A stretch of DNA of 51,442 bases. Source: a virus. The notes beneath the pieces are model-generated. The model was given only the letters and a program-made list of their open reading frames with translations. It made no database searches and was not told the DNA's origin. A program made the position numbers and the translations under genes. Positions 1 to 51,442 of this stretch are shown piece by piece (the first letter of the stretch is position 1; each line of letters begins with the position of its first letter). Location of the stretch: IMG/VR virus record IMGVR_UViG_3300029986_000380, positions 1 to 51,442 of that record. One strand, written 5' to 3'.

Positions 1-945
1 GGAATCAGATTCCACCAACGATAACCATTCTTTCATAAAAAGCTTAATCTCTGGCTTGCCATTATAGACGGCAGAGTTATTGGCTAACGCGCGCTGCACG
101 TTTTGTTCCCACCATAAACCAGACTTTGACGAGCGCATACGATCATCATTTAAATCAGAAAGGGAAATTAACGCACTTCTTCTCACACCACCAACAACCA
201 CAATCTCCGCAATCTTACAAACAAGATCATGACATTCTAACGTTGTCAGTTTTCTCCCGGCACTGCGCTTAAAAAGCTCTACCGAAAACTTAAACAGTCC
301 AACCAAGGGTTCCGGTCCTGATGCCCTACCACCAAATGTTTTAAGTCTGAACCCTGCCGCTCTAACCTTAGAAACGTCCCACGAAGGAATCTCACCAGCG
401 TACAACAGGCTTATAAGCTGCTTAAATGCTTTAGCCCAACCAATTTTAGAATCTTCTACGACTATCTTAGTTTCAGTTGAATGAAATTCATCAGCGACGA
501 TTGGTAAAAGTCTAACGCTTTTTTCTTCAACACTAAAGCCGACGCCAGTGCCGTTCATCAATACGTATAAAATCTCATCAAACGCTCTAGGCGAATCGAC
601 TGCGACGAAAGCGCAGTTGAACCCCGCAATGTTCTCGCGCTTCAAAGCCGGTCCACTCGTCATTAATGCCCGCATACTTGGCATAATGGATAAATTCAGG
701 ACAGCTTCCTCAAGCTCGCCACGGATATCCGCGCTGTTGAAATTATTATTTTCAATTAGATGCTCTTGCATGAAATTGAAATAACGCGAAACAGTTTCAG
801 TCCATGTTTCGCGGCGACCCTCGTCATCAAGCCAGCGAGAATAACGGGACAAATATATATAATGTTGGTATAAAGTAGGTAGGTGATTATTCGTTATGGG
901 CAAAAAAGCATCGTTCGCTTCAGCGAGTGCTGATACGTCATTCAT
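1..945 (-). CDS. nrdJ: Adenosylcobalamin-dependent (class II) ribonucleoside-triphosphate reductase, N-terminal part
   Basis: The gene runs off the left edge, so only the first 315 codons are visible. Class II reductases make deoxynucleotides from ribonucleotides with vitamin B12 as radical source, in the cytoplasm. The translation contains the family blocks NCAFVAVDSP, GTGVGFSVEE, RASGPEPL and GGVRRSALISLSD. Cys111 in NCAF sits where the first redox-active cysteine of monomeric RTPR (Lactobacillus type) lies; the other catalytic cysteines would be outside the window. The start at 945 is chosen because AAGGA lies about 10 nt upstream. An in-frame ATG at 963 has only a TATAAT-like box 6 nt before it. 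The family call is firm; subclass (monomeric triphosphate form) is likely. Confidence 0.9.
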   Translation of the reverse strand, partial: MNDVSALAEANDAFLPITNNHLPTLYQHYIYLSRYSRWLDDEGRRETWTETVSRYFNFMQEHLIENNNFNSADIRGELEEAVLNLSIMPSMRALMTSGPALKRENIAGFNCAFVAVDSPRAFDEILYVLMNGTGVGFSVEEKSVRLLPIVADEFHSTETKIVVEDSKIGWAKAFKQLISLLYAGEIPSWDVSKVRAAGFRLKTFGGRASGPEPLVGLFKFSVELFKRSAGRKLTTLECHDLVCKIAEIVVVGGVRRSALISLSDLNDDRMRSSKSGLWWEQNVQRALANNSAVYNGKPEIKLFMKEWLSLVESDS

Positions 946-1092
946 GTGGGTTATTTCCTTCATTTTGATATTATATAGGTGCATCTATCCGATGCGGCAA
1001 GATATTTAATGACTGGGTATATTAATCAATTTAACAATATATTGTGTGAAATTGGCATATGATAGCTAGATGTTGATAATAAGAAACTGGGA

Positions 1093-1896
1093 TTAATTAA
1101 TCCCAGTTTCTTCCAAAAATTCTTTTATTTTATCTCGTTGTTCCTCATTTATCCTAGGAACTTCTAATTCTATCTTAATAAATACGTCCCCGCGTTTATT
1201 ATTTTGATGCAACCCTTTTCCAACCACTCTTAATAGCGTGTTGGGTTGAACACCACATGGTACAGTCATATTAATTTGTTTATCATCAGGTAATGTTATA
1301 ATTTTATCAACACCGAGTAATGCATCAAATACATTTATGCGCGTCGGAATCACCAGATTAATACCATGTATCTCTATGTTATTAGTGGATATTGGTAATA
1401 GGTGGATATTAAACACGACATTTTTTATTTCCGGTAAAGATATTACCACTAGAGTACCTACAGCAGTATCCGGCTCTAATGTTATATCATGTTCAAATTT
1501 TTGCATCCCTACATTGACTACAAATTTATAAACACCACCTTTGATAAAGGTTTCTAACGGAACCGCCACCGACTCATGAACCTGTGCCTGTGTTTGTTGA
1601 AATGGTGAATGTGGGTTTCTTCCAAAATCCCGAAACGCATCGTGGAAGCCCGACCATGGGGTGCCGCCCCAACCAAAACCACCGGGATTTCCTTGTGGTC
1701 TTTGATCTTCGGGTCCACTCTTTCCTTTTTTTAACCCATCAGCAGCTTCATTTATTTCTTTGAATTTATTTTCTGCTTCTGGATCATCCTTATTAACATC
1801 GGGGTGAAATTTTTTTGCTAATTTTTTAAACGCACTATTAATTTCTGCCTCGGTAGCACCTTCAGCAATTCCCAAGACTTCATGATATTTTCCCAT
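1093..1896 (-). CDS. DnaJ/CbpA-like co-chaperone (J-domain protein)
   Basis: J-domain proteins deliver substrates to DnaK and stimulate its ATPase. Residues 1-60 form a J domain with the diagnostic HPD at 31-33. A short Gly/Phe-rich stretch follows (about 70-100), then a C-terminal substrate-binding region ending in [12 protein letters not shown]. There is no CxxCxGxG zinc domain, so this is the CbpA (class B) type. At 267 residues it is slightly shorter than bacterial CbpA. Its ATG overlaps the stop of the upstream oxidoreductase as TAATG, and GAGG stands 5 nt before it, so the two are probably co-translated. No DnaK is seen here; the partner is presumably the host's. With GroES at 33.8 kb it suggests the phage adjusts host folding capacity. 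Confidence 0.88.
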
Positions 1897-3005
1897 TATA
1901 ACCTCACATTAAATGTTTCAAAAGTAGATGTTAGTATATTATAAGGGATGTCTTCATATTTTACAATACCCTTGTTGTTGACCGCTTGTAATAATATAGC
2001 CCGAAGCGCCGTAACTATTCCTAATGATATCAAATTATCTGTAGCGGAACCATACTTGAAATCAGATCGCGTAAAAACTAATTTTGTATATTCTGTACTA
2101 AAAATACCATTGGTTGTTAGACCGCCGAGAGTGACGTACATAATAACAATATCATCTACATTTTCTATAGTGGTGTTTTCAACATCAGTATAGAAATTTC
2201 CCATGTCGAACTGTACTAAGATATCGTCTGCGTCTTTAGGTGGAAGTGCCACAAACGACCTACTGACGTATCTTTCTGAGACAATACCATAATGTCCGGG
2301 TTTTTTTAAGCTACGATAAATTATATTAGGTATCTTATCTTTGAAAGTATCAAAGAATGTTGAAAACCCACCGGCAGTCACAAACGCCTCATAATTTAAA
2401 TCATTAATTATTATGTCTTTTTTCATACCATTTTTAAATGGTTCATATGCTGTCACCTGTCCATTATTCACAAACTTAGCTTTACTGTTGTATTCATCAC
2501 ACAGTGCGTCTACTGCATAAGTAGGAACCAACAAAATGGCATTGTCGGTATCTCTAGATAAGCTACCGACATGAGCTTCTAGCAAATGGGGATATTCTAA
2601 CTTTGTGTTATTAACCAAATCAGCAGCTATAAGATTCACTATTCCAGGGGCTAACCCGGTTCCTAATATCACATTAATATCCAAATTCCATAATGCAACC
2701 GCTTCTTCCACTTGCTCATTATAATGGATATCTATATAATTTATTTTCAGAGCATTACATAATTCTATGACAGCCAATATTGATTTAACATCATTAACAC
2801 TACTGGTATTAATCAAACAAGAAATGTTCTCTTCAATTAAAATTTCTTTTATTTGAAGAGAATTTTTTAAATTCACTGATGTTGTATAATAGCTAGAATT
2901 TGCGGGATTAATATCAGCAAATTCTACATTAATATTCAAGTATCCCATATAAGTGTATAGGATGGTGCCGATTTTGCCAGCACCAACGATTAGAATATTA
3001 TCCAT
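1896..3005 (-). CDS. Saccharopine dehydrogenase-like NAD(P)-dependent oxidoreductase
   Basis: The protein (369 aa) begins with a Rossmann nucleotide-binding motif, GAGKIG at residues 8-13. It continues with features of the saccharopine dehydrogenase / carboxynorspermidine synthase / homospermidine synthase group: [26 protein letters not shown] and [12 protein letters not shown]. Family members oxidise or reduce secondary amines built on lysine or polyamines. The substrate cannot be decided from sequence: lysine catabolism, polyamine synthesis or another imine are all possible. It is translationally coupled at both ends (TAATG to the HNH-like gene upstream and to the DnaJ gene downstream). It is an unusual cargo for a T4-like phage. 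The fold is fairly sure, the reaction is not. Confidence 0.7.
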
Positions 3006-3301
3006 TAGGAAATTTTAACCTTTATTAGATTCTTGCGACGGCAATCCAACCCGTTACCATTGATGAATATAACGCGTTCATTCTTTTTTGCGTTAGTGAC
3101 CAACCTATGGAGGCGCACCGTGGCGTTCTTCTTACCGTTTATGGTGGCGGTATATGCTGCATGATAGTTATCGCTGCCGTCGCTCTTCTTAGCGCGCCAC
3201 GTAGCCGTTCCAATAAACCCGGCATCAGCCGGATCGATCATCACAAATTGACCAGTGCTTAACTTATATCTGCGTGGGGGTAAAACTTTTGTCATAATCA
3301 T
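3005..3301 (-). CDS. Small HNH-fold protein with a degenerate active site
   Basis: The 98-residue protein resembles the HNH/AP2-type homing endonucleases of phages. LHRLV (about 63-67) matches the first histidine strand, and INGNGLDCRRKNL (about 81-93) matches the usual block HINGxxxDNRRxNL. The residue before INGN is normally the second catalytic histidine and here is Phe (VIFINGN), so cleavage activity is doubtful. The longer reading frame opens at a TTG at 3343. The ATG at 3301 is preferred because AGAAGG stands 4 nt upstream; ATG 3295 is an alternative with 10 nt spacing. The ribosome binding site and start lie inside a 16-bp perfect hairpin. It could be a decayed homing endonuclease or a DNA-binding regulator. 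Confidence 0.6.
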   Translation of the reverse strand: MIMTKVLPPRRYKLSTGQFVMIDPADAGFIGTATWRAKKSDGSDNYHAAYTATINGKKNATVRLHRLVTNAKKNERVIFINGNGLDCRRKNLIKVKIS

Positions 3302-3333
3302 ATTTCCTTCTATTATAAAGGAAATATGATTAT
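3294..3333 (-). promoter_or_regulatory. 16-bp perfect hairpin burying the RBS and start of the HNH-like gene
   Basis: Bases 3294-3309 and 3318-3333 are exact reverse complements (16 of 16) around an 8-nt loop reading TATAATAG on the mRNA. The 3' arm, AAGGAAATATGATTAT, contains the Shine-Dalgarno and the start ATG. In a read-through transcript the start would be masked. A transcript starting from the promoter-like sequence at 3321-3348 would begin near the loop, lack the 5' arm and be free for ribosomes. Confidence 0.75.
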
Positions 3334-3348
3334 ATGTTATCAAGTCAA
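3321..3348 (-). promoter_or_regulatory. Sigma70-like promoter for the HNH-like gene
   Basis: TTGACT (3348-3343) is followed 16 nt later by TATTTC (3326-3321) on the minus strand. The same -35 hexamer and the same TATTTC -10 occur before the bS21 gene. The -10 falls inside the 5' arm of the RBS hairpin, so initiation about 7 nt downstream would yield an RNA without that arm. Confidence 0.45.
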
Positions 3349-3355
3349 GAAAAAT

Positions 3356-3745
3356 TTATAAACCGCCACTAAACCCCGGAACCAATGCAGGATTAGGAGG
3401 AAGAATGCTTCCCGGTCCACGCTTGAGAATATTTTCACCTTGGTCACGGAACCCAAAACGCTCAAGCATTTTTTTAAAATTTTGCTCGGTATCTGAAATC
3501 TCAATATACAAAAAACAGTCTTTAGAATCTGCTTCTTTACATGCGGCTGTCAATATAGTAGTGACGACTTGTCCAGCAAAATAATTATCTTTCGACTCTG
3601 TATAATCTAATTTGGTTATAACACCATCTTCTATTTTACAGATGCCGACTACATGTTCTTCTGCATCATCCATAACTTGATAGGATGCATTTAACTTACG
3701 ATAAGCGGTTTGTTTTTGGAACTCGTTGATATTATACCGGCGCAT
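3356..3745 (-). CDS. Hypothetical protein, possibly GNAT-like
   Basis: I do not recognise this 129-residue protein with confidence. The pattern of a strand (FLYIEISD, about 78-85) followed by NFKKMLERFGF is reminiscent of the last part of GNAT acetyltransferases, but no acetyl-CoA loop (RxxGxG/A) is visible. The C-terminus is Pro/Gly-rich. The start codon has no Shine-Dalgarno; instead a late-promoter-like AATAAATA ends exactly 5 nt before ATG. This suggests a leaderless late transcript and a gene used during virion assembly or late infection. Confidence 0.55.
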   Translation of the reverse strand: MRRYNINEFQKQTAYRKLNASYQVMDDAEEHVVGICKIEDGVITKLDYTESKDNYFAGQVVTTILTAACKEADSKDCFLYIEISDTEQNFKKMLERFGFRDQGENILKRGPGSILPPNPALVPGFSGGL

Positions 3746-3750
3746 TATAG

Positions 3751-3758
3751 TATTTATT
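3751..3758 (-). promoter_or_regulatory. T4-type late promoter element, leaderless class
   Basis: AATAAATA ends 5 nt before the ATG at 3745. In T4 the octamer spans -13 to -6, so +1 would be the A of the start codon. Confidence 0.6.
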
Positions 3759-3767
3759 CAATATAAC

Positions 3768-4178
3768 TTATTTCTTCTTTGCTTCATCCGTAATCTGTTT
3801 TATTATTTCCGGGTGGTACTTACGAACCCATGATATAATGTCGTCTGCTTTGAATTGCCCAATCGCATAATTGACTTTCAATGTATCGTACACATTGAAA
3901 TTTTTAATAATCATTCCTTTAGGGGAAGTCTTGTCGTTTTCTATAAGCCTAGATTGATTCTTCGTTGTATAAAAAGACATCGGTAGTGGTACGTTCATAA
4001 TCACTTCATCATCAGGAGTACTTAAAACTTCTCGTAAAGTAGCTTTGAATAAATCCTTGAGGTCTACTGTAAACTTAATGGTGCCATGCTTTAATTCATC
4101 GAGCGATTTGAATTCGTATACCGTCTCTGCCGCTAAGGCATCTGCTTCTGCTAATTTTGCTTCTAAGTCAATAGTCAT
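3768..4178 (-). CDS. Hypothetical protein
   Basis: This 136-residue protein is not recognised. It is mixed alpha/beta with a charged N-terminal helix (LEAKLAEADALAAE) and a lysine-rich tail, and has no cysteines, signal peptide or membrane segment. Its ATG overlaps the stop of the RNase H-like gene (ATGA), and AGGAGA stands about 7 nt upstream. It is therefore probably made from the same mRNA as the nuclease and may act in replication. Confidence 0.6.
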   Translation of the reverse strand: MTIDLEAKLAEADALAAETVYEFKSLDELKHGTIKFTVDLKDLFKATLREVLSTPDDEVIMNVPLPMSFYTTKNQSRLIENDKTSPKGMIIKNFNVYDTLKVNYAIGQFKADDIISWVRKYHPEIIKQITDEAKKK

Positions 4179-5188
4179 AATTTTTCTCCTGCCAATCTCT
4201 TGTTAAAAATTGTTATATAATCATTAGCATTATTCATCAATCGTGTCATCTTATATTTTGTACAAATTTTTGTAAAATTGTATTCAACCATTTCATTATT
4301 TTTAAGTTTCGATGCTTCCTGAATTGCTTCAATCAACATCTCTTTTATGTCGTCTGGTTGGTAATTCAAATCGATAAGACGCCGATTAAAATCGTAAAGT
4401 TGTGCTAATGGGCGTGGTCCTTCCTCTGTTTGGACATCTCCATTCATAAAATTATTCCAATCTAACAAAGACCCATAATAAACTTTCTTCATTGTCTTTG
4501 TTTGGACGCGTGGGAAACAGGTTGGCACATCATCGTTATCATCACCCCTGATTATTTTTTGAAAAAGCTCCCATCCGGGATCAAACACTTCTCGTGTGCC
4601 GTCTTTTTCGAAAGAAATTTTCCACACTTCATCAAAGAGATATTCAATTTGGGTGTCGTCAATTTTGTTATCTTGATAAAACACCCCTCTAACAGTATAC
4701 ATTTTTTTAGGAACCGGAGCAAACAATGACACGCCAGCCTTAACCAACTGTTTAAAGTCAGAATCGCCTGAAATAATGATATGTTCATCCTCAGGGTGCA
4801 TGAAAGTCCAGAAAGCAATAAAGTCATCGGCTTCTGCACCGCTTCTCTCTAAAAATATATTGTTGGTTGTTTTGATGAAATCAGCAAATTCATTTATTAT
4901 CTTATGAATAATATCATTTCTCGTAATCTCATCAGGAGTTTTAATCCGTGCTTTATGAGATATTTTATAATCATCAAATAACGACTTTCGCCAAGACCTA
5001 GAATCAAAGCAAAACACCAAACAGTCTGGGTAAAAATGATTATTACACATACGAACGGTCTGAAAAAGATTTTCCATAACCATTTTCCGTTGAGAATATT
5101 CAGAATCAGTAAAACCCTTCACTCGCCTATGCAACGAGTGCCAAGCCCTGTGAACTAAATTGTTTGCATCAAAAATGGTAAACCGCAT
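4175..5188 (-). CDS. rnh: RNase H / FEN-family 5'-3' nuclease (T4 Rnh-like)
   Basis: This 337-residue protein matches the phage FEN family that removes RNA primers and 5' flaps from lagging-strand fragments. Visible metal-binding acidic motifs are IFDANN (Asp7), GAEADDF (117-123), ISGDSDFKQL (about 139-148) and IRGDDNDDVP (about 213-222). The basic stretch YKISHKARIK corresponds to the T4 Rnh bridge region. Length is close to T4 Rnh (305 aa). The RBS (AGGAG, 7 nt before ATG) lies in the 3' arm of a perfect 15-bp hairpin, suggesting translational control. It probably works with the gp41, gp61 and gp32-like proteins of this window. Confidence 0.87.
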   Translation of the reverse strand: MRFTIFDANNLVHRAWHSLHRRVKGFTDSEYSQRKMVMENLFQTVRMCNNHFYPDCLVFCFDSRSWRKSLFDDYKISHKARIKTPDEITRNDIIHKIINEFADFIKTTNNIFLERSGAEADDFIAFWTFMHPEDEHIIISGDSDFKQLVKAGVSLFAPVPKKMYTVRGVFYQDNKIDDTQIEYLFDEVWKISFEKDGTREVFDPGWELFQKIIRGDDNDDVPTCFPRVQTKTMKKVYYGSLLDWNNFMNGDVQTEEGPRPLAQLYDFNRRLIDLNYQPDDIKEMLIEAIQEASKLKNNEMVEYNFTKICTKYKMTRLMNNANDYITIFNKRLAGEKL

Positions 5189-5191
5189 ACC

Positions 5192-5225
5192 AAAACTCCT
5201 ACCTATGGATATAGGTAGGAGTTTT
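5192..5225 (-). promoter_or_regulatory. 15-bp perfect hairpin containing the rnh RBS
   Basis: Bases 5192-5206 and 5211-5225 are perfect reverse complements (15 bp) with a 4-nt loop. On the mRNA the 3' arm ATAGGTAGGAGTTTT includes the Shine-Dalgarno AGGAG, 7 nt before the rnh ATG. It could also end transcripts from the upstream gene, since the stem is followed by U-rich bases, but the run is only four T. Confidence 0.7.
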
Positions 5226-5249
5226 CTAATATCAAATCATTAAATTATG

Positions 5250-5963
5250 TTATATATTATCTGATAACAGATCATTAAAACGCTTCAAGAATATATCTTC
5301 TTTGAATTTCTGCGGCTTAACTTCTCCATATTTTATATTCTTAGGAGGATTTTGTTTAGCAACTTGTGGGCGGGTGTTCCCGGTATCCTCGTCATCATTG
5401 CTTCTTATTTCCGTTTTTCTATATTCAATGACTGCGTTTACGTATGCCATCAAATCTTGGTAAAACTCTAAATTAGAATCGTCTGATATCCCGGAGTCAT
5501 CAGATAGGGTTAACTTATTAAGTTGAAAGCGGACTTGATTCTTTAATTGATATAATGAGTCAATTGCCATTCCTGCAATCTTAATCGGGCTTACCGGAGA
5601 TTTATCGTTGTCATGATTATAATCTTTAACGTAAGATTGGTCTTTTAATTGACCAACTAGATCGCCGTCAATTTCTTCATCCGGCTCATCATTATCAATC
5701 TCATCTTCTACGGCATTCTCGCCATCAGAAACCTCATCAGAGGGCGCACCTTCTTCAGGGGGCGCAGCATCGCCGTCAGGGACTTCACCACCCATTTGGG
5801 TGTCAATCTGCGGGTTTGGTTCTGGTTGGTCTGCTGCACCGTTTAAAGGCTGCTGTGGAGGGTTCTGCGCTTCATCCCCACCCGCGAGGCGTTTAGCCTC
5901 AGCATCTAAGTCAGTTTGCATGTCCTTAGTGTTTGTTAATTCTAATAAAATATGGCGTTTCAT
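5250..5963 (-). CDS. Acidic low-complexity late protein with a prohead-targeting-like N-terminus
   Basis: Not a recognised family. From the chosen start the protein begins MKRHILLELTNTKD. It then has a long disordered Gln/Pro/Asp/Glu-rich stretch (about 20-110) and a helical C-terminal half. The N-terminus ends in LLE, the (L/I)xE form cut by T4-type prohead protease, and resembles the short targeting peptides of T4 internal proteins. The reading frame extends upstream to 5999. ATG 5963 is preferred because a late-promoter element, CATAAATA, ends 5 nt before it, and because it follows directly on the stop of the nuclease gene. There is no Shine-Dalgarno. It may be a scaffold-core or internal head protein. 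Confidence 0.55.
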   Translation of the reverse strand: MKRHILLELTNTKDMQTDLDAEAKRLAGGDEAQNPPQQPLNGAADQPEPNPQIDTQMGGEVPDGDAAPPEEGAPSDEVSDGENAVEDEIDNDEPDEEIDGDLVGQLKDQSYVKDYNHDNDKSPVSPIKIAGMAIDSLYQLKNQVRFQLNKLTLSDDSGISDDSNLEFYQDLMAYVNAVIEYRKTEIRSNDDEDTGNTRPQVAKQNPPKNIKYGEVKPQKFKEDIFLKRFNDLLSDNI

Positions 5964-5967
5964 GTTA

Positions 5968-6672
5968 TTATTTATGAAAATTTTGGTAATACCATTCAAT
6001 AGTATCTAATGCCTTATTTTTGTAATACTCTAATTTAACTTTATCTAATCTAACCACTTGAATATCTGCGGTTTTATTATACGCCGGGTTAGGTCTGGTG
6101 CCTATGAACAACACTCCCTGTTCAAATTTATGTTCAGGAAACATAAATTCGTGCATGTTGACATAAAAGCCCAACTGTATGAAATAGTTTTCAATTTCTG
6201 ATTCTTTTTTAAAGAACTTGGAAGTTTTATAATCCATGATGCTGAATTTACCATCTTCAATTCCTATAAGATCGGTACGCCCAGCTACCAAGTTATCCAA
6301 ATGCAAACACACTTCAATCCCAAAGACTTCAGTAACTCTACGTAAGCCGTACATTTTAACTTTACGAAACATTTGTTCCGCGATTTCTTCCAATTCATCG
6401 GTAGTGGTTTTTTTGTAAGGCTCCTTTGTTATGAAACTTTCACATAAATTATGCATTGCGGTGCCGATATTTGTGGCTTCGGTGGAAATCCGTTTTGCTT
6501 CATCTTCTCCCACGCGCTCTTTCCAAGCGTCTAATTCCGGGTGGGGTAATTTAGATAAAATAGTGGTGACTGAAGGTGCTGGACCGGTTGGGGTAGTGTA
6601 TACGCGCCCTTTTTCTGTTGTTACTGCTTCTAATTCTGGATACGCCAGCTTCGGTCCATTATATCTTATCAC
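5968..6672 (-). CDS. PD-(D/E)XK (RecB/Cas4-like) exonuclease
   Basis: The translation carries the RecB-nuclease pattern: a helix GTAMHNLCESFI, then AGRTDLIGIEDGKFSIMDYK (Asp of GRTD, then D-x-K) and the QLGFY helix. Members of this family degrade or process DNA ends and are common near T4-like replication genes. The frame is open up to 6717. A GTG at 6672 is the best start, because AAAAGGGA stands 7 nt upstream and the GTG falls 2 nt after the stop of the homing endonuclease gene. ATG 6690 is an alternative. The RBS therefore lies inside the endonuclease's last codons. Confidence 0.78.
   Translation of the reverse strand: MIRYNGPKLAYPELEAVTTEKGRVYTTPTGPAPSVTTILSKLPHPELDAWKERVGEDEAKRISTEATNIGTAMHNLCESFITKEPYKKTTTDELEEIAEQMFRKVKMYGLRRVTEVFGIEVCLHLDNLVAGRTDLIGIEDGKFSIMDYKTSKFFKKESEIENYFIQLGFYVNMHEFMFPEHKFEQGVLFIGTRPNPAYNKTADIQVVRLDKVKLEYYKNKALDTIEWYYQNFHK
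5969..5976 (-). promoter_or_regulatory. T4-type late promoter element, leaderless class
   Basis: CATAAATA ends 5 nt before the ATG at 5963, overlapping the last codons of the upstream nuclease gene. The predicted +1 is the start codon itself, and no Shine-Dalgarno is present. Confidence 0.6.
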
Positions 6673-6674
6673 AA

Positions 6675-8069
6675 TTAATCCCTTTTCCATACCCACTCGG
6701 TTTTGCCACAATCCCAAATTTTCTTTGATTTTTTAGAAATTGTAGTTTGTGTTATTTTCTCAATTTCTGATTTTGTATATCTACGCGATGACTTAATATA
6801 CATATAGTCAATTGGAAGTTTTTTCGAAACGTTGAATTTAAGATTTAAATATATTTTATTATCTGAGAACCTATTGTCTGATATAGTCGATATAGTACGT
6901 GGTTGATAGTTTTCTATAAAATAATAAAATAATTTATCTATCGTTGCATCATCATAATAATTATTTGTAGCAATACGTGATAAATTCCAATCATTATTAT
7001 TAATTAAATCTAATGTTAATAATGATATCAGCGTATCTGTTTCGTCAAAATATCCCAAACACACTCCTAGTATTTCCGGCGCTCCGTTTATATGTTCCTC
7101 ATTTAGGAAAGTTCTAGCCATTATTGGATCAATAGTACCGATAGAGTAGGAGTGGATATCTGGTAGTTTATCCAAAAGACGGCGCGAAATTAGTTTTTTA
7201 ACTACATGAGGTTTAGTCAACCATTCATCCTCAAATATGGTTACTAATTCATATCCTGCATCATTAGTTAATTGTTGTTTAATTATATGATTGTCCTTTT
7301 TTATTCTTTTATCATGATGCCAATGAAGTCCATTGTATTCTACAGCTAATTTCTTCAACGGTATAACTATATCCAATTCTTTTGGTTTAATAATGTTTTT
7401 ATCACCATAAATTGTTTCAAATCCAAGACTTAAAATAAATTCATTAATTTCACGTTGAGCTTTAGAATCCTTTGGTTTACATTTAGAACACCATTGACCA
7501 CGTAAATGGGCATCAGGAGTTTGTCTAAACTCACCATGTTTAGGACAAGTTATAATAATTTTAGACATAGTATTAATATATATTGTTGTTGAATAGTCAT
7601 AAAAATCATTATGAGTTTTAGCTGCTTCTTGAATAAAGGTGTCTAATGATTTGGTATGTCGTGTGGTATTATAAATTATACCACATTTAGGACAACCATT
7701 ACCACGTAAATGAACCCTCGGCTCCTGTCTAAAGTCTCCATGAGTATTACAAACTATATCTATTGGAGTACGTGCATTGATATAGTTAACTTTATCATAT
7801 ATGTACAAATTACCATGAATTTTTTTAAATTGGTTAATTAATACCGGAACAGTAGTTCTCTTTTTTAATGTTCTATCTTCTTCTGCACAAATAGAACAAC
7901 CACATCCAGCCAAATGGCTATACGCCATTTGTTCGAAATCACCATGTAATTTACATGTAATTATAATTTTTTTCCGCGCTCCATTATATACGCTGTTCAA
8001 ATAGGTATATCTATTATCATGTATATTATTAGCTTCTTCAATAAATTGTAACAAAGTCTTTTGGGTCAC
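6675..8069 (-). CDS. Free-standing homing endonuclease (EDxHD/Vsr-like) with three zinc-binding repeats
   Basis: Three repeats of the form C-x-x-HGDF...H..G.GC..C occupy about residues 34-62, 108-132 and 174-196. These are Cys4 zinc modules of the type that recognise DNA in phage homing endonucleases. The nuclease core follows at about 205-290, with AQREINEFI, KELDIVIP and AVEYNGLHWHH matching the EDxHD (Vsr-like) fold. The C-terminal domain ends in the motif IWDCGKTEW, often seen in these phage proteins. The start is GTG, overlapping the upstream stop as GTGA. The gene looks more AT-rich than its neighbours, as expected for a mobile gene. It sits next to a RecB-like nuclease gene whose RBS it supplies. 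Confidence 0.8.
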   Translation of the reverse strand: MTQKTLLQFIEEANNIHDNRYTYLNSVYNGARKKIIITCKLHGDFEQMAYSHLAGCGCSICAEEDRTLKKRTTVPVLINQFKKIHGNLYIYDKVNYINARTPIDIVCNTHGDFRQEPRVHLRGNGCPKCGIIYNTTRHTKSLDTFIQEAAKTHNDFYDYSTTIYINTMSKIIITCPKHGEFRQTPDAHLRGQWCSKCKPKDSKAQREINEFILSLGFETIYGDKNIIKPKELDIVIPLKKLAVEYNGLHWHHDKRIKKDNHIIKQQLTNDAGYELVTIFEDEWLTKPHVVKKLISRRLLDKLPDIHSYSIGTIDPIMARTFLNEEHINGAPEILGVCLGYFDETDTLISLLTLDLINNNDWNLSRIATNNYYDDATIDKLFYYFIENYQPRTISTISDNRFSDNKIYLNLKFNVSKKLPIDYMYIKSSRRYTKSEIEKITQTTISKKSKKIWDCGKTEWVWKRD

Positions 8070-8476
8070 GCCACAACGTACCAGTTAGGACTGAAAAAAG
8101 GAATATCCAATGTTTCACAAAATTTCTTTAATTTTAAAATATGTGTCGGATCAATTTCGAAAAAACCTGTCTCTAAGGTAGACACATCATTTTTTTTAAC
8201 AAAGCATTTTTTACCACTTACTGCGATAAAATTATGATTCCCTTGACTCGTTTCCATTGAGACAAACTCAACACCGATATTCAACCAGTGTTGAGTGACC
8301 GCCATATGATAGCGGCGCATACAATCAAACATTTCAATTTTAGGAAATTGAAAATAATCATATAACATATGGTCTACAGAAAGATAACCTTCTAATTCAG
8401 CTTTGTCCTGAATGATAAGCTCATCTTTAAAATCTAAACCAAAAATTATTAAATTATGTTCTTTAGTGGAAGTCAT
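8066..8476 (-). CDS. Hypothetical protein
   Basis: This 136-residue protein is unrecognised. It has an N-terminal strand (NLIIFGLDF), a helix with several aromatic and histidine residues (MRRYHMAVTQHWLNIG) and no membrane segment. It overlaps the start of the homing endonuclease by 4 nt. Upstream of its ATG there is no Shine-Dalgarno, only AT-rich sequence with TATATAC about 10 nt away. Its small size and position next to late-type genes give no function. Confidence 0.55.
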   Translation of the reverse strand: MTSTKEHNLIIFGLDFKDELIIQDKAELEGYLSVDHMLYDYFQFPKIEMFDCMRRYHMAVTQHWLNIGVEFVSMETSQGNHNFIAVSGKKCFVKKNDVSTLETGFFEIDPTHILKLKKFCETLDIPFFSPNWYVVA

Positions 8477-8494
8477 TTAAAATGTATATAGTAC

Positions 8495-8860
8495 TTACCA
8501 GTTAATCACCCAAGTAAAACTATTAGCAGTAGGATCAGCGACAGTGCCTCTGACCCGAAAAATGTCATATCCTAATCTAGTGAAATACCTAATAACCGAG
8601 TCCATTGCGAACCGTTGAGCGACATATATGCTTGTGTTAGCAGGATTAAATGGATCGCTCCACGCAGTAAAATACGTCGAAGAAACTGCCATTGCAGTCG
8701 TGTCAATCTTAACTGTCGTGTTACCAGCAAATACTGCGGCATCAACGGCAAGCTTCAATGCACTTATTTCAGTTAAAATAATTGACACGCTGGCACGAGC
8801 ACCAAGTGACATATTTCTAGCAGAACTGGCATCATAAAATCCATCGTCTAAATCAAGCAT
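8495..8860 (-). CDS. Hypothetical protein, probable virion component
   Basis: This 121-residue protein is Ala/Ser/Thr-rich with few lysines (a composition common in phage structural proteins) and is not recognised. The sequence alternates a helix (about 15-45) with strands ending in FTWVINW. Its ATG overlaps the stop of the upstream gene (TAATG), with AGAAGGA about 6 nt ahead, so it is probably expressed from the late promoter at 10049-10056. Confidence 0.55.
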   Translation of the reverse strand: MLDLDDGFYDASSARNMSLGARASVSIILTEISALKLAVDAAVFAGNTTVKIDTTAMAVSSTYFTAWSDPFNPANTSIYVAQRFAMDSVIRYFTRLGYDIFRVRGTVADPTANSFTWVINW

Positions 8861-10026
8861 TACATATCCTTCTTAATACGTTCGCCATCTTCGCCTTCAA
8901 CACCGACACCAGAAAGAGTGTCACCTAAAGCAGCCGGGTCGCCGCCAAGACCCATGTCGCCGGTAGGCGCAGGAGGTAATCCACCCTCAGCGCCGGGAAC
9001 AGCGCCGGGAGCGCCACCATCATTACCCATTGTAGGATCAAGCCCGTCAAGGGTAGGCGACTCCACGTTAGCACTAATTGCCCCCAATGCATTTTGAATT
9101 GCTGCTTTTAACTGAGCTAATCCTTGCGCAACATTATTCGCAGGGGCTTCGATTGTGCCATGTAAATTACTATTACCAGTTCCGGGAGTGGTCTGAGCAG
9201 CCACCCCTAATTCAATCGAGTCACTCATAATCTTACCTACGTCTGCGATCATCGAATCTACGCGGCTCTGCATGTCCTGAATAGCGCCAACCAACGCAAA
9301 TTTATCCATTTGCTCTTCATATAAAGAAGTTATTTGTTTAGCAAGGTCGATTTTCTTTTTTCTAGCGGTAGCCAAATCCATTTTTTTATCCTCTATAACC
9401 ATCATTAATTTTTCGGAAGAAGGAGCTTCCCAAGCCCATGGACCATTCCACCGACTATCACAATATTCTTCAATTGCTTCTAAAGCGCTGTCAGTAGATT
9501 CTGACACATGGGATAAATCTACTTTTCCAAAAGAAATTGAATTTCCATCTGCAAATTCAAAATAAATCTTTTTAAAATCTTCTTCTGATCCATAACGCAA
9601 TAATTCTTTTGCTTTTGTGACGGCGATATGCTCCTTAAAAGGAACCCAATCCGCATCAAAATTATTCTTGTAAAAACATCTTTCACCAACCAATTGCTTA
9701 TCGAAATGTTTAACATTATTATAATAGACAAAACCACGAACTAATTGTTCATTATCAATTAAGGATTGTTTCTTTTCTAATATAGAAAGCAGTCCTTCTC
9801 TAATTAAAGAAAATTCATTAAATTTTGGATTAAACAACCAAGACCCATACGTGGATTCTTTTAGAGTACCTATTTTACCATTATAGTAAGAAATGCACTT
9901 TTGAACCTTTTGAATAGGTAACTTACTAAATGTAGAGAAATTAAATTCTTCATTAATAGTAGAAAGATCATTTTCGATCTTTCTAAGTTTTATCTCTGGT
10001 GTTTCGCGTAAAAAAGCAAGACTCAT
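8860..10026 (-). CDS. Hypothetical late protein with Gly/Pro-rich tail
   Basis: This 388-residue protein has a helical N-terminal two thirds, including a likely coiled coil around 215-275 (KKKIDLAKQITSLYEEQMDK). A disordered Gly/Ala/Pro tail (about 285-380) ends in an acidic/basic patch. Not recognised. A late element GCTAAATA lies 22 nt upstream of ATG, and AGGA sits 7 nt before it, so it belongs to the class of late genes with a normal leader. A head, neck or baseplate role is possible but unproven. Confidence 0.6.
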   Translation of the reverse strand: MSLAFLRETPEIKLRKIENDLSTINEEFNFSTFSKLPIQKVQKCISYYNGKIGTLKESTYGSWLFNPKFNEFSLIREGLLSILEKKQSLIDNEQLVRGFVYYNNVKHFDKQLVGERCFYKNNFDADWVPFKEHIAVTKAKELLRYGSEEDFKKIYFEFADGNSISFGKVDLSHVSESTDSALEAIEEYCDSRWNGPWAWEAPSSEKLMMVIEDKKMDLATARKKKIDLAKQITSLYEEQMDKFALVGAIQDMQSRVDSMIADVGKIMSDSIELGVAAQTTPGTGNSNLHGTIEAPANNVAQGLAQLKAAIQNALGAISANVESPTLDGLDPTMGNDGGAPGAVPGAEGGLPPAPTGDMGLGGDPAALGDTLSGVGVEGEDGERIKKDM

Positions 10027-10048
10027 ATCAAATTCCTAATATTAATAA

Positions 10049-10056
10049 TATTTAGC
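10049..10056 (-). promoter_or_regulatory. T4-type late promoter element, leadered class
   Basis: GCTAAATA followed by TTATTAA lies 22 nt before the ATG at 10026, and a Shine-Dalgarno (AGGA) lies between them. Confidence 0.55.
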
Positions 10057-10069
10057 GAAAACATTTCTA

Positions 10070-10807
10070 TTACAGTCCTATGGCTTTTCCGCAGGTTTTA
10101 AGTTGCTCTCTGAGACGGGTCAGAACGGGTCTTTGTTCTTCTTCGCCCTCATTGATAGCCTTTTTAACGATATTGACCTTCTTAAGAATTTCATTATAAG
10201 TGTCATATGCCGTGAGCGCTTTCTTGACAGAAGGATGTTTAATAGTACCATGCTCGTTTAATAAATTCGAAACTGCTATAGCAGCTTCATGTATTTTAAA
10301 TGGTTTTTGGAACTGTTGACCATTATTTGAATCAACGATCATCCATACTGGAATTTTAGCTCCTGACTTCAATGCAGCCATAGCTTTTTCCACAACAAAT
10401 CTGCCACCACTGGACGTTTCGCTATCATCAAAAGGATTATCGTAGTTTTGTGATGGTGTAGATGCAGAAGACCTCGGTCTTTGTCTTTTCATACTTTCGG
10501 CAAAAGCTCGTTTTACATCAGGCGATACTTTTGCATCCATGAAATCAGTAATGTCTAAATCACCAATTTCATCCATTTTGCGCCGCGCCTCAGCAATTAC
10601 TCTAGCGCCTCCCAATCCATTATGGATATCGACAGCAAGCTCGTGATTTAAGTTTGGTCTACGCGTTTTATATGAAATGTCTATATCCGCATTATCTTGT
10701 AGCGGTTCTCGCACCTTCCATCCGGTTTCCGACGCCTGTCTATCATTATTAACTGGCTTTAGGTGTGTGTAAGTCGGTACATTATCAAAATCATCAAACC
10801 CATTCAT
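10070..10807 (-). CDS. Hypothetical protein
   Basis: This 245-residue protein is unrecognised. A polar, disordered N-terminal half (about 1-130, rich in Asp, Asn, Ser and Arg) is followed by a helical C-terminal half. That half contains RFVVEKAMAALKSG and ends in a charged coiled-coil-like segment (about 205-240). It is translationally coupled to the upstream gene by a 4-nt overlap, with GGAG about 9 nt before its ATG. Confidence 0.55.
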   Translation of the reverse strand: MNGFDDFDNVPTYTHLKPVNNDRQASETGWKVREPLQDNADIDISYKTRRPNLNHELAVDIHNGLGGARVIAEARRKMDEIGDLDITDFMDAKVSPDVKRAFAESMKRQRPRSSASTPSQNYDNPFDDSETSSGGRFVVEKAMAALKSGAKIPVWMIVDSNNGQQFQKPFKIHEAAIAVSNLLNEHGTIKHPSVKKALTAYDTYNEILKKVNIVKKAINEGEEEQRPVLTRLREQLKTCGKAIGL

Positions 10808-11223
10808 TTAAGATTACTCCGTACAATATTAACTAATTTTTTTTCAGATAATGGGTATTTATTTTCTTTTATCGGTTTTTCAACCACAACAGGCTGTATA
10901 TCTTCAGAAAATTTTAAATCTTTAGATATTCTAACATATAATTCTGTGGGGGTTGAAGGTATTATCTGCACGGATATGCTTATTTTTTTTAACCAGTCGA
11001 TTATAACTCTTTTAGCTGATTGCACATCGCGGGTATCTTTGACCGCACTCTCAAACCCACCAAATTTAACTTCTAAAGAATCACTAGAATCTTTCATGTT
11101 TTTCAAAAAGACATTTTGTGGGTTATCAAAACCGGGCGCAACTTTAAGTATTGAAGTAATATTACTTCGTATAAGCTTTTTCCAAGCTTGTTTTAGTATA
11201 TTAAAATTTAAATTATTGCTCAT
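10804..11223 (-). CDS. Hypothetical late protein
   Basis: This 139-residue basic protein with an amphipathic N-terminal helix (LKQAWKKLIRSNITSIL) is not recognised. No Shine-Dalgarno precedes the ATG. The late element TCTAAATA ends 7 nt before it, which would place the 5' end of the mRNA within about 3 nt of the start codon. It heads an operon with the 245-residue protein. Confidence 0.55.
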   Translation of the reverse strand: MSNNLNFNILKQAWKKLIRSNITSILKVAPGFDNPQNVFLKNMKDSSDSLEVKFGGFESAVKDTRDVQSAKRVIIDWLKKISISVQIIPSTPTELYVRISKDLKFSEDIQPVVVEKPIKENKYPLSEKKLVNIVRSNLK

Positions 11224-11230
11224 TTGTTGT

Positions 11231-11238
11231 TATTTAGA
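11231..11238 (-). promoter_or_regulatory. T4-type late promoter element, leaderless class
   Basis: TCTAAATA ends 7 nt before the ATG at 11223. There is no Shine-Dalgarno between them. Confidence 0.55.
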
Positions 11239-11260
11239 TATTATTTTATAAAAATGCAAT

Positions 11261-11286
11261 AAAAAAAGAGGGGCGAACCCCTCTTT
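11261..11286 (-). terminator. Rho-independent terminator
   Basis: The stem AAAGAGGGG/CCCCTCTTT (11265-11273 with 11278-11286) and a 4-nt loop are followed on the minus strand by seven T. It ends the transcript of the 207-residue protein upstream. Confidence 0.85.
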
Positions 11287-11311
11287 AATCATAAACATTT
11301 ACTTAACTAAC

Positions 11312-11935
11312 TTAGTTGGCAAAATAAATCTTCAATCCTGCGGTGAAACCACCAGCAGCGGTGAGCGTAGGCGCACCGGTTGTTACGGTTGTATCAGGAA
11401 GAGTGATCGCACCAGTTGCAGCAAGAGCGCCGAACGGACCCGTAACACCATTATCAAACGAAACGGTCGAAAGAGCATTTAATAGGCTCTGTAAGCCGGG
11501 CTTTGTCTTGGTATAAGACATACCACCAACACCAAGGGTGTCCACGATATCCGTAGTTCTTTCTTTGTTACCAACACCACCGCTTGAAATATAAGCAGGG
11601 TCTTCGAAAATTCCCATTGAATTGGTTTCGAAGGTAACCTTAATTGCCGAACCGAAGTTCACGGTCGGTACGATTGAACCAGAAGCGTTAGTTACTAAAC
11701 GAACACCAACAACTGGGGCGTAAGCAGTCAATGCGCGCACGATGTAGTCTGTACGAAGCTGTGCAAGATTTTGCAGAGCAGTCGGGGTGGTTGTAAGCTG
11801 ACCAAAAAATGGGTGAGCATTTTCGGGACCGCGAAAAATACCAAACAAACCAGCCACGTTTTCACCCACTAACTGTGGTTCAACGATAAAGCTTACGGTA
11901 TTCAGTACATTTGCTGAGTAGACATCATATGTCAT
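11312..11935 (-). CDS. Probable abundant virion protein, function unknown
   Basis: This 207-residue protein has almost no charged clusters. It is rich in Gly, Ala, Thr and Val with beta-type segments, as in phage capsid-decoration or tail-surface proteins; no family is recognised. It stands alone between its own late promoter (12000-12007), a strong RBS (AGGAGA about 8 nt before ATG) and its own terminator. That arrangement is typical of a protein made in large amounts. Confidence 0.6.
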   Translation of the reverse strand: MTYDVYSANVLNTVSFIVEPQLVGENVAGLFGIFRGPENAHPFFGQLTTTPTALQNLAQLRTDYIVRALTAYAPVVGVRLVTNASGSIVPTVNFGSAIKVTFETNSMGIFEDPAYISSGGVGNKERTTDIVDTLGVGGMSYTKTKPGLQSLLNALSTVSFDNGVTGPFGALAATGAITLPDTTVTTGAPTLTAAGGFTAGLKIYFAN

Positions 11936-11999
11936 TTTACTTTTCTCCTATTACACATTATATCTAAAATGATTAATTCATTTCATTTGTGTCAAAAAG

Positions 12000-12007
12000 T
12001 ATTTAGG
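12000..12007 (-). promoter_or_regulatory. T4-type late promoter element, leadered class
   Basis: CCTAAATACTTTTT lies about 64 nt before the ATG at 11935, giving a leader with a strong Shine-Dalgarno. Confidence 0.55.
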
Positions 12008-12014
12008 ATTAAAG

Positions 12015-12203
12015 TTACTTTTCTGTTGAAATTGTATTATTATCCCGCTTTTTTGTTTTTGGTGAACGTTTAATAATCTTGACCTTGGGAGCCTCTGTGG
12101 TACCAATCGCCAATCCGCCGCTAATCGCCCCTGCTCCTACAGCGCCAGCAGAACAATTTTCTTGCACTTCATCAAAAAGCTCCAATAATGTTTTCTTTTT
12201 CAT
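12015..12203 (-). CDS. Small protein with prohead-targeting-like N-terminus
   Basis: This 62-residue protein begins MKKKTLLELFDEV. It has a Gly/Ala-rich centre (AGAVGAGAISGGLAIG) and a very basic C-terminus (KIIKRSPKTKKRD). LLE near the N-terminus fits the T4 prohead protease rule (L/I)xE, and the start resembles that of the acidic protein at 5963. It may be an internal head or DNA-associated peptide. It is coupled to the upstream gene by ATGA. The function is inference only. Confidence 0.5.
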   Translation of the reverse strand: MKKKTLLELFDEVQENCSAGAVGAGAISGGLAIGTTEAPKVKIIKRSPKTKKRDNNTISTEK

Positions 12204-12457
12204 GATATATTATCTTTTCCTAATGTTGAATATTTTTTGTAAGCCTTATTGAACTTGCGAAAATCATTATCTCTTACGGCTTTGAACCATGCCATTTTTA
12301 TCTTGTGGTTGTTTTCTGGATCGGGAACGGTGTTATCAATCAACGTGAACAATTTAATTGCCACCCCAAATGCATCTTGGGCGCGCATCAATACCTCACC
12401 GGGAGATGAAAACCGACTCAGATCAGAAATAAAACTATGAAACAACCGCTCGTTCAT
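12200..12457 (-). CDS. Small helical hypothetical protein
   Basis: This 85-residue all-helical protein is not recognised. A late element CATAAATA lies 16 nt before ATG, with only a weak GAAAG as possible Shine-Dalgarno. It is followed by the basic 62-residue protein with a 4-nt overlap, so the two are probably one late unit. Confidence 0.55.
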   Translation of the reverse strand: MNERLFHSFISDLSRFSSPGEVLMRAQDAFGVAIKLFTLIDNTVPDPENNHKIKMAWFKAVRDNDFRKFNKAYKKYSTLGKDNIS

Positions 12458-12473
12458 TAAATGCTTTCAAAAA

Positions 12474-12481
12474 TATTTATG
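12474..12481 (-). promoter_or_regulatory. T4-type late promoter element
   Basis: CATAAATA stands 16 nt before the ATG at 12457, overlapping the gap after the 109-residue gene. Confidence 0.5.
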
Positions 12482-12483
12482 TA

Positions 12484-12813
12484 TTAACGCAGTGCCCTTG
12501 GTTTGTGACCGTATCTATAAAATGCACCATTGCGCTCCCTGATCATAAAATGTTTGCGTACTACGGCAGGGAAACCTTCAAACACGTCAGGACGAAATGA
12601 AATTTTCATAGTAGTATACAATTTAATAAGTTGTTCCTGTGTAGTCGCACCATCGGGATAAGGAAACGGTTCTTCCTTACCGTCAATCTTTTTAACAAAC
12701 AGTCTTCTTAAAAACTCTATAGTTACAATATTTAAGTCATCCTGTGTTATAGTCTTTTCCGGTAAAAAATCATACGATCCCATGAACATCCCAATTGGTT
12801 TATTTTCAGCCAT
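12484..12813 (-). CDS. Hypothetical protein downstream of the helicase
   Basis: This 109-residue protein is unrecognised. It overlaps the helicase gene's end by 8 nt and has its own AAGGAAG about 6 nt before ATG. No cysteines or membrane segment; the C-terminus is basic (GHKPRALR). Co-expression with gp41-like helicase and gp61-like primase suggests a replication role, such as helicase loading, but no gp59 signature can be claimed. Confidence 0.55.
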   Translation of the reverse strand: MAENKPIGMFMGSYDFLPEKTITQDDLNIVTIEFLRRLFVKKIDGKEEPFPYPDGATTQEQLIKLYTTMKISFRPDVFEGFPAVVRKHFMIRERNGAFYRYGHKPRALR

Positions 12814-14272
12814 TCTTTGCTTCCTTGTTTTGAGCTAGTCTACTTCTAATAGTAGTTATGGTTTTATTTTCGGCGGCGGCAACATTACCTTCAACATTTT
12901 CTTTTGGTTTTTCAACTTTACCATAAAGAAATGGATTTGCTTCCATTAACAGGCTTCTATCACCATTCCCTATTCGTAAAGTAGCAGGATTCCAGTGCAG
13001 CGGGATCGAAGCACCTTCTGCTCTAGAAGATCGCGCCTTAGATATATGCAACCATATGCGTTCTTCCTGTTTGTCTTCTATAGTACGCTTTAATATGAAT
13101 AGGTTATCGGCGGCGTCAACTTTAGATTTACCGCCCGCCACACGTCCTTGCCCGGTTGCCTTTTCTTCATCCTGACCCTTGGTCATTTGTGATGCCGTCC
13201 AAATCACTTTCTTGCAATATTTGTCATGAGCAAAATCGTTCATTTCTTCGGAAACAGCTTTATCTTTGGCAGATACATTATCAGCCTGTATTCCCGGTCG
13301 CATCGCCCAAAACAAATCCATGTAATCGGCGCAAACTACATCATATAAAACTCCATCATGCTCACTAACTTCTTTATGATAGTTTCTCAAGTCGGCTACG
13401 GTAGTACCAGACATATTGTATTTTACAATACGCAGTTTGCCTTCTTTTTTCCCATTACGGTGAACCTGATAAACAACCGAATCGACCTCGGTATAAATTT
13501 TACCCATTGCCGTGTCAGTCATCATAGCGGCGAAACGCTTTGCCAACATTTCCGGTTGAAGCTCAAGGGAGAAATATATAACGTTCTTGCCTCTTCTTAA
13601 TTGATAAATTGCCATATTCTGTAAGAATACCGATTTACCATGTCCAGAAGCAGCCGACACGACATTAACACTCGGTTGTGTAACACCCCCTTCAAGAACT
13701 TCATCTAGAAAATCTAAACCTGTCGCTACCCCATCGTGAGACTTTGACATTTCTATCAAGGTTTCAACGTCTTTATGAAATTCATATCCAAGGTTCTGTT
13801 GAACGCTGGTATTTGAAATAGTCTCAATTGTCTTCATAAAGGACGATAATGTGCCACGATCAATCGCAGTTTGTGACTGCCGAAGTTTATTAATCTGTTC
13901 AGAAGAATCATTTAGAAAATCTATTAACTGCGAATGCCGACAATGATCAACAATAGATGTTACCATGTAATCAGCAATTTCTGCATCGCGGTAATCCTCG
14001 GCAGGGTCAAGCTTAACGCCTGTCTCGCTCCATACTATATTCCTAGTGGGGGCGCGATTCATTTCTAACAGAAATTTATTAATAAACTCGTAAGCTTTCT
14101 GATATTCCCTTGTGAAATATTCCTTCTTTAATATGGGTTGACATTTTCTCAAGATATCGGGATTCGCAACCATGCTCGAAAGCATGATAAACTGATCAAT
14201 TTCAACGGGATCATGCTCTGGAATCTGATCTAAATCGATTTCTGGTGATTTTGCGTGTACGGCTGCTGTCAT
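12806..14272 (-). CDS. 41: DnaB-family replicative helicase (T4 gp41-like)
   Basis: The protein (488 aa) shows DnaB organisation. A helical N-terminal domain (about 20-150) is followed by a linker and a RecA-like domain with Walker A ASGHGKS at 208-214, Walker B VVCADYMDLFW, and the arginine/sensor region near GGKSKVDAADNLFILKR. It unwinds the replication fork 5'-3' and works with the primase encoded just upstream, whose stop it overlaps by ATGA. T4 gp41 is 475 aa, so the length fits. Confidence 0.9.
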   Translation of the reverse strand: MTAAVHAKSPEIDLDQIPEHDPVEIDQFIMLSSMVANPDILRKCQPILKKEYFTREYQKAYEFINKFLLEMNRAPTRNIVWSETGVKLDPAEDYRDAEIADYMVTSIVDHCRHSQLIDFLNDSSEQINKLRQSQTAIDRGTLSSFMKTIETISNTSVQQNLGYEFHKDVETLIEMSKSHDGVATGLDFLDEVLEGGVTQPSVNVVSAASGHGKSVFLQNMAIYQLRRGKNVIYFSLELQPEMLAKRFAAMMTDTAMGKIYTEVDSVVYQVHRNGKKEGKLRIVKYNMSGTTVADLRNYHKEVSEHDGVLYDVVCADYMDLFWAMRPGIQADNVSAKDKAVSEEMNDFAHDKYCKKVIWTASQMTKGQDEEKATGQGRVAGGKSKVDAADNLFILKRTIEDKQEERIWLHISKARSSRAEGASIPLHWNPATLRIGNGDRSLLMEANPFLYGKVEKPKENVEGNVAAAENKTITTIRSRLAQNKEAKNG

Positions 14273-15273
14273 TGTGCTTTTAATTTCAAAGAACTCCTAC
14301 TTCGTATATAGTTCTTTGAAGCTGATGTGACAATGATATCCAAGGTGAACAACGCACCATTCTTTTTGATAGAATCTCCCGCATCTAATAATGAACTACC
14401 CCAATCAGGAACAGCTAATGACCAATTGTTATCAATCGCAATATTAAGAAAGGATTCATATTCTTTTATGCGATGGTCAGGTACTAAAATTATTTCTTTA
14501 CCTGACGCGTTTAATAGGTTTATTTGTTTCTTTGTTAGATGGGACGCTTTAGATGCATAACAATCTAATGCAATAGCGTCTAACGGTGATTCAACTACAA
14601 TTGCTACACCCTCATCATTGTTAAAAATTTTATCTTGATTGAACATAAAGTCCGCAGCACATGTTTGATAGTACCGACCTTTACCGGTTTTTATCTTAAT
14701 ATTACGGCTGGCATAACCAACTACTTTTTCTTTATGAAAAAACGGAATGATAAGATTATTTCTCCATTTAGGTGACCAATAGAAGTTGTAATATTTTGGA
14801 TAGTCAGCCCAACGATCAATCAAATATTCAAAGACTTCCAACGCATCGTGGTTTTTTTCCGCGGCATCGAGCAGCGGGATGGCGCGTTCCGGCAACTCTA
14901 TTTCTGGAAAGTTGGTGACAATCTCTAATTGTTCTTGCCCAATAACATTACCATTCTTATCATGAATTATTTTTCTATTTTGGAATGCCATATCTTTAAG
15001 CGGTAGCTCTCTAATGTCACCACCCAAATCGCTATACAACTTTTTCAATCGACCACTAAAGAAATATCCCGGCGTCCAGCCAGCGCTTTCCACATTAAGT
15101 GCGCAGCCGCCATTTAAGCAAGAAACAAGAAAACCAGCGTTGTCAGTTCGTTTGAACCCACAACGCTGGCGCGTATCTCCGCACTCAGGACAATCTATAT
15201 TGATCCACCCGCGCGCTCTATAATGTTTCCTTGCAACGAATAACTGCTCAAATAAACTTGGTATATTATCCAT
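14269..15273 (-). CDS. 61: DNA primase (T4 gp61-like)
   Basis: An N-terminal zinc-binding region has Cys28, Cys31, Cys38, Cys52 and Cys57 (CPECGD then SCLNGGC). A TOPRIM catalytic core follows, with VVVESPLDAIALD and the acidic strand ILVPDH. Length (334 aa) is close to T4 gp61 (342). It lays RNA primers on the lagging strand and probably forms the primosome with the gp41-like helicase immediately downstream. Its first codons overlap the end of the 2H-like gene; no Shine-Dalgarno is visible, so translation may be coupled. Confidence 0.87.
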   Translation of the reverse strand: MDNIPSLFEQLFVARKHYRARGWINIDCPECGDTRQRCGFKRTDNAGFLVSCLNGGCALNVESAGWTPGYFFSGRLKKLYSDLGGDIRELPLKDMAFQNRKIIHDKNGNVIGQEQLEIVTNFPEIELPERAIPLLDAAEKNHDALEVFEYLIDRWADYPKYYNFYWSPKWRNNLIIPFFHKEKVVGYASRNIKIKTGKGRYYQTCAADFMFNQDKIFNNDEGVAIVVESPLDAIALDCYASKASHLTKKQINLLNASGKEIILVPDHRIKEYESFLNIAIDNNWSLAVPDWGSSLLDAGDSIKKNGALFTLDIIVTSASKNYIRSRSSLKLKAQ

Positions 15274-15724
15274 ACGTCTTTGCTATCGTGATATGTCCTG
15301 TAAACTCCTTGCCGTTGCGCGGATCGTGCGTCAACAAGCCAAAGTGCTTCCTGATTTCATTATATTCAGGGAACCTTACTGGAATATAGTAAAATTTTTC
15401 GTCTTGAGTAGTCATACGAATGTCATTTGCATACTCAAACGCTACTTTTTTCTTAAAGATTTTATTCCAATCTTCGGCATTTTGCCGCAACTGTTCGCCC
15501 CGGATAATGGAAATATGACCGGGGAACGCGGGTTCAAAGTACCCACGTTTAACATTGTTTTTTTCCACTTCCCACCAATTACGGTCGAGGAACCAGCGAT
15601 AAAGACCGGTAATACCACGCGAAGTCTGAACGATGCACCAGTTTTTGGTGTTCCGTTTCATAGTGTCTCGCGGGGGATCATATACTATAGCCCCTTCACT
15701 CTTGATCCAACTCGTCTCCATCAT
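15266..15724 (-). CDS. 2H-phosphoesterase-like protein
   Basis: From the ATG at 15724 (AGGA 5 nt upstream) the protein is 152 residues and contains two H-x-S/T motifs 74 residues apart: GHISIIRGE (His70) and GHITIAKTYG (His144). That pairing defines the 2H phosphoesterase superfamily, which cleaves 2',3'-cyclic or other phosphodiesters. The phage anti-CBASS enzyme Acb1, which degrades cyclic oligonucleotide signals, belongs to this superfamily. Position beside NAD-rebuilding genes makes a counter-defence role attractive. It could equally act on RNA ends or ADP-ribose 1'',2''-cyclic phosphate. The reading frame extends to 15802 without a better start. Confidence 0.65.
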   Translation of the reverse strand: MMETSWIKSEGAIVYDPPRDTMKRNTKNWCIVQTSRGITGLYRWFLDRNWWEVEKNNVKRGYFEPAFPGHISIIRGEQLRQNAEDWNKIFKKKVAFEYANDIRMTTQDEKFYYIPVRFPEYNEIRKHFGLLTHDPRNGKEFTGHITIAKTYG

Positions 15725-15805
15725 AATTTTCCTGTAAATATTCATCCTCATAATCTTTAATGATCCTAAGACTCGTATTAAAGATACTCTTATATAACTC
15801 ACCTT

Positions 15806-16381
15806 TTAACCTTGAATTAGTGCATCAGTAATAACTAATTGATCCCCACGCTTCATAATATTACTTTCGTGAAAATCAAAATGTAGCCCGGTTCCTTTCG
15901 TGCGTGATCGTAAGTGTTTGGCTAAACTGACAAACGCTGGATTGTTCTTAATCCACTCACCAATTTCTTTATGGTATAAATCTTCATTAAATTTCGGTAA
16001 TCCTATTTTATCACCAAGATATAACTCTGCTTCTACCCACTGCATTGCTTTTAATGCAAAACGGTCCCGTTTGTCAATAGGAAATAGTTTTTCAATTTTC
16101 ACAATACCGGAATTGGGACCATGTAATAAAACCGGTTTAACTTTCGGGATAAAAGGGTTATTCTGATTACACAAACAAAACTCAAAATAGTTAAAATATG
16201 CATCATCATTTTGAAACACTTTTAAAATATAAGGTTTAGTAGGGTGTTCGAATACAACACTACTCGCACCTTCTGACAAGTACTCGTAGTTAAAGAATTT
16301 AAAATAACCAATAATAAGATTTTTATCAAGTATCTCGTTGTTGGCTAACCGTGTTTTTATCTCATTCTTGACCTTAATCAT
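15806..16381 (-). CDS. Mini kinase-like protein, second of a tandem pair
   Basis: This 191-residue protein has the outline of a protein-kinase/aminoglycoside-phosphotransferase fold. It has a glycine loop LSEGASSVVF, an ATP-binding lysine in YILKVF (Lys54), a catalytic loop HFDFHESNIM (Asp169, Asn174) and a metal-binding Asp in VITDAL (Asp186). It stops just after this Asp, so the C-lobe is very short. Its ATG overlaps the stop of the first kinase-like gene (ATGA). The two share the same plan but little identity. The target could be a protein, a nucleoside or an antibiotic-like small molecule; none can be chosen from sequence. Confidence 0.68.
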   Translation of the reverse strand: MIKVKNEIKTRLANNEILDKNLIIGYFKFFNYEYLSEGASSVVFEHPTKPYILKVFQNDDAYFNYFEFCLCNQNNPFIPKVKPVLLHGPNSGIVKIEKLFPIDKRDRFALKAMQWVEAELYLGDKIGLPKFNEDLYHKEIGEWIKNNPAFVSLAKHLRSRTKGTGLHFDFHESNIMKRGDQLVITDALIQG

Positions 16382-16893
16382 GGTAACAACGGATCAATAA
16401 TAACAGGAATACCACTACGCATCATAATGTTCTCGTAATGTAAATCAATCTTATTATGTTTATCTACGAGTGCCGTATAAAGAGAAACAATCGTTCTCCC
16501 AAACCCCGGATAGCGCATAACAATTTCTTGAAGATATTCATCCGTGGGGAGAATGAAGTGATCAACATACTCTGCCTGATCTAACGCATAGTTAATCAGA
16601 TCAAACAAACCAAGATCATAAAATTCATCCTCAGTGATCGGAGAAAGTTTCTCTAATTTAACCTTAGAAAACCCATCATCTGTCTCTTGCAAACACTCGA
16701 TCACCGGCAAATGGGGGTCGTCCCTGCCCACGCACCAGTTCACGAACCGGGAGTAGGCGGGATCATTCTTATAAAATTTATAAACAACGTTATCAGCATC
16801 ACTTAAAAAAATAACACTTTCGGAAATTCCGTTCGAGTTTATAATTTTATTAAAATTTTCAGACTGTGAAAGTTTATAAAAATCGTTATACAT
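16378..16893 (-). CDS. Mini kinase-like protein, first of a tandem pair
   Basis: This 171-residue relative of the next gene has Lys39 in VVYKFYK, a catalytic loop KIDLHYENIM (Asp150, Asn155) and a metal-binding Asp167 in VIIDPL. Both ends of the catalytic core are present, but nothing follows the final Asp, so there is no normal kinase C-lobe. GAGAAG lies 3-4 nt before the ATG. It follows the NAMPT gene after a terminator-like hairpin, so it is expressed by read-through or separately. No catalytic residue of the core looks lost. Confidence 0.66.
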   Translation of the reverse strand: MYNDFYKLSQSENFNKIINSNGISESVIFLSDADNVVYKFYKNDPAYSRFVNWCVGRDDPHLPVIECLQETDDGFSKVKLEKLSPITEDEFYDLGLFDLINYALDQAEYVDHFILPTDEYLQEIVMRYPGFGRTIVSLYTALVDKHNKIDLHYENIMMRSGIPVIIDPLLP

Positions 16894-16918
16894 AACTTCT
16901 CATTTTTAAGAATAAGGG

Positions 16919-16934
16919 GGGGGCTTGCGCCCCC
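16919..16934 (-). terminator. GC-rich hairpin after nadV
   Basis: GGGGGC/GCCCCC with a 4-nt loop lies just after the NAMPT stop. On the minus strand it is followed by CCTTATTC, a weak T run, so it may attenuate rather than stop transcription into the kinase pair. Confidence 0.6.
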
Positions 16935-16940
16935 ACTATA

Positions 16941-18410
16941 TTACGCTGCGTAGTGATAGTCAAGCTTAGCATTCTCTCTAACTTGTGCGAAGGTAGAATC
17001 TATCAATAGTTCGCCAGTTTTCCAAACCGGACGAAGTAAATTCCTGCGACCATTCAAATCATCATATTTGATAGTTTCGATGGTGCTTGAACCAATGCCA
17101 CAACTTTCGATAAGGGCAAGACGACCGCCTTTAGAAGTCTTGCCGGTATCGGTCTTGGGGGTCTTACGGATTTCGCGATACTCGATGGTTCCATCAGGAT
17201 TGCGGATTTCAATAAGTCCCGGCTTCTGCGCATAATGCATGGTGTCACGATCAACCTTCATAAGAAGACCGCCGCCCATACCACGAGTAAGGTTATCAGT
17301 GCTGATGCCCGCCGCAATAAGATTGTTATCCAATTGCTCAACCGATTCCAAATTCATTCCATCACCTTGAACAAACCTGAAATAGTTAGGCAGTAATCTA
17401 AACCGTTTCGTGTTTAAAGTGTGTCCAACTTTCTTCATAAGACGATCTATGCCCTCAACAGGAATAGTCGTGGCGTCGCCACTATCAGGACGGACTACAA
17501 TCGTGCCGCCCCAATCCTTCACTCGCTGTAGCAGCCTTTCACCCCAATATTCTTCCACCACGCGAAAGAAATCAAAGCTGTCTGCAACACTGGCGATAAT
17601 TTTATATTTGTCGCCAAATTGATCAATAAGATTGATCAATGCATCGGGTTCTCTAATCTCACCCCAACTAATAGTAGTTGAATGTTCCGTGGCAACAATG
17701 GTATTAGCCGCCATCTGTTCACCATAATAATAATTCGCCATCACGACGCCTTCAACGGTATCGCTTCCCATAAAGTTAACCAAATGCGCCGCGCCACCGA
17801 TCATCGCCTGTTCATGGCAAGAAACGCCACGCGCACCGAAATCATGAAGCTTCCACGGCAAACCATCTAAGTTATCTGCCGAGATTTCCAGACCGCGCCT
17901 GATAACCTTTTTAGCTTCACGCGAAAGAGTCGCAACGGTACTCCCGTACCACACGGCGCGTTGCAAAACCGTTTCGAGGAACGATGGTTGCCAAAAACTT
18001 TCTGGACTATTGTTATAGATTTGAACCTGCACATTGGATTTGGGAACGACCGATCCTTCGGGAATCGCCTCAATGGTGACATCCCAATATCCGTCAGTGC
18101 GATTCACAATGTCCATGAACTTTTCCGTATCAAACGGAACACCATAAAGCTTACAAAAATACTCGGCTTCCTCGACATCTTTCTTCGTTATACGAACGGT
18201 CATATATTCTTTAAGAAAATATTGAAGACCAAAAAAGACGCCCTCGCTAAATTTAGAACCGACGCGCGCCTCGATATAGCTGAATTGCCGCTCAGTGTGT
18301 GGGGGATATTGTCCCCACTTATGCACAGCGCCCGCTGCGGCATGTGAAAATTTATAACCATCCGCCATTAAACAAGGGTTGCGCGGATTAAATCTTACAA
18401 AATGTTTCAT
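16941..18410 (-). CDS. nadV: Nicotinamide phosphoribosyltransferase (NAMPT)
   Basis: At 489 residues it matches full-length NAMPT (human 491 aa). The enzyme joins nicotinamide and PRPP to give nicotinamide mononucleotide. Visible family blocks include DGYKFSHA near the N-terminus, HDFGARGVS, GGAAHLVNFMGSDT, ATEHSTTISWGE, VVRPDSGD and RGMGGGLLMKVDRD. With the NMN adenylyltransferase encoded just upstream it makes a two-step NAD+ salvage route, as in Vibrio phage KVP40 and the NARP2 pathway that offsets NAD+-depleting defences. The RBS is GAAGGAG, and the leader carries a hairpin with a GGAGT loop like that of the neighbouring gene. Confidence 0.96.
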   Translation of the reverse strand: MKHFVRFNPRNPCLMADGYKFSHAAAGAVHKWGQYPPHTERQFSYIEARVGSKFSEGVFFGLQYFLKEYMTVRITKKDVEEAEYFCKLYGVPFDTEKFMDIVNRTDGYWDVTIEAIPEGSVVPKSNVQVQIYNNSPESFWQPSFLETVLQRAVWYGSTVATLSREAKKVIRRGLEISADNLDGLPWKLHDFGARGVSCHEQAMIGGAAHLVNFMGSDTVEGVVMANYYYGEQMAANTIVATEHSTTISWGEIREPDALINLIDQFGDKYKIIASVADSFDFFRVVEEYWGERLLQRVKDWGGTIVVRPDSGDATTIPVEGIDRLMKKVGHTLNTKRFRLLPNYFRFVQGDGMNLESVEQLDNNLIAAGISTDNLTRGMGGGLLMKVDRDTMHYAQKPGLIEIRNPDGTIEYREIRKTPKTDTGKTSKGGRLALIESCGIGSSTIETIKYDDLNGRRNLLRPVWKTGELLIDSTFAQVRENAKLDYHYAA

Positions 18411-18437
18411 AACTAAAACTCCTTCAGTTTTCTATAA

Positions 18438-18456
18438 GTGTAGGACTCCCCTACAC
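18438..18456 (-). promoter_or_regulatory. Leader hairpin with GGAGT loop before nadV
   Basis: GTGTAGG and CCTACAC form a perfect 7-bp stem with the loop GGAGT on the mRNA. It lies about 27 nt upstream of the start; the real RBS contains the same GGAGT string. A matching hairpin precedes the next gene. Confidence 0.5.
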
Positions 18457-18473
18457 AGGGTTTAGGTAATGGG

Positions 18474-18503
18474 ATACTTGACTATAAGCTCATAGTCAAG
18501 TAT
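18474..18503. repeat. 12-bp perfect inverted repeat between nadM and nadV
   Basis: ATACTTGACTAT and ATAGTCAAGTAT are separated by 6 nt, starting 6 nt after the adenylyltransferase stop codon. There is no T run on the minus strand, so it looks like an RNA processing or stability hairpin rather than a terminator. Confidence 0.6.
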
Positions 18504-18509
18504 TAGTTT

Positions 18510-19598
18510 TCAATCAATATTAACGCCGGTCATTTCTCTAATGATATGGGCGTGGTCGTCGAAGAAATCTCTAGCATCCAGAGAATCCAACGGATACCAC
18601 TGTGCAAATTCCGCATCATCTGCACCAAGCACTTTGAAAGGTTCGTCCCTATCAGGGAAAGTAAACTTATAAGCATTGGTGGTGACTCGCCCTTTTTCAG
18701 AACGCCACGGATCATCGAAAAGTCTAGTCATCTTATCTTCAATATATGCTCCCAAAACTGCTGGCGGCATTTTTCCTCTATTATCCTCTATTTCAGTTTC
18801 CTCCCGCAGTTCCCTAATAATAGCATTACGGAATGTTTCGTCAGGATTGACATGCCCTCCCGGAAGTGCAAGCAAGCCTAAACCGGGACGTTTGCCTCTT
18901 GTTACCAAAAGGATTTGTCCATTTTGAACACATACCGCGTCTACGCAAGGAATAATAACAGGATAGGGGGAATGTTCCCAACTTTTCTTATAATCCCGGT
19001 AATATTCGGCTTCACCCAACAACCATTTGAACTTATCGGTATACATGAATTTTTCCATATAATCGACAACTTCAACCGGGCATACCCGTTCTGGAAAGAT
19101 AGGAGTCCGCTGAAAATAATTATCACGTATTTCCGTTGAATTGAATGTCCCGTGCTGCGATGGCAAGCTGATCAAATCCCACCCATGGAACATTCTCAGG
19201 TATGAAGATGAAGCATCTTTTTCATAACCAATGATTCCAATGTTGAAATCTTTCAACCCATGATTTTGAAATCCATATGCGTTTCCATGATCCAAAATAA
19301 AATTAGTTATAATTTTCCGCGTGTTGATAACCCACGCCTGATCGTTATAAGTAATATCAGGGATTGGTAGAAAATGTATGCGCCCGTCAGCTACCTCTTG
19401 TGGAAACATTCTAGTAAGAACTTCAATACGTTCCTCCGCATAAAGAGGATTTCGGGGGGAACTGGCTCTATTGGGTGAACCAATACCGATCATTACCACT
19501 TCGGATAATTCAAGCGCTGTTTCAATGTTGTGTTTATGTCCCTTATGGGGAAACTGCAATCTGCCGTGAAATAGCACATAGTTGTACTTTTTTGTCAT
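18510..19598 (-). CDS. nadM: Bifunctional NMN adenylyltransferase / Nudix hydrolase
   Basis: The N-terminal half is a nucleotidyltransferase with HKGH at residues 18-21 and the STEIR motif near 154; it converts NMN and ATP to NAD+. The C-terminal half carries a full Nudix box, GGHVNPDETF through REETEIE (about 247-270), which in relatives hydrolyses ADP-ribose or related dinucleotides. Length (362 aa) matches known NadM-Nudix fusions (KVP40 NatV, Synechocystis, Francisella). The RBS is AAAGGAG with 6 nt spacing. A TTGACT/TAAATA promoter about 55 nt upstream should drive this gene and nadV, probably early. Confidence 0.94.
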   Translation of the reverse strand: MTKKYNYVLFHGRLQFPHKGHKHNIETALELSEVVMIGIGSPNRASSPRNPLYAEERIEVLTRMFPQEVADGRIHFLPIPDITYNDQAWVINTRKIITNFILDHGNAYGFQNHGLKDFNIGIIGYEKDASSSYLRMFHGWDLISLPSQHGTFNSTEIRDNYFQRTPIFPERVCPVEVVDYMEKFMYTDKFKWLLGEAEYYRDYKKSWEHSPYPVIIPCVDAVCVQNGQILLVTRGKRPGLGLLALPGGHVNPDETFRNAIIRELREETEIEDNRGKMPPAVLGAYIEDKMTRLFDDPWRSEKGRVTTNAYKFTFPDRDEPFKVLGADDAEFAQWYPLDSLDARDFFDDHAHIIREMTGVNID

Positions 19599-19622
19599 AC
19601 TAAAACTCCTTTAGTGTATGTG

Positions 19623-19646
19623 AACCTACACAACTCCTGTGTGGTT
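19623..19646 (-). promoter_or_regulatory. Leader hairpin with GGAGT loop before nadM
   Basis: AACC-ACACA pairs with TGTGT-(A)-GGTT, giving nine base pairs with one bulge. The loop on the mRNA is GGAGT, identical to the loop before nadV. It lies about 25 nt upstream of the start codon. Confidence 0.5.
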
Positions 19647-19653
19647 ATGCTCA

Positions 19654-19682
19654 TATTTAGTATAACCCCGATCCGAAGTCAA
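19654..19682 (-). promoter_or_regulatory. Sigma70-like promoter for the NAD island
   Basis: TTGACT (19682-19677), a 17-nt spacer and TAAATA (19659-19654) read toward nadM. The -35 hexamer is identical to those before the bS21 gene, the HNH-like gene and the gene at 49696-50313. Confidence 0.65.
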
Positions 19683-19730
19683 CACTTAAAATTTATATCA
19701 CTTATAAAATATTGAATAATACCATTAAGT

Positions 19731-19738
19731 TATAAATA
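19731..19738 (+). promoter_or_regulatory. T4-type late promoter element (consensus)
   Basis: A perfect TATAAATA, followed by ATTTATA, lies 26 nt before the ATG at 19765. The leader has TTGGAG as Shine-Dalgarno. Confidence 0.7.
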
Positions 19739-19764
19739 ATTTATATAACTTGGAGTAAACTGCT

Positions 19765-20001
19765 ATGTTAAAAGCATTTCATGACAACATTCAACCAATA
19801 CTATTAATTCTTACTACTATCGTAGGATTAACCGGCTTTGCGTTCTCTTTAAAGAATGATATTCAAACTAATGCTGCGAATATCTCTGTACTAAAGGTAC
19901 GTGTGGATAAGCTAGAAGTAGATCACGATATTATCATCGAGATAAGAACCGATCTTAAACAGATTAAAGAGACGTTAGATCGTAAATTTCCGATAAGGTA
20001 A
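19765..20001 (+). CDS. Small membrane-anchored coiled-coil protein (holin- or spanin-like layout)
   Basis: This 78-residue protein has one hydrophobic segment (about 10-28, ILLILTTIVGLTGFAF) followed by a heptad-like helix (about 35-72) and a basic end. This layout is common among small phage lysis-cassette proteins and tail-associated anchors, but no specific family is recognised and no endolysin is nearby. It is expressed from a perfect late promoter with TTGGAG 9 nt before ATG. Confidence 0.6.
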   Translation: MLKAFHDNIQPILLILTTIVGLTGFAFSLKNDIQTNAANISVLKVRVDKLEVDHDIIIEIRTDLKQIKETLDRKFPIR

Positions 20002-20002
20002 T

Positions 20003-20010
20003 GATAAATA
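20003..20010 (+). promoter_or_regulatory. T4-type late promoter element, leaderless class
   Basis: GATAAATA ends 6 nt before the ATG at 20017 and there is no Shine-Dalgarno. It overlaps the end of the preceding gene. Confidence 0.6.
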
Positions 20011-20016
20011 GCTTTA

Positions 20017-20493
20017 ATGAGCGCTAATCTGAATATTCAATATAATATACCGAGAGTAAACTTACAGATGCCGGGGAGACAAAACCGGCATCTGACAGGT
20101 GATATCAAAATTACTCCCGGAATTACTGAATGTATAGAATTTTATGCCTGTAATACTGATGGAGTACCACTTAACTTGGCTCCATTCAAAATCCTTTTTG
20201 TGATTTTTTCCAAAGACTATTTTAATAACATTAAATTAGAAGAAGACTCAACAATAATTCTCAGAAAACCATTGTTATGTAACGATCCTTATTCTGGTAA
20301 ATTTGAATTGCTCCTAACTAATACTGATACATTAGGTTTAATTAACAGCGGTGGCGCACTGCGTTGGGCGTTATATCTTATTGACGTTCATAGCAATGTC
20401 ATACCATTAGAAGTCGCGCAAGGCGGCGAACGAGTTGGTAATATCGTTCTTGATAACACTTCCGGTCTACCATCTGCAAATAGATTACTTTAA
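20017..20493 (+). CDS. Hypothetical late protein, probably beta-rich virion component
   Basis: This 158-residue protein is unrecognised. It is rich in short hydrophobic strands (FKILFVIFS, LRWALYLIDV) and asparagine, as in phage baseplate or fibre-associated Ig-like proteins. Its start has no Shine-Dalgarno but a late element 6 nt upstream, so the mRNA probably begins beside the start codon. It is the middle of three plus-strand genes, each with its own late element. Confidence 0.55.
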   Translation: MSANLNIQYNIPRVNLQMPGRQNRHLTGDIKITPGITECIEFYACNTDGVPLNLAPFKILFVIFSKDYFNNIKLEEDSTIILRKPLLCNDPYSGKFELLLTNTDTLGLINSGGALRWALYLIDVHSNVIPLEVAQGGERVGNIVLDNTSGLPSANRLL

Positions 20494-20519
20494 AAGTATC
20501 AAATTTACATTTCTTACAA

Positions 20520-20527
20520 TGTAAATA
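20520..20527 (+). promoter_or_regulatory. T4-type late promoter element, leaderless class
   Basis: TGTAAATA ends 6 nt before the ATG at 20534; no Shine-Dalgarno is visible. Confidence 0.5.
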
Positions 20528-20533
20528 ATTGCA

Positions 20534-20944
20534 ATGATTAAAAATAATGAAGAACTAATGGAAAAAGTAAGAACAAAATATGAGTTCATTACCTTTTTAT
20601 TTTTTAACAATGATATGATGACTTGTGGTGTAGTTCAAAACGAGGCTACTAAAGTAATCATGGTATATGACTTTCTCAAGATCAAAGATGAGAAAGCGCG
20701 TGTTAGATTTCTCGCGCTTGCGGAACGTTGGTGGTGGCAATCAAGCCAAATGGTTCCTATCAATATGTTTATCGGCAGAGAATTTGATGAGTTTTCTTAT
20801 ACCTTAGTAGGATATACCAAAAAGTCATTCGTCAAAGACCCAATTGGACCTATTTTTTCCCTGAATAATTTGTATCTAAAACGCCCAAAAAAGAAACGGA
20901 TCGATCTGGTTAATCGTGCTAAACCACCAACTCAAACTTTATGA
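20534..20944 (+). CDS. Hypothetical late protein
   Basis: This 136-residue protein is not recognised. It has an aromatic stretch ERWWWQSSQMVP in the middle and a basic tail (KRPKKKRIDLVNRAK). Expression is probably from the leaderless-type late element. Its 3' end overlaps the convergent DnaE-like gene by 13 nt. Confidence 0.55.
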   Translation: MIKNNEELMEKVRTKYEFITFLFFNNDMMTCGVVQNEATKVIMVYDFLKIKDEKARVRFLALAERWWWQSSQMVPINMFIGREFDEFSYTLVGYTKKSFVKDPIGPIFSLNNLYLKRPKKKRIDLVNRAKPPTQTL

Positions 20945-21564
20945 TTTAATAATTGAATATGCACCATAATCGCCAGCGCAAATGCTATGGCGTGACTCTT
21001 CTTGAAAAAGTATCCAGTCTCACCATCAATTTTTTCCCATACTAATTCTTTAATTTGGGCAAAAGGCTTACCAATCAGATGCCGTTTCCTCGGACGAATT
21101 AATGCATTCAATATCGCAATGTCTGAAATAGACTTTGGGGGATATCTTTTGCACAGAGAATAATGCCTTGCTAGTTGTGTCAATTGCAATTCATGATTTT
21201 CATTATTATAAAACCGTTCTTCTAAGAAAATCTCCCACGGAAAATTCTCTTCATCTTCGGCAACTTCTATTAATAATTTAAGATGTTCCTCACTGGTTAT
21301 ATCAATATATATATGATATGGAATCAAATCTAGTTTATAATATCCTAAATCCTCGGCAGTTTCATACGGAAATACTGCCAATCCACTTAACGGATCATTA
21401 GGAATATCTTGTAAATATATTCCAGTATTGTGTTTAACTAATTGTTGTTTGTTGTCTATTTGGGAAGCACAGCGAAAGTCTATATATTCTGATAAGACCG
21501 CAAGGCTTCCCCCGCGGTCTTTAACATCAATATCGATATCTGGGATATGTACTATGTCACTCAT
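20932..21564 (-). CDS. Miniature C-family polymerase (DnaE/PolC palm)-like protein
   Basis: The 210-residue protein lines up in order with conserved pieces of bacterial DNA polymerase III alpha. IPDIDIDVKDR (Asp9, 11, 13) matches the PDFDIDF strand with the first two catalytic aspartates. VKHNTGIYL matches the HAGGVVI region, and YYKLDLIPYHI (Asp79) matches the KFDFLGL strand with the third. SDIAILNALIRPRK matches the ALYRPGP block, and FFKKSHAIAFAL (KSH 189-191) matches FNKSHAAAYAL. The fingers, PHP and tau-binding regions are missing, so it is about one fifth of DnaE. It may be a tiny nucleotidyltransferase, a decoy, or a remnant kept for another purpose. The relation is strong by motif order; the function is unknown. 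Confidence 0.7.
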   Translation of the reverse strand: MSDIVHIPDIDIDVKDRGGSLAVLSEYIDFRCASQIDNKQQLVKHNTGIYLQDIPNDPLSGLAVFPYETAEDLGYYKLDLIPYHIYIDITSEEHLKLLIEVAEDEENFPWEIFLEERFYNNENHELQLTQLARHYSLCKRYPPKSISDIAILNALIRPRKRHLIGKPFAQIKELVWEKIDGETGYFFKKSHAIAFALAIMVHIQLLNHKV

Positions 21565-22261
21565 ATCTTTCTAAAATCATTCTCTCGACTTCACGGCTAA
21601 AATTTGGATTTGCTTCTATCTTCTTTTCCCAAACATCGAAACTGTAGACAGAATCAATGTCTTCTAGTAAATTCACTGGAAAATCAGCGTCTCCAATCAT
21701 ATTCAATATGATCGATACAGAAAATACAACCCACGGACGTATATTATAGCTTTTGATCATTTCTGTCAACTGTCCATGAGTTATGGACGTGAAAAAATCA
21801 TTAGGATCAATCTCATTCTTTTCACAATAGTTCTTTATAAAAGCTCTTGTGCTATGGGCTTGTTCCTTGGGAGTTTCGACTAATATAAGAAATTGTCTAA
21901 ACGCATTTAAGTTTTTGGGATTTTTCCAATCCTTTTCTTTTATACTGGCTTCAATTAACCAATCAACATACCGTTGTCCATTAGTAATCTTCTTTTTATC
22001 GAGATATTCATTCAGGTCTTTGAAAATCTGAAAGAACCATGAATTATGAAATTCTTCAAATGTCTTATTTTTACCACGCTTGGTAAAGCCGTTCCGAGCT
22101 TGCCAATAAACGAACAAGTTATATGAATTTATAAGGATATCTTCGCTGGCTTCCCAAAATACTTTTGATTTCTTACACTTATGCTTTTTGAACCAGTTTT
22201 CTCTGTCATATGATTTATTACAAAACTGACATTTGAAAACCTTTGGTAGTGTTGAAGTCAT
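21557..22261 (-). CDS. C2H2 zinc-finger hypothetical protein
   Basis: Starting at the ATG at 22261, which overlaps the upstream stop as ATGA, the protein has 234 residues. It opens with a single zinc finger, FKCQFCNKSYDRENWFKKHKC (a C2HC/C2H2 arrangement, about 9-29). The rest is helical and aromatic, with no known motif. The open frame extends to 22366 but that part only overlaps the previous gene. It sits between the DnaE-like protein and the UvsW cluster, so a DNA transaction role is plausible. Confidence 0.62.
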   Translation of the reverse strand: MTSTLPKVFKCQFCNKSYDRENWFKKHKCKKSKVFWEASEDILINSYNLFVYWQARNGFTKRGKNKTFEEFHNSWFFQIFKDLNEYLDKKKITNGQRYVDWLIEASIKEKDWKNPKNLNAFRQFLILVETPKEQAHSTRAFIKNYCEKNEIDPNDFFTSITHGQLTEMIKSYNIRPWVVFSVSIILNMIGDADFPVNLLEDIDSVYSFDVWEKKIEANPNFSREVERMILERYE

Positions 22262-22746
22262 ACCATTTCCGAGAATAGTTTTGTGTATACCTTCTGTTCT
22301 TTCTGTTGAAAACCCAAACGGTCTAACACCTGCTGAAATTCCTTGACATTCAATCTTTTGCACCACGTAAATACCTCTTCATTGTTAATATCTGGTTCTA
22401 TTTGCGAGAACACGTCGATTCTTAATTTATCAACAGTCCTGCTTTTCTTATTGTAAAAAACATGCTTGCTACTACGCCCAATTCCGGCGACCGCCAACAG
22501 CTTTGTTTGTAACATAGGATGATCAGCCAGATAAAACCATGCTTGATTTACGATATCATTAAACTTGACAGTGGCGATTATATGGTTCTCATTATTAAAA
22601 TGCCCCGTAAACCACACCGGTAATACGAATGATATTAACTTATCATATTCTTCCTTCAAATCAGGATCATCAGCGAACGACTCATATAGAGCCAATTCGT
22701 TCGTATCAAGGTACTTCAGCACCTGAAACAAATCAATGTTAGACAC
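22258..22746 (-). CDS. Hypothetical protein of the replication cluster
   Basis: This 162-residue protein starts with GTG (AGGAG about 8 nt upstream) and overlaps both neighbours. It contains NQAWFYLADHPMLQTKLL and a basic/aromatic stretch KHVFYNKKSR. I considered a clamp-loader small subunit (gp62), but the typical gp62 blocks are not evident, so it is left unnamed. Tight coupling with UvsW-side genes suggests work on DNA. Confidence 0.55.
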   Translation of the reverse strand: MSNIDLFQVLKYLDTNELALYESFADDPDLKEEYDKLISFVLPVWFTGHFNNENHIIATVKFNDIVNQAWFYLADHPMLQTKLLAVAGIGRSSKHVFYNKKSRTVDKLRIDVFSQIEPDINNEEVFTWCKRLNVKEFQQVLDRLGFQQKEQKVYTKLFSEMV

Positions 22747-23248
22747 CCCAAATATCTCCTATAGGACGCGTCACGTCTAGTTTATGTGGCGTCATGATAA
22801 CACATATAGGACCCTTATCCTTAGTTTCATTAGGTTTCTTTACAACACCTAATGGTAAAAGGATCAAATCCTTTTCTTTTATGGGTGGACAACTCCAAGG
22901 ATTGATCGGAAAAATATTATTAATTCTAATCGGATAGTATTGTGGTAAAAAACCATCAATCGGATTAATACAAAATGCCAAAATCGACCGTCCGCTCGTA
23001 TCAGCAATCGGCATCATTTCCACATATTCATGATCACTAACCATTATCGACCAGTGATAAGGAACCACTGTTTTAAATGGACCTATTTCAATCTCCAAAC
23101 TGGCGCTTTCAAAAACTTCAATCTCAGTTAATTTTTGAAAGTAAACGTCAGGCTGACGATAATCTTTAAATGATAAGACAGAATAATAACATTCTTCATT
23201 AATGATGTCAGTATCTAAAACTTTATTTTCTTCATTCAATATCAACAT
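22739..23248 (-). CDS. Hypothetical protein coupled to UvsW
   Basis: This 169-residue beta-rich protein, rich in Pro and Ile, is not recognised. It has WSCPPI and two lone cysteines but no zinc pattern. Its start lies inside the last codons of uvsW (17-nt overlap) and has no Shine-Dalgarno, so translation probably depends on ribosomes finishing uvsW. Confidence 0.55.
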   Translation of the reverse strand: MLILNEENKVLDTDIINEECYYSVLSFKDYRQPDVYFQKLTEIEVFESASLEIEIGPFKTVVPYHWSIMVSDHEYVEMMPIADTSGRSILAFCINPIDGFLPQYYPIRINNIFPINPWSCPPIKEKDLILLPLGVVKKPNETKDKGPICVIMTPHKLDVTRPIGDIWGV

Positions 23249-24704
23249 AATCTACATCCAATACTTCAACTGTTTGTCTAGCATCTTTAAAATGCTTATA
23301 TCGTTCTTTTCCGTGTTTTTTTGAAAAGCCGTCATCACCATAAAGATCATACATATCGATAAAGTCTTTGTCACTTGCTTTTCTGACTCCACGTCCAAGA
23401 GCCTGAATTATTTTATGAAATTTCTTACCCGGTTCAAGGACAAACAAATGAAATATTCTAGGAATATCCAATCCTGTGGACGCAATTCCCATAGTGGCAA
23501 TTAATATGTTACCGTCCGTGTTGGCAAACTTATCATATTCTTCTTTCCTAAATTCTGTTTTATCCCTACCATCAATCGACACTGCATTGGGTATTAATTC
23601 TTCTAATTTTTTACCCATTTCTCTAAACTGTACTAACACCAAGGTATTACCGTCTAATGATACTCTTTGTATTTCATTGGCAATATATTGAAGTCTCTTC
23701 TGATCAGAATACAAGAAGTTAACTTGTTCATTCCAATCTTCAAACCCGATAACCTCATCGCCTTGATCATTTAGGCGCTTTTCAGTTATATATTTCCGGT
23801 ATCTTGGGTTCTTGGTGTCTTTTAAAACAATCTGATGAATAAGCGCATTTGCCAGTATACCTCTTTTTTGCAATTCCCACGTCGCAAGAGTGAAGAGGAT
23901 TGGACCAATAGAAGCCAATAACTGATATCGAAAAATATCTTCTTTTGGCACTGTACCAGTACATCCGATACGGAAGGGAACATTTGCACCGGGACCATTT
24001 AAAATAGTGCTGATCGTCTTGCCTGTTCCTAGATGGGCTTCATCTAGGACAAATCCTATAACGTCCGAAAATAATTCAGGATGTCCTTCAAGGGATTGCC
24101 ATGTAGATATCGTGACATGACGCCGGTCCTTAGCTTCTCCATACCAAATGCCAGTATCGATTCCGACCTGTTTAAATACAAATTGGGTCTGTATAACAAG
24201 ATCAATATTAGGCACAATAAATATAACATTTCCATGGGGCATTAAACATTTAGCCATAGCTGCACACGTTAAGGTCTTACCAGAACCCACACTCATCTCT
24301 AATAGACCCTTACCCTCTGTAAGGGCTAATGTGGCTCCATTAATTTGATAGTCTCTCAGTATGACAGACTCGCCCTTAATCTCATATTGAGAGAACATAT
24401 CGGCGGTGGGTAAATCGATTACTACGTGGGAAAAATCTCTTCTCTGATCATCAACATCAAAGGTATATCCACTATTTTCAAAAACGTGGAAGATATCTGG
24501 CAACAGATTAAGACAAGTTTTACCCGTCATAGATAACAAACGAATCTTCCCATCCCATCGTCCCATTCTATACGTTGGTGTAAACATATAATTTGGAACA
24601 TAGAAGGTGAGAAGATTCGCCGCTTCTTTTAATGTATTTTGATCTACATTTTTTATACGGATATTAACTTCATCTTTAATTTCAATTAACGCAATTTTAC
24701 TCAT
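23232..24704 (-). CDS. uvsW: SF2 DNA/RNA helicase UvsW-like
   Basis: The 490-residue protein has a small N-terminal domain (about 1-90), then a two-lobed SF2 helicase. It shows Walker A SVGSGKT at 138-144, a DEAH box in VLDEAHLGTG, FRIGCTGT, and the C-lobe motifs IATMGIASTGLDIP and QALGRGVRKA. T4 UvsW (503 aa) remodels R-loops, D-loops and stalled forks and drives the switch from origin- to recombination-dependent replication. It is followed upstream by UvsY and UvsX, as expected for a recombination operon. Confidence 0.9.
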   Translation of the reverse strand: MSKIALIEIKDEVNIRIKNVDQNTLKEAANLLTFYVPNYMFTPTYRMGRWDGKIRLLSMTGKTCLNLLPDIFHVFENSGYTFDVDDQRRDFSHVVIDLPTADMFSQYEIKGESVILRDYQINGATLALTEGKGLLEMSVGSGKTLTCAAMAKCLMPHGNVIFIVPNIDLVIQTQFVFKQVGIDTGIWYGEAKDRRHVTISTWQSLEGHPELFSDVIGFVLDEAHLGTGKTISTILNGPGANVPFRIGCTGTVPKEDIFRYQLLASIGPILFTLATWELQKRGILANALIHQIVLKDTKNPRYRKYITEKRLNDQGDEVIGFEDWNEQVNFLYSDQKRLQYIANEIQRVSLDGNTLVLVQFREMGKKLEELIPNAVSIDGRDKTEFRKEEYDKFANTDGNILIATMGIASTGLDIPRIFHLFVLEPGKKFHKIIQALGRGVRKASDKDFIDMYDLYGDDGFSKKHGKERYKHFKDARQTVEVLDVDYVDIE

Positions 24705-24710
24705 TATGAG

Positions 24711-25301
24711 TTAGATATGCGTTTCTTTCGAAGAATCAATCCATACTTCTTCTAACTTATTAACTCTTATGTCTTTAATGTTGTTTAGAGTATATTTTCG
24801 GTCCTCAAAAAACTGACAAACATTATCTAAAGATTTTTTATAATATTCAAATAATCTTGTCCATTCTTCAAGCACCAACACTTGTTCATCTGACGCCGCC
24901 AATTTTTGAAGCTCTGTTGTTTTCATTCCTTCAAATTTCGGATCGGCGGCATACTCATGGTATTTCTTTTTAGTAAGAGATTCCTTCCTATCAATAAACA
25001 GCCGCTCTAGCATTTGGGCGTCAATTGTTATTTGACGGTACCAGTGCGCTAGACCGGGAGTTTCTAATAGAAGTGTCTCCAAAGCCCCGATGAGGCTGAT
25101 ATGTTTCTTACTATCCTGTAACACCGTTTTATAATATTCAATTGCCTGTGGGGCAATCTTCATATCATTCTTAACAGCTTCAAACCATCCCTCGCCTCTG
25201 ATTTCTGCTTTAGGCGGGGGAGCGGGGGACGTGGTAGCTTGAATAGGGGCGTTAGCCCCCGTTCTAGCATTTTCTCTTATCTTTGATACAGATATTACCA
25301 T
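24711..25301 (-). CDS. uvsY: UvsY-like recombination mediator
   Basis: The C-terminal two thirds (about 50-190) share the UvsY pattern. It has a helical segment with a YY.TVL..SKKH start, a central K-rich part, LVLEEWTRLFEYYKKSLDNV, and an end resembling IKxIKDMR (LNNIKDIRVNKLEE). UvsY loads UvsX recombinase onto gp32-coated single strands. At 196 aa it is longer than T4 UvsY (137 aa), owing to a Pro/Ala-rich N-terminal tail. Its ATG overlaps the uvsX stop (TAATG), and the gene lies between uvsX and uvsW, which supports the call. Confidence 0.77.
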   Translation of the reverse strand: MVISVSKIRENARTGANAPIQATTSPAPPPKAEIRGEGWFEAVKNDMKIAPQAIEYYKTVLQDSKKHISLIGALETLLLETPGLAHWYRQITIDAQMLERLFIDRKESLTKKKYHEYAADPKFEGMKTTELQKLAASDEQVLVLEEWTRLFEYYKKSLDNVCQFFEDRKYTLNNIKDIRVNKLEEVWIDSSKETHI

Positions 25302-26476
25302 TATTCTAATTCCTCTGCTATTTCTGCTAAGGTTGATGAAATTGGTGCTTCCGCCCCACTACCAATGTCTGCATCAGCAATTTCCATAAGATGATCAGCA
25401 TGAGCCATGAAATTACCCTTTTGAAACTTAACAATTTCTCCATTTTTAGTTGGATCAGTGTATTCATACCAGCCTTGCGAGCTTACCTTGAAAACACCTT
25501 CTTGCATCAAGACTTCAAATAGTCCAGAGTAAGGGTCTAATCCTGTTCCATAAGGAATTTGAATATCAACTCTTTCGAATGGTTTAGACACCCGTGACTT
25601 GATAATTTCCATGGTACACTGAATGCCCACAACATCAGAAGAACGCTTTAACACGTCTTTGCTCATGTCACCACGCTTGCTTTCAATAGCTTTTTTATTA
25701 TCCTTATTATCAAGATCATCTAATTTTAACTGTTTTTTAGTTAGCATAAGACAGCCAGAAGCCATATAAACGAGTTTATTACCGCCGGTAGTTTTATGCT
25801 TAGGACCGTAACCATCTTGGTTATCCATTATGTGTTGAACGCCGACGCATAATAGTTTTTTACCGGCGACTAAGTGAGTTATAGAAATAATAAGATCGCC
25901 AACCTGTTTGGCTTTTTGACCCATATCACCCACAACTTTACCGATATCCTTACCAGCAATTTTATCAAACTGCGATTCGGTCATTAGTGCAGCATAAGAA
26001 TCTACGACAAATACTATAGGAGGCAAATCGTCGCCCTCGTTATTATCAATAGCTTCTTGATACTGTTTTGCAGTTTTTGCAATAACAGTCTTAACTTCTT
26101 CAATCGTCGCGGCGGAAATATATTGTAGGTTGTCTAAATCCATACCAGCTTTAGCAAGCCACTTCTTCCCCTCGGTGTCATCAGTAGCATGTTCTATGTC
26201 CATCCAAATAACATATGCGCCGTGCTGGCGTTGTGCATCAGCGGCGGTTATTGCCGCCATCAACGACTTACCACTACCAGATTCACCATAAAATATATAG
26301 GAACGTCCAAATAGAAGTCCTTTAGTGAATTGTCCAGACCAAAGTCTATTCATAGCAAAGTTTTTACAACTACACCATAAATCGATATGCGAAAACCCCA
26401 ATCTAAAAGATGGGGTGCTGATAGTGGATAATGTTTTTAGTAATTTATCTTTAAATCCTGAAGCCTTTTTAGCCAT
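25301..26476 (-). CDS. uvsX: RecA-family recombinase UvsX-like
   Basis: This 391-residue RecA-fold protein has Walker A GESGSGKS at 64-71, Walker B IVFVVDSYAAL, and GVQHIMDNQDGYGPKHKTTGGNK in the L2/DNA-binding region, matching T4 UvsX (391 aa, same length). It forms filaments on single-stranded DNA and drives strand invasion for recombination-dependent replication. The RBS AAAAGGGA lies 7 nt before ATG. A hairpin (26508-26533) separates it from the gp32-like gene upstream. Confidence 0.91.
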   Translation of the reverse strand: MAKKASGFKDKLLKTLSTISTPSFRLGFSHIDLWCSCKNFAMNRLWSGQFTKGLLFGRSYIFYGESGSGKSLMAAITAADAQRQHGAYVIWMDIEHATDDTEGKKWLAKAGMDLDNLQYISAATIEEVKTVIAKTAKQYQEAIDNNEGDDLPPIVFVVDSYAALMTESQFDKIAGKDIGKVVGDMGQKAKQVGDLIISITHLVAGKKLLCVGVQHIMDNQDGYGPKHKTTGGNKLVYMASGCLMLTKKQLKLDDLDNKDNKKAIESKRGDMSKDVLKRSSDVVGIQCTMEIIKSRVSKPFERVDIQIPYGTGLDPYSGLFEVLMQEGVFKVSSQGWYEYTDPTKNGEIVKFQKGNFMAHADHLMEIADADIGSGAEAPISSTLAEIAEELE

Positions 26477-26507
26477 GTTTTTTCCCTTTTAAGTTTATAT
26501 AAGAATA

Positions 26508-26533
26508 CTCCCGGCACAATTTAATGCCGGGAG
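26508..26533 (-). terminator. Terminator-like hairpin after the gp32-like gene
   Basis: CTCCCGGCA and TGCCGGGAG form a 9-bp stem with an 8-nt loop. The minus strand continues TATTCTTATAT, so termination is probably partial, leaving some read-through into uvsX. Confidence 0.6.
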
Positions 26534-26552
26534 ATTTGATTTTTATAAATCT

Positions 26553-27695
26553 TTATCGAGCAGCGGCTGCTTTATGTTTCGCAGTCAATGCCGCAACGCG
26601 CGAACGCACGTCATTGGGAGCCGATGTGGTAGCTGGTTGATCTTCATCAATCACCCCATCTTCATCATGGACTATCGCAGGTTTTACCGTAGTACGGTTC
26701 TTCATTATATTTTCCACCCCCGCCGAAGAGACGGTTGCGCGACCAGATTCAGCAATAGCTGGTTGGCTATCGCTTTCCTCAGAGGAAGCAGCAGTATCAG
26801 GACGCCAAGCTTTAATTCCGGCTTCTTCCCATTCAGGGTTCCACCGTCCTTCATCACGACCAAAGGCGCGATCAAGCGATACCTTCATCATTTCCGCATA
26901 AATCACAAACTGTTCATCAGACGGACGTTCCGGCAATCTTGCACGTAAGTCATGCATACCATATTCCAAAATCAACGCTAGTTGCTCATCAGGCATACGA
27001 TGCATTCTAGGAAGAAACTGGGAAGATGAATAATTATTATAATCACCTTGTGCCGTAACAGAAATTCTAAATTCTGCACAGTCGAAAGCGCTCATCATGT
27101 CCGCAGGAAAGCTTCCATCAAAATATGCCTTGATATCTTCCACTTCATACGAACCCATAGGAGTGCTATCACCATAATCTCCCTTTTCGAGGGCGGTTTC
27201 AATTGGTGTATGAGCCTGTTTCTTAAACGGGAAAACTCTGATCGGATTCTCAGGAATGTTTTCCTCATCTTCTCTAAAGTCAGACTTGTTAACAAACCCC
27301 TGATAATAATAAGTAGGCTTAATCCAATGCTCACCAGCAATCTTTTTAACTATCTCGCCTTGCTTGGATTGACCACTCTTTGAAAGAACCTCCGCTTCCT
27401 TATAAAGGGCGCGAACAGGATTAAGAGTTCCACACTTAACATTAAGTTCATACATTTCGATAGTCGGAGCATTGACATACACAAATGCGGAATCGTCTTC
27501 TGGATCAACGAACTTCATTGGAACCAGTTTCTTAACAGTAAAAAATTTATGAGTAACCGGGTCTAACCACGGAATAAGCTGGATTTCAGCATTCTTACCT
27601 TTTTTCAGGTTCCAAAAGGGGAAAACCGAATTGTCTTTAACAAAGGTAGTCTTCTTAGCAGTTTCTTCACGATATTTTCTTACATCAATAACCAT
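26553..27695 (-). CDS. 32: Single-stranded DNA-binding protein, T4 gp32-like
   Basis: The 380-residue protein has a basic N-terminal arm (MVIDVRKYREETAKK), then FPFWNLKKGKNAEIQLIPW, the start of the gp32 OB core. After the core comes a disordered acidic-to-neutral tail (about 290-380). The zinc cysteines of T4 gp32 are absent, as in several distant relatives. The extreme C-terminus is basic/Ala-rich (AALTAKHKAAAAR) rather than acidic, which is unusual because the T4 acidic tail binds partner proteins. Its place directly upstream of uvsX supports the call. The leader contains a 14-nt direct repeat that could serve autoregulation. Confidence 0.78.
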   Translation of the reverse strand: MVIDVRKYREETAKKTTFVKDNSVFPFWNLKKGKNAEIQLIPWLDPVTHKFFTVKKLVPMKFVDPEDDSAFVYVNAPTIEMYELNVKCGTLNPVRALYKEAEVLSKSGQSKQGEIVKKIAGEHWIKPTYYYQGFVNKSDFREDEENIPENPIRVFPFKKQAHTPIETALEKGDYGDSTPMGSYEVEDIKAYFDGSFPADMMSAFDCAEFRISVTAQGDYNNYSSSQFLPRMHRMPDEQLALILEYGMHDLRARLPERPSDEQFVIYAEMMKVSLDRAFGRDEGRWNPEWEEAGIKAWRPDTAASSEESDSQPAIAESGRATVSSAGVENIMKNRTTVKPAIVHDEDGVIDEDQPATTSAPNDVRSRVAALTAKHKAAAAR

Positions 27696-27709
27696 TTTAA
27701 TTTCTTTCT

Positions 27710-27762
27710 AACAACAAGTTTATATATCGGGTTTTATTTTATGTTTATAACAACAAGTTTAT
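27710..27762. repeat. 14-nt direct repeat flanking the gp32-like leader
   Basis: AACAACAAGTTTAT occurs at 27710-27723 and again at 27749-27762, 39 nt apart, in the leader of the gp32-like mRNA. The mRNA sense is ATAAACTTGTTGTT. The distal copy touches the stop codon of dut. Confidence 0.7.
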
Positions 27763-28568
27763 CAACGACCGGTAGACCCGAAACCCCCACTCCCTCTTTC
27801 CGTTTCCGTTAAGGACGCAACATCAACAAATGTTGCACGAACAATAGGTGCGGGTATAACTACCTGTGCAATTCGCATACCTCTTTCAATAACAAATCGT
27901 TTACCGACTAAATTAATCAAGGCTGCAAATATTTCTCCCCTATAATCCCAATCGATTGTTCCGGGAGAATTTACAACAGCTATACCAAACTTTGCAGCCA
28001 AACTAGACCGTGATCTTACCTGAGCTTCAAAGCCGGGCGGAAGTTCGATACTGATACCTGTCGGTATCATTTCTATGCTTCCTTGTTTATTTAGGTAAAT
28101 CGGTTCAAAGTTTGCTGCATATAGATCAAATCCAACGGCTCCATCGCTTTTATATTCAAGCGGGGGAAGACCCTTATAATGATCCATATATTTTACGTTT
28201 AATTGTATTGTAGGAACGGCACCATCAGCCATCATATATGGTTTTAATACCGCTGGTGCTGATGGTGCCGTAGTGACAGATGGGGTGTCGATAATTAAAT
28301 CACCTTCTTTCTGTAGATTTTCTTCCTCTTGAAGTTTCCCATCATTTTCTTCAAGATTTCTATTCAATACCGTCTTTCTAAAGGAATTGAAATCAATTTC
28401 TGTAGAGGGCGGCAAAGCAATATCCGCAGTTTCTGGCTCCTGTAATATAGCCTTAGCTTCCTCCAATTCTGTCTGTTCGGTCTTCTTAAAAAGAGCCGAG
28501 CCAGAACTTGATATATTATCAAGGTTGACGGTAATTGGAGGATTTTTATGTCTGCGAACGTTACTCAT
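27762..28568 (-). CDS. dut: dUTPase with long N-terminal extension
   Basis: The last ~150 residues contain all five trimeric dUTPase motifs in order: GFDLYA, RSRSSLAAKFGI, NSPGTIDWDYRGEI, GMRIAQVV and RGSGGFGSTGR. The enzyme hydrolyses dUTP to dUMP, keeping uracil out of DNA and feeding the ThyX encoded at 45 kb. The first ~115 residues are a polar, probably disordered extension absent from ordinary dUTPases. ATG 28568 (MSNVRRHKNPP) is preferred. It has no Shine-Dalgarno, but a TTGACC/TATATC promoter ends 6 nt before it. Confidence 0.93.
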   Translation of the reverse strand: MSNVRRHKNPPITVNLDNISSSGSALFKKTEQTELEEAKAILQEPETADIALPPSTEIDFNSFRKTVLNRNLEENDGKLQEEENLQKEGDLIIDTPSVTTAPSAPAVLKPYMMADGAVPTIQLNVKYMDHYKGLPPLEYKSDGAVGFDLYAANFEPIYLNKQGSIEMIPTGISIELPPGFEAQVRSRSSLAAKFGIAVVNSPGTIDWDYRGEIFAALINLVGKRFVIERGMRIAQVVIPAPIVRATFVDVASLTETERGSGGFGSTGR

Positions 28569-28574
28569 AATTTT

Positions 28575-28602
28575 GATATAGATCGCCATTAAAAACGGTC
28601 AA
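28575..28602 (-). promoter_or_regulatory. Sigma70-like promoter for dut
   Basis: TTGACC (28602-28597), a 16-nt spacer and TATATC (28580-28575) read toward dut. The -10 ends 6 nt before ATG 28568, so this would also give a nearly leaderless mRNA. Confidence 0.45.
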
Positions 28603-28607
28603 GGGGA

Positions 28608-30422
28608 TTAAACCATTTGCGGAAGAAAAATATCATCATCCTCAACAGGGTAATCGTCTTCAATAATCGGGCTGATATAATCATCCAAATCATCCTCAAG
28701 ATTACGTAATTCTTCAAGTAAGTGTACCATGAGAATCGCGCTCATAACCAAATCGTCCTTACTACCTTCTTTCGCTTTATACGTAGGACCATATTTGATA
28801 AATGTTTTTAATTGAGACGCTAAAAATTCAGATCGGACAGTGAAAAGATTTCTTTCAATCAATGATTTTAAATCTTGAGCAAAGCGTTTTTTAGTAGCAG
28901 GAGTCGTCACCAATCCTCTATGGCGATTCCACGGAACCGGACCCATTTTTTGCCCTCTAGCAGTTGTCGAGACAATAGTCGCATCGATGAATATGCCGGG
29001 GAATGTTCGTTCGTCCATCATTTCGATCAGTCTTATAATACCAATACCGATTGCATTTCGTTCGACCGAGAAATAAATGTTGCAGCTTCCATCATGATCA
29101 GGATTTTCTTGCTGTTTATAATATAAACGCTGTAACACTCTCTTTAACATACGGGCTTGTTCATTTTGATCCGCCGTATTTGTGTTCCATTCCGCAACTT
29201 GCTTTAATGTTGGCATTTCCCACACTTGAATCGCCGCATCATCACCCACACCATCACCCGAAGGGTCCATCACCACTCCATAGGTTGTATTGGGTTGAAT
29301 TTTTTCATACCAACGGCAACCCCATTTATCAATAAATTTAGGAACTCTGGTAAAATAATTCAAAGTTGCTAATTTCTGACCGGATATAAGTGTGTTATCA
29401 GTCGTTATGAACTGACACTCATATTCCGCTTGCCATTTAGTATCATCAATACCAGCAGCAAAATTCATATCCTTGAAAGCTTCGCCCTGATAACTAATAA
29501 CTTCACCAGTGATGGGGTCTAGCTTTGTTGGCACTCTGGTCCAAGGAGAATAAAAAGAAACAAATGTTAGTGCGGCAGAATCTTCCTCATTAACCACGGT
29601 TATTTTTTTCTTCTTTATCGAATAATCTTTTTTAACCTCATCTGTCTCATACAGAGTTTCCGTTTTATCGACTTCAATTGTTTCTTCTTTTAAGAACTGG
29701 TTCCGCCATATTATGCTATCTTTATAAGGTTTGGCGTTAAACCATATCTTCGCAAACTTATCCTCATCGGTATTAGGAGTTGATGTTATTATACAATGTC
29801 CAAGACCACTGATGGTTGGGAAGATTGATGTCCAAAATGGTTCAGCTACGGAAGGTCTAACGAAAGAAAATTCGTCCAGATAAATTAAGTTATTACTTTT
29901 ACCACGTCCTGATGTGGGTGTAGTAGCTGTTGATTTTATGCGTGAACGATTTTCAAATGTTTTGGTTTTAACATCGTTTTTACGAACGCCCGGTTTGATA
30001 AACCACGGCAATTCCTCATACGCATACCACATACGATCCATGATTTCATCAGCGCCGTCTTGATCCTTCGACGCAATAAGAATTTTTTGGTTCTTTTTGA
30101 AACATGCCCACCATAATATGAATATCGAGGCTAACTGGGTTTTGCCGCTCTGGCGGGGCAACATAGCAATTGATAGCTTATTATCTTGCCAGCAGCGCAG
30201 CATATGTTTCTGATAGTCAAAAAGGCGGATTTTAACAGCGCCTTGAAATTTACTTTCGACGTAGACGTATGTCTCTGCAAAATAAACAATGTCTTCCCGA
30301 CATCTCTTAATTTCCAAAAAATCAAACTGAGAAAATTCCCATTTGATACCTTCCGGTTTGATTTTTTGGTCTTCTTCTAGGTCACAAACGGTGTATCCCG
30401 CTGTAGAGGTATAATATTCCAT
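28608..30422 (-). CDS. 17: Terminase large subunit (T4 gp17-like)
   Basis: This 604-residue packaging motor (T4 gp17 610 aa) has Walker A PRQSGKT at 89-95 and Walker B NLIYLDEFSF. Coupling motifs are followed by an RNase H-like nuclease domain with GVVMDPSGDG and later acidic residues. It cuts concatemeric DNA and pumps it into proheads through the portal whose gene starts at 50415. The start codon has no Shine-Dalgarno. A consensus late element TATAAATA ends 5 nt upstream, so the mRNA is predicted to begin at the ATG. Confidence 0.96.
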   Translation of the reverse strand: MEYYTSTAGYTVCDLEEDQKIKPEGIKWEFSQFDFLEIKRCREDIVYFAETYVYVESKFQGAVKIRLFDYQKHMLRCWQDNKLSIAMLPRQSGKTQLASIFILWWACFKKNQKILIASKDQDGADEIMDRMWYAYEELPWFIKPGVRKNDVKTKTFENRSRIKSTATTPTSGRGKSNNLIYLDEFSFVRPSVAEPFWTSIFPTISGLGHCIITSTPNTDEDKFAKIWFNAKPYKDSIIWRNQFLKEETIEVDKTETLYETDEVKKDYSIKKKKITVVNEEDSAALTFVSFYSPWTRVPTKLDPITGEVISYQGEAFKDMNFAAGIDDTKWQAEYECQFITTDNTLISGQKLATLNYFTRVPKFIDKWGCRWYEKIQPNTTYGVVMDPSGDGVGDDAAIQVWEMPTLKQVAEWNTNTADQNEQARMLKRVLQRLYYKQQENPDHDGSCNIYFSVERNAIGIGIIRLIEMMDERTFPGIFIDATIVSTTARGQKMGPVPWNRHRGLVTTPATKKRFAQDLKSLIERNLFTVRSEFLASQLKTFIKYGPTYKAKEGSKDDLVMSAILMVHLLEELRNLEDDLDDYISPIIEDDYPVEDDDIFLPQMV

Positions 30423-30427
30423 AAATC

Positions 30428-30435
30428 TATTTATA
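30428..30435 (-). promoter_or_regulatory. T4 late promoter consensus, leaderless class (terminase)
   Basis: A perfect TATAAATA followed by GATTT and then the terminase ATG. By T4 spacing +1 is the A of ATG. Confidence 0.7.
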
Positions 30436-30460
30436 TAAATTTAAATAAATCTATTTTAAT

Positions 30461-31114
30461 TTATGCCATAGTTGGGTTTTCAGCAAATAATCTGTCTACA
30501 GAAATGCCCTGTTGAGTAGATATATTTTGGATCGCGACGTTCCTTGCTTGAATATCATTCTCAGCCTTGACCTTTTGAACCCAGTTCTCGGAAGTATCTG
30601 TATCTAATACTTTTACTGCCCATGTAGATTCTTTAACTGATGTTTTCACGGTATAATCATCGTCATCATCTAATTTATATTCATACTGCTTTTCTGGCTC
30701 TTTCTTTAATTCAGCCATTAATGCTGTAATGCGCCCCGTGCCCACCATTTTTTTAGGGTCTGTTTCCTTAGGCTCTTCTTCAACCTTTTTATAGTCATCA
30801 AACAGAGCGACGACATTTATTTCATCTTGTGAAATATTAAAGATATTAGCTAACTCAAATTTAACTAACCGTGGGTCGGCTGGAAAACCCAAAGAAATCT
30901 TGTAATGATATAAATTACGCCCAATATACTCTGGAAATTCTTTTTGACTGTTCATCATTTCTGAATTAACAAAATCAAACTTATAAACTCGTAAACTAAT
31001 TAATTGGCTTCCTGACACGCTAAACGCATCAAACCCTTTATTATCGCAAGTATATACATCATATTCGTATTCAAGTTTTGTTTCTGCTAAAATCTTTCGA
31101 AAAGAATTCTTCAT
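30461..31114 (-). CDS. Hypothetical protein between terminase subunits
   Basis: This 217-residue protein is not recognised. It has an alpha/beta N-terminal half containing YHYKISLGFPADPRLVKF and a charged linker with DDDDD. A C-terminal segment, STWAVKVLDTDTSENWVQKV, looks like a small repeat of the same style. Its N-terminus (MKNSFRKILAETK) again contains an LxE close to residue 10. It lies between the small and large terminase genes with its own late element and TTGGAG RBS, so it is probably a virion or packaging protein. Confidence 0.57.
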   Translation of the reverse strand: MKNSFRKILAETKLEYEYDVYTCDNKGFDAFSVSGSQLISLRVYKFDFVNSEMMNSQKEFPEYIGRNLYHYKISLGFPADPRLVKFELANIFNISQDEINVVALFDDYKKVEEEPKETDPKKMVGTGRITALMAELKKEPEKQYEYKLDDDDDYTVKTSVKESTWAVKVLDTDTSENWVQKVKAENDIQARNVAIQNISTQQGISVDRLFAENPTMA

Positions 31115-31131
31115 AATTAGGCTCCAATTAG

Positions 31132-31617
31132 TTATTTAGATTGATTGGTATCATCCATTAATTTCATCAGTTCCTCGCGAGAACCAACATAAAAATTTGT
31201 GATTGAGTTGGCTTTATTCTCACCGCCCGCCGATTTAGATTTACGTTGATAATTCAATTCTTCCAATCTAGTCTCTTTTGTTTTAAACTGAGTATCTATT
31301 TTGAGTTTGATTGCCTCAAGGGCTATTTTCATACTATCATTCGCTACTTCGACCGTTCGGCTTCGGTATTTCGGTTCTATTGTCGAAACCTCACCTTGTA
31401 AAGTTTCTGCCTGATTCATACTCAATTCAATGACTTTTTCTAATTGTTTTTCAGCCTCTAATTGTTTTTGATTCGCATCGTCCATATTCGGCAATTCCGA
31501 ATTTTCAACATTCATCATGCTTATCTCATTAGGCAATACTGTCACTAAATGTGTTGTTTTTTCTGGCTCTGGTGGGGGTGCCATTCCGAGAGCTTCTGCA
31601 ATTTTTGGGTTTACCAT
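31132..31617 (-). CDS. 16: Terminase small subunit (T4 gp16-like)
   Basis: The protein (161 aa; T4 gp16 164 aa) has a disordered N-terminus and a central helical hairpin/coiled coil (about 50-130; EKQLEKVIELSMNQAETL and DSMKIALEAIKLKIDTQ). Its polar C-terminus contains NSITNFYVGSREELM. gp16 forms rings that recognise DNA and regulate gp17. Assignment rests on size, helical plan and position beside the large subunit. It has no Shine-Dalgarno but a TAAATA element 5 nt before ATG. Confidence 0.68.
   Translation of the reverse strand: MVNPKIAEALGMAPPPEPEKTTHLVTVLPNEISMMNVENSELPNMDDANQKQLEAEKQLEKVIELSMNQAETLQGEVSTIEPKYRSRTVEVANDSMKIALEAIKLKIDTQFKTKETRLEELNYQRKSKSAGGENKANSITNFYVGSREELMKLMDDTNQSK
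31133..31140 (-). promoter_or_regulatory. T4-type late promoter element, leadered class
   Basis: TCTAAATA lies 18 nt before the ATG at 31114, with TTGGAG between them serving as Shine-Dalgarno. Confidence 0.5.
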
Positions 31618-31622
31618 AAATT

Positions 31623-31630
31623 TATTTACT
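31623..31630 (-). promoter_or_regulatory. T4-type late promoter element, leaderless class
   Basis: AGTAAATA ends 5 nt before the ATG at 31617, with no Shine-Dalgarno. It overlaps the end of the gp4-like gene. Confidence 0.5.
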
Positions 31631-31636
31631 AAATTA

Positions 31637-32266
31637 TCAAATAGATTTAATTCGTTTCACCCTAGAAACGCGCCCAACCTTTTTTGTAATTGTTGTCCTT
31701 GATCTTTTTTTAGCATTTGGTTTATTATCCCCATATTTATCGGCATAAACTTTTGGATGTAAAACCTTCTTATCTATTTTTTTGATTTGATTGGGTAAAG
31801 TTAAATTATTATGCGCGTAAGTGGTTGTTATTTCCTTTTCATTACCACTGAAAATATTAGTTTCATTCATCACTTCAAACTCAATATTTCGACGGGCACA
31901 CCATTGTAATGCTGCAACCCACTTGGCTTGATTTCTTGCTTGTAATGCCACATCGGCTGCTGATTTAGCGTGAGAAGCTAATTGTTCTTTTGCTGGTTTT
32001 ATTTCTATTAATTTAGTGACCTGAACCCGTGCTGCATTAATCAATACAATTAGAAAATCTGGAATATATACTTTTTGTTTATTGGTCAAAGGATCATGAT
32101 AAGGAATTTTAACTGGCTCGGATGCCCATTGTAACACGTCTGGTGTTTCATCGCAATAATGCATCATATCAGTTTCCCAACTACTGCGGCTGACGCAACC
32201 ATCACTATTAAGACACTTTTCAGGAAACCTTGGTTCAAATATAGTAGGTTTTTTAAATCGTGCCAT
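31637..32266 (-). CDS. 4: Head completion nuclease (T4 gp4-like)
   Basis: The N-terminal ~150 residues match the T4 gp4 family, which has a TnsA/restriction-like fold: SRSSWETDMMHYCDETPDVLQW, SEPVKIPYHDP, VYIPDFLIVL and LIEIKPAKEQ (Asp of PDF and the E-x-K as catalytic set). gp4 acts on packaged heads before tail joining. The C-terminal 40 residues are very basic. GGAAG lies 7 nt before ATG. It is embedded between terminase and tail genes, as expected for head completion. Confidence 0.85.
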   Translation of the reverse strand: MARFKKPTIFEPRFPEKCLNSDGCVSRSSWETDMMHYCDETPDVLQWASEPVKIPYHDPLTNKQKVYIPDFLIVLINAARVQVTKLIEIKPAKEQLASHAKSAADVALQARNQAKWVAALQWCARRNIEFEVMNETNIFSGNEKEITTTYAHNNLTLPNQIKKIDKKVLHPKVYADKYGDNKPNAKKRSRTTITKKVGRVSRVKRIKSI

Positions 32267-32269
32267 TTA

Positions 32270-33514
32270 TTAACTTCCAGACGGTCCTACAGTGGATGTT
32301 TGATTACTGGTAACTCCTAACCCCATACTATTTAAATCCGCCTGTAGCGCCGCCGCTGATGATACAAATTGAGGATTAGTTTGTAATGTAGTAAGATTAA
32401 TACTATTCAATCCAGTATTTGTTGTAGGAACCCCGTTTACTAATGGTGCCGTCCCACTAGCAACCCACGTTGCTGCCATTTGTGGCGATGCGACAGTTTG
32501 TGCCGCCGATGCAGAAAGATCACCAGTTGATACAATTGGACTTGACGCTGTAGTTGAAGCATTCGCTGTTGATAGCGCTGATGCCGCCGCCGCTGTAATA
32601 GTATTACCTGCAAAGAAATAACTTGATAAATTGGTAGGATCAGTTGAGGCATAACTAACATCACTGCTTGTTGATCCCGGTTGTGCCACCATATTACTAT
32701 GACCATCCGCAGTAGCAAATGAAACCCCTGCATCTAATCCTAAGTCGGTATCAAACCACTGTGTGATATCATTTGCACTTTGTCCAACTTCAAAATACAT
32801 ATGCTCATATTTAAAGTTCATAACTATTTTTTTATAGTCAGAGCCGTTTTGTGAGTCCATTCCATCAGGCGTGAAATTTGTAATCACCGGACATACATAA
32901 TGATATACATTAACACTTGTTGGGTCAGCACCCAAATCATAAATTATGATTTCATTAAAAAAGTGCCTACTTGTGGAAAACCGTGGCGTGACACCTAATG
33001 ACGGTCGGGTAGTCATCGATGCTCTCACATTAGCACCAACTAGATCATTTCCCTGCCTAACATAATTGTTAATAATATTTGTTGGTGTTCCAAGTTCTAT
33101 TCCAAGATCACCACCATACAAATAGAAGCTCTGATATTCAAGCCATAATGCTGCTGCCATAGACGAGTTATCATCCTGAAAAATCATACAAGATGGTTCA
33201 AATTTATAAGTGGTTGGCGATTCAACAAACTTATTATACGATCTGAGCGTTTCGAACTCAAAAGATACTTTAGGTAATTCTATACTCTCCAATGGAGCAT
33301 ATAATCTTCCAGAAGTGAGGTAAGTTCCCAAATCTGTTCTAAATGCCGAAACTGCATTTGTATTAATCACGAATTCTGCCAAATAAGTAAACTTCATCCG
33401 TGGATAAACGATTGAAGTTCTTGTTGTAGCTGTTGATGTCTCGGTACCACGCACATTTTGTGCGTGGTTGACCGCTGGAAATCCTCTGTATCCGTTATCG
33501 TTAATTGAAACCAT
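32270..33514 (-). CDS. Tail-tube-fold virion protein (possibly gp48/gp54-like)
   Basis: In this 414-residue protein, residues ~35-260 resemble a contractile-tail tube domain. It has MKFTYLAEFVINT, IELPKVSFEFETLRSYNKF, and later KKIVMNFKYEHMYFEVG, the same order of strands as in the gp19-like tube protein at 34.2-34.9 kb. The last 150 residues are Ala/Ser/Thr-rich low complexity. It may be a tube initiator or baseplate-tube junction protein, or a tube-like structural paralogue. The start has no Shine-Dalgarno; a late element AATAAATA ends 5 nt before ATG. Confidence 0.55.
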   Translation of the reverse strand: MVSINDNGYRGFPAVNHAQNVRGTETSTATTRTSIVYPRMKFTYLAEFVINTNAVSAFRTDLGTYLTSGRLYAPLESIELPKVSFEFETLRSYNKFVESPTTYKFEPSCMIFQDDNSSMAAALWLEYQSFYLYGGDLGIELGTPTNIINNYVRQGNDLVGANVRASMTTRPSLGVTPRFSTSRHFFNEIIIYDLGADPTSVNVYHYVCPVITNFTPDGMDSQNGSDYKKIVMNFKYEHMYFEVGQSANDITQWFDTDLGLDAGVSFATADGHSNMVAQPGSTSSDVSYASTDPTNLSSYFFAGNTITAAAASALSTANASTTASSPIVSTGDLSASAAQTVASPQMAATWVASGTAPLVNGVPTTNTGLNSINLTTLQTNPQFVSSAAALQADLNSMGLGVTSNQTSTVGPSGS

Positions 33515-33519
33515 GATAA

Positions 33520-33527
33520 TATTTATT
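33520..33527 (-). promoter_or_regulatory. T4-type late promoter element, leaderless class
   Basis: AATAAATATTATC runs directly into the ATG at 33514, with 5 nt between the octamer and the start codon and no Shine-Dalgarno. Confidence 0.6.
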
Positions 33528-33538
33528 CAATAAATGTC

Positions 33539-33567
33539 TTGACTTTTCTGACGGGTAGTCATATTTC
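33539..33567 (+). promoter_or_regulatory. Sigma70-like promoter for bS21-groES
   Basis: TTGACT (33539-33544), a 17-nt spacer and TATTTC (33562-33567) read rightward. It is divergent from the late promoter at 33520-33527, separated by 11 nt. Confidence 0.6.
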
Positions 33568-33584
33568 ATGTTAAAGAGGAATTA

Positions 33585-33842
33585 ATGCTAGTAATTGTAA
33601 AAAACAATGATATAAACCAAGCTTTAAGAAAGCTGAAGAAGAAAATGTTTAATGAGGGAATCATTAAAGAATTGCGCAAGCGTGAGTTTTACGAACAGCC
33701 GTCCGTCAAGCGCCGTAGAGAACGCGCCGAGGCTGTTAAGAGAGCGGCACGTAAGCAGCGTGATAAGTATATTGAATTGAACCTTATCGTCGCTCCTGTC
33801 AAGCCAAAGAAAGAACCATATATTAAAAGGAAGCCTGTGTAA
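33585..33842 (+). CDS. rpsU: Ribosomal protein bS21 homologue
   Basis: This 85-residue basic protein follows the bS21 pattern: MLVIVKNNDINQALRKLKKK, then KELRKREFYEQPSVKRRRER and AVKRAARKQR. Bacterial bS21 is about 70 aa and sits next to the anti-Shine-Dalgarno end of 16S rRNA, where it influences initiation. Phage copies have been described in pelagiphages and huge phages. Here there is a 15-residue C-terminal extension. It has a good RBS (AAAGAGGAA) and a TTGACT promoter, so it is probably early, and it shares its transcript with GroES (TAATG overlap). Confidence 0.9.
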   Translation: MLVIVKNNDINQALRKLKKKMFNEGIIKELRKREFYEQPSVKRRRERAEAVKRAARKQRDKYIELNLIVAPVKPKKEPYIKRKPV

Positions 33843-34132
33843 TGTCATTAAACCCAATCAATGATCGTGTTGTGGTAAAGTTAAAAAATACCAATATCGA
33901 GAAGAAATTGAAGGGAATCATTATGCCTGAAACAATTAATGAACTAATTGTTGAAGGTGAAGTAATTGCAGTTGGTCCCGGTTTTTTGAAAGATGATGGT
34001 TCTTATCGTCAATTAGATGTTGTGGTTGGAGACAATGTTATGTTTCACAAAGCATCAGGAACCAAAGTGAAAATAAATAATATAGACTATGTGATTATAA
34101 CCGAGTCAAACATTTTCGGTACTATTAATTAA
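33842..34132 (+). CDS. groES: GroES-type co-chaperonin
   Basis: This 96-residue protein has clear GroES signatures: NPINDRVVVKLKN at the N-terminus, a mobile-loop region KKLKGIIMPET, VEGEVIAVGPG, and DNVMFHKASGTKVKINNIDYVII at the end. It caps GroEL. In T4 the analogous gp31 is required to fold the major capsid protein, and it is much less GroES-like than this one. Translation is coupled to bS21 by a TAATG junction, and a strong hairpin terminator follows immediately. Confidence 0.92.
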   Translation: MSLNPINDRVVVKLKNTNIEKKLKGIIMPETINELIVEGEVIAVGPGFLKDDGSYRQLDVVVGDNVMFHKASGTKVKINNIDYVIITESNIFGTIN

Positions 34133-34156
34133 AAAGGGCGCTTAAAGCGCCCTTTT
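34132..34156. terminator. Bidirectional terminator between groES and the tail tube gene
   Basis: AAAAGGGCGC and GCGCCCTTTT form a 10-bp stem with a TTAAA loop. It has T runs on both strands and sits between two convergent genes. Confidence 0.88.
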
Positions 34157-34158
34157 CC

Positions 34159-34899
34159 TTATCCAGTTAATCCACCAGATACTGCAACACTTGAAGTATC
34201 CGTACTGACTGATGCGCCAGTAATATTAATTCCCGTGCTACCGGATGCTCCAATACCTGTTGAGCTAATCCCGCTCATAGAAGCAATTTCTGAAGTTTGT
34301 GTCATAGTAGCCATCATAGAACCTGACTGATCGAAAACGATACAATTATCAAATCTTATGGTTATATCAATCGTCTTTACCTGTGATTCCTCATCATAGT
34401 TCATTTCACCATCATTCAAATCAGCAATGTAACAACCGGCATATGAATACCGACGCAAAACGTTCGGGTCAGAAGCAGAAGAACCGGCAGTAGCACCACC
34501 GGCAAGAATATCGATATCCATTTCAAATTTGAAGTTTTCGCCAGCACGGCTTACGGTCTGATCATAAAAATTCTGTTGTTTTGCGACCTGATTTTCAATA
34601 AGATCACGAACACTGTTCGTGATATCGTCAGCAAAAGTCATAGACATTGATTTCCACTGTCCACGACCGGGTAGATACACTACTGATACATATGAAGCTA
34701 ATTTAATTTCTGGAAATTCAATGTTAGGCAGAGTGACTTTTTTGATCTGTCTCGTCATTGCGTAAGGGGAAGGTGAGGTACTTCCACCGAAATCATAGAA
34801 CTGAGCGCGATATTTATATGTTAAAATGGGTTGAAGTTGTGGACTCCGGCTACCATCCATCCCCGGAACGCCAAAATTGGCTAATGAATTTACACTAAT
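34159..34899 (-). CDS. 19: Tail tube protein (T4 gp19-like), probably starting at ATT
   Basis: This is the inner tube of the contractile tail. Tube features include YKYRAQFYDFGG, IKKVTLPNIEFPEIKL, GQWKSMSMTFADD, FKFEMDIDILAGG and KTIDITIRFDNCIVFD, then a Ser/Thr/Gly tail. The first ATG is at 34860, with no RBS. In frame upstream is the readable stretch SVNSLANFGVPG beginning at an ATT at 34897-34899, which has AAAGGAG exactly 7 nt before it. I therefore extend the gene by 13 codons. If ATT is not used, the product starts at 34860. A late element CCTAAATA lies further upstream. Confidence 0.78.
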   Translation of the reverse strand: MSVNSLANFGVPGMDGSRSPQLQPILTYKYRAQFYDFGGSTSPSPYAMTRQIKKVTLPNIEFPEIKLASYVSVVYLPGRGQWKSMSMTFADDITNSVRDLIENQVAKQQNFYDQTVSRAGENFKFEMDIDILAGGATAGSSASDPNVLRRYSYAGCYIADLNDGEMNYDEESQVKTIDITIRFDNCIVFDQSGSMMATMTQTSEIASMSGISSTGIGASGSTGINITGASVSTDTSSVAVSGGLTG

Positions 34900-34933
34900 T
34901 TTCCTTCTCCTTTATAAAAGAGGTTGATATTAT

Positions 34934-34941
34934 TATTTAGG
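34934..34941 (-). promoter_or_regulatory. T4-type late promoter element, leadered class
   Basis: CCTAAATAATAATA lies 34 nt before the proposed ATT start of the tube gene. The leader contains AAAGGAG. The remaining gap to 35046 holds no gene I can support. Confidence 0.55.
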
Positions 34942-35046
34942 AAAATTAATTACATTAAAGAAAAACATACTATATAACTAAATATATTTTGTCGGTCACG
35001 ATGCTACCAACATCTCCAAAAGAAGTAATAGTGGGACCGAAGGATA

Positions 35047-35604
35047 TCAAAGATTATAAAAGAAGTACGGTGTACTTTTCTCTAGTTTTGTTTTTTGAAT
35101 ATCTTCTTCTGAATCTTTTCTAATAATACCAATCATAACACGTATAACATCATGGTGGGATATAATCAAAATATTCTTTTTTGTTGCGATTAGAGGAACC
35201 ATTTCATTTACGATGAATGGACGAACTTTATCTTCCAGATCATCCAATGATTCTCCAAATTCAGGGGTTTCATAATAATCACGTTCCCATAATCTATAGT
35301 GCCTTGGCGACAATTTAGCTCTAAGCTCTTTCAGAGAAACTCCCTCAAAAATACCAAGGCACCGCTCGCGCAATTCTTCCCTAAATGAGATTTTACTACC
35401 GATTCTATTGGTCCATATGCGAGCACAATCCTGCCCTGCTTCTAAGTCAGAACAAAAAATATTATCAAATTTATATCCTCTTAAAGAATCAACAGTGTCA
35501 CGGAAATCTTCTCGTGCCTCTTTCGACAATTGACTTACCATCTGTCCAGAGACAATACCGTTTTTTTCTAAATCTGTATCTCCAATAACTATTAATACTA
35601 GCAT
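35047..35604 (-). CDS. Histidine-phosphatase-fold protein lacking the catalytic RHG
   Basis: This 185-residue protein follows the phosphoglycerate-mutase-like phosphatase plan. A first strand is followed by GDTDLEKNGIVSGQ, then FDNIFCSDLEAGQDCA, LRERCLGIFEG and IISHHDVIRVMIG. In active members the first strand ends in RHGET; here it reads VIGDT, so both the Arg and the phospho-accepting His are missing, while the second His (SHHD) and the Glu loop remain. It is thus probably a pseudoenzyme or a binding protein. It follows a 161-residue unknown gene directly; no Shine-Dalgarno is evident. Confidence 0.75.
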   Translation of the reverse strand: MLVLIVIGDTDLEKNGIVSGQMVSQLSKEAREDFRDTVDSLRGYKFDNIFCSDLEAGQDCARIWTNRIGSKISFREELRERCLGIFEGVSLKELRAKLSPRHYRLWERDYYETPEFGESLDDLEDKVRPFIVNEMVPLIATKKNILIISHHDVIRVMIGIIRKDSEEDIQKTKLEKSTPYFFYNL

Positions 35605-35605
35605 A

Positions 35606-36091
35606 CTAATTATATATGTATTTCCTTGCCAGAGTTTTAGACCCTGTAGCTCTTTCTAACCACATTTCGTTAATTTTTGTCAAATGTTGATCTTCTAACA
35701 TCGCATCATCTAGTAATTCTATTGTTTTATTACATAATGTGGTTTTTAGTTTTTTATCGGTAATTAATTCTAAAAGAATATCAATGGGAAATACTTCTCC
35801 GTGCATGGTCGGATTTGATATCCCGCTATCGTCGATAATATGACAGATTTTTATTCCTAAAAACTCAAGAATCTCGTCATCGTCAAACCCATTATCTTTA
35901 TTATTTGGATAAAATGGAAATTTCTGTTCCGCTACAAGTTCAATATAATATTTTTTATTATCAAACATAACTACAGTAGGAACAATAGCTTTCATACCTG
36001 TACCAAAATCGGTCGGTAATATTTTAACCTCGAATAGATTTATTACTATTTTAGCTATTTCTTCTGCATGTTGTTTCAAAAATGAAATCAT
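35606..36091 (-). CDS. Hypothetical late protein
   Basis: This 161-residue acidic protein is unrecognised. It has beta strands around VVMFDNKKYYIELV and helices at both ends (KQHAEEIAKIVINLF, and the C-terminal half). No Shine-Dalgarno; the late element ACTAAATA ends 6 nt before ATG. The next gene begins 2 nt after its stop, so the phosphatase-like protein is probably made from the same late mRNA. Confidence 0.55.
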   Translation of the reverse strand: MISFLKQHAEEIAKIVINLFEVKILPTDFGTGMKAIVPTVVMFDNKKYYIELVAEQKFPFYPNNKDNGFDDDEILEFLGIKICHIIDDSGISNPTMHGEVFPIDILLELITDKKLKTTLCNKTIELLDDAMLEDQHLTKINEMWLERATGSKTLARKYIYN

Positions 36092-36097
36092 ATGTAT

Positions 36098-36105
36098 TAT
36101 TTAGT
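36098..36105 (-). promoter_or_regulatory. T4-type late promoter element, leaderless class
   Basis: ACTAAATA ends 6 nt before the ATG at 36091; no Shine-Dalgarno lies between. Confidence 0.55.
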
Positions 36106-36207
36106 TTGGGGAGTGGGATTTGTCCATATTTTAATCTATACTATTATAGTAACTAATGAAATTTTCATAAAAAAAACTATCACATAATAAACCGGGTGTC
36201 AACCACA

Positions 36208-36259
36208 TTTTTATCAACCCCTGATAAAAAAATCTCCCAAGAAATTTTCTTGGGAGATT
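36208..36259 (-). terminator. Tandem terminator hairpins after the tail sheath gene
   Basis: The first hairpin met by polymerase (36231-36259) pairs AATCTCCCAAGAAA with TTTCTTGGGAGATT and is followed by seven T on the minus strand. A second hairpin (36208-36230, TTTTTATCA/TGATAAAAA with loop ACCCC) starts in that same tract. Together they should strongly end sheath transcripts. Confidence 0.88.
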
Positions 36260-36288
36260 CAATTATATTATATCATTTTTATATAATA

Positions 36289-38649
36289 TTAAAATGGAAA
36301 ACTATCACCAGTATTTAGGATAGTTATTGGAACATATATGAATTCAATACTCTTTTCCGGCTTGATCGCCACGTCCACCCACAACTGATGTTCATCAATT
36401 AATGCAGGGGTGTTGTTGTTATCATCACACTGTACCGCATAATCATATAATGCTCTAAGAGCAGTTAGACCAGCAAGATAACGCTGAGTGGTGATTAACG
36501 CGGCGCGACGGGTAATCGAGTCATTAAGTTCGAACAAGAACGGCTGTAATAGCAGCTTTAAGTCATACTGCATCTTAGCAACAAGTCTAGCAACGTTGAC
36601 ACGATCCATCGCAGAAGAGATTGGAGAGAATGTCATCTGTCCATATGCACAAAGTCCACGGTTTGGAATATATGCTAACGGGTTGATTTTATTCAACTGT
36701 AACAAATCTCTCTGAGTACGAATTAATCTTAAAGGAGTATAAACATCATCATTATTAAGATATCCAACTGACTGAAAACTATCGATCATACCACGGGTAA
36801 ATCCTGCTGGTGGGAACCAAGGCGCAGCCATTTGATCTGAGTAAGCAAACATTCTAAGAACCGCATGAGAAGGCGGAACAAAGTCGTTGTTACCTGATAG
36901 ATCAGAAGCAATACCCCACGGATACCAGAAACCAGCATACGGGCTACCAGCAGAAGAGAAACCGCTTTCACCAGTTGACACAACGTTATTAGAATTCGAT
37001 GCCCATTCAGCAACTGTCACGTTACGTCCTGAGGTAATGCCATCTGGAACCATATATTTCGGAGTATCGCATATCATAAACGAGGTGTTACCCTGATCAG
37101 TATTCAATTGTAGCATCGAATCATATAATTCTGGATATCCGGGAGAAGTGATAAGCTGGAAGTAAACCGACTCATCCCTAATATCATTATTACTATTATA
37201 TGCCGATTGCATAGAACGAACAACCATCTGACGCACCGCTTGGCGTCCAAACAATCCACCCGTGTCAGGTGCCCAATTATTACCTTGCTGAGGAACTACA
37301 ACATATGAGCCACCAACCATTTCCACGGTTACGGGAGTGTACCCCGGTGTGAATATTTTAACAGTATTAGTAGTGAGTGATTCGCCTAGATTTAACCAAT
37401 AGGTTCCATTGACAACCACAGTTGCGTTAGGGTCCTGATCAGTCATTAATATCGAACTAGTAATGTCAATCCATTGGGAACCCTGCCATTGCTTCATGAC
37501 CGGGAAGTTGTCTAGATTTTCGGGGGTTGACACATCAACCCAAATTGCTCCCGGATTAGGGAATTGTGGGGGTGAACCTGAAATAACTTTTTGTTGAGCA
37601 GTCGGATTTAAAACAGTCGTAGTTGTAATCGGGACCCACTGATTGCCATATCCAAAATCAGTACCCTCAACATAAAGAGCAAAATCTGTAAATGTGTCAT
37701 TATACCATAATGTTCCGGGCACCGGGTCAGTCACAGGAGCAACATTTTGAATGATAATAGGAAGGGGAATAAAATTTAACCCAGTTCCAATATATAATGG
37801 ATGATTACCGGTTGTAGAAATCTGCGAAATATCTTCCCAAATCGTGTATTGATTTGGAATCGGGCTTGTTGGCTGTCTGATTATCGGAATAGTAACCCAC
37901 ACATTATCAACAGCACGATATCTGGTTAGATTCATATTATTACCACCGCTGGACGAAGTGGTTTTATACCAGAAGGTATTAGCTACTGCCCCAATCGGAA
38001 CGGTTCCCTGTGTTGCGATGCTTGCACCGGCTCCATAAACAGTCACGAGATTAGCGTTAGTTGCCGGTAACCAATTTCCACCATTCTTGAACAGGATTGT
38101 TCCATTAAGTGTGGAATAATCAAATCCAAAATCCCCATCATTACCAATTGTGTTGGTTGGGGTTGATGTGAATAATGTAAATGGAACAGCACTCCAATTA
38201 GTGCCATCATATTTGAAAATACCTCCAACGACCTTGGATGGATTAATCCAGTAAGTTCCATCCGGGGGCGGTAATACCGGCTCTTGGGTTGACGGAACTA
38301 ATTGACCAAGATCAATATTAGCTCTAATCACGTATGCAAAGTTGCTCATTCCTAAAAAGGACCAAAGAGCAAACAAACCGTATTCGTTTGTTTCATCACC
38401 ATGTACCGGCTCACCATCGCTGGTTACGAACACAGGATTTCCATATGATAATAGAAGCTCACGCTGAGACGTAATAATGCGTAGCTTATTTGATTCGGCG
38501 GTACCTGCTGCAATTCCAGAACCATCAGGAGCAGTTTTGTTGGCGCGGGTAGCAAACACCACTAAAGGGATTGTAGTAGGATTAGGACTTGCGTAGATAG
38601 ATACATCATTTACGAAAGCTGCTACGCCTGCTGAGTTTAATGTGGGCAT
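36289..38649 (-). CDS. 18: Contractile tail sheath protein (T4 gp18-like) with inserted repeat modules
   Basis: In this 786-residue protein (T4 gp18 659 aa), the N-terminus (about 1-120) and the C-terminal third carry sheath features. The latter includes NRGLCAYGQMTF, ITRRAALITTQRYL and EFIYVPITILNTG. Between about 128 and 460 lie roughly seven copies of a 40-50-residue module of the form G-x-x-W/YW ... Y-x-G-x-x-W (for example DGTYWINPSK...KYDGTNW, GTLWYNDTF, GAIWVDVS). It polymerises around the tube and contracts at infection. It has a perfect late promoter, AAGGA RBS and strong terminators, as expected for a major virion protein. Confidence 0.92.
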   Translation of the reverse strand: MPTLNSAGVAAFVNDVSIYASPNPTTIPLVVFATRANKTAPDGSGIAAGTAESNKLRIITSQRELLLSYGNPVFVTSDGEPVHGDETNEYGLFALWSFLGMSNFAYVIRANIDLGQLVPSTQEPVLPPPDGTYWINPSKVVGGIFKYDGTNWSAVPFTLFTSTPTNTIGNDGDFGFDYSTLNGTILFKNGGNWLPATNANLVTVYGAGASIATQGTVPIGAVANTFWYKTTSSSGGNNMNLTRYRAVDNVWVTIPIIRQPTSPIPNQYTIWEDISQISTTGNHPLYIGTGLNFIPLPIIIQNVAPVTDPVPGTLWYNDTFTDFALYVEGTDFGYGNQWVPITTTTVLNPTAQQKVISGSPPQFPNPGAIWVDVSTPENLDNFPVMKQWQGSQWIDITSSILMTDQDPNATVVVNGTYWLNLGESLTTNTVKIFTPGYTPVTVEMVGGSYVVVPQQGNNWAPDTGGLFGRQAVRQMVVRSMQSAYNSNNDIRDESVYFQLITSPGYPELYDSMLQLNTDQGNTSFMICDTPKYMVPDGITSGRNVTVAEWASNSNNVVSTGESGFSSAGSPYAGFWYPWGIASDLSGNNDFVPPSHAVLRMFAYSDQMAAPWFPPAGFTRGMIDSFQSVGYLNNDDVYTPLRLIRTQRDLLQLNKINPLAYIPNRGLCAYGQMTFSPISSAMDRVNVARLVAKMQYDLKLLLQPFLFELNDSITRRAALITTQRYLAGLTALRALYDYAVQCDDNNNTPALIDEHQLWVDVAIKPEKSIEFIYVPITILNTGDSFPF

Positions 38650-38680
38650 TTTATAATCCTTATAAATTAACTTGTAATAT

Positions 38681-38688
38681 TATTTATA
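38681..38688 (-). promoter_or_regulatory. T4 late promoter consensus, leadered class (sheath)
   Basis: TATAAATAATATT lies 31 nt before the sheath ATG. AAGGA, 7 nt before ATG, serves as RBS. Confidence 0.75.
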
Positions 38689-38727
38689 AGAACTAAAAAA
38701 ACAGTTTCCTTTGGGACCGAAATAACA

Positions 38728-39591
38728 TCAAATCTTTGTTGCTTGTTCAAAAATCATTATTTCTTCGTCGGTTGCCTTAATAACAACTTTATCTAATTCC
38801 ATCATCTCATCGATTTCTAAGGTATAATCTAAATCTCTTATTGGGATTTGAATGTTATATATGTATTTTGTTTCATATACTTTGACCGGAGGACTAAGAT
38901 ATATCTCAGTTGAAAAATTTAAATTGAAAACATAAGCCGGGTCAATATCAGTACCGGTAGGAATTTCTTTTTCCTTATGAACCTCGCCTTCAAACAGTAC
39001 CGAACTGACCGCACCCCAATCTACCGGTGAATTAGAAACTAATATCTCCAATCGTGGGTTAAAAATTTGAGCTATCTGTTCGGCTAACTGCCAACCTTGA
39101 TCATTATTTGGTGCCCATATCGATAATTGAAAGGCAAGATCATATGGGACCGGCATGAAGCGTTCTACAGTCTTCTTCTCTCCCGGAACACCAATAAGAA
39201 ATTTACCATTGGTATCTTTCCTGCGCTCGATATAACTGTATTTTTCTCGGTGTGTTGGATTTTGAACCCAATCTTGTTTTCTTCTAAACCCGGTATCAGT
39301 GATTGCCATAACTGGAAGAGTATTCAAAATGTTTTCATTACCGCCATTTAATAGATATCCGCCGACTCGGCTCATGTCTCCATATACCACCGGAACGTCT
39401 AGGAATCTTATTTTACCGTCTCGTTGATTGCCAGTTCTTACCTGATATCCAGAAAACATAGCTAATATCTGAATCATATATCTTTTAAACTGTGCATCAT
39501 ATGAAAAAGGTTTCCTAATAAGTTTATCACTTTTCTTTGTAGATGAAATTGGATTAGTTGGTCTTTTAATATTAGGAAATTCTTGAGTCAT
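38728..39591 (-). CDS. 15: Tail completion and sheath stabiliser protein (T4 gp15-like)
   Basis: This 287-residue protein (T4 gp15 272 aa) caps the tail end of tube and sheath and provides the head-joining surface. Family blocks seen are SYDAQFKRYMIQILAMFSGY, RTGNQRDGKIRFLDVPVVYG, TVERFMPVPYDLAFQLSIW, IFNPRLEILVSN and NFSTEIYLSPPVKV. Its ATG overlaps the stop of the gp14-like gene upstream (TAATG), matching the T4 order 13-14-15. Confidence 0.88.
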   Translation of the reverse strand: MTQEFPNIKRPTNPISSTKKSDKLIRKPFSYDAQFKRYMIQILAMFSGYQVRTGNQRDGKIRFLDVPVVYGDMSRVGGYLLNGGNENILNTLPVMAITDTGFRRKQDWVQNPTHREKYSYIERRKDTNGKFLIGVPGEKKTVERFMPVPYDLAFQLSIWAPNNDQGWQLAEQIAQIFNPRLEILVSNSPVDWGAVSSVLFEGEVHKEKEIPTGTDIDPAYVFNLNFSTEIYLSPPVKVYETKYIYNIQIPIRDLDYTLEIDEMMELDKVVIKATDEEIMIFEQATKI

Positions 39592-40721
39592 TATGGTTCT
39601 TTCACATCACTATCGGAACATGTAGGATCAGAGCGTTCCTCTCTGTCGGTAATAACATCATGAATTGACCGCAATTTCCACTTACGAGCCTTATCCTTCT
39701 CTGACCGATCAGATAAATGTTCTCTCAATTCATTAATATAATTATATTGCTGCCATTCACGCTTGTTATCAACTTGACGCATTCTCCAAACACCGCCTTC
39801 AAACCGGTATAATTTATTTGGTATTAAATCCACCCGTAGGAACCAATCTCCGTCCTGAGGATTTCCGGGGAACCCGGCTCCATATTGCACCGGTTCACCA
39901 TTCGGCGGTTTCCCGCTTTGGAACCAAGGGTTTACATTGCGTTTGTCTGGATCAAAATACATTACATGCGTATCATACATAGTGATATGTGCTTGTTCGT
40001 CAGCCATCGACTGATTAGCTATATTAATAGCTTCTAAACTCTGTTTATTACCAAGTTGTTCAAGTATGTTTTTACCATATTGGTCTGTAACATTTTCTAG
40101 AATATCCAAAAATTCCTGTTGATTTCTTACCGGTTTTAATATAATCGCCAGAATATGCCTATTATATTGTGCGTCATACCCATTTGGCGACCATGTAACC
40201 GATGATACTTCATACCATTTGTTACCTGATTTTCCATTAATACCAACTTCTCTCAAATGCTCCAATTCAACCACATCACCTACAATGAATCTACGTCCCA
40301 TTATTTCTTCTAATGTTTTAGTATGAAATTCCATTGTGATGACATCATTAGACAACGCCATACCGAATTTAAGATATTCCAGTTCATTTGCAGAAACTTT
40401 ATAAACCCCTTTTAATACCGGGATACTATCAAAATCATATTTCCTATCACGGTTTTCATTTAATACCGGGTCTTGTAATCCTATAAATGAACCAATATCC
40501 AACGCAGAAAGTTTGGTGCCATGCTCATCATGTTTGATGCCGAGCGCATCGCGATCCTGATCGAAGGTACCCAACATTCGAAACACGTTAACACAAACCC
40601 CAGACATGTTAATCTGGTCGGCAACGATGTTTGAAATGAATGCGCTATTTTTCGACGGGTTGCCAAAATTGGTCCCCGGCTCATACATTTCAAATGGTTT
40701 AATAGGTGTGAATTTTGGCAT
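39591..40721 (-). CDS. 14: Neck protein (T4 gp14-like)
   Basis: This 376-residue protein lies between the gp13-like and gp15-like genes. The core (about 30-215) has the neck-protein style of beta strands: MEFHTKTLEEIMGRRFIVGD, then WYEVSSVTWSPNGYDAQYN and HILAIILKPVRNQQEFLDIL. Around residues 287-315 there is one copy of the aromatic module found repeatedly in the sheath (DGDWFLRV...KLYRFEGGVW). It has a highly charged C-terminus. GAAGGT lies about 5 nt before ATG. The call leans on gene order as much as on sequence. Confidence 0.62.
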   Translation of the reverse strand: MPKFTPIKPFEMYEPGTNFGNPSKNSAFISNIVADQINMSGVCVNVFRMLGTFDQDRDALGIKHDEHGTKLSALDIGSFIGLQDPVLNENRDRKYDFDSIPVLKGVYKVSANELEYLKFGMALSNDVITMEFHTKTLEEIMGRRFIVGDVVELEHLREVGINGKSGNKWYEVSSVTWSPNGYDAQYNRHILAIILKPVRNQQEFLDILENVTDQYGKNILEQLGNKQSLEAINIANQSMADEQAHITMYDTHVMYFDPDKRNVNPWFQSGKPPNGEPVQYGAGFPGNPQDGDWFLRVDLIPNKLYRFEGGVWRMRQVDNKREWQQYNYINELREHLSDRSEKDKARKWKLRSIHDVITDREERSDPTCSDSDVKEP

Positions 40722-40730
40722 ATGTTACCT

Positions 40731-41609
40731 TCATTCTGCCTTAGGGCGCTTGATTATTTGTACTTTCTTCCCATCGTAGTTAGCAACTGATCCAGTGGCA
40801 ATACCGGTAATATGAGTTATCTGTTCTGGTACCTCGTCTTTTTTCTTCAAGGTTCCCACAAACTTACCATTATAACTAAAAATAAGTAAATTGAATACGC
40901 CAGTAGATAGCCGAACAGGGGTAGTGCCTATGTATGATACGTCTATGTTGACTTGTTCATTATCAGGGAAAGATTTAGCCTCGTTTGCTGCTGCCTTAAT
41001 ATATTCTTCCGCGCTAGGAACTTCATTTCTATGGGAAGACCTCCAATTTTTACCCTTGATTGTTACTGAAAATCCTGCACCGGCTTTCGCAACATATCCT
41101 TTTGATGCTAGAGATTGAACAGTGGTTGCTACCTCATCTTTAGATATCCTGTATTCCTCATATTCCCGTACCCGACCGGCGCTGGTAAATCCACCAATCG
41201 CATTTAAAACAATCATTTCAAGTGGTGATAAATCATTAGTGTCATTAGTGACCTTTAGATTATTAACTGCGTCTGGATGGGTAATAAATTCCAAACCTAC
41301 GTCTTTACCACGGGAAATAGTATGTATTACAACCATATGATCCTTATCCAATGTTAATTGGGAATTAGGTTCTAATGGTGCCACTCTTTGGGTTGATAAT
41401 TGAACACCAAAATAGGAATCTCTAGAGCCACCATCCCACCGGTTAGCGGTGATGGGAATGTCTATTTTTGATGTTACCGACGCGCTAAATTTCTGCCCGG
41501 TATATCCATCAACATGTCTTAAAAACTCGGGAACATCTTTGGGATCAAGATATATCGGAGATTCTTTAATTAATATTTTATTGAATTGTAATAAATGTTT
41601 TGTTAACAT
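40731..41609 (-). CDS. Hypothetical virion protein in the neck operon
   Basis: ATG 41609 is chosen because it follows the gp13-like stop by 5 nt and has AGAGGA about 9 nt upstream; the open frame to 41657 only overlaps gp13. The 292-residue product is not recognised. Residues ~120-190 (LSPLEMIVLNAIGGF ... KGYVAKAGAGFSVTIKGKNW) look like a winged-helix-type fold. The C-terminal part is beta-rich. The N-terminus contains ILIKES, an IxE site type. Location between gp13 and gp14 suggests a head-tail connector or neck role. Confidence 0.58.
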   Translation of the reverse strand: MLTKHLLQFNKILIKESPIYLDPKDVPEFLRHVDGYTGQKFSASVTSKIDIPITANRWDGGSRDSYFGVQLSTQRVAPLEPNSQLTLDKDHMVVIHTISRGKDVGLEFITHPDAVNNLKVTNDTNDLSPLEMIVLNAIGGFTSAGRVREYEEYRISKDEVATTVQSLASKGYVAKAGAGFSVTIKGKNWRSSHRNEVPSAEEYIKAAANEAKSFPDNEQVNIDVSYIGTTPVRLSTGVFNLLIFSYNGKFVGTLKKKDEVPEQITHITGIATGSVANYDGKKVQIIKRPKAE

Positions 41610-41614
41610 AAGTA

Positions 41615-42415
41615 TTATCCTCTTGAAACCAGTGCAACGCCTTGACCGTCTGCCCAATCTAGCAATCTTTGTTCTAATTCTTTTATGTCAGCATGACCTT
41701 GTTGTTTTAATTCATTACCTTTTAAGGTGGTATTTCCCTGTGCGCCCGGTAATGAGCCGTATAATGAATATTTTTCTCCTAATATTACGCGGACATGAGC
41801 AAGAGTATATTCTTGTAACCAATCATGCGCCCAATGATCATTTAATAATTCACCGACTGTTTTCAACATACTAACTCTGATTGCCACAACTTCATTTTCT
41901 TTAGGAGTCTGTGTTATAATAAGCGTATTGGTTTCATTACGGTAAAGGAAATGAATTTCTCTACCAAACAACTTATTAACCATATTTTGATATTCCATCA
42001 TGAGTTCATAAGTTGTCAAACCACCGGGGGCGTTTGCTCCACCGTTGGAAAAATTCATAGTAGAATTAATAAATCCTGCATAAAAAGGTTCAAACTGTCC
42101 TGACGACATTCCCAAGCTGTTTTGTCTCAATACTTTTTGCACCAAGTCAATTCTTTTATTCAAAGTGTATGTTTGAACATTGGCTTTTAATTCGAGACAG
42201 CCGTATGTTTGTACCACCGAACGCTCGCTCATCGCGCGATATTTTTTTAATGCCTTATCAAATGCCATGACATAATCAACATCCTCTAAATCCACGCGGA
42301 TGTTAGAGCCGCCAAGCATAATAAAACACTGATAGAACATTCTATCTAAAGATGTTCTATCATCAGCAGTTAATTCTTTAATCTCAACCGGTTCCATCAT
42401 TGTAAAAGATGACAT
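41615..42415 (-). CDS. 13: Neck protein (T4 gp13-like)
   Basis: This 266-residue protein is helical and ends with ILGEKYSLYGSLPGAQGNTT followed by LKGNELKQQGHADIKELEQRLL. That resembles the C-terminal pattern of gp13 neck proteins in T4-like cyanophages (glycine/Pro loop, then L-x-G-x-x-L). gp13 with gp14 seals the portal and joins the tail. It is the first of the minus-strand series 13-x-14-15-18, in the T4 order. It has a late element and a Shine-Dalgarno (AGGA). Confidence 0.7.
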   Translation of the reverse strand: MSSFTMMEPVEIKELTADDRTSLDRMFYQCFIMLGGSNIRVDLEDVDYVMAFDKALKKYRAMSERSVVQTYGCLELKANVQTYTLNKRIDLVQKVLRQNSLGMSSGQFEPFYAGFINSTMNFSNGGANAPGGLTTYELMMEYQNMVNKLFGREIHFLYRNETNTLIITQTPKENEVVAIRVSMLKTVGELLNDHWAHDWLQEYTLAHVRVILGEKYSLYGSLPGAQGNTTLKGNELKQQGHADIKELEQRLLDWADGQGVALVSRG

Positions 42416-42432
42416 TTATATTTTCCTAATAT

Positions 42433-42440
42433 TATTTACG
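42433..42440 (-). promoter_or_regulatory. T4-type late promoter element, leadered class
   Basis: CGTAAATAATATT lies 17 nt before the gp13-like ATG, with AGGA between. It overlaps the last codons of the upstream large gene. Confidence 0.5.
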
Positions 42441-44745
42441 CCATTGGACCTACAGGACTAGTACCTGCACTGGCACCAGCACCGGGCATTACAGGATTTT
42501 GACTGATCGAGCCGGTCGCTTTATCTCCTGAAAAATCAGGTCCACGACCAATACCGGGTAATGCTTTAGGAGCCAATCTAGTATTGCTTCCTCCTGCCGA
42601 CATACCAATGATAGCATTATATGTTTCAGTCTGAATGGTTAGTGACTGAGCCAGAATATCCTTGATACTTGTCAGGTATACGGTTTGGCTGTCTAATGAA
42701 CCTCTAATTTCATAATCATTCTTAATTTCCGCCCCTTTTCCAGTATCAAACAATCCACCAACTGCTTCACCGGCTGCTGCGCCCATTTTTGCTGCTTTAG
42801 GAGCAGCAAAATAACCTATTCCCATACCAGCAATACCACCTAGTATCGTTCCAAGCGGTCCACCAATCGCGGTACCAATCGCAGCGCCCGCCACTGCCGA
42901 GCCATACGCACCTAGTCCCGCTCCCGCTACAGCACCAGTAGCGCCACCAACACTCTTTCCTGATGCATTGCCATCCGCATCTAGATATCTTTTATTGGCA
43001 AATACATCAATAGCCTCACCGCCCGCCGCTAATAACCCACCACCTTTAACCCAAGGAGATTTAGCGGCACTACTTGCGCCACCAGCAAATTTTTCCCACA
43101 TAGATAGTGATCTTGCGGTGTTTCCAATCGAAGCGGCTGATGCTCCTAAAGAATTCGCTGCGGCGGCGCTTCCAAGAGCTTGACCAGTAGCATTGATCGC
43201 CCCCGGCGTTCCACTTAAGACCGATCCAGCCATACTTGACGCACTACCAACAAATCCGAGTTTTGACCCAATTGCTCCTACAGCACCACTGATTCCTTTT
43301 CCAATAAGACCCCTAGCGGCAACTAAACCAAAACCAGTTATTATTGATGTAACAATTTTACCGGGCAGTGATCCAATAGTCGTATTATATAATAATTCCA
43401 TACGATTTATAGCTGATACAAATCCATCCTGACTATTTTGAGCATCTTGTAATTCTTTAGTTGGCATTCCAGCAGTTTGAAAAGTTTGTGCCTGTGACCG
43501 TATAGCACCCATACCATTATCAAGTCTACTTGCTAAAATGGGACTATATGATCCGTAACGATTTAAATCTAACTGTTGTCTTTTTGTTATAGCCAATGCT
43601 TCATTACCCGCAGTGTTTGCATCACCGCCTCGTTTAGTAGCATTTAATAACTGCTGTAACATATTCATTACATCAGGACTAGTAATTAATCCTGTGCGTT
43701 CCTTCTCGTCCATCGAGACCATCATATTTTGGACGCCACCGGCTGCTATTGATCTTTTATATAAGGATTCTAATTTTGTCTGTCCAGAATCATGTAACAT
43801 ACTACTAATGCCAGTGAAAGATTGTAACATCTCTTGACTTATAGTACCAATTGCTGCTTGTTCTTGTGCTTCGGCTCTATCTTTTGCTAACTGTTGTTTG
43901 GCAACTTCCATTGAAACGCCGGTATTATCTCTAATCGTTTTCAATGCATCCATTTGGCTTGTGAAAACGCCTAAGAATTTTGCATCAGTTATGGATTGAT
44001 AGTTTCCGGTACGCCGTTCCATTTCGTATGATGATAACAATGCACCAGCTTTATCATCATTAGACATTGATTTATAAGCGACATTGCCTGTCTTTTCCGC
44101 AGCTACGAAAGCCTGACCCAAATCCGCACCAATCTGACCAAGGGTTTTACCCATGCCCATATTACCTAGATTTCCTTGCATGTTTTCAACATTGTTTTTC
44201 AACATCGTTGAAACTTGATCAGGAGTAAATGTTGTCGATTTACCAAAAGAACTAAGATTATTCCAAATAGCACTAAGAGAACCACCGGTCATCTCACCGC
44301 TAGTAGTACGCCCTTGGCGTAAGGATGGCAGTAGTTCATGAACATATTGACCAAATAAGTGTGCGGCTTCTGCAAATTCCGTTATCGCTGCACCCATCAG
44401 GAGTCTTGATTTTGTTTCATCAGATGGCGCGGCGTGGAAATCTTGTGTTAAGCTATGATATTTTTGTGTCTTTTCTAAGAGCGCCGTAACCCCAGTAAGT
44501 TCTTTGATGTTTCTAGTTAAAGAACTCATCATTTGAATAGAAGCGGATGTACTGCGTGATAGCTCACGGAATTCAGCAATAACTTTAGATAACTCTGCTT
44601 TTAATGCTATCTCAGCAGCGGCATCACCATCACGACGCGATTTTTCTATTGCCTTGGTTAATCTCTGAACTTCAGTAGATAACCTCTTGCCATATGCCGT
44701 GTCTCTATTAAGATCAAATTTAGATTGTGGTGTGTTTGTTGCCAT
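42436..44745 (-). CDS. Large tail/virion protein with Gly-zipper hydrophobic region (tape-measure candidate)
   Basis: This 769-residue protein has an N-terminal coiled coil (about 20-65) and a long polar helical part. A Gly/Ala-rich hydrophobic region (about 455-690) has repeated small-xxx-small segments such as GAVAGAGLGAYGSAVAGAAI, followed by a polar tail. Coiled coil plus membrane-active segments is the usual plan of tape-measure or ejected internal proteins. It lies upstream of the neck genes. No specific homologue is recognised; T4 gp29 (590 aa) is the functional counterpart it might replace. Confidence 0.45.
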   Translation of the reverse strand: MATNTPQSKFDLNRDTAYGKRLSTEVQRLTKAIEKSRRDGDAAAEIALKAELSKVIAEFRELSRSTSASIQMMSSLTRNIKELTGVTALLEKTQKYHSLTQDFHAAPSDETKSRLLMGAAITEFAEAAHLFGQYVHELLPSLRQGRTTSGEMTGGSLSAIWNNLSSFGKSTTFTPDQVSTMLKNNVENMQGNLGNMGMGKTLGQIGADLGQAFVAAEKTGNVAYKSMSNDDKAGALLSSYEMERRTGNYQSITDAKFLGVFTSQMDALKTIRDNTGVSMEVAKQQLAKDRAEAQEQAAIGTISQEMLQSFTGISSMLHDSGQTKLESLYKRSIAAGGVQNMMVSMDEKERTGLITSPDVMNMLQQLLNATKRGGDANTAGNEALAITKRQQLDLNRYGSYSPILASRLDNGMGAIRSQAQTFQTAGMPTKELQDAQNSQDGFVSAINRMELLYNTTIGSLPGKIVTSIITGFGLVAARGLIGKGISGAVGAIGSKLGFVGSASSMAGSVLSGTPGAINATGQALGSAAAANSLGASAASIGNTARSLSMWEKFAGGASSAAKSPWVKGGGLLAAGGEAIDVFANKRYLDADGNASGKSVGGATGAVAGAGLGAYGSAVAGAAIGTAIGGPLGTILGGIAGMGIGYFAAPKAAKMGAAAGEAVGGLFDTGKGAEIKNDYEIRGSLDSQTVYLTSIKDILAQSLTIQTETYNAIIGMSAGGSNTRLAPKALPGIGRGPDFSGDKATGSISQNPVMPGAGASAGTSPVGPMA

Positions 44746-44817
44746 AAAAGTAAAACCCCATGATATTTAATCACAGGGCTTCACTCCGACAGAAGGCATA
44801 TTATATATTTCTATTAT

Positions 44818-44825
44818 TATTTAGG
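44818..44825 (-). promoter_or_regulatory. T4-type late promoter element, leadered class
   Basis: CCTAAATAATAATAG at the very end of thyX lies 72 nt before the ATG at 44745. The leader has only a weak GGGG before the start codon. Confidence 0.5.
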
Positions 44826-45960
44826 AAAATGTTGAGAAGAATTCTCCAATTTCTCTTTTAGAAGACCCATTTTCTAACATGGACGCTTCAATTTTTATTT
44901 TATCTTCACCAGTTAACGCGGAAACAAATCCCTTGACAATATCAACTTCATACTTAGAAAGTGTTTTAGCAAGCGCAATATAGTCATTAAAGGCTTCACA
45001 AGCTAATGGAACAAACGGTTCAATCAATTTATACATCTCTTCGGCATATACTCTGATTTCATACTGAGCATGGGGGTCGGCGCGCAATCTAATAAAATTG
45101 AATATGTTTCTTAGATCACATTTCCAATACATTTCCGAATAGGTTGCCACGGGTAACAACATTCTCGCTAATTCTCTGGCTATTCCGGGAAATTCCTTAG
45201 AGACAATAGCTAAATCATTAGCAATATAAAAATCTTCAATTACTTCCTGAATGTCTTCTTCCGTCCATACCTTTTCTGAATTAAGATCACGAGCCTTACG
45301 AAGCGCATTAACAGCAGCTTGTTCTACAAATAGTCTACGAGCCTCAATTGCATCCGGGGGATTGGACGTTGCCGTACCGATTACAGCACCACTTTCATCC
45401 TTTATTTCTTTAGGACCAAGAACGTGATTATAACCAATAAATGCTTCTCTATAAACATGATCAAAGATTGCCCTAACCGCAAAATAATCGTTCTCAGTCA
45501 AAGTTTCATCAACTCTTCCTTGATTATTAGTTTTGGATTGGGGAGCTAAGTTCTGAAAGGATGGGAAATAAGTTGTTTCCTCTAACACCGAGTACCTACC
45601 GCTCATTTCATTGATATGCGCAGTCCTATGGCGATGCCACTGACGAAATACAAATATAGGCGCTTTAACATGAAAAACGAAAGAACACATTTCAAAAGGA
45701 GTCATGTGCAAATGCTTCATCATATAACGGATAAGCCCGCGATTATTACTCGTTCGGGTTGTTCCCTTCTGATAAGAAACTCTCGCTGCATTAACAATGG
45801 ATTGATCAGCGCCAAGAAAATCGACTAACCCAATATGTCCATGATCTAAAACATCAGTATAAACAGGCTTCCAAATTGGAAACGTTTGATCGCCAATGTT
45901 AAAACTCTCGGTTTCTTCCGAGAAATCGTCAGGGACTGCAACTTTAATATACTTCATCAT
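44821..45960 (-). CDS. thyX: Flavin-dependent thymidylate synthase
   Basis: ThyX makes dTMP from dUMP using FAD, NADPH and methylene-tetrahydrofolate. The signature RHRTAHINEMSGRY is at residues 110-123 (family form RHRTASxNExSxRY), preceded by FVFHVKAPIFVFRQWHRH. The 379 residues exceed the usual ~220-250, owing to an N-terminal stretch (about 1-50) and insertions. The start immediately follows the dNMP kinase stop; AGGA precedes two consecutive ATGs (45960 and 45957). With dUTPase, dNMP kinase and class II reductase it completes a phage dNTP supply route. Confidence 0.95.
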   Translation of the reverse strand: MMKYIKVAVPDDFSEETESFNIGDQTFPIWKPVYTDVLDHGHIGLVDFLGADQSIVNAARVSYQKGTTRTSNNRGLIRYMMKHLHMTPFEMCSFVFHVKAPIFVFRQWHRHRTAHINEMSGRYSVLEETTYFPSFQNLAPQSKTNNQGRVDETLTENDYFAVRAIFDHVYREAFIGYNHVLGPKEIKDESGAVIGTATSNPPDAIEARRLFVEQAAVNALRKARDLNSEKVWTEEDIQEVIEDFYIANDLAIVSKEFPGIARELARMLLPVATYSEMYWKCDLRNIFNFIRLRADPHAQYEIRVYAEEMYKLIEPFVPLACEAFNDYIALAKTLSKYEVDIVKGFVSALTGEDKIKIEASMLENGSSKREIGEFFSTFS

Positions 45961-46563
45961 TTATCCTACGAGTTTTGTTAGAAAGATTTGATTATTTTCT
46001 TCAAGTGAAAGAGAAGAATCAACTTCATTTAATATTATTTTAGACCAATTTGAATAATTATCAACCCCTGTTTCAGAGGAATGGGTAGTTTCTGTGGTCA
46101 AAGTGCCAGTATCTGTCCGTACAATTTTAATTAACTCGCCTTCATTCTTATGAATGAAGTCAAATTCATTTGCAAAGCGACAATCAGTAACAAACCCGAT
46201 ATCAAAGCCATCATACATTCCCGAATTGATATCAAGCTGTAGACAGATGATCCAAAAATCATTATGAATACCGTCACGCATAGCCTCGGTGCCGAGCTTT
46301 TGCATAAACACTCTACGAGTCATGCCTAACATTTCACATGCTGGATCAACCACGCCGTCATTCAACATGGTTTCTTTATAATCTATATCATAGTCTAACC
46401 GATGTCTGTCCCATCCAAAAAGCAAGGTACTGATATCTTTTAATCTAGAGGCAAACGACAGTCGTGTCGTTTTTAATCCCTGTTGCTCGTAATATTCTTT
46501 GAGCACTTGGTGAGCATGGTCTTTCCCGGAACCGGCTTTACCGGCTAATCCAATAATTTTCAT
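45961..46563 (-). CDS. 1: Deoxynucleoside monophosphate kinase (T4 gp1-like)
   Basis: This 200-residue P-loop kinase has Walker A GKAGSGKD at 8-15, followed by SFASRLKDISTLLFGWDRH, MLGMTRRVFMQKLGTEAMRD and GFVTDCRFANEFDF, matching phage dNMP kinases. The enzyme raises dNMPs (including dTMP from the next gene, thyX) to diphosphates. The gene is tightly packed between ruvC and thyX with no visible Shine-Dalgarno. Confidence 0.83.
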   Translation of the reverse strand: MKIIGLAGKAGSGKDHAHQVLKEYYEQQGLKTTRLSFASRLKDISTLLFGWDRHRLDYDIDYKETMLNDGVVDPACEMLGMTRRVFMQKLGTEAMRDGIHNDFWIICLQLDINSGMYDGFDIGFVTDCRFANEFDFIHKNEGELIKIVRTDTGTLTTETTHSSETGVDNYSNWSKIILNEVDSSLSLEENNQIFLTKLVG

Positions 46564-46572
46564 GTTTATTAG

Positions 46573-47091
46573 TTAGTCAAGATCATCGCCATTATCAATA
46601 GACAACCCGGACTCTTTATAATTGTCGTATCCATATTTTGCCATCAGGGCGGCTTCAGCCATACCATCATTCTTTTTTAATTTAAAACTTTTCAAATTGT
46701 CTGGAAATAGTACGCGCGCCAGCGCCAAGCTGTCATTCTTATCAGAATGTAAACTGTAAGCTGCTTTCCATTTTTGTGGTCTTATTTTGAAAAAGGGGAT
46801 GTGTAATCCAGATAATATACCCTCATACTGCCCTAAATTTTCGCCAAACCTGAACATGCTCGTTGAGCCTTGACCGGGACGTGCCGTCACACTTTCGAGG
46901 ATTGCGATGTCGGGAGCAAATTCTTGAATCAATGAAACGGTTTTTTTCAAATCCATTTCATTTCTTTTCTTTTTTTTACCATTTTTAGTAAAGATTACTG
47001 AAAATACTGGTGTAGCAAACACATGTAGTTCACTCACATCATAAAATGCAATCCCGCCAGATAACCCCGGATCAATCCCTAATACTTTCAT
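46573..47091 (-). CDS. ruvC: RuvC-like Holliday-junction resolvase
   Basis: This 172-residue RNase H-fold nuclease has GIDPGLSGG (Asp7), AILESVTARPGQG (Glu66) and NDGMAEAALMA (Asp142), the spacing of the E. coli RuvC catalytic acids. It would cut four-way junctions in replicating concatemers before packaging, a job done by endonuclease VII (gp49) in T4. The RBS and ATG lie in a perfect 12-bp hairpin, so translation is likely controlled, much as T4 gene 49 is. Confidence 0.9.
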   Translation of the reverse strand: MKVLGIDPGLSGGIAFYDVSELHVFATPVFSVIFTKNGKKKKRNEMDLKKTVSLIQEFAPDIAILESVTARPGQGSTSMFRFGENLGQYEGILSGLHIPFFKIRPQKWKAAYSLHSDKNDSLALARVLFPDNLKSFKLKKNDGMAEAALMAKYGYDNYKESGLSIDNGDDLD

Positions 47092-47118
47092 AAGTAATTC
47101 CTTTATGAATTACTTATG
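47089..47118 (-). promoter_or_regulatory. 12-bp perfect hairpin masking the ruvC start
   Basis: CATAAGTAATTC and GAATTACTTATG (47089-47100 with 47107-47118) are perfect complements around a 6-nt loop. On the mRNA the Shine-Dalgarno AAAGGA spans the loop and the 3' arm, and the start ATG is the end of that arm. Confidence 0.75.
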
Positions 47119-47124
47119 TGTTTT

Positions 47125-48117
47125 TCACTGCCGGTGTTTAACCATTAAATTAGACAAATTATCTTGCATTTTATCTAATTGACCACGCGTCTTAGGATGC
47201 CCAGTTTTAAGCCAATCATAAAAATATTCAAGAAAACCAGATTGTTTTTCTAACTGAGGAATAATATTTTTTAATACTATATTCTTAGCAACTCTTTTAT
47301 CATCTTCCGAACCGTAAAAGAATAATGCCGGGTCACTGATAATTTCATCAATAATCTGATCGCTCAGATGTCTATTGTTCTGTTTATTAATATCATGATC
47401 TTTTATCTTATTAGAAAATACCATCTTAGGCGTTGAGGGTGGTGGTGGGGCGTTTTGAGCCGCGCCAGCTTTTCCCTTTCCGGGTGGTTGATTATTAGGT
47501 TGTATTGGTTGCGCGCCGGGTTGTGGTTTTGGCGGCGGCGCTTTCCCTGTCTTAGACATATCATAACGCGGGTCTATTTCAAATTGATTACGCGCCCTAT
47601 AATATTCTACAGTCTGGTTATATAACAATCCCTTACCAGCCAAATCTGAATTTAGAATTCTTTTCTGAGCAATCGTTAAGTTGTTGTCATTAGGACTTTT
47701 TTCGAAAAGTGTTTCTGGACTGGTTTTCAGAACCTCGAATAAAGTTTCATAATATTTTGGACCAAGTGTGGCGTCTTTTGCTAACATTCTCATATCGTTA
47801 GGACGAAGAGACAAAACAGACATCGGTAAATCCGCACTGAAGCGGTTCAACATGAATTTAGACCAATAATTATCTAAATTGTCATCTATAAATTTTGCAT
47901 CTTCTGTTGGGATAGCATAATTCTCATAATTTGCTTTATAAAATCTGAACACGATTGCCGCAAAGAAGTCAGGAGCGTTATCCTTACAATACTTTTTATC
48001 CTCATCTGACATTTGTTCAAAGTGATCAGCGTATTTTTGAGCGAGTGCTTTAGCCTTCTGCTTCTTCAAAAATCCGAATTCTGTTAATAGCTCTTCTGTT
48101 AGCGAAGTTTGAATCAT
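47125..48117 (-). CDS. Hypothetical late protein with Pro-rich linker
   Basis: The 330-residue protein is in two helical parts (about 1-190 and 235-330), joined by a Pro/Gln/Gly-rich linker (about 192-232, with PPPKPQPG and APPPPSTP). Not recognised. A perfect TATAAATA lies upstream, and AAGG stands about 9 nt before ATG, so it is a late gene. Its neighbours suggest a baseplate-hub or tail function. Confidence 0.58.
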   Translation of the reverse strand: MIQTSLTEELLTEFGFLKKQKAKALAQKYADHFEQMSDEDKKYCKDNAPDFFAAIVFRFYKANYENYAIPTEDAKFIDDNLDNYWSKFMLNRFSADLPMSVLSLRPNDMRMLAKDATLGPKYYETLFEVLKTSPETLFEKSPNDNNLTIAQKRILNSDLAGKGLLYNQTVEYYRARNQFEIDPRYDMSKTGKAPPPKPQPGAQPIQPNNQPPGKGKAGAAQNAPPPPSTPKMVFSNKIKDHDINKQNNRHLSDQIIDEIISDPALFFYGSEDDKRVAKNIVLKNIIPQLEKQSGFLEYFYDWLKTGHPKTRGQLDKMQDNLSNLMVKHRQ

Positions 48118-48141
48118 TTAAATTTGCCTTAAATCAAATAA

Positions 48142-48149
48142 TATTTATA
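48142..48149 (-). promoter_or_regulatory. T4 late promoter consensus, leadered class
   Basis: TATAAATATTATT lies 24 nt before the ATG at 48117, directly after the terminator that ends the gp26-like unit. Confidence 0.7.
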
Positions 48150-48179
48150 AAAATAGGGAACAACCTATTCCCTATTTTT
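48149..48179 (-). terminator. Terminator after the gp26-like frameshift unit
   Basis: AAAAATAGGGAA and TTCCCTATTTTT form a 12-bp stem with a 7-nt loop, ending in T on the minus strand. The stem includes the TAG stop of the -1 frame extension. Confidence 0.75.
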
Positions 48180-48414
48180 TTCTCCCCGCTTTTTCTATCG
48201 CTTCAGCTTCTGCGGTACGGTGTTCTTTCAAAGCCTCTAAAATGTAATCTATCTCAAATGATGGATAACGTTTAAGAGATTCGTAGTTCATTGCGCCGTC
48301 GAACCCAAGGCTTATCTTTGTAAGATTCTTGATGATGTCTTTTCGGTTTTTGCCGTTTTCTTCAATGGCGCGGAGGACTGAATCGGCGTCACGGTGTCCA
48401 CCGCTTTTGTAAAA
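48172..48414 (-). CDS. -1 frame C-terminal extension of the gp26-like protein (programmed frameshift product)
   Basis: In the -1 frame an open stretch of 84 codons begins at 48426, right after a TGA, and runs to TAG at 48174-48172. It has no ATG until about 40 codons in. It encodes a protein-like sequence (YKSGGHRDADSVLRAIEENG, NRKDIIKNLTKISLGFDGAM, EIDYILEALKEH). A run of five T at 48415-48411 (0 frame CTT TTT ACA) allows a TTT-decoding tRNA to slip back one base and read TTT TAC. The fusion would be about 311 + 79 residues. This resembles tail-assembly chaperone pairs made by frameshifting; T4 itself has gene 51 just after gene 26. Confidence 0.65.
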   Translation of the reverse strand, partial: FYKSGGHRDADSVLRAIEENGKNRKDIIKNLTKISLGFDGAMNYESLKRYPSFEIDYILEALKEHRTAEAEAIEKAGRKK

Positions 48415-49343
48415 AGTTTCTGCGGGTCAAACTCCAATCTAAATGTGTTTTCATGCCCACATGATCCGCAGGTATATTTTACCTTTGCCAAACCCTCAAT
48501 ATGAGTTTTTAAACTGGATATTTTTTCTTGGATGGCGTCAACTTGACGTTTGTCCAACTTTCCAAACCATTCTCTGATAATATCGAAGTCTGATGTTTTT
48601 TGTCCAGACGAACTCTCAACATACATAATATATGATAAGATCGCTTCTACTGCGAGGGTTTGCATCTCGGTAAATTTATTTGAATATTTTTCAACAGATA
48701 CCTCATCAAAAATATCAAAATTCTCATTCTTATCAGCTTCATAAGTCGTGTATAATTTCTTAAAAAGGTACATCCCGTCTTCAAAAGATATCGGTTTAAT
48801 GTAAACCTTTTGGTTTGAACCCGGTAATACGCATATTAAATTATCTAAAAATCCTTCAATTTCATTAAATGGACGATAGTTGATTAATATCTCTTGCAAC
48901 AAATTTATTTGTATGTCTGTTTTATTCCGACATTCGAAAAATTCATCCTTGCGTTCACTTTGAGCATCTAATTCAATTCCCTCTTTAACTGTGGGATTCT
49001 GACATACGTGTGTGACACTAAGCTTTTCTCCGTTAGAAGCTAGCCGTGATGCCAATAGAATAGCTTCTACGTCCACTTCAGCGAGTTTATCAGGGTTGAT
49101 GACCTCAGGTGCAACCCTTTTAATTAATTGGGTTGTTGCCTTTCCTGACAGGATTAGGAAAGGATCATTGAACATGTTCTCTTCCAATAACGAAACAGGA
49201 AATATTTCTATATTAGCGGGATCAGCCTCTGTGGAGAGAACTTCTCCCACGTTATAAAACTCAGCGTTAGTTGGTAACGATACAGCGACTGATTTAGCTG
49301 CTGGATTAGACTTCATTAAATCATCTATGAGAAAATTGCTCAT
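48312..49343 (-). CDS. 26: Baseplate hub / tail-assembly protein (T4 gp26-like)
   Basis: In this 343-residue protein the C-terminal third has a zinc-ribbon half, YTCGSCGHENTFRLEFDP, after a helical segment (QVDAIQEKISSLKTHIEGL), as in T4-type gp26 baseplate proteins. The N-terminus contains VSLPTNAEFYNVGE, typical of the family. It is longer than T4 gp26 (208 aa). The last ~32 codons overlap the -1 frame extension. GAAAGG lies about 6 nt before ATG, and a TTGAAA/TATAAT promoter stands upstream. Confidence 0.65.
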   Translation of the reverse strand: MSNFLIDDLMKSNPAAKSVAVSLPTNAEFYNVGEVLSTEADPANIEIFPVSLLEENMFNDPFLILSGKATTQLIKRVAPEVINPDKLAEVDVEAILLASRLASNGEKLSVTHVCQNPTVKEGIELDAQSERKDEFFECRNKTDIQINLLQEILINYRPFNEIEGFLDNLICVLPGSNQKVYIKPISFEDGMYLFKKLYTTYEADKNENFDIFDEVSVEKYSNKFTEMQTLAVEAILSYIMYVESSSGQKTSDFDIIREWFGKLDKRQVDAIQEKISSLKTHIEGLAKVKYTCGSCGHENTFRLEFDPQKLFTKAVDTVTPIQSSAPLKKTAKTEKTSSRILQR

Positions 49344-49370
49344 TTAAAACCTTTCTAGGGCACATATATA

Positions 49371-49398
49371 ATTATATTCCTATATCCACCCTTTTCAA
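49371..49398 (-). promoter_or_regulatory. Sigma70-like promoter for the gp26-like gene
   Basis: TTGAAA (49398-49393), a 16-nt spacer and TATAAT (49376-49371) are close to consensus. The gp26-like ATG is 27 nt downstream of the -10. Confidence 0.6.
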
Positions 49399-49438
49399 GA
49401 GAATATACGAAACTAAAAAAATATTTTTCATTACCCCC

Positions 49439-49466
49439 TTGACGATCCAAAAAAGCTCCCTATTAT
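49439..49466 (+). promoter_or_regulatory. Sigma70-like promoter reading into the structured region
   Basis: TTGACG (49439-49444), a 16-nt spacer and TATTAT (49461-49466). No coding sequence follows on this strand until the portal gene at 50415, so a small RNA is the likeliest product. Confidence 0.4.
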
Positions 49467-49529
49467 TAGATTCATTAGGTTAATAGTTCTTTTAAAGAAT
49501 CATTTAATAACTTTAATTTATCAATTCAA

Positions 49530-49578
49530 TCTCTTTAGATTCTTTTACTCACTTCGTTCATAAAAGAATCTAAAGAGA
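49530..49578 (+). ncRNA. 18-bp perfect stem-loop, candidate small-RNA element
   Basis: TCTCTTTAGATTCTTTTA (49530-49547) is the exact reverse complement of 49561-49578, with a 13-nt loop that contains TCACTTCGTTC. It would start about 57 nt after the predicted plus-strand transcription start. The strand is uncertain because the stem is symmetrical. Confidence 0.4.
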
Positions 49579-49643
49579 AGCGAAAAGATCGCGGCAGCGC
49601 TAGAAGCGCGCAGTTCTCCTTTCACTTCGTTCTTTTAGGAAAC

Positions 49644-49670
49644 AAAAAAAAGGGGGCGAAAGCCCCCTTT
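49644..49670 (-). terminator. Rho-independent terminator
   Basis: AAAGGGGGC and GCCCCCTTT pair around a GAAA tetraloop and are followed by eight T on the minus strand. It ends the 205-residue gene upstream. On the plus strand only three T follow. Confidence 0.88.
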
Positions 49671-49695
49671 AATTAATCTAAATTTTGTTGTATGA

Positions 49696-50313
49696 TTAGT
49701 CAAATCCGAAATCAGGACTGTCTGGATTTGGGATATACTCAGATACCCACATGATGGCTTCGTCAATGTCGAAATCATGTTCTGCAATAATACGAGTCAC
49801 TTCTTGATTAAATTCTTCTCGTATTTGTATTCTCAATTTTTCTAGATTTTTCTCTTTTGCCTTGATTCCATCTGGATCATCCTTATTGAAGTCAGGAAAA
49901 TAAGCAAAGATACCAGCGCAATTCTGAAATCTTTCGTCCAACTTCCACATCTCGTACCAAGCATAGGATACCTGCTTAGCTATTCGATATGAAAATCCTT
50001 CTTTGTCGAACTTTCCAAACTTTTGAAAATTCTTAATTTCGGAACTACCAATATAGGTTCCGTCTTCCTCTAAAATAGGAAACGTAAATTTATAGAATTC
50101 GTACTTCCCTAAAATATAATCCAACTCGGTTATATTGATGGGAGCGCCCCGTTCGGCTTTCTTAAAAAAAAGCTCGGTGAGAAACTTTTCAAAATCTTCG
50201 TCAATAAACTTCTGCTTTAAAGCATTCATTACCGATTTTGCTAGAGAAATTTCTTCCTCATATGACAATCCCACTATGTTTTTATCTAAAAACTTCATTA
50301 TATAAGAATCCAT
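49696..50313 (-). CDS. Hypothetical early protein
   Basis: This 205-residue acidic, helical protein is not recognised. Noticeable are the aromatic segment QVSYAWYEMWKLDERFQN in the middle and an acidic end (DEAIMWVSEYIPNPDSPDF). It stands alone with its own strong promoter (TTGACT/TATATT, 17-nt spacer) and terminator, so it is a single-gene early unit, divergent from the portal gene. AAAAGG stands only 2 nt before ATG 50313, so the start could instead be the ATG at 50298. Confidence 0.6.
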   Translation of the reverse strand: MDSYIMKFLDKNIVGLSYEEEISLAKSVMNALKQKFIDEDFEKFLTELFFKKAERGAPINITELDYILGKYEFYKFTFPILEEDGTYIGSSEIKNFQKFGKFDKEGFSYRIAKQVSYAWYEMWKLDERFQNCAGIFAYFPDFNKDDPDGIKAKEKNLEKLRIQIREEFNQEVTRIIAEHDFDIDEAIMWVSEYIPNPDSPDFGFD

Positions 50314-50327
50314 GACCTTTTATTGTA

Positions 50328-50356
50328 AATATAGCATAGTTGGATTGCTAAGTCAA
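50328..50356 (-). promoter_or_regulatory. Sigma70-like promoter of the 205-residue gene
   Basis: TTGACT (50356-50351), a 17-nt spacer and TATATT (50333-50328). It shares the TTGACT -35 with the NAD-island and bS21 promoters. Confidence 0.68.
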
Positions 50357-50371
50357 ATCGTGACTTGAATT

Positions 50372-50379
50372 TTTAAATA
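50372..50379 (+). promoter_or_regulatory. T4-type late promoter element, leadered class (portal)
   Basis: TTTAAATA lies 35 nt before the portal ATG. TAGGA, 7 nt before ATG, is the RBS. Confidence 0.45.
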
Positions 50380-50414
50380 AAAAGAAAATCCTCAAAAATT
50401 TATAGGAAACATTA

Positions 50415-51442
50415 ATGGGTATTACTAGACTGGTACAACCGGGTTCTTCTCTCCGTAAGAGAAAAAAGGCTCATGGTTCTTCACCATTTGAAGAAAATTT
50501 TTACTCTAGAGCAAATGTTCAGAACGTTAATATTATTAATTCTGTTTATCGCGGTCGTGCTGATCGATTACAGCGTTATCATATGTATGATTGGATGGAT
50601 AAGGATTCAGATATTTCACGCGCTCTTGACATCATTGCAGAGCATTGTACGGAAAAAGATATCAATGAACGTTATTTCAAAATAAATTGGCGTTCAGAAG
50701 AAGCTACCGAAGAAATTTCCAAAACCATATTACAGACGTTAGACCAGTGGTCTGCCGATAATCAGTTCTTTAACCGAATGATGAGAATGATCCGAAACGT
50801 CATCAAATACGGTGATTGGTTTCTATTCCGTGATCCTAAAACATTCGAATTATACACGCTGCATCCTAAACAGGTATTAGGGGCGGTCATTGAGAAAAAT
50901 TCCGGTGATATTCTAGGTTGGGTCATAAAAAATTTCAGGTTCAATATCGAAAACTTAGAAATTGATTTGGAAAATGACCAATATAATAACATGGTTAAGG
51001 CGGTAAATGGCGCTGGCACTGGTGTCAGAAACGCTAAAGTTATCCCGACTATTCATATTATCCAACTCTCGCTATCAGAAGGCAAATTTGCTGGCGCTTC
51101 TTATGATGAACAATCAACTGATCGCTATCAACAGATGTATCCATTCGGTGAATCGTGGTTAGAACAGATTTATAAAACATTTAAACAACGGGAGCTTTTA
51201 GAAGATGCCGCTGTTATTCATAGAGTTCAACGCGCGCCTACCCGTAATGTTTGGTATATCGACGTTGGTATGAATCGTAACGATAGATCGTCATGGATCG
51301 TTGAAAACTTTAAAAATGAATTAAATGAAAAACGTATTCCACAATTCTTAGGCAGCAACCCGGCTGCAAAGAGCGTCGATTCGGTTTACAATCCTATTTC
51401 GCAGTTGGAAGATTATTTTATTCCGATTTCTGCAAGTCAGCG
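50415..51442 (+). CDS. 20: Portal protein (T4 gp20-like), N-terminal part
   Basis: The gene runs off the right edge after 342 codons. The translation has the portal signatures ISRALDIIAEHCTE, YGDWFLFRDP, then ELLEDAAVIHRVQRAPTRNV and WYIDVGMNRNDRSSWIVENF, and ISQLEDYFIPISASQR. T4 gp20 is 524 aa, so about two thirds is present. The dodecameric portal is the DNA entry ring to which terminase docks. The start has TAGGA 7 nt upstream. In T4-like phages genes 21 (prohead protease), 22 (scaffold) and 23 (major capsid protein) follow, so they are expected just beyond this window. Confidence 0.93.
   Translation, partial: MGITRLVQPGSSLRKRKKAHGSSPFEENFYSRANVQNVNIINSVYRGRADRLQRYHMYDWMDKDSDISRALDIIAEHCTEKDINERYFKINWRSEEATEEISKTILQTLDQWSADNQFFNRMMRMIRNVIKYGDWFLFRDPKTFELYTLHPKQVLGAVIEKNSGDILGWVIKNFRFNIENLEIDLENDQYNNMVKAVNGAGTGVRNAKVIPTIHIIQLSLSEGKFAGASYDEQSTDRYQQMYPFGESWLEQIYKTFKQRELLEDAAVIHRVQRAPTRNVWYIDVGMNRNDRSSWIVENFKNELNEKRIPQFLGSNPAAKSVDSVYNPISQLEDYFIPISASQ

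Follow-up and report, generated by a model that had tools for sequence, protein, structure and literature searches.

The ORF encoded on the minus strand at positions 20932-21564 of the viral stretch analyzed here (IMG/VR record IMGVR_UViG_3300029986_000380, 51,442 nucleotides, hereafter the window) very probably corresponds to the C-terminal unit of a split minimal DNA polymerase III alpha, referred to below as the C-half. Its homology to DnaE, the C-family polymerase of bacteria, is real. The partner unit, or N-half, is encoded by a distant gene in related phages, and the two halves carry complementary motifs of a single palm.

The ATG of the ORF overlaps the stop codon of the upstream gene and its 3' end lies 13 bases inside a convergent ORF. 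The initial annotation, made from the sequence alone, had described at these very coordinates a 210-residue protein showing five DnaE motifs in the right order and all three catalytic aspartates, and both observations held. The ORF is present as described and its motifs (Table 1) include ALIRPRK at residues 154-160 and KSHAIAF at residues 189-195. Residues D9, D11, D13, H45, G48, K77, D79, I156, R157, P158, K160 and H191 did not vary across an alignment of 74 diverse sequences, nor across another of 20 that contains named phages, the E. coli equivalents being assigned by means of anchor motifs. Among them, D9, D11 and D79 correspond to E. coli D401, D403 and D555, the metal ligands that are absolutely conserved across the C-family (PMC3919608), and H191 to H760, the proposed steric gate against ribonucleotides (PMC8485763). 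The DnaE motif order, a pattern chosen post hoc, was regained in none of 200,000 residue shuffles of the protein. A chance match of motifs was ruled out by the identity of the motif residues in the 74 and the 20 sequences.

Table 1. Polymerase half, its motifs and the T4-type replication and recombination genes of the window
Feature	Position	Strand	Remarks
C-terminal (Mg2+/template-binding) subunit of split minimal DNA polymerase III alpha (very probable)	20932..21564	-	210 aa; PHROG 11778 5e-46
PDIDID motif, residues 8-13	21526..21543	-	D9 = E. coli D401, D11 = D403, D13 = D405
HNTG motif, residues 45-48	21421..21432	-	= DnaE HAAG/HAGG (H511..G514); hhalign; H and G invariant
KLD motif, residues 77-79	21328..21336	-	K77 = K553, D79 = third catalytic Asp D555; hhalign; K and D invariant
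IRPRK, residues 156-160	21085..21099	-	= fingers motif ALxRPG (R639, P640); hhalign; I, R, P, K invariant
KKSHAIAF, residues 188-195	20980..21003	-	= fingers O-helix NKSHAxxY; H191 = steric-gate H760; H191 invariant
gp41-like DnaB helicase	12806..14272	-	phrog_19 2e-54; PF03796
gp61-like primase	14269..15273	-	phrog_47 1.7e-21
UvsW-like helicase	23232..24704	-	phrog_16 4.8e-60
UvsY-like mediator	24711..25301	-	phrog_231 0.0016 and position between uvsW and uvsX
UvsX-like recombinase	25301..26476	-	phrog_97 5.8e-52
gp32-like single-strand binding protein	26553..27695	-	phrog_1192 1.5e-14

Single-sequence searches of the window protein (Pfam, NCBIfam and phmmer against the PDB) gave weak or no DnaE matches, so that profile-profile and fold comparisons were required to establish the homology. 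The fingers family PF17657 matched residues 136-160 weakly and TIGR00594 gave a segment match (731-758) at the KSHA region. The phage profile PHROG 11778, annotated as DNA polymerase and 197 positions long, matched residues 9-208 with an E-value of 5e-46, and a profile-profile alignment with eight cellular DnaE proteins reached an E-value of 2.8e-6 (probability 88). An AlphaFold2 model based on the alignment of 74 sequences had a pLDDT of 90.4 and a pTM of 0.81. When this model was compared with the PDB using Foldseek, ranks 1 to 11 were all DNA polymerase III alpha chains, the best being the DNA-bound structure 4iqj (E-value 1.7e-3, probability 1.00, TM-score 0.44 on the query). Foldseek E-values never passed 1e-3 and TM-scores were modest (0.30-0.45) for both halves, probably, at least in part, because each half is a small, trimmed piece of a large chain. 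The initial annotation had proposed structure prediction and a search for homologues as checks; the fold obtained is DnaE-like, and the related phage proteins found (74 sequences) all retain the three aspartates.

The window protein lacks large parts of DnaE. The distance from D13 to H45 is 32 residues as compared with 106 in E. coli, which implies that the thumb is gone, and that from P158 to K189 is about 30 residues as compared with 118, which implies the loss of the part of the fingers bearing YQEQVM and RRAMGKK. RRAMGKK contacts the dNTP phosphates in Pol III ternary structures. With this stretch and the whole thumb absent, the grip on dNTP and DNA must differ from that of DnaE. No Pfam match to PHP or tandem HhH domains was detected in the 210-residue protein, and the clamp-binding and later domains are absent as well; PHP and tandem HhH domains are nearly universal in C-family polymerases (PMC3919608). 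The absence of fingers, PHP and clamp-binding regions claimed earlier was thus correct for the last two, whereas the fingers are reduced and not absent, IRP and KSHA being fingers motifs that were kept. Two further losses, the thumb and the GRGS segment, had not been named. The nucleotidyltransferase fold of DnaE has its GRGS segment immediately ahead of DxDxD; the window protein begins at the DxDxD strand without this preceding NTP-binding segment, and the polymerase core is therefore incomplete in one chain.

The missing segment is found in another phage protein family. A second short "DNA polymerase III alpha" has been described in phage CBB as CBB_328 (PMC5259590), which belongs to PHROG 11127. 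Proteins of this N-half family conserve GxGRGSSVxS (GRGSSVxS in 47 sequences) and pass the cut-off of Pfam PF07733 over profile positions 19-95 of 260 only. Their profile aligned with DnaE with an E-value of 3.3e-10, and this alignment stopped at E. coli N393, D401 being eight residues further on. The best 14 PDB matches of the N-half model were all Pol III alpha or PolC. The C-halves of phages XacN1 and CM1 start with Met-Asp directly at the DxDxD motif. The end of the N-half at N393 and the start of some C-halves at DxDxD indicate a single palm split in a loop that spans E. coli residues 393 to about 400.

We looked for both halves in phage records and in IMG/VR. Based on tblastn searches, the C-half occurs in 63 phage records, mostly RaK2-, PA5oct- and Atu_ph07-like giants, and at least 457 IMG/VR stretches are related to it. 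The N-half was present in all 17 named C-half phages tested (RaK2 being counted through its IMG/VR copy) and in the three other IMG/VR contigs of at least 357 kb bearing a C-half; of the shorter contigs with a C-half, which range from 37 to 93 kb (the window has 51 kb), only one carries it. Conversely, of the 13 contigs of at least 200 kb detected by their N-half, 11 also carry a C-half; the other two measure 203 kb and 359 kb. The 359-kb one, an IMG/VR contig, carries the N-half and a family B polymerase (PolB) with no detectable C-half, and may be either an incomplete contig or a case of real loss. The genes of the two halves are separated by 11 to 224 kb, and none of 220 loci showed them fused or within about 12 kb. 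Apart from a 37-kb fragment, all 25 relatives tested had PolB. In Alishewanella phage Slicko01, both halves lie 11 kb apart and PolB is also present in a genome of 141 kb, well below the 200-kb jumbo limit. Several phage records, GAP32_282 and its relatives, annotate the C-half as a putative membrane protein, probably because its hydrophobic C-terminal helix was taken as a transmembrane segment.

Neither an N-half (tblastn with CBB_328 and profiles) nor a PolB gene was found in the 51-kb window, and the window has no nucleotide similarity to phage records. A contig with an identical C-half protein led us to look in IMG/VR for the N-half of the same phage, and none appeared among the matches listed from the sample of that contig. 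The partner gene of the window phage presumably lies outside the 51-kb fragment. C-half matches were also obtained in ten bacterial or archaeal MAGs, e.g. of a Natrialbaceae archaeon. A cellular origin of these genes was considered and rejected: in at least four of the nine C-half MAGs searched, other contigs carry ORFs of about 175 aa that resemble the N-half, which suggests that the C-half contigs are phage contigs binned by mistake.

The C-half gene of the window is surrounded by homologues of uvsX, uvsY, uvsW, gp32, gp61 and gp41 (Table 1), so that, with the conserved aspartates and the DnaE-like predicted fold, its earlier description as a minimal C-family-like domain inside a T4-type replication cluster remains accurate. 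The convergent ORF that overlaps its 3' end (20534-20944, plus strand) belongs to PHROG 11637, and a convergent hypothetical gene directly follows the C-half in nearly all named relatives. Directly upstream, overlapping the C-half start, there is a C2H2-finger-like protein of PHROG 11058 (21557-22366, minus strand); a C2H2 protein occupies this place in phage PAC2 too. Elsewhere in the window, a small protein (15806-16381, minus strand) matches the C-terminal part of the profile of PHROG 15752 (protein kinase / inhibitor of host transcription, 3.4e-13) and has no Pfam match. A nicotinamide phosphoribosyltransferase gene (16941-18410, minus strand; PF18127 and PF04095) adjoins one for a NadM-like cytidylyltransferase-Nudix protein (18510-19598, minus strand), the two forming an NAD+ salvage cassette. 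Such cassettes are reported to counter NAD-depleting defences.

The C-half is best explained as the C-terminal subunit of a two-gene minimal C-family polymerase whose palm is interrupted in the loop connecting GRGS to the DxDxD strand. GRGS would come from the partner protein, made from its distant gene, and the C-half would bring the three metal-binding aspartates, the K553 equivalent and the reduced fingers with the steric-gate histidine. Both halves would associate into one nucleotidyl-transfer site adding dNTPs to a primer, probably for short stretches of synthesis at low processivity, in repair or in the handling of gaps or primers, next to the family B replicase and UvsXYW. We consider that the pair probably has template-directed polymerase activity, and the most likely role of the C-half is that of a putative subunit of a heterodimeric accessory polymerase acting beside PolB.

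The assembled halves could instead be a nucleotidyltransferase other than a DNA polymerase, for example a terminal transferase or one modifying proteins or nucleotides. The loss of the thumb, the clamp-binding region and part of the fingers, with the shortened gap between RP and KSHA weakening the hold on DNA and dNTP, is consistent with such an enzyme, as is the family B replicase already found in every large relative tested. However, the fingers motifs specific to DnaE (IRP and the steric-gate histidine) are as invariant as the aspartates, which fits dNTP selection, and the C-half gene lies among replication and recombination genes both in the window and in named phages; we regard this alternative as unlikely. 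It is very unlikely that the protein is a relic that has lost catalysis and persists in a structural or regulatory role, for instance as a decoy for host Pol III. The drastic loss of domains and a 210-residue chain that ends just after KSHA, without a clamp-binding region, would suit a relic, but the catalytic, dNTP-selecting and GRGS residues of both halves are strictly invariant among sequences with about 30-45% identity to the reference, and dead enzymes are expected to lose such residues first. That the C-half alone is a self-sufficient minimal nucleotidyltransferase, novel or of repurposed fold, as the initial annotation had put forward, is most improbable despite the confident single-chain fold prediction and the presence of all three metal-binding aspartates, and was rejected because the chain holds one half of the nucleotidyltransferase core only: the GRGS segment, needed to complete the fold and to bind the phosphates of the NTP, sits in the separate N-half gene carried by every large genome tested that has the C-half.

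If active as a split polymerase, the pair would be an unusually small C-family enzyme, with about 380 residues over two chains and an active site assembled in trans. It would show the minimum needs of DnaE and the reason for which a polymerase of bacterial type is retained by a phage that has a family B replicase. The conserved residues listed above make its activity directly testable.

The split arrangement is already published, which limits the discovery value of the window; what the window adds is a new and divergent member. Iyer et al. 2021 (PMC7824862) independently described, for jumbo phages of group 2.2, a "split minimal DNA polymerase III alpha" that agrees with the pair seen in the relatives of the window protein: the protein family is the same, it is divided into an NTP-binding N-terminal protein and a Mg2+/template-binding C-terminal one, the genes lie far apart and PolB is co-resident. 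The assignment of PHROG 11778 (e.g. CBB gp287, RaK2 ORF124) to their C-terminal unit and of PHROG 11127 (CBB_328) to the N-terminal one was made in this analysis. A survey of marine jumbo phages published in 2022 reported PF07733, the Pfam family matched by the N-half, as the only cluster-specific gene in over half of cluster PGC_A (PMC9123017). Our literature search found no functional study of the split polymerase. The window protein differs from the other members by its divergence (about 28-42% identity) and short insertions, and the family extends from jumbo phages to the smaller Slicko01. Iyer et al. (PMC7824862) propose an ancestral reading of the split form; that a minimal stage of the C-family survives in it, as an obligate heterodimer without PHP and thumb active beside PolB, and that it is not a worn-down DnaE, seems to us quite doubtful.

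In comparison with bacterial DnaE, the window protein shares the equivalents of D401/D403/D405, K553, D555, H511xxG514, R639-P640 and KSH760 of the E. coli enzyme and a predicted palm and fingers fold, whereas it lacks the PHP, thumb, clamp-binding, OB and C-terminal domains and the YQEQVM and RRAMGKK stretch of the fingers, and its palm is distributed over two genes. The full-length DnaE/PolC proteins of phages such as those of Mycobacterium, Streptomyces and Pseudomonas have the same C-family catalytic core, yet each is a single long polypeptide that matches E. coli DnaE over most of its length, while the split form consists of two short proteins accompanied by PolB.
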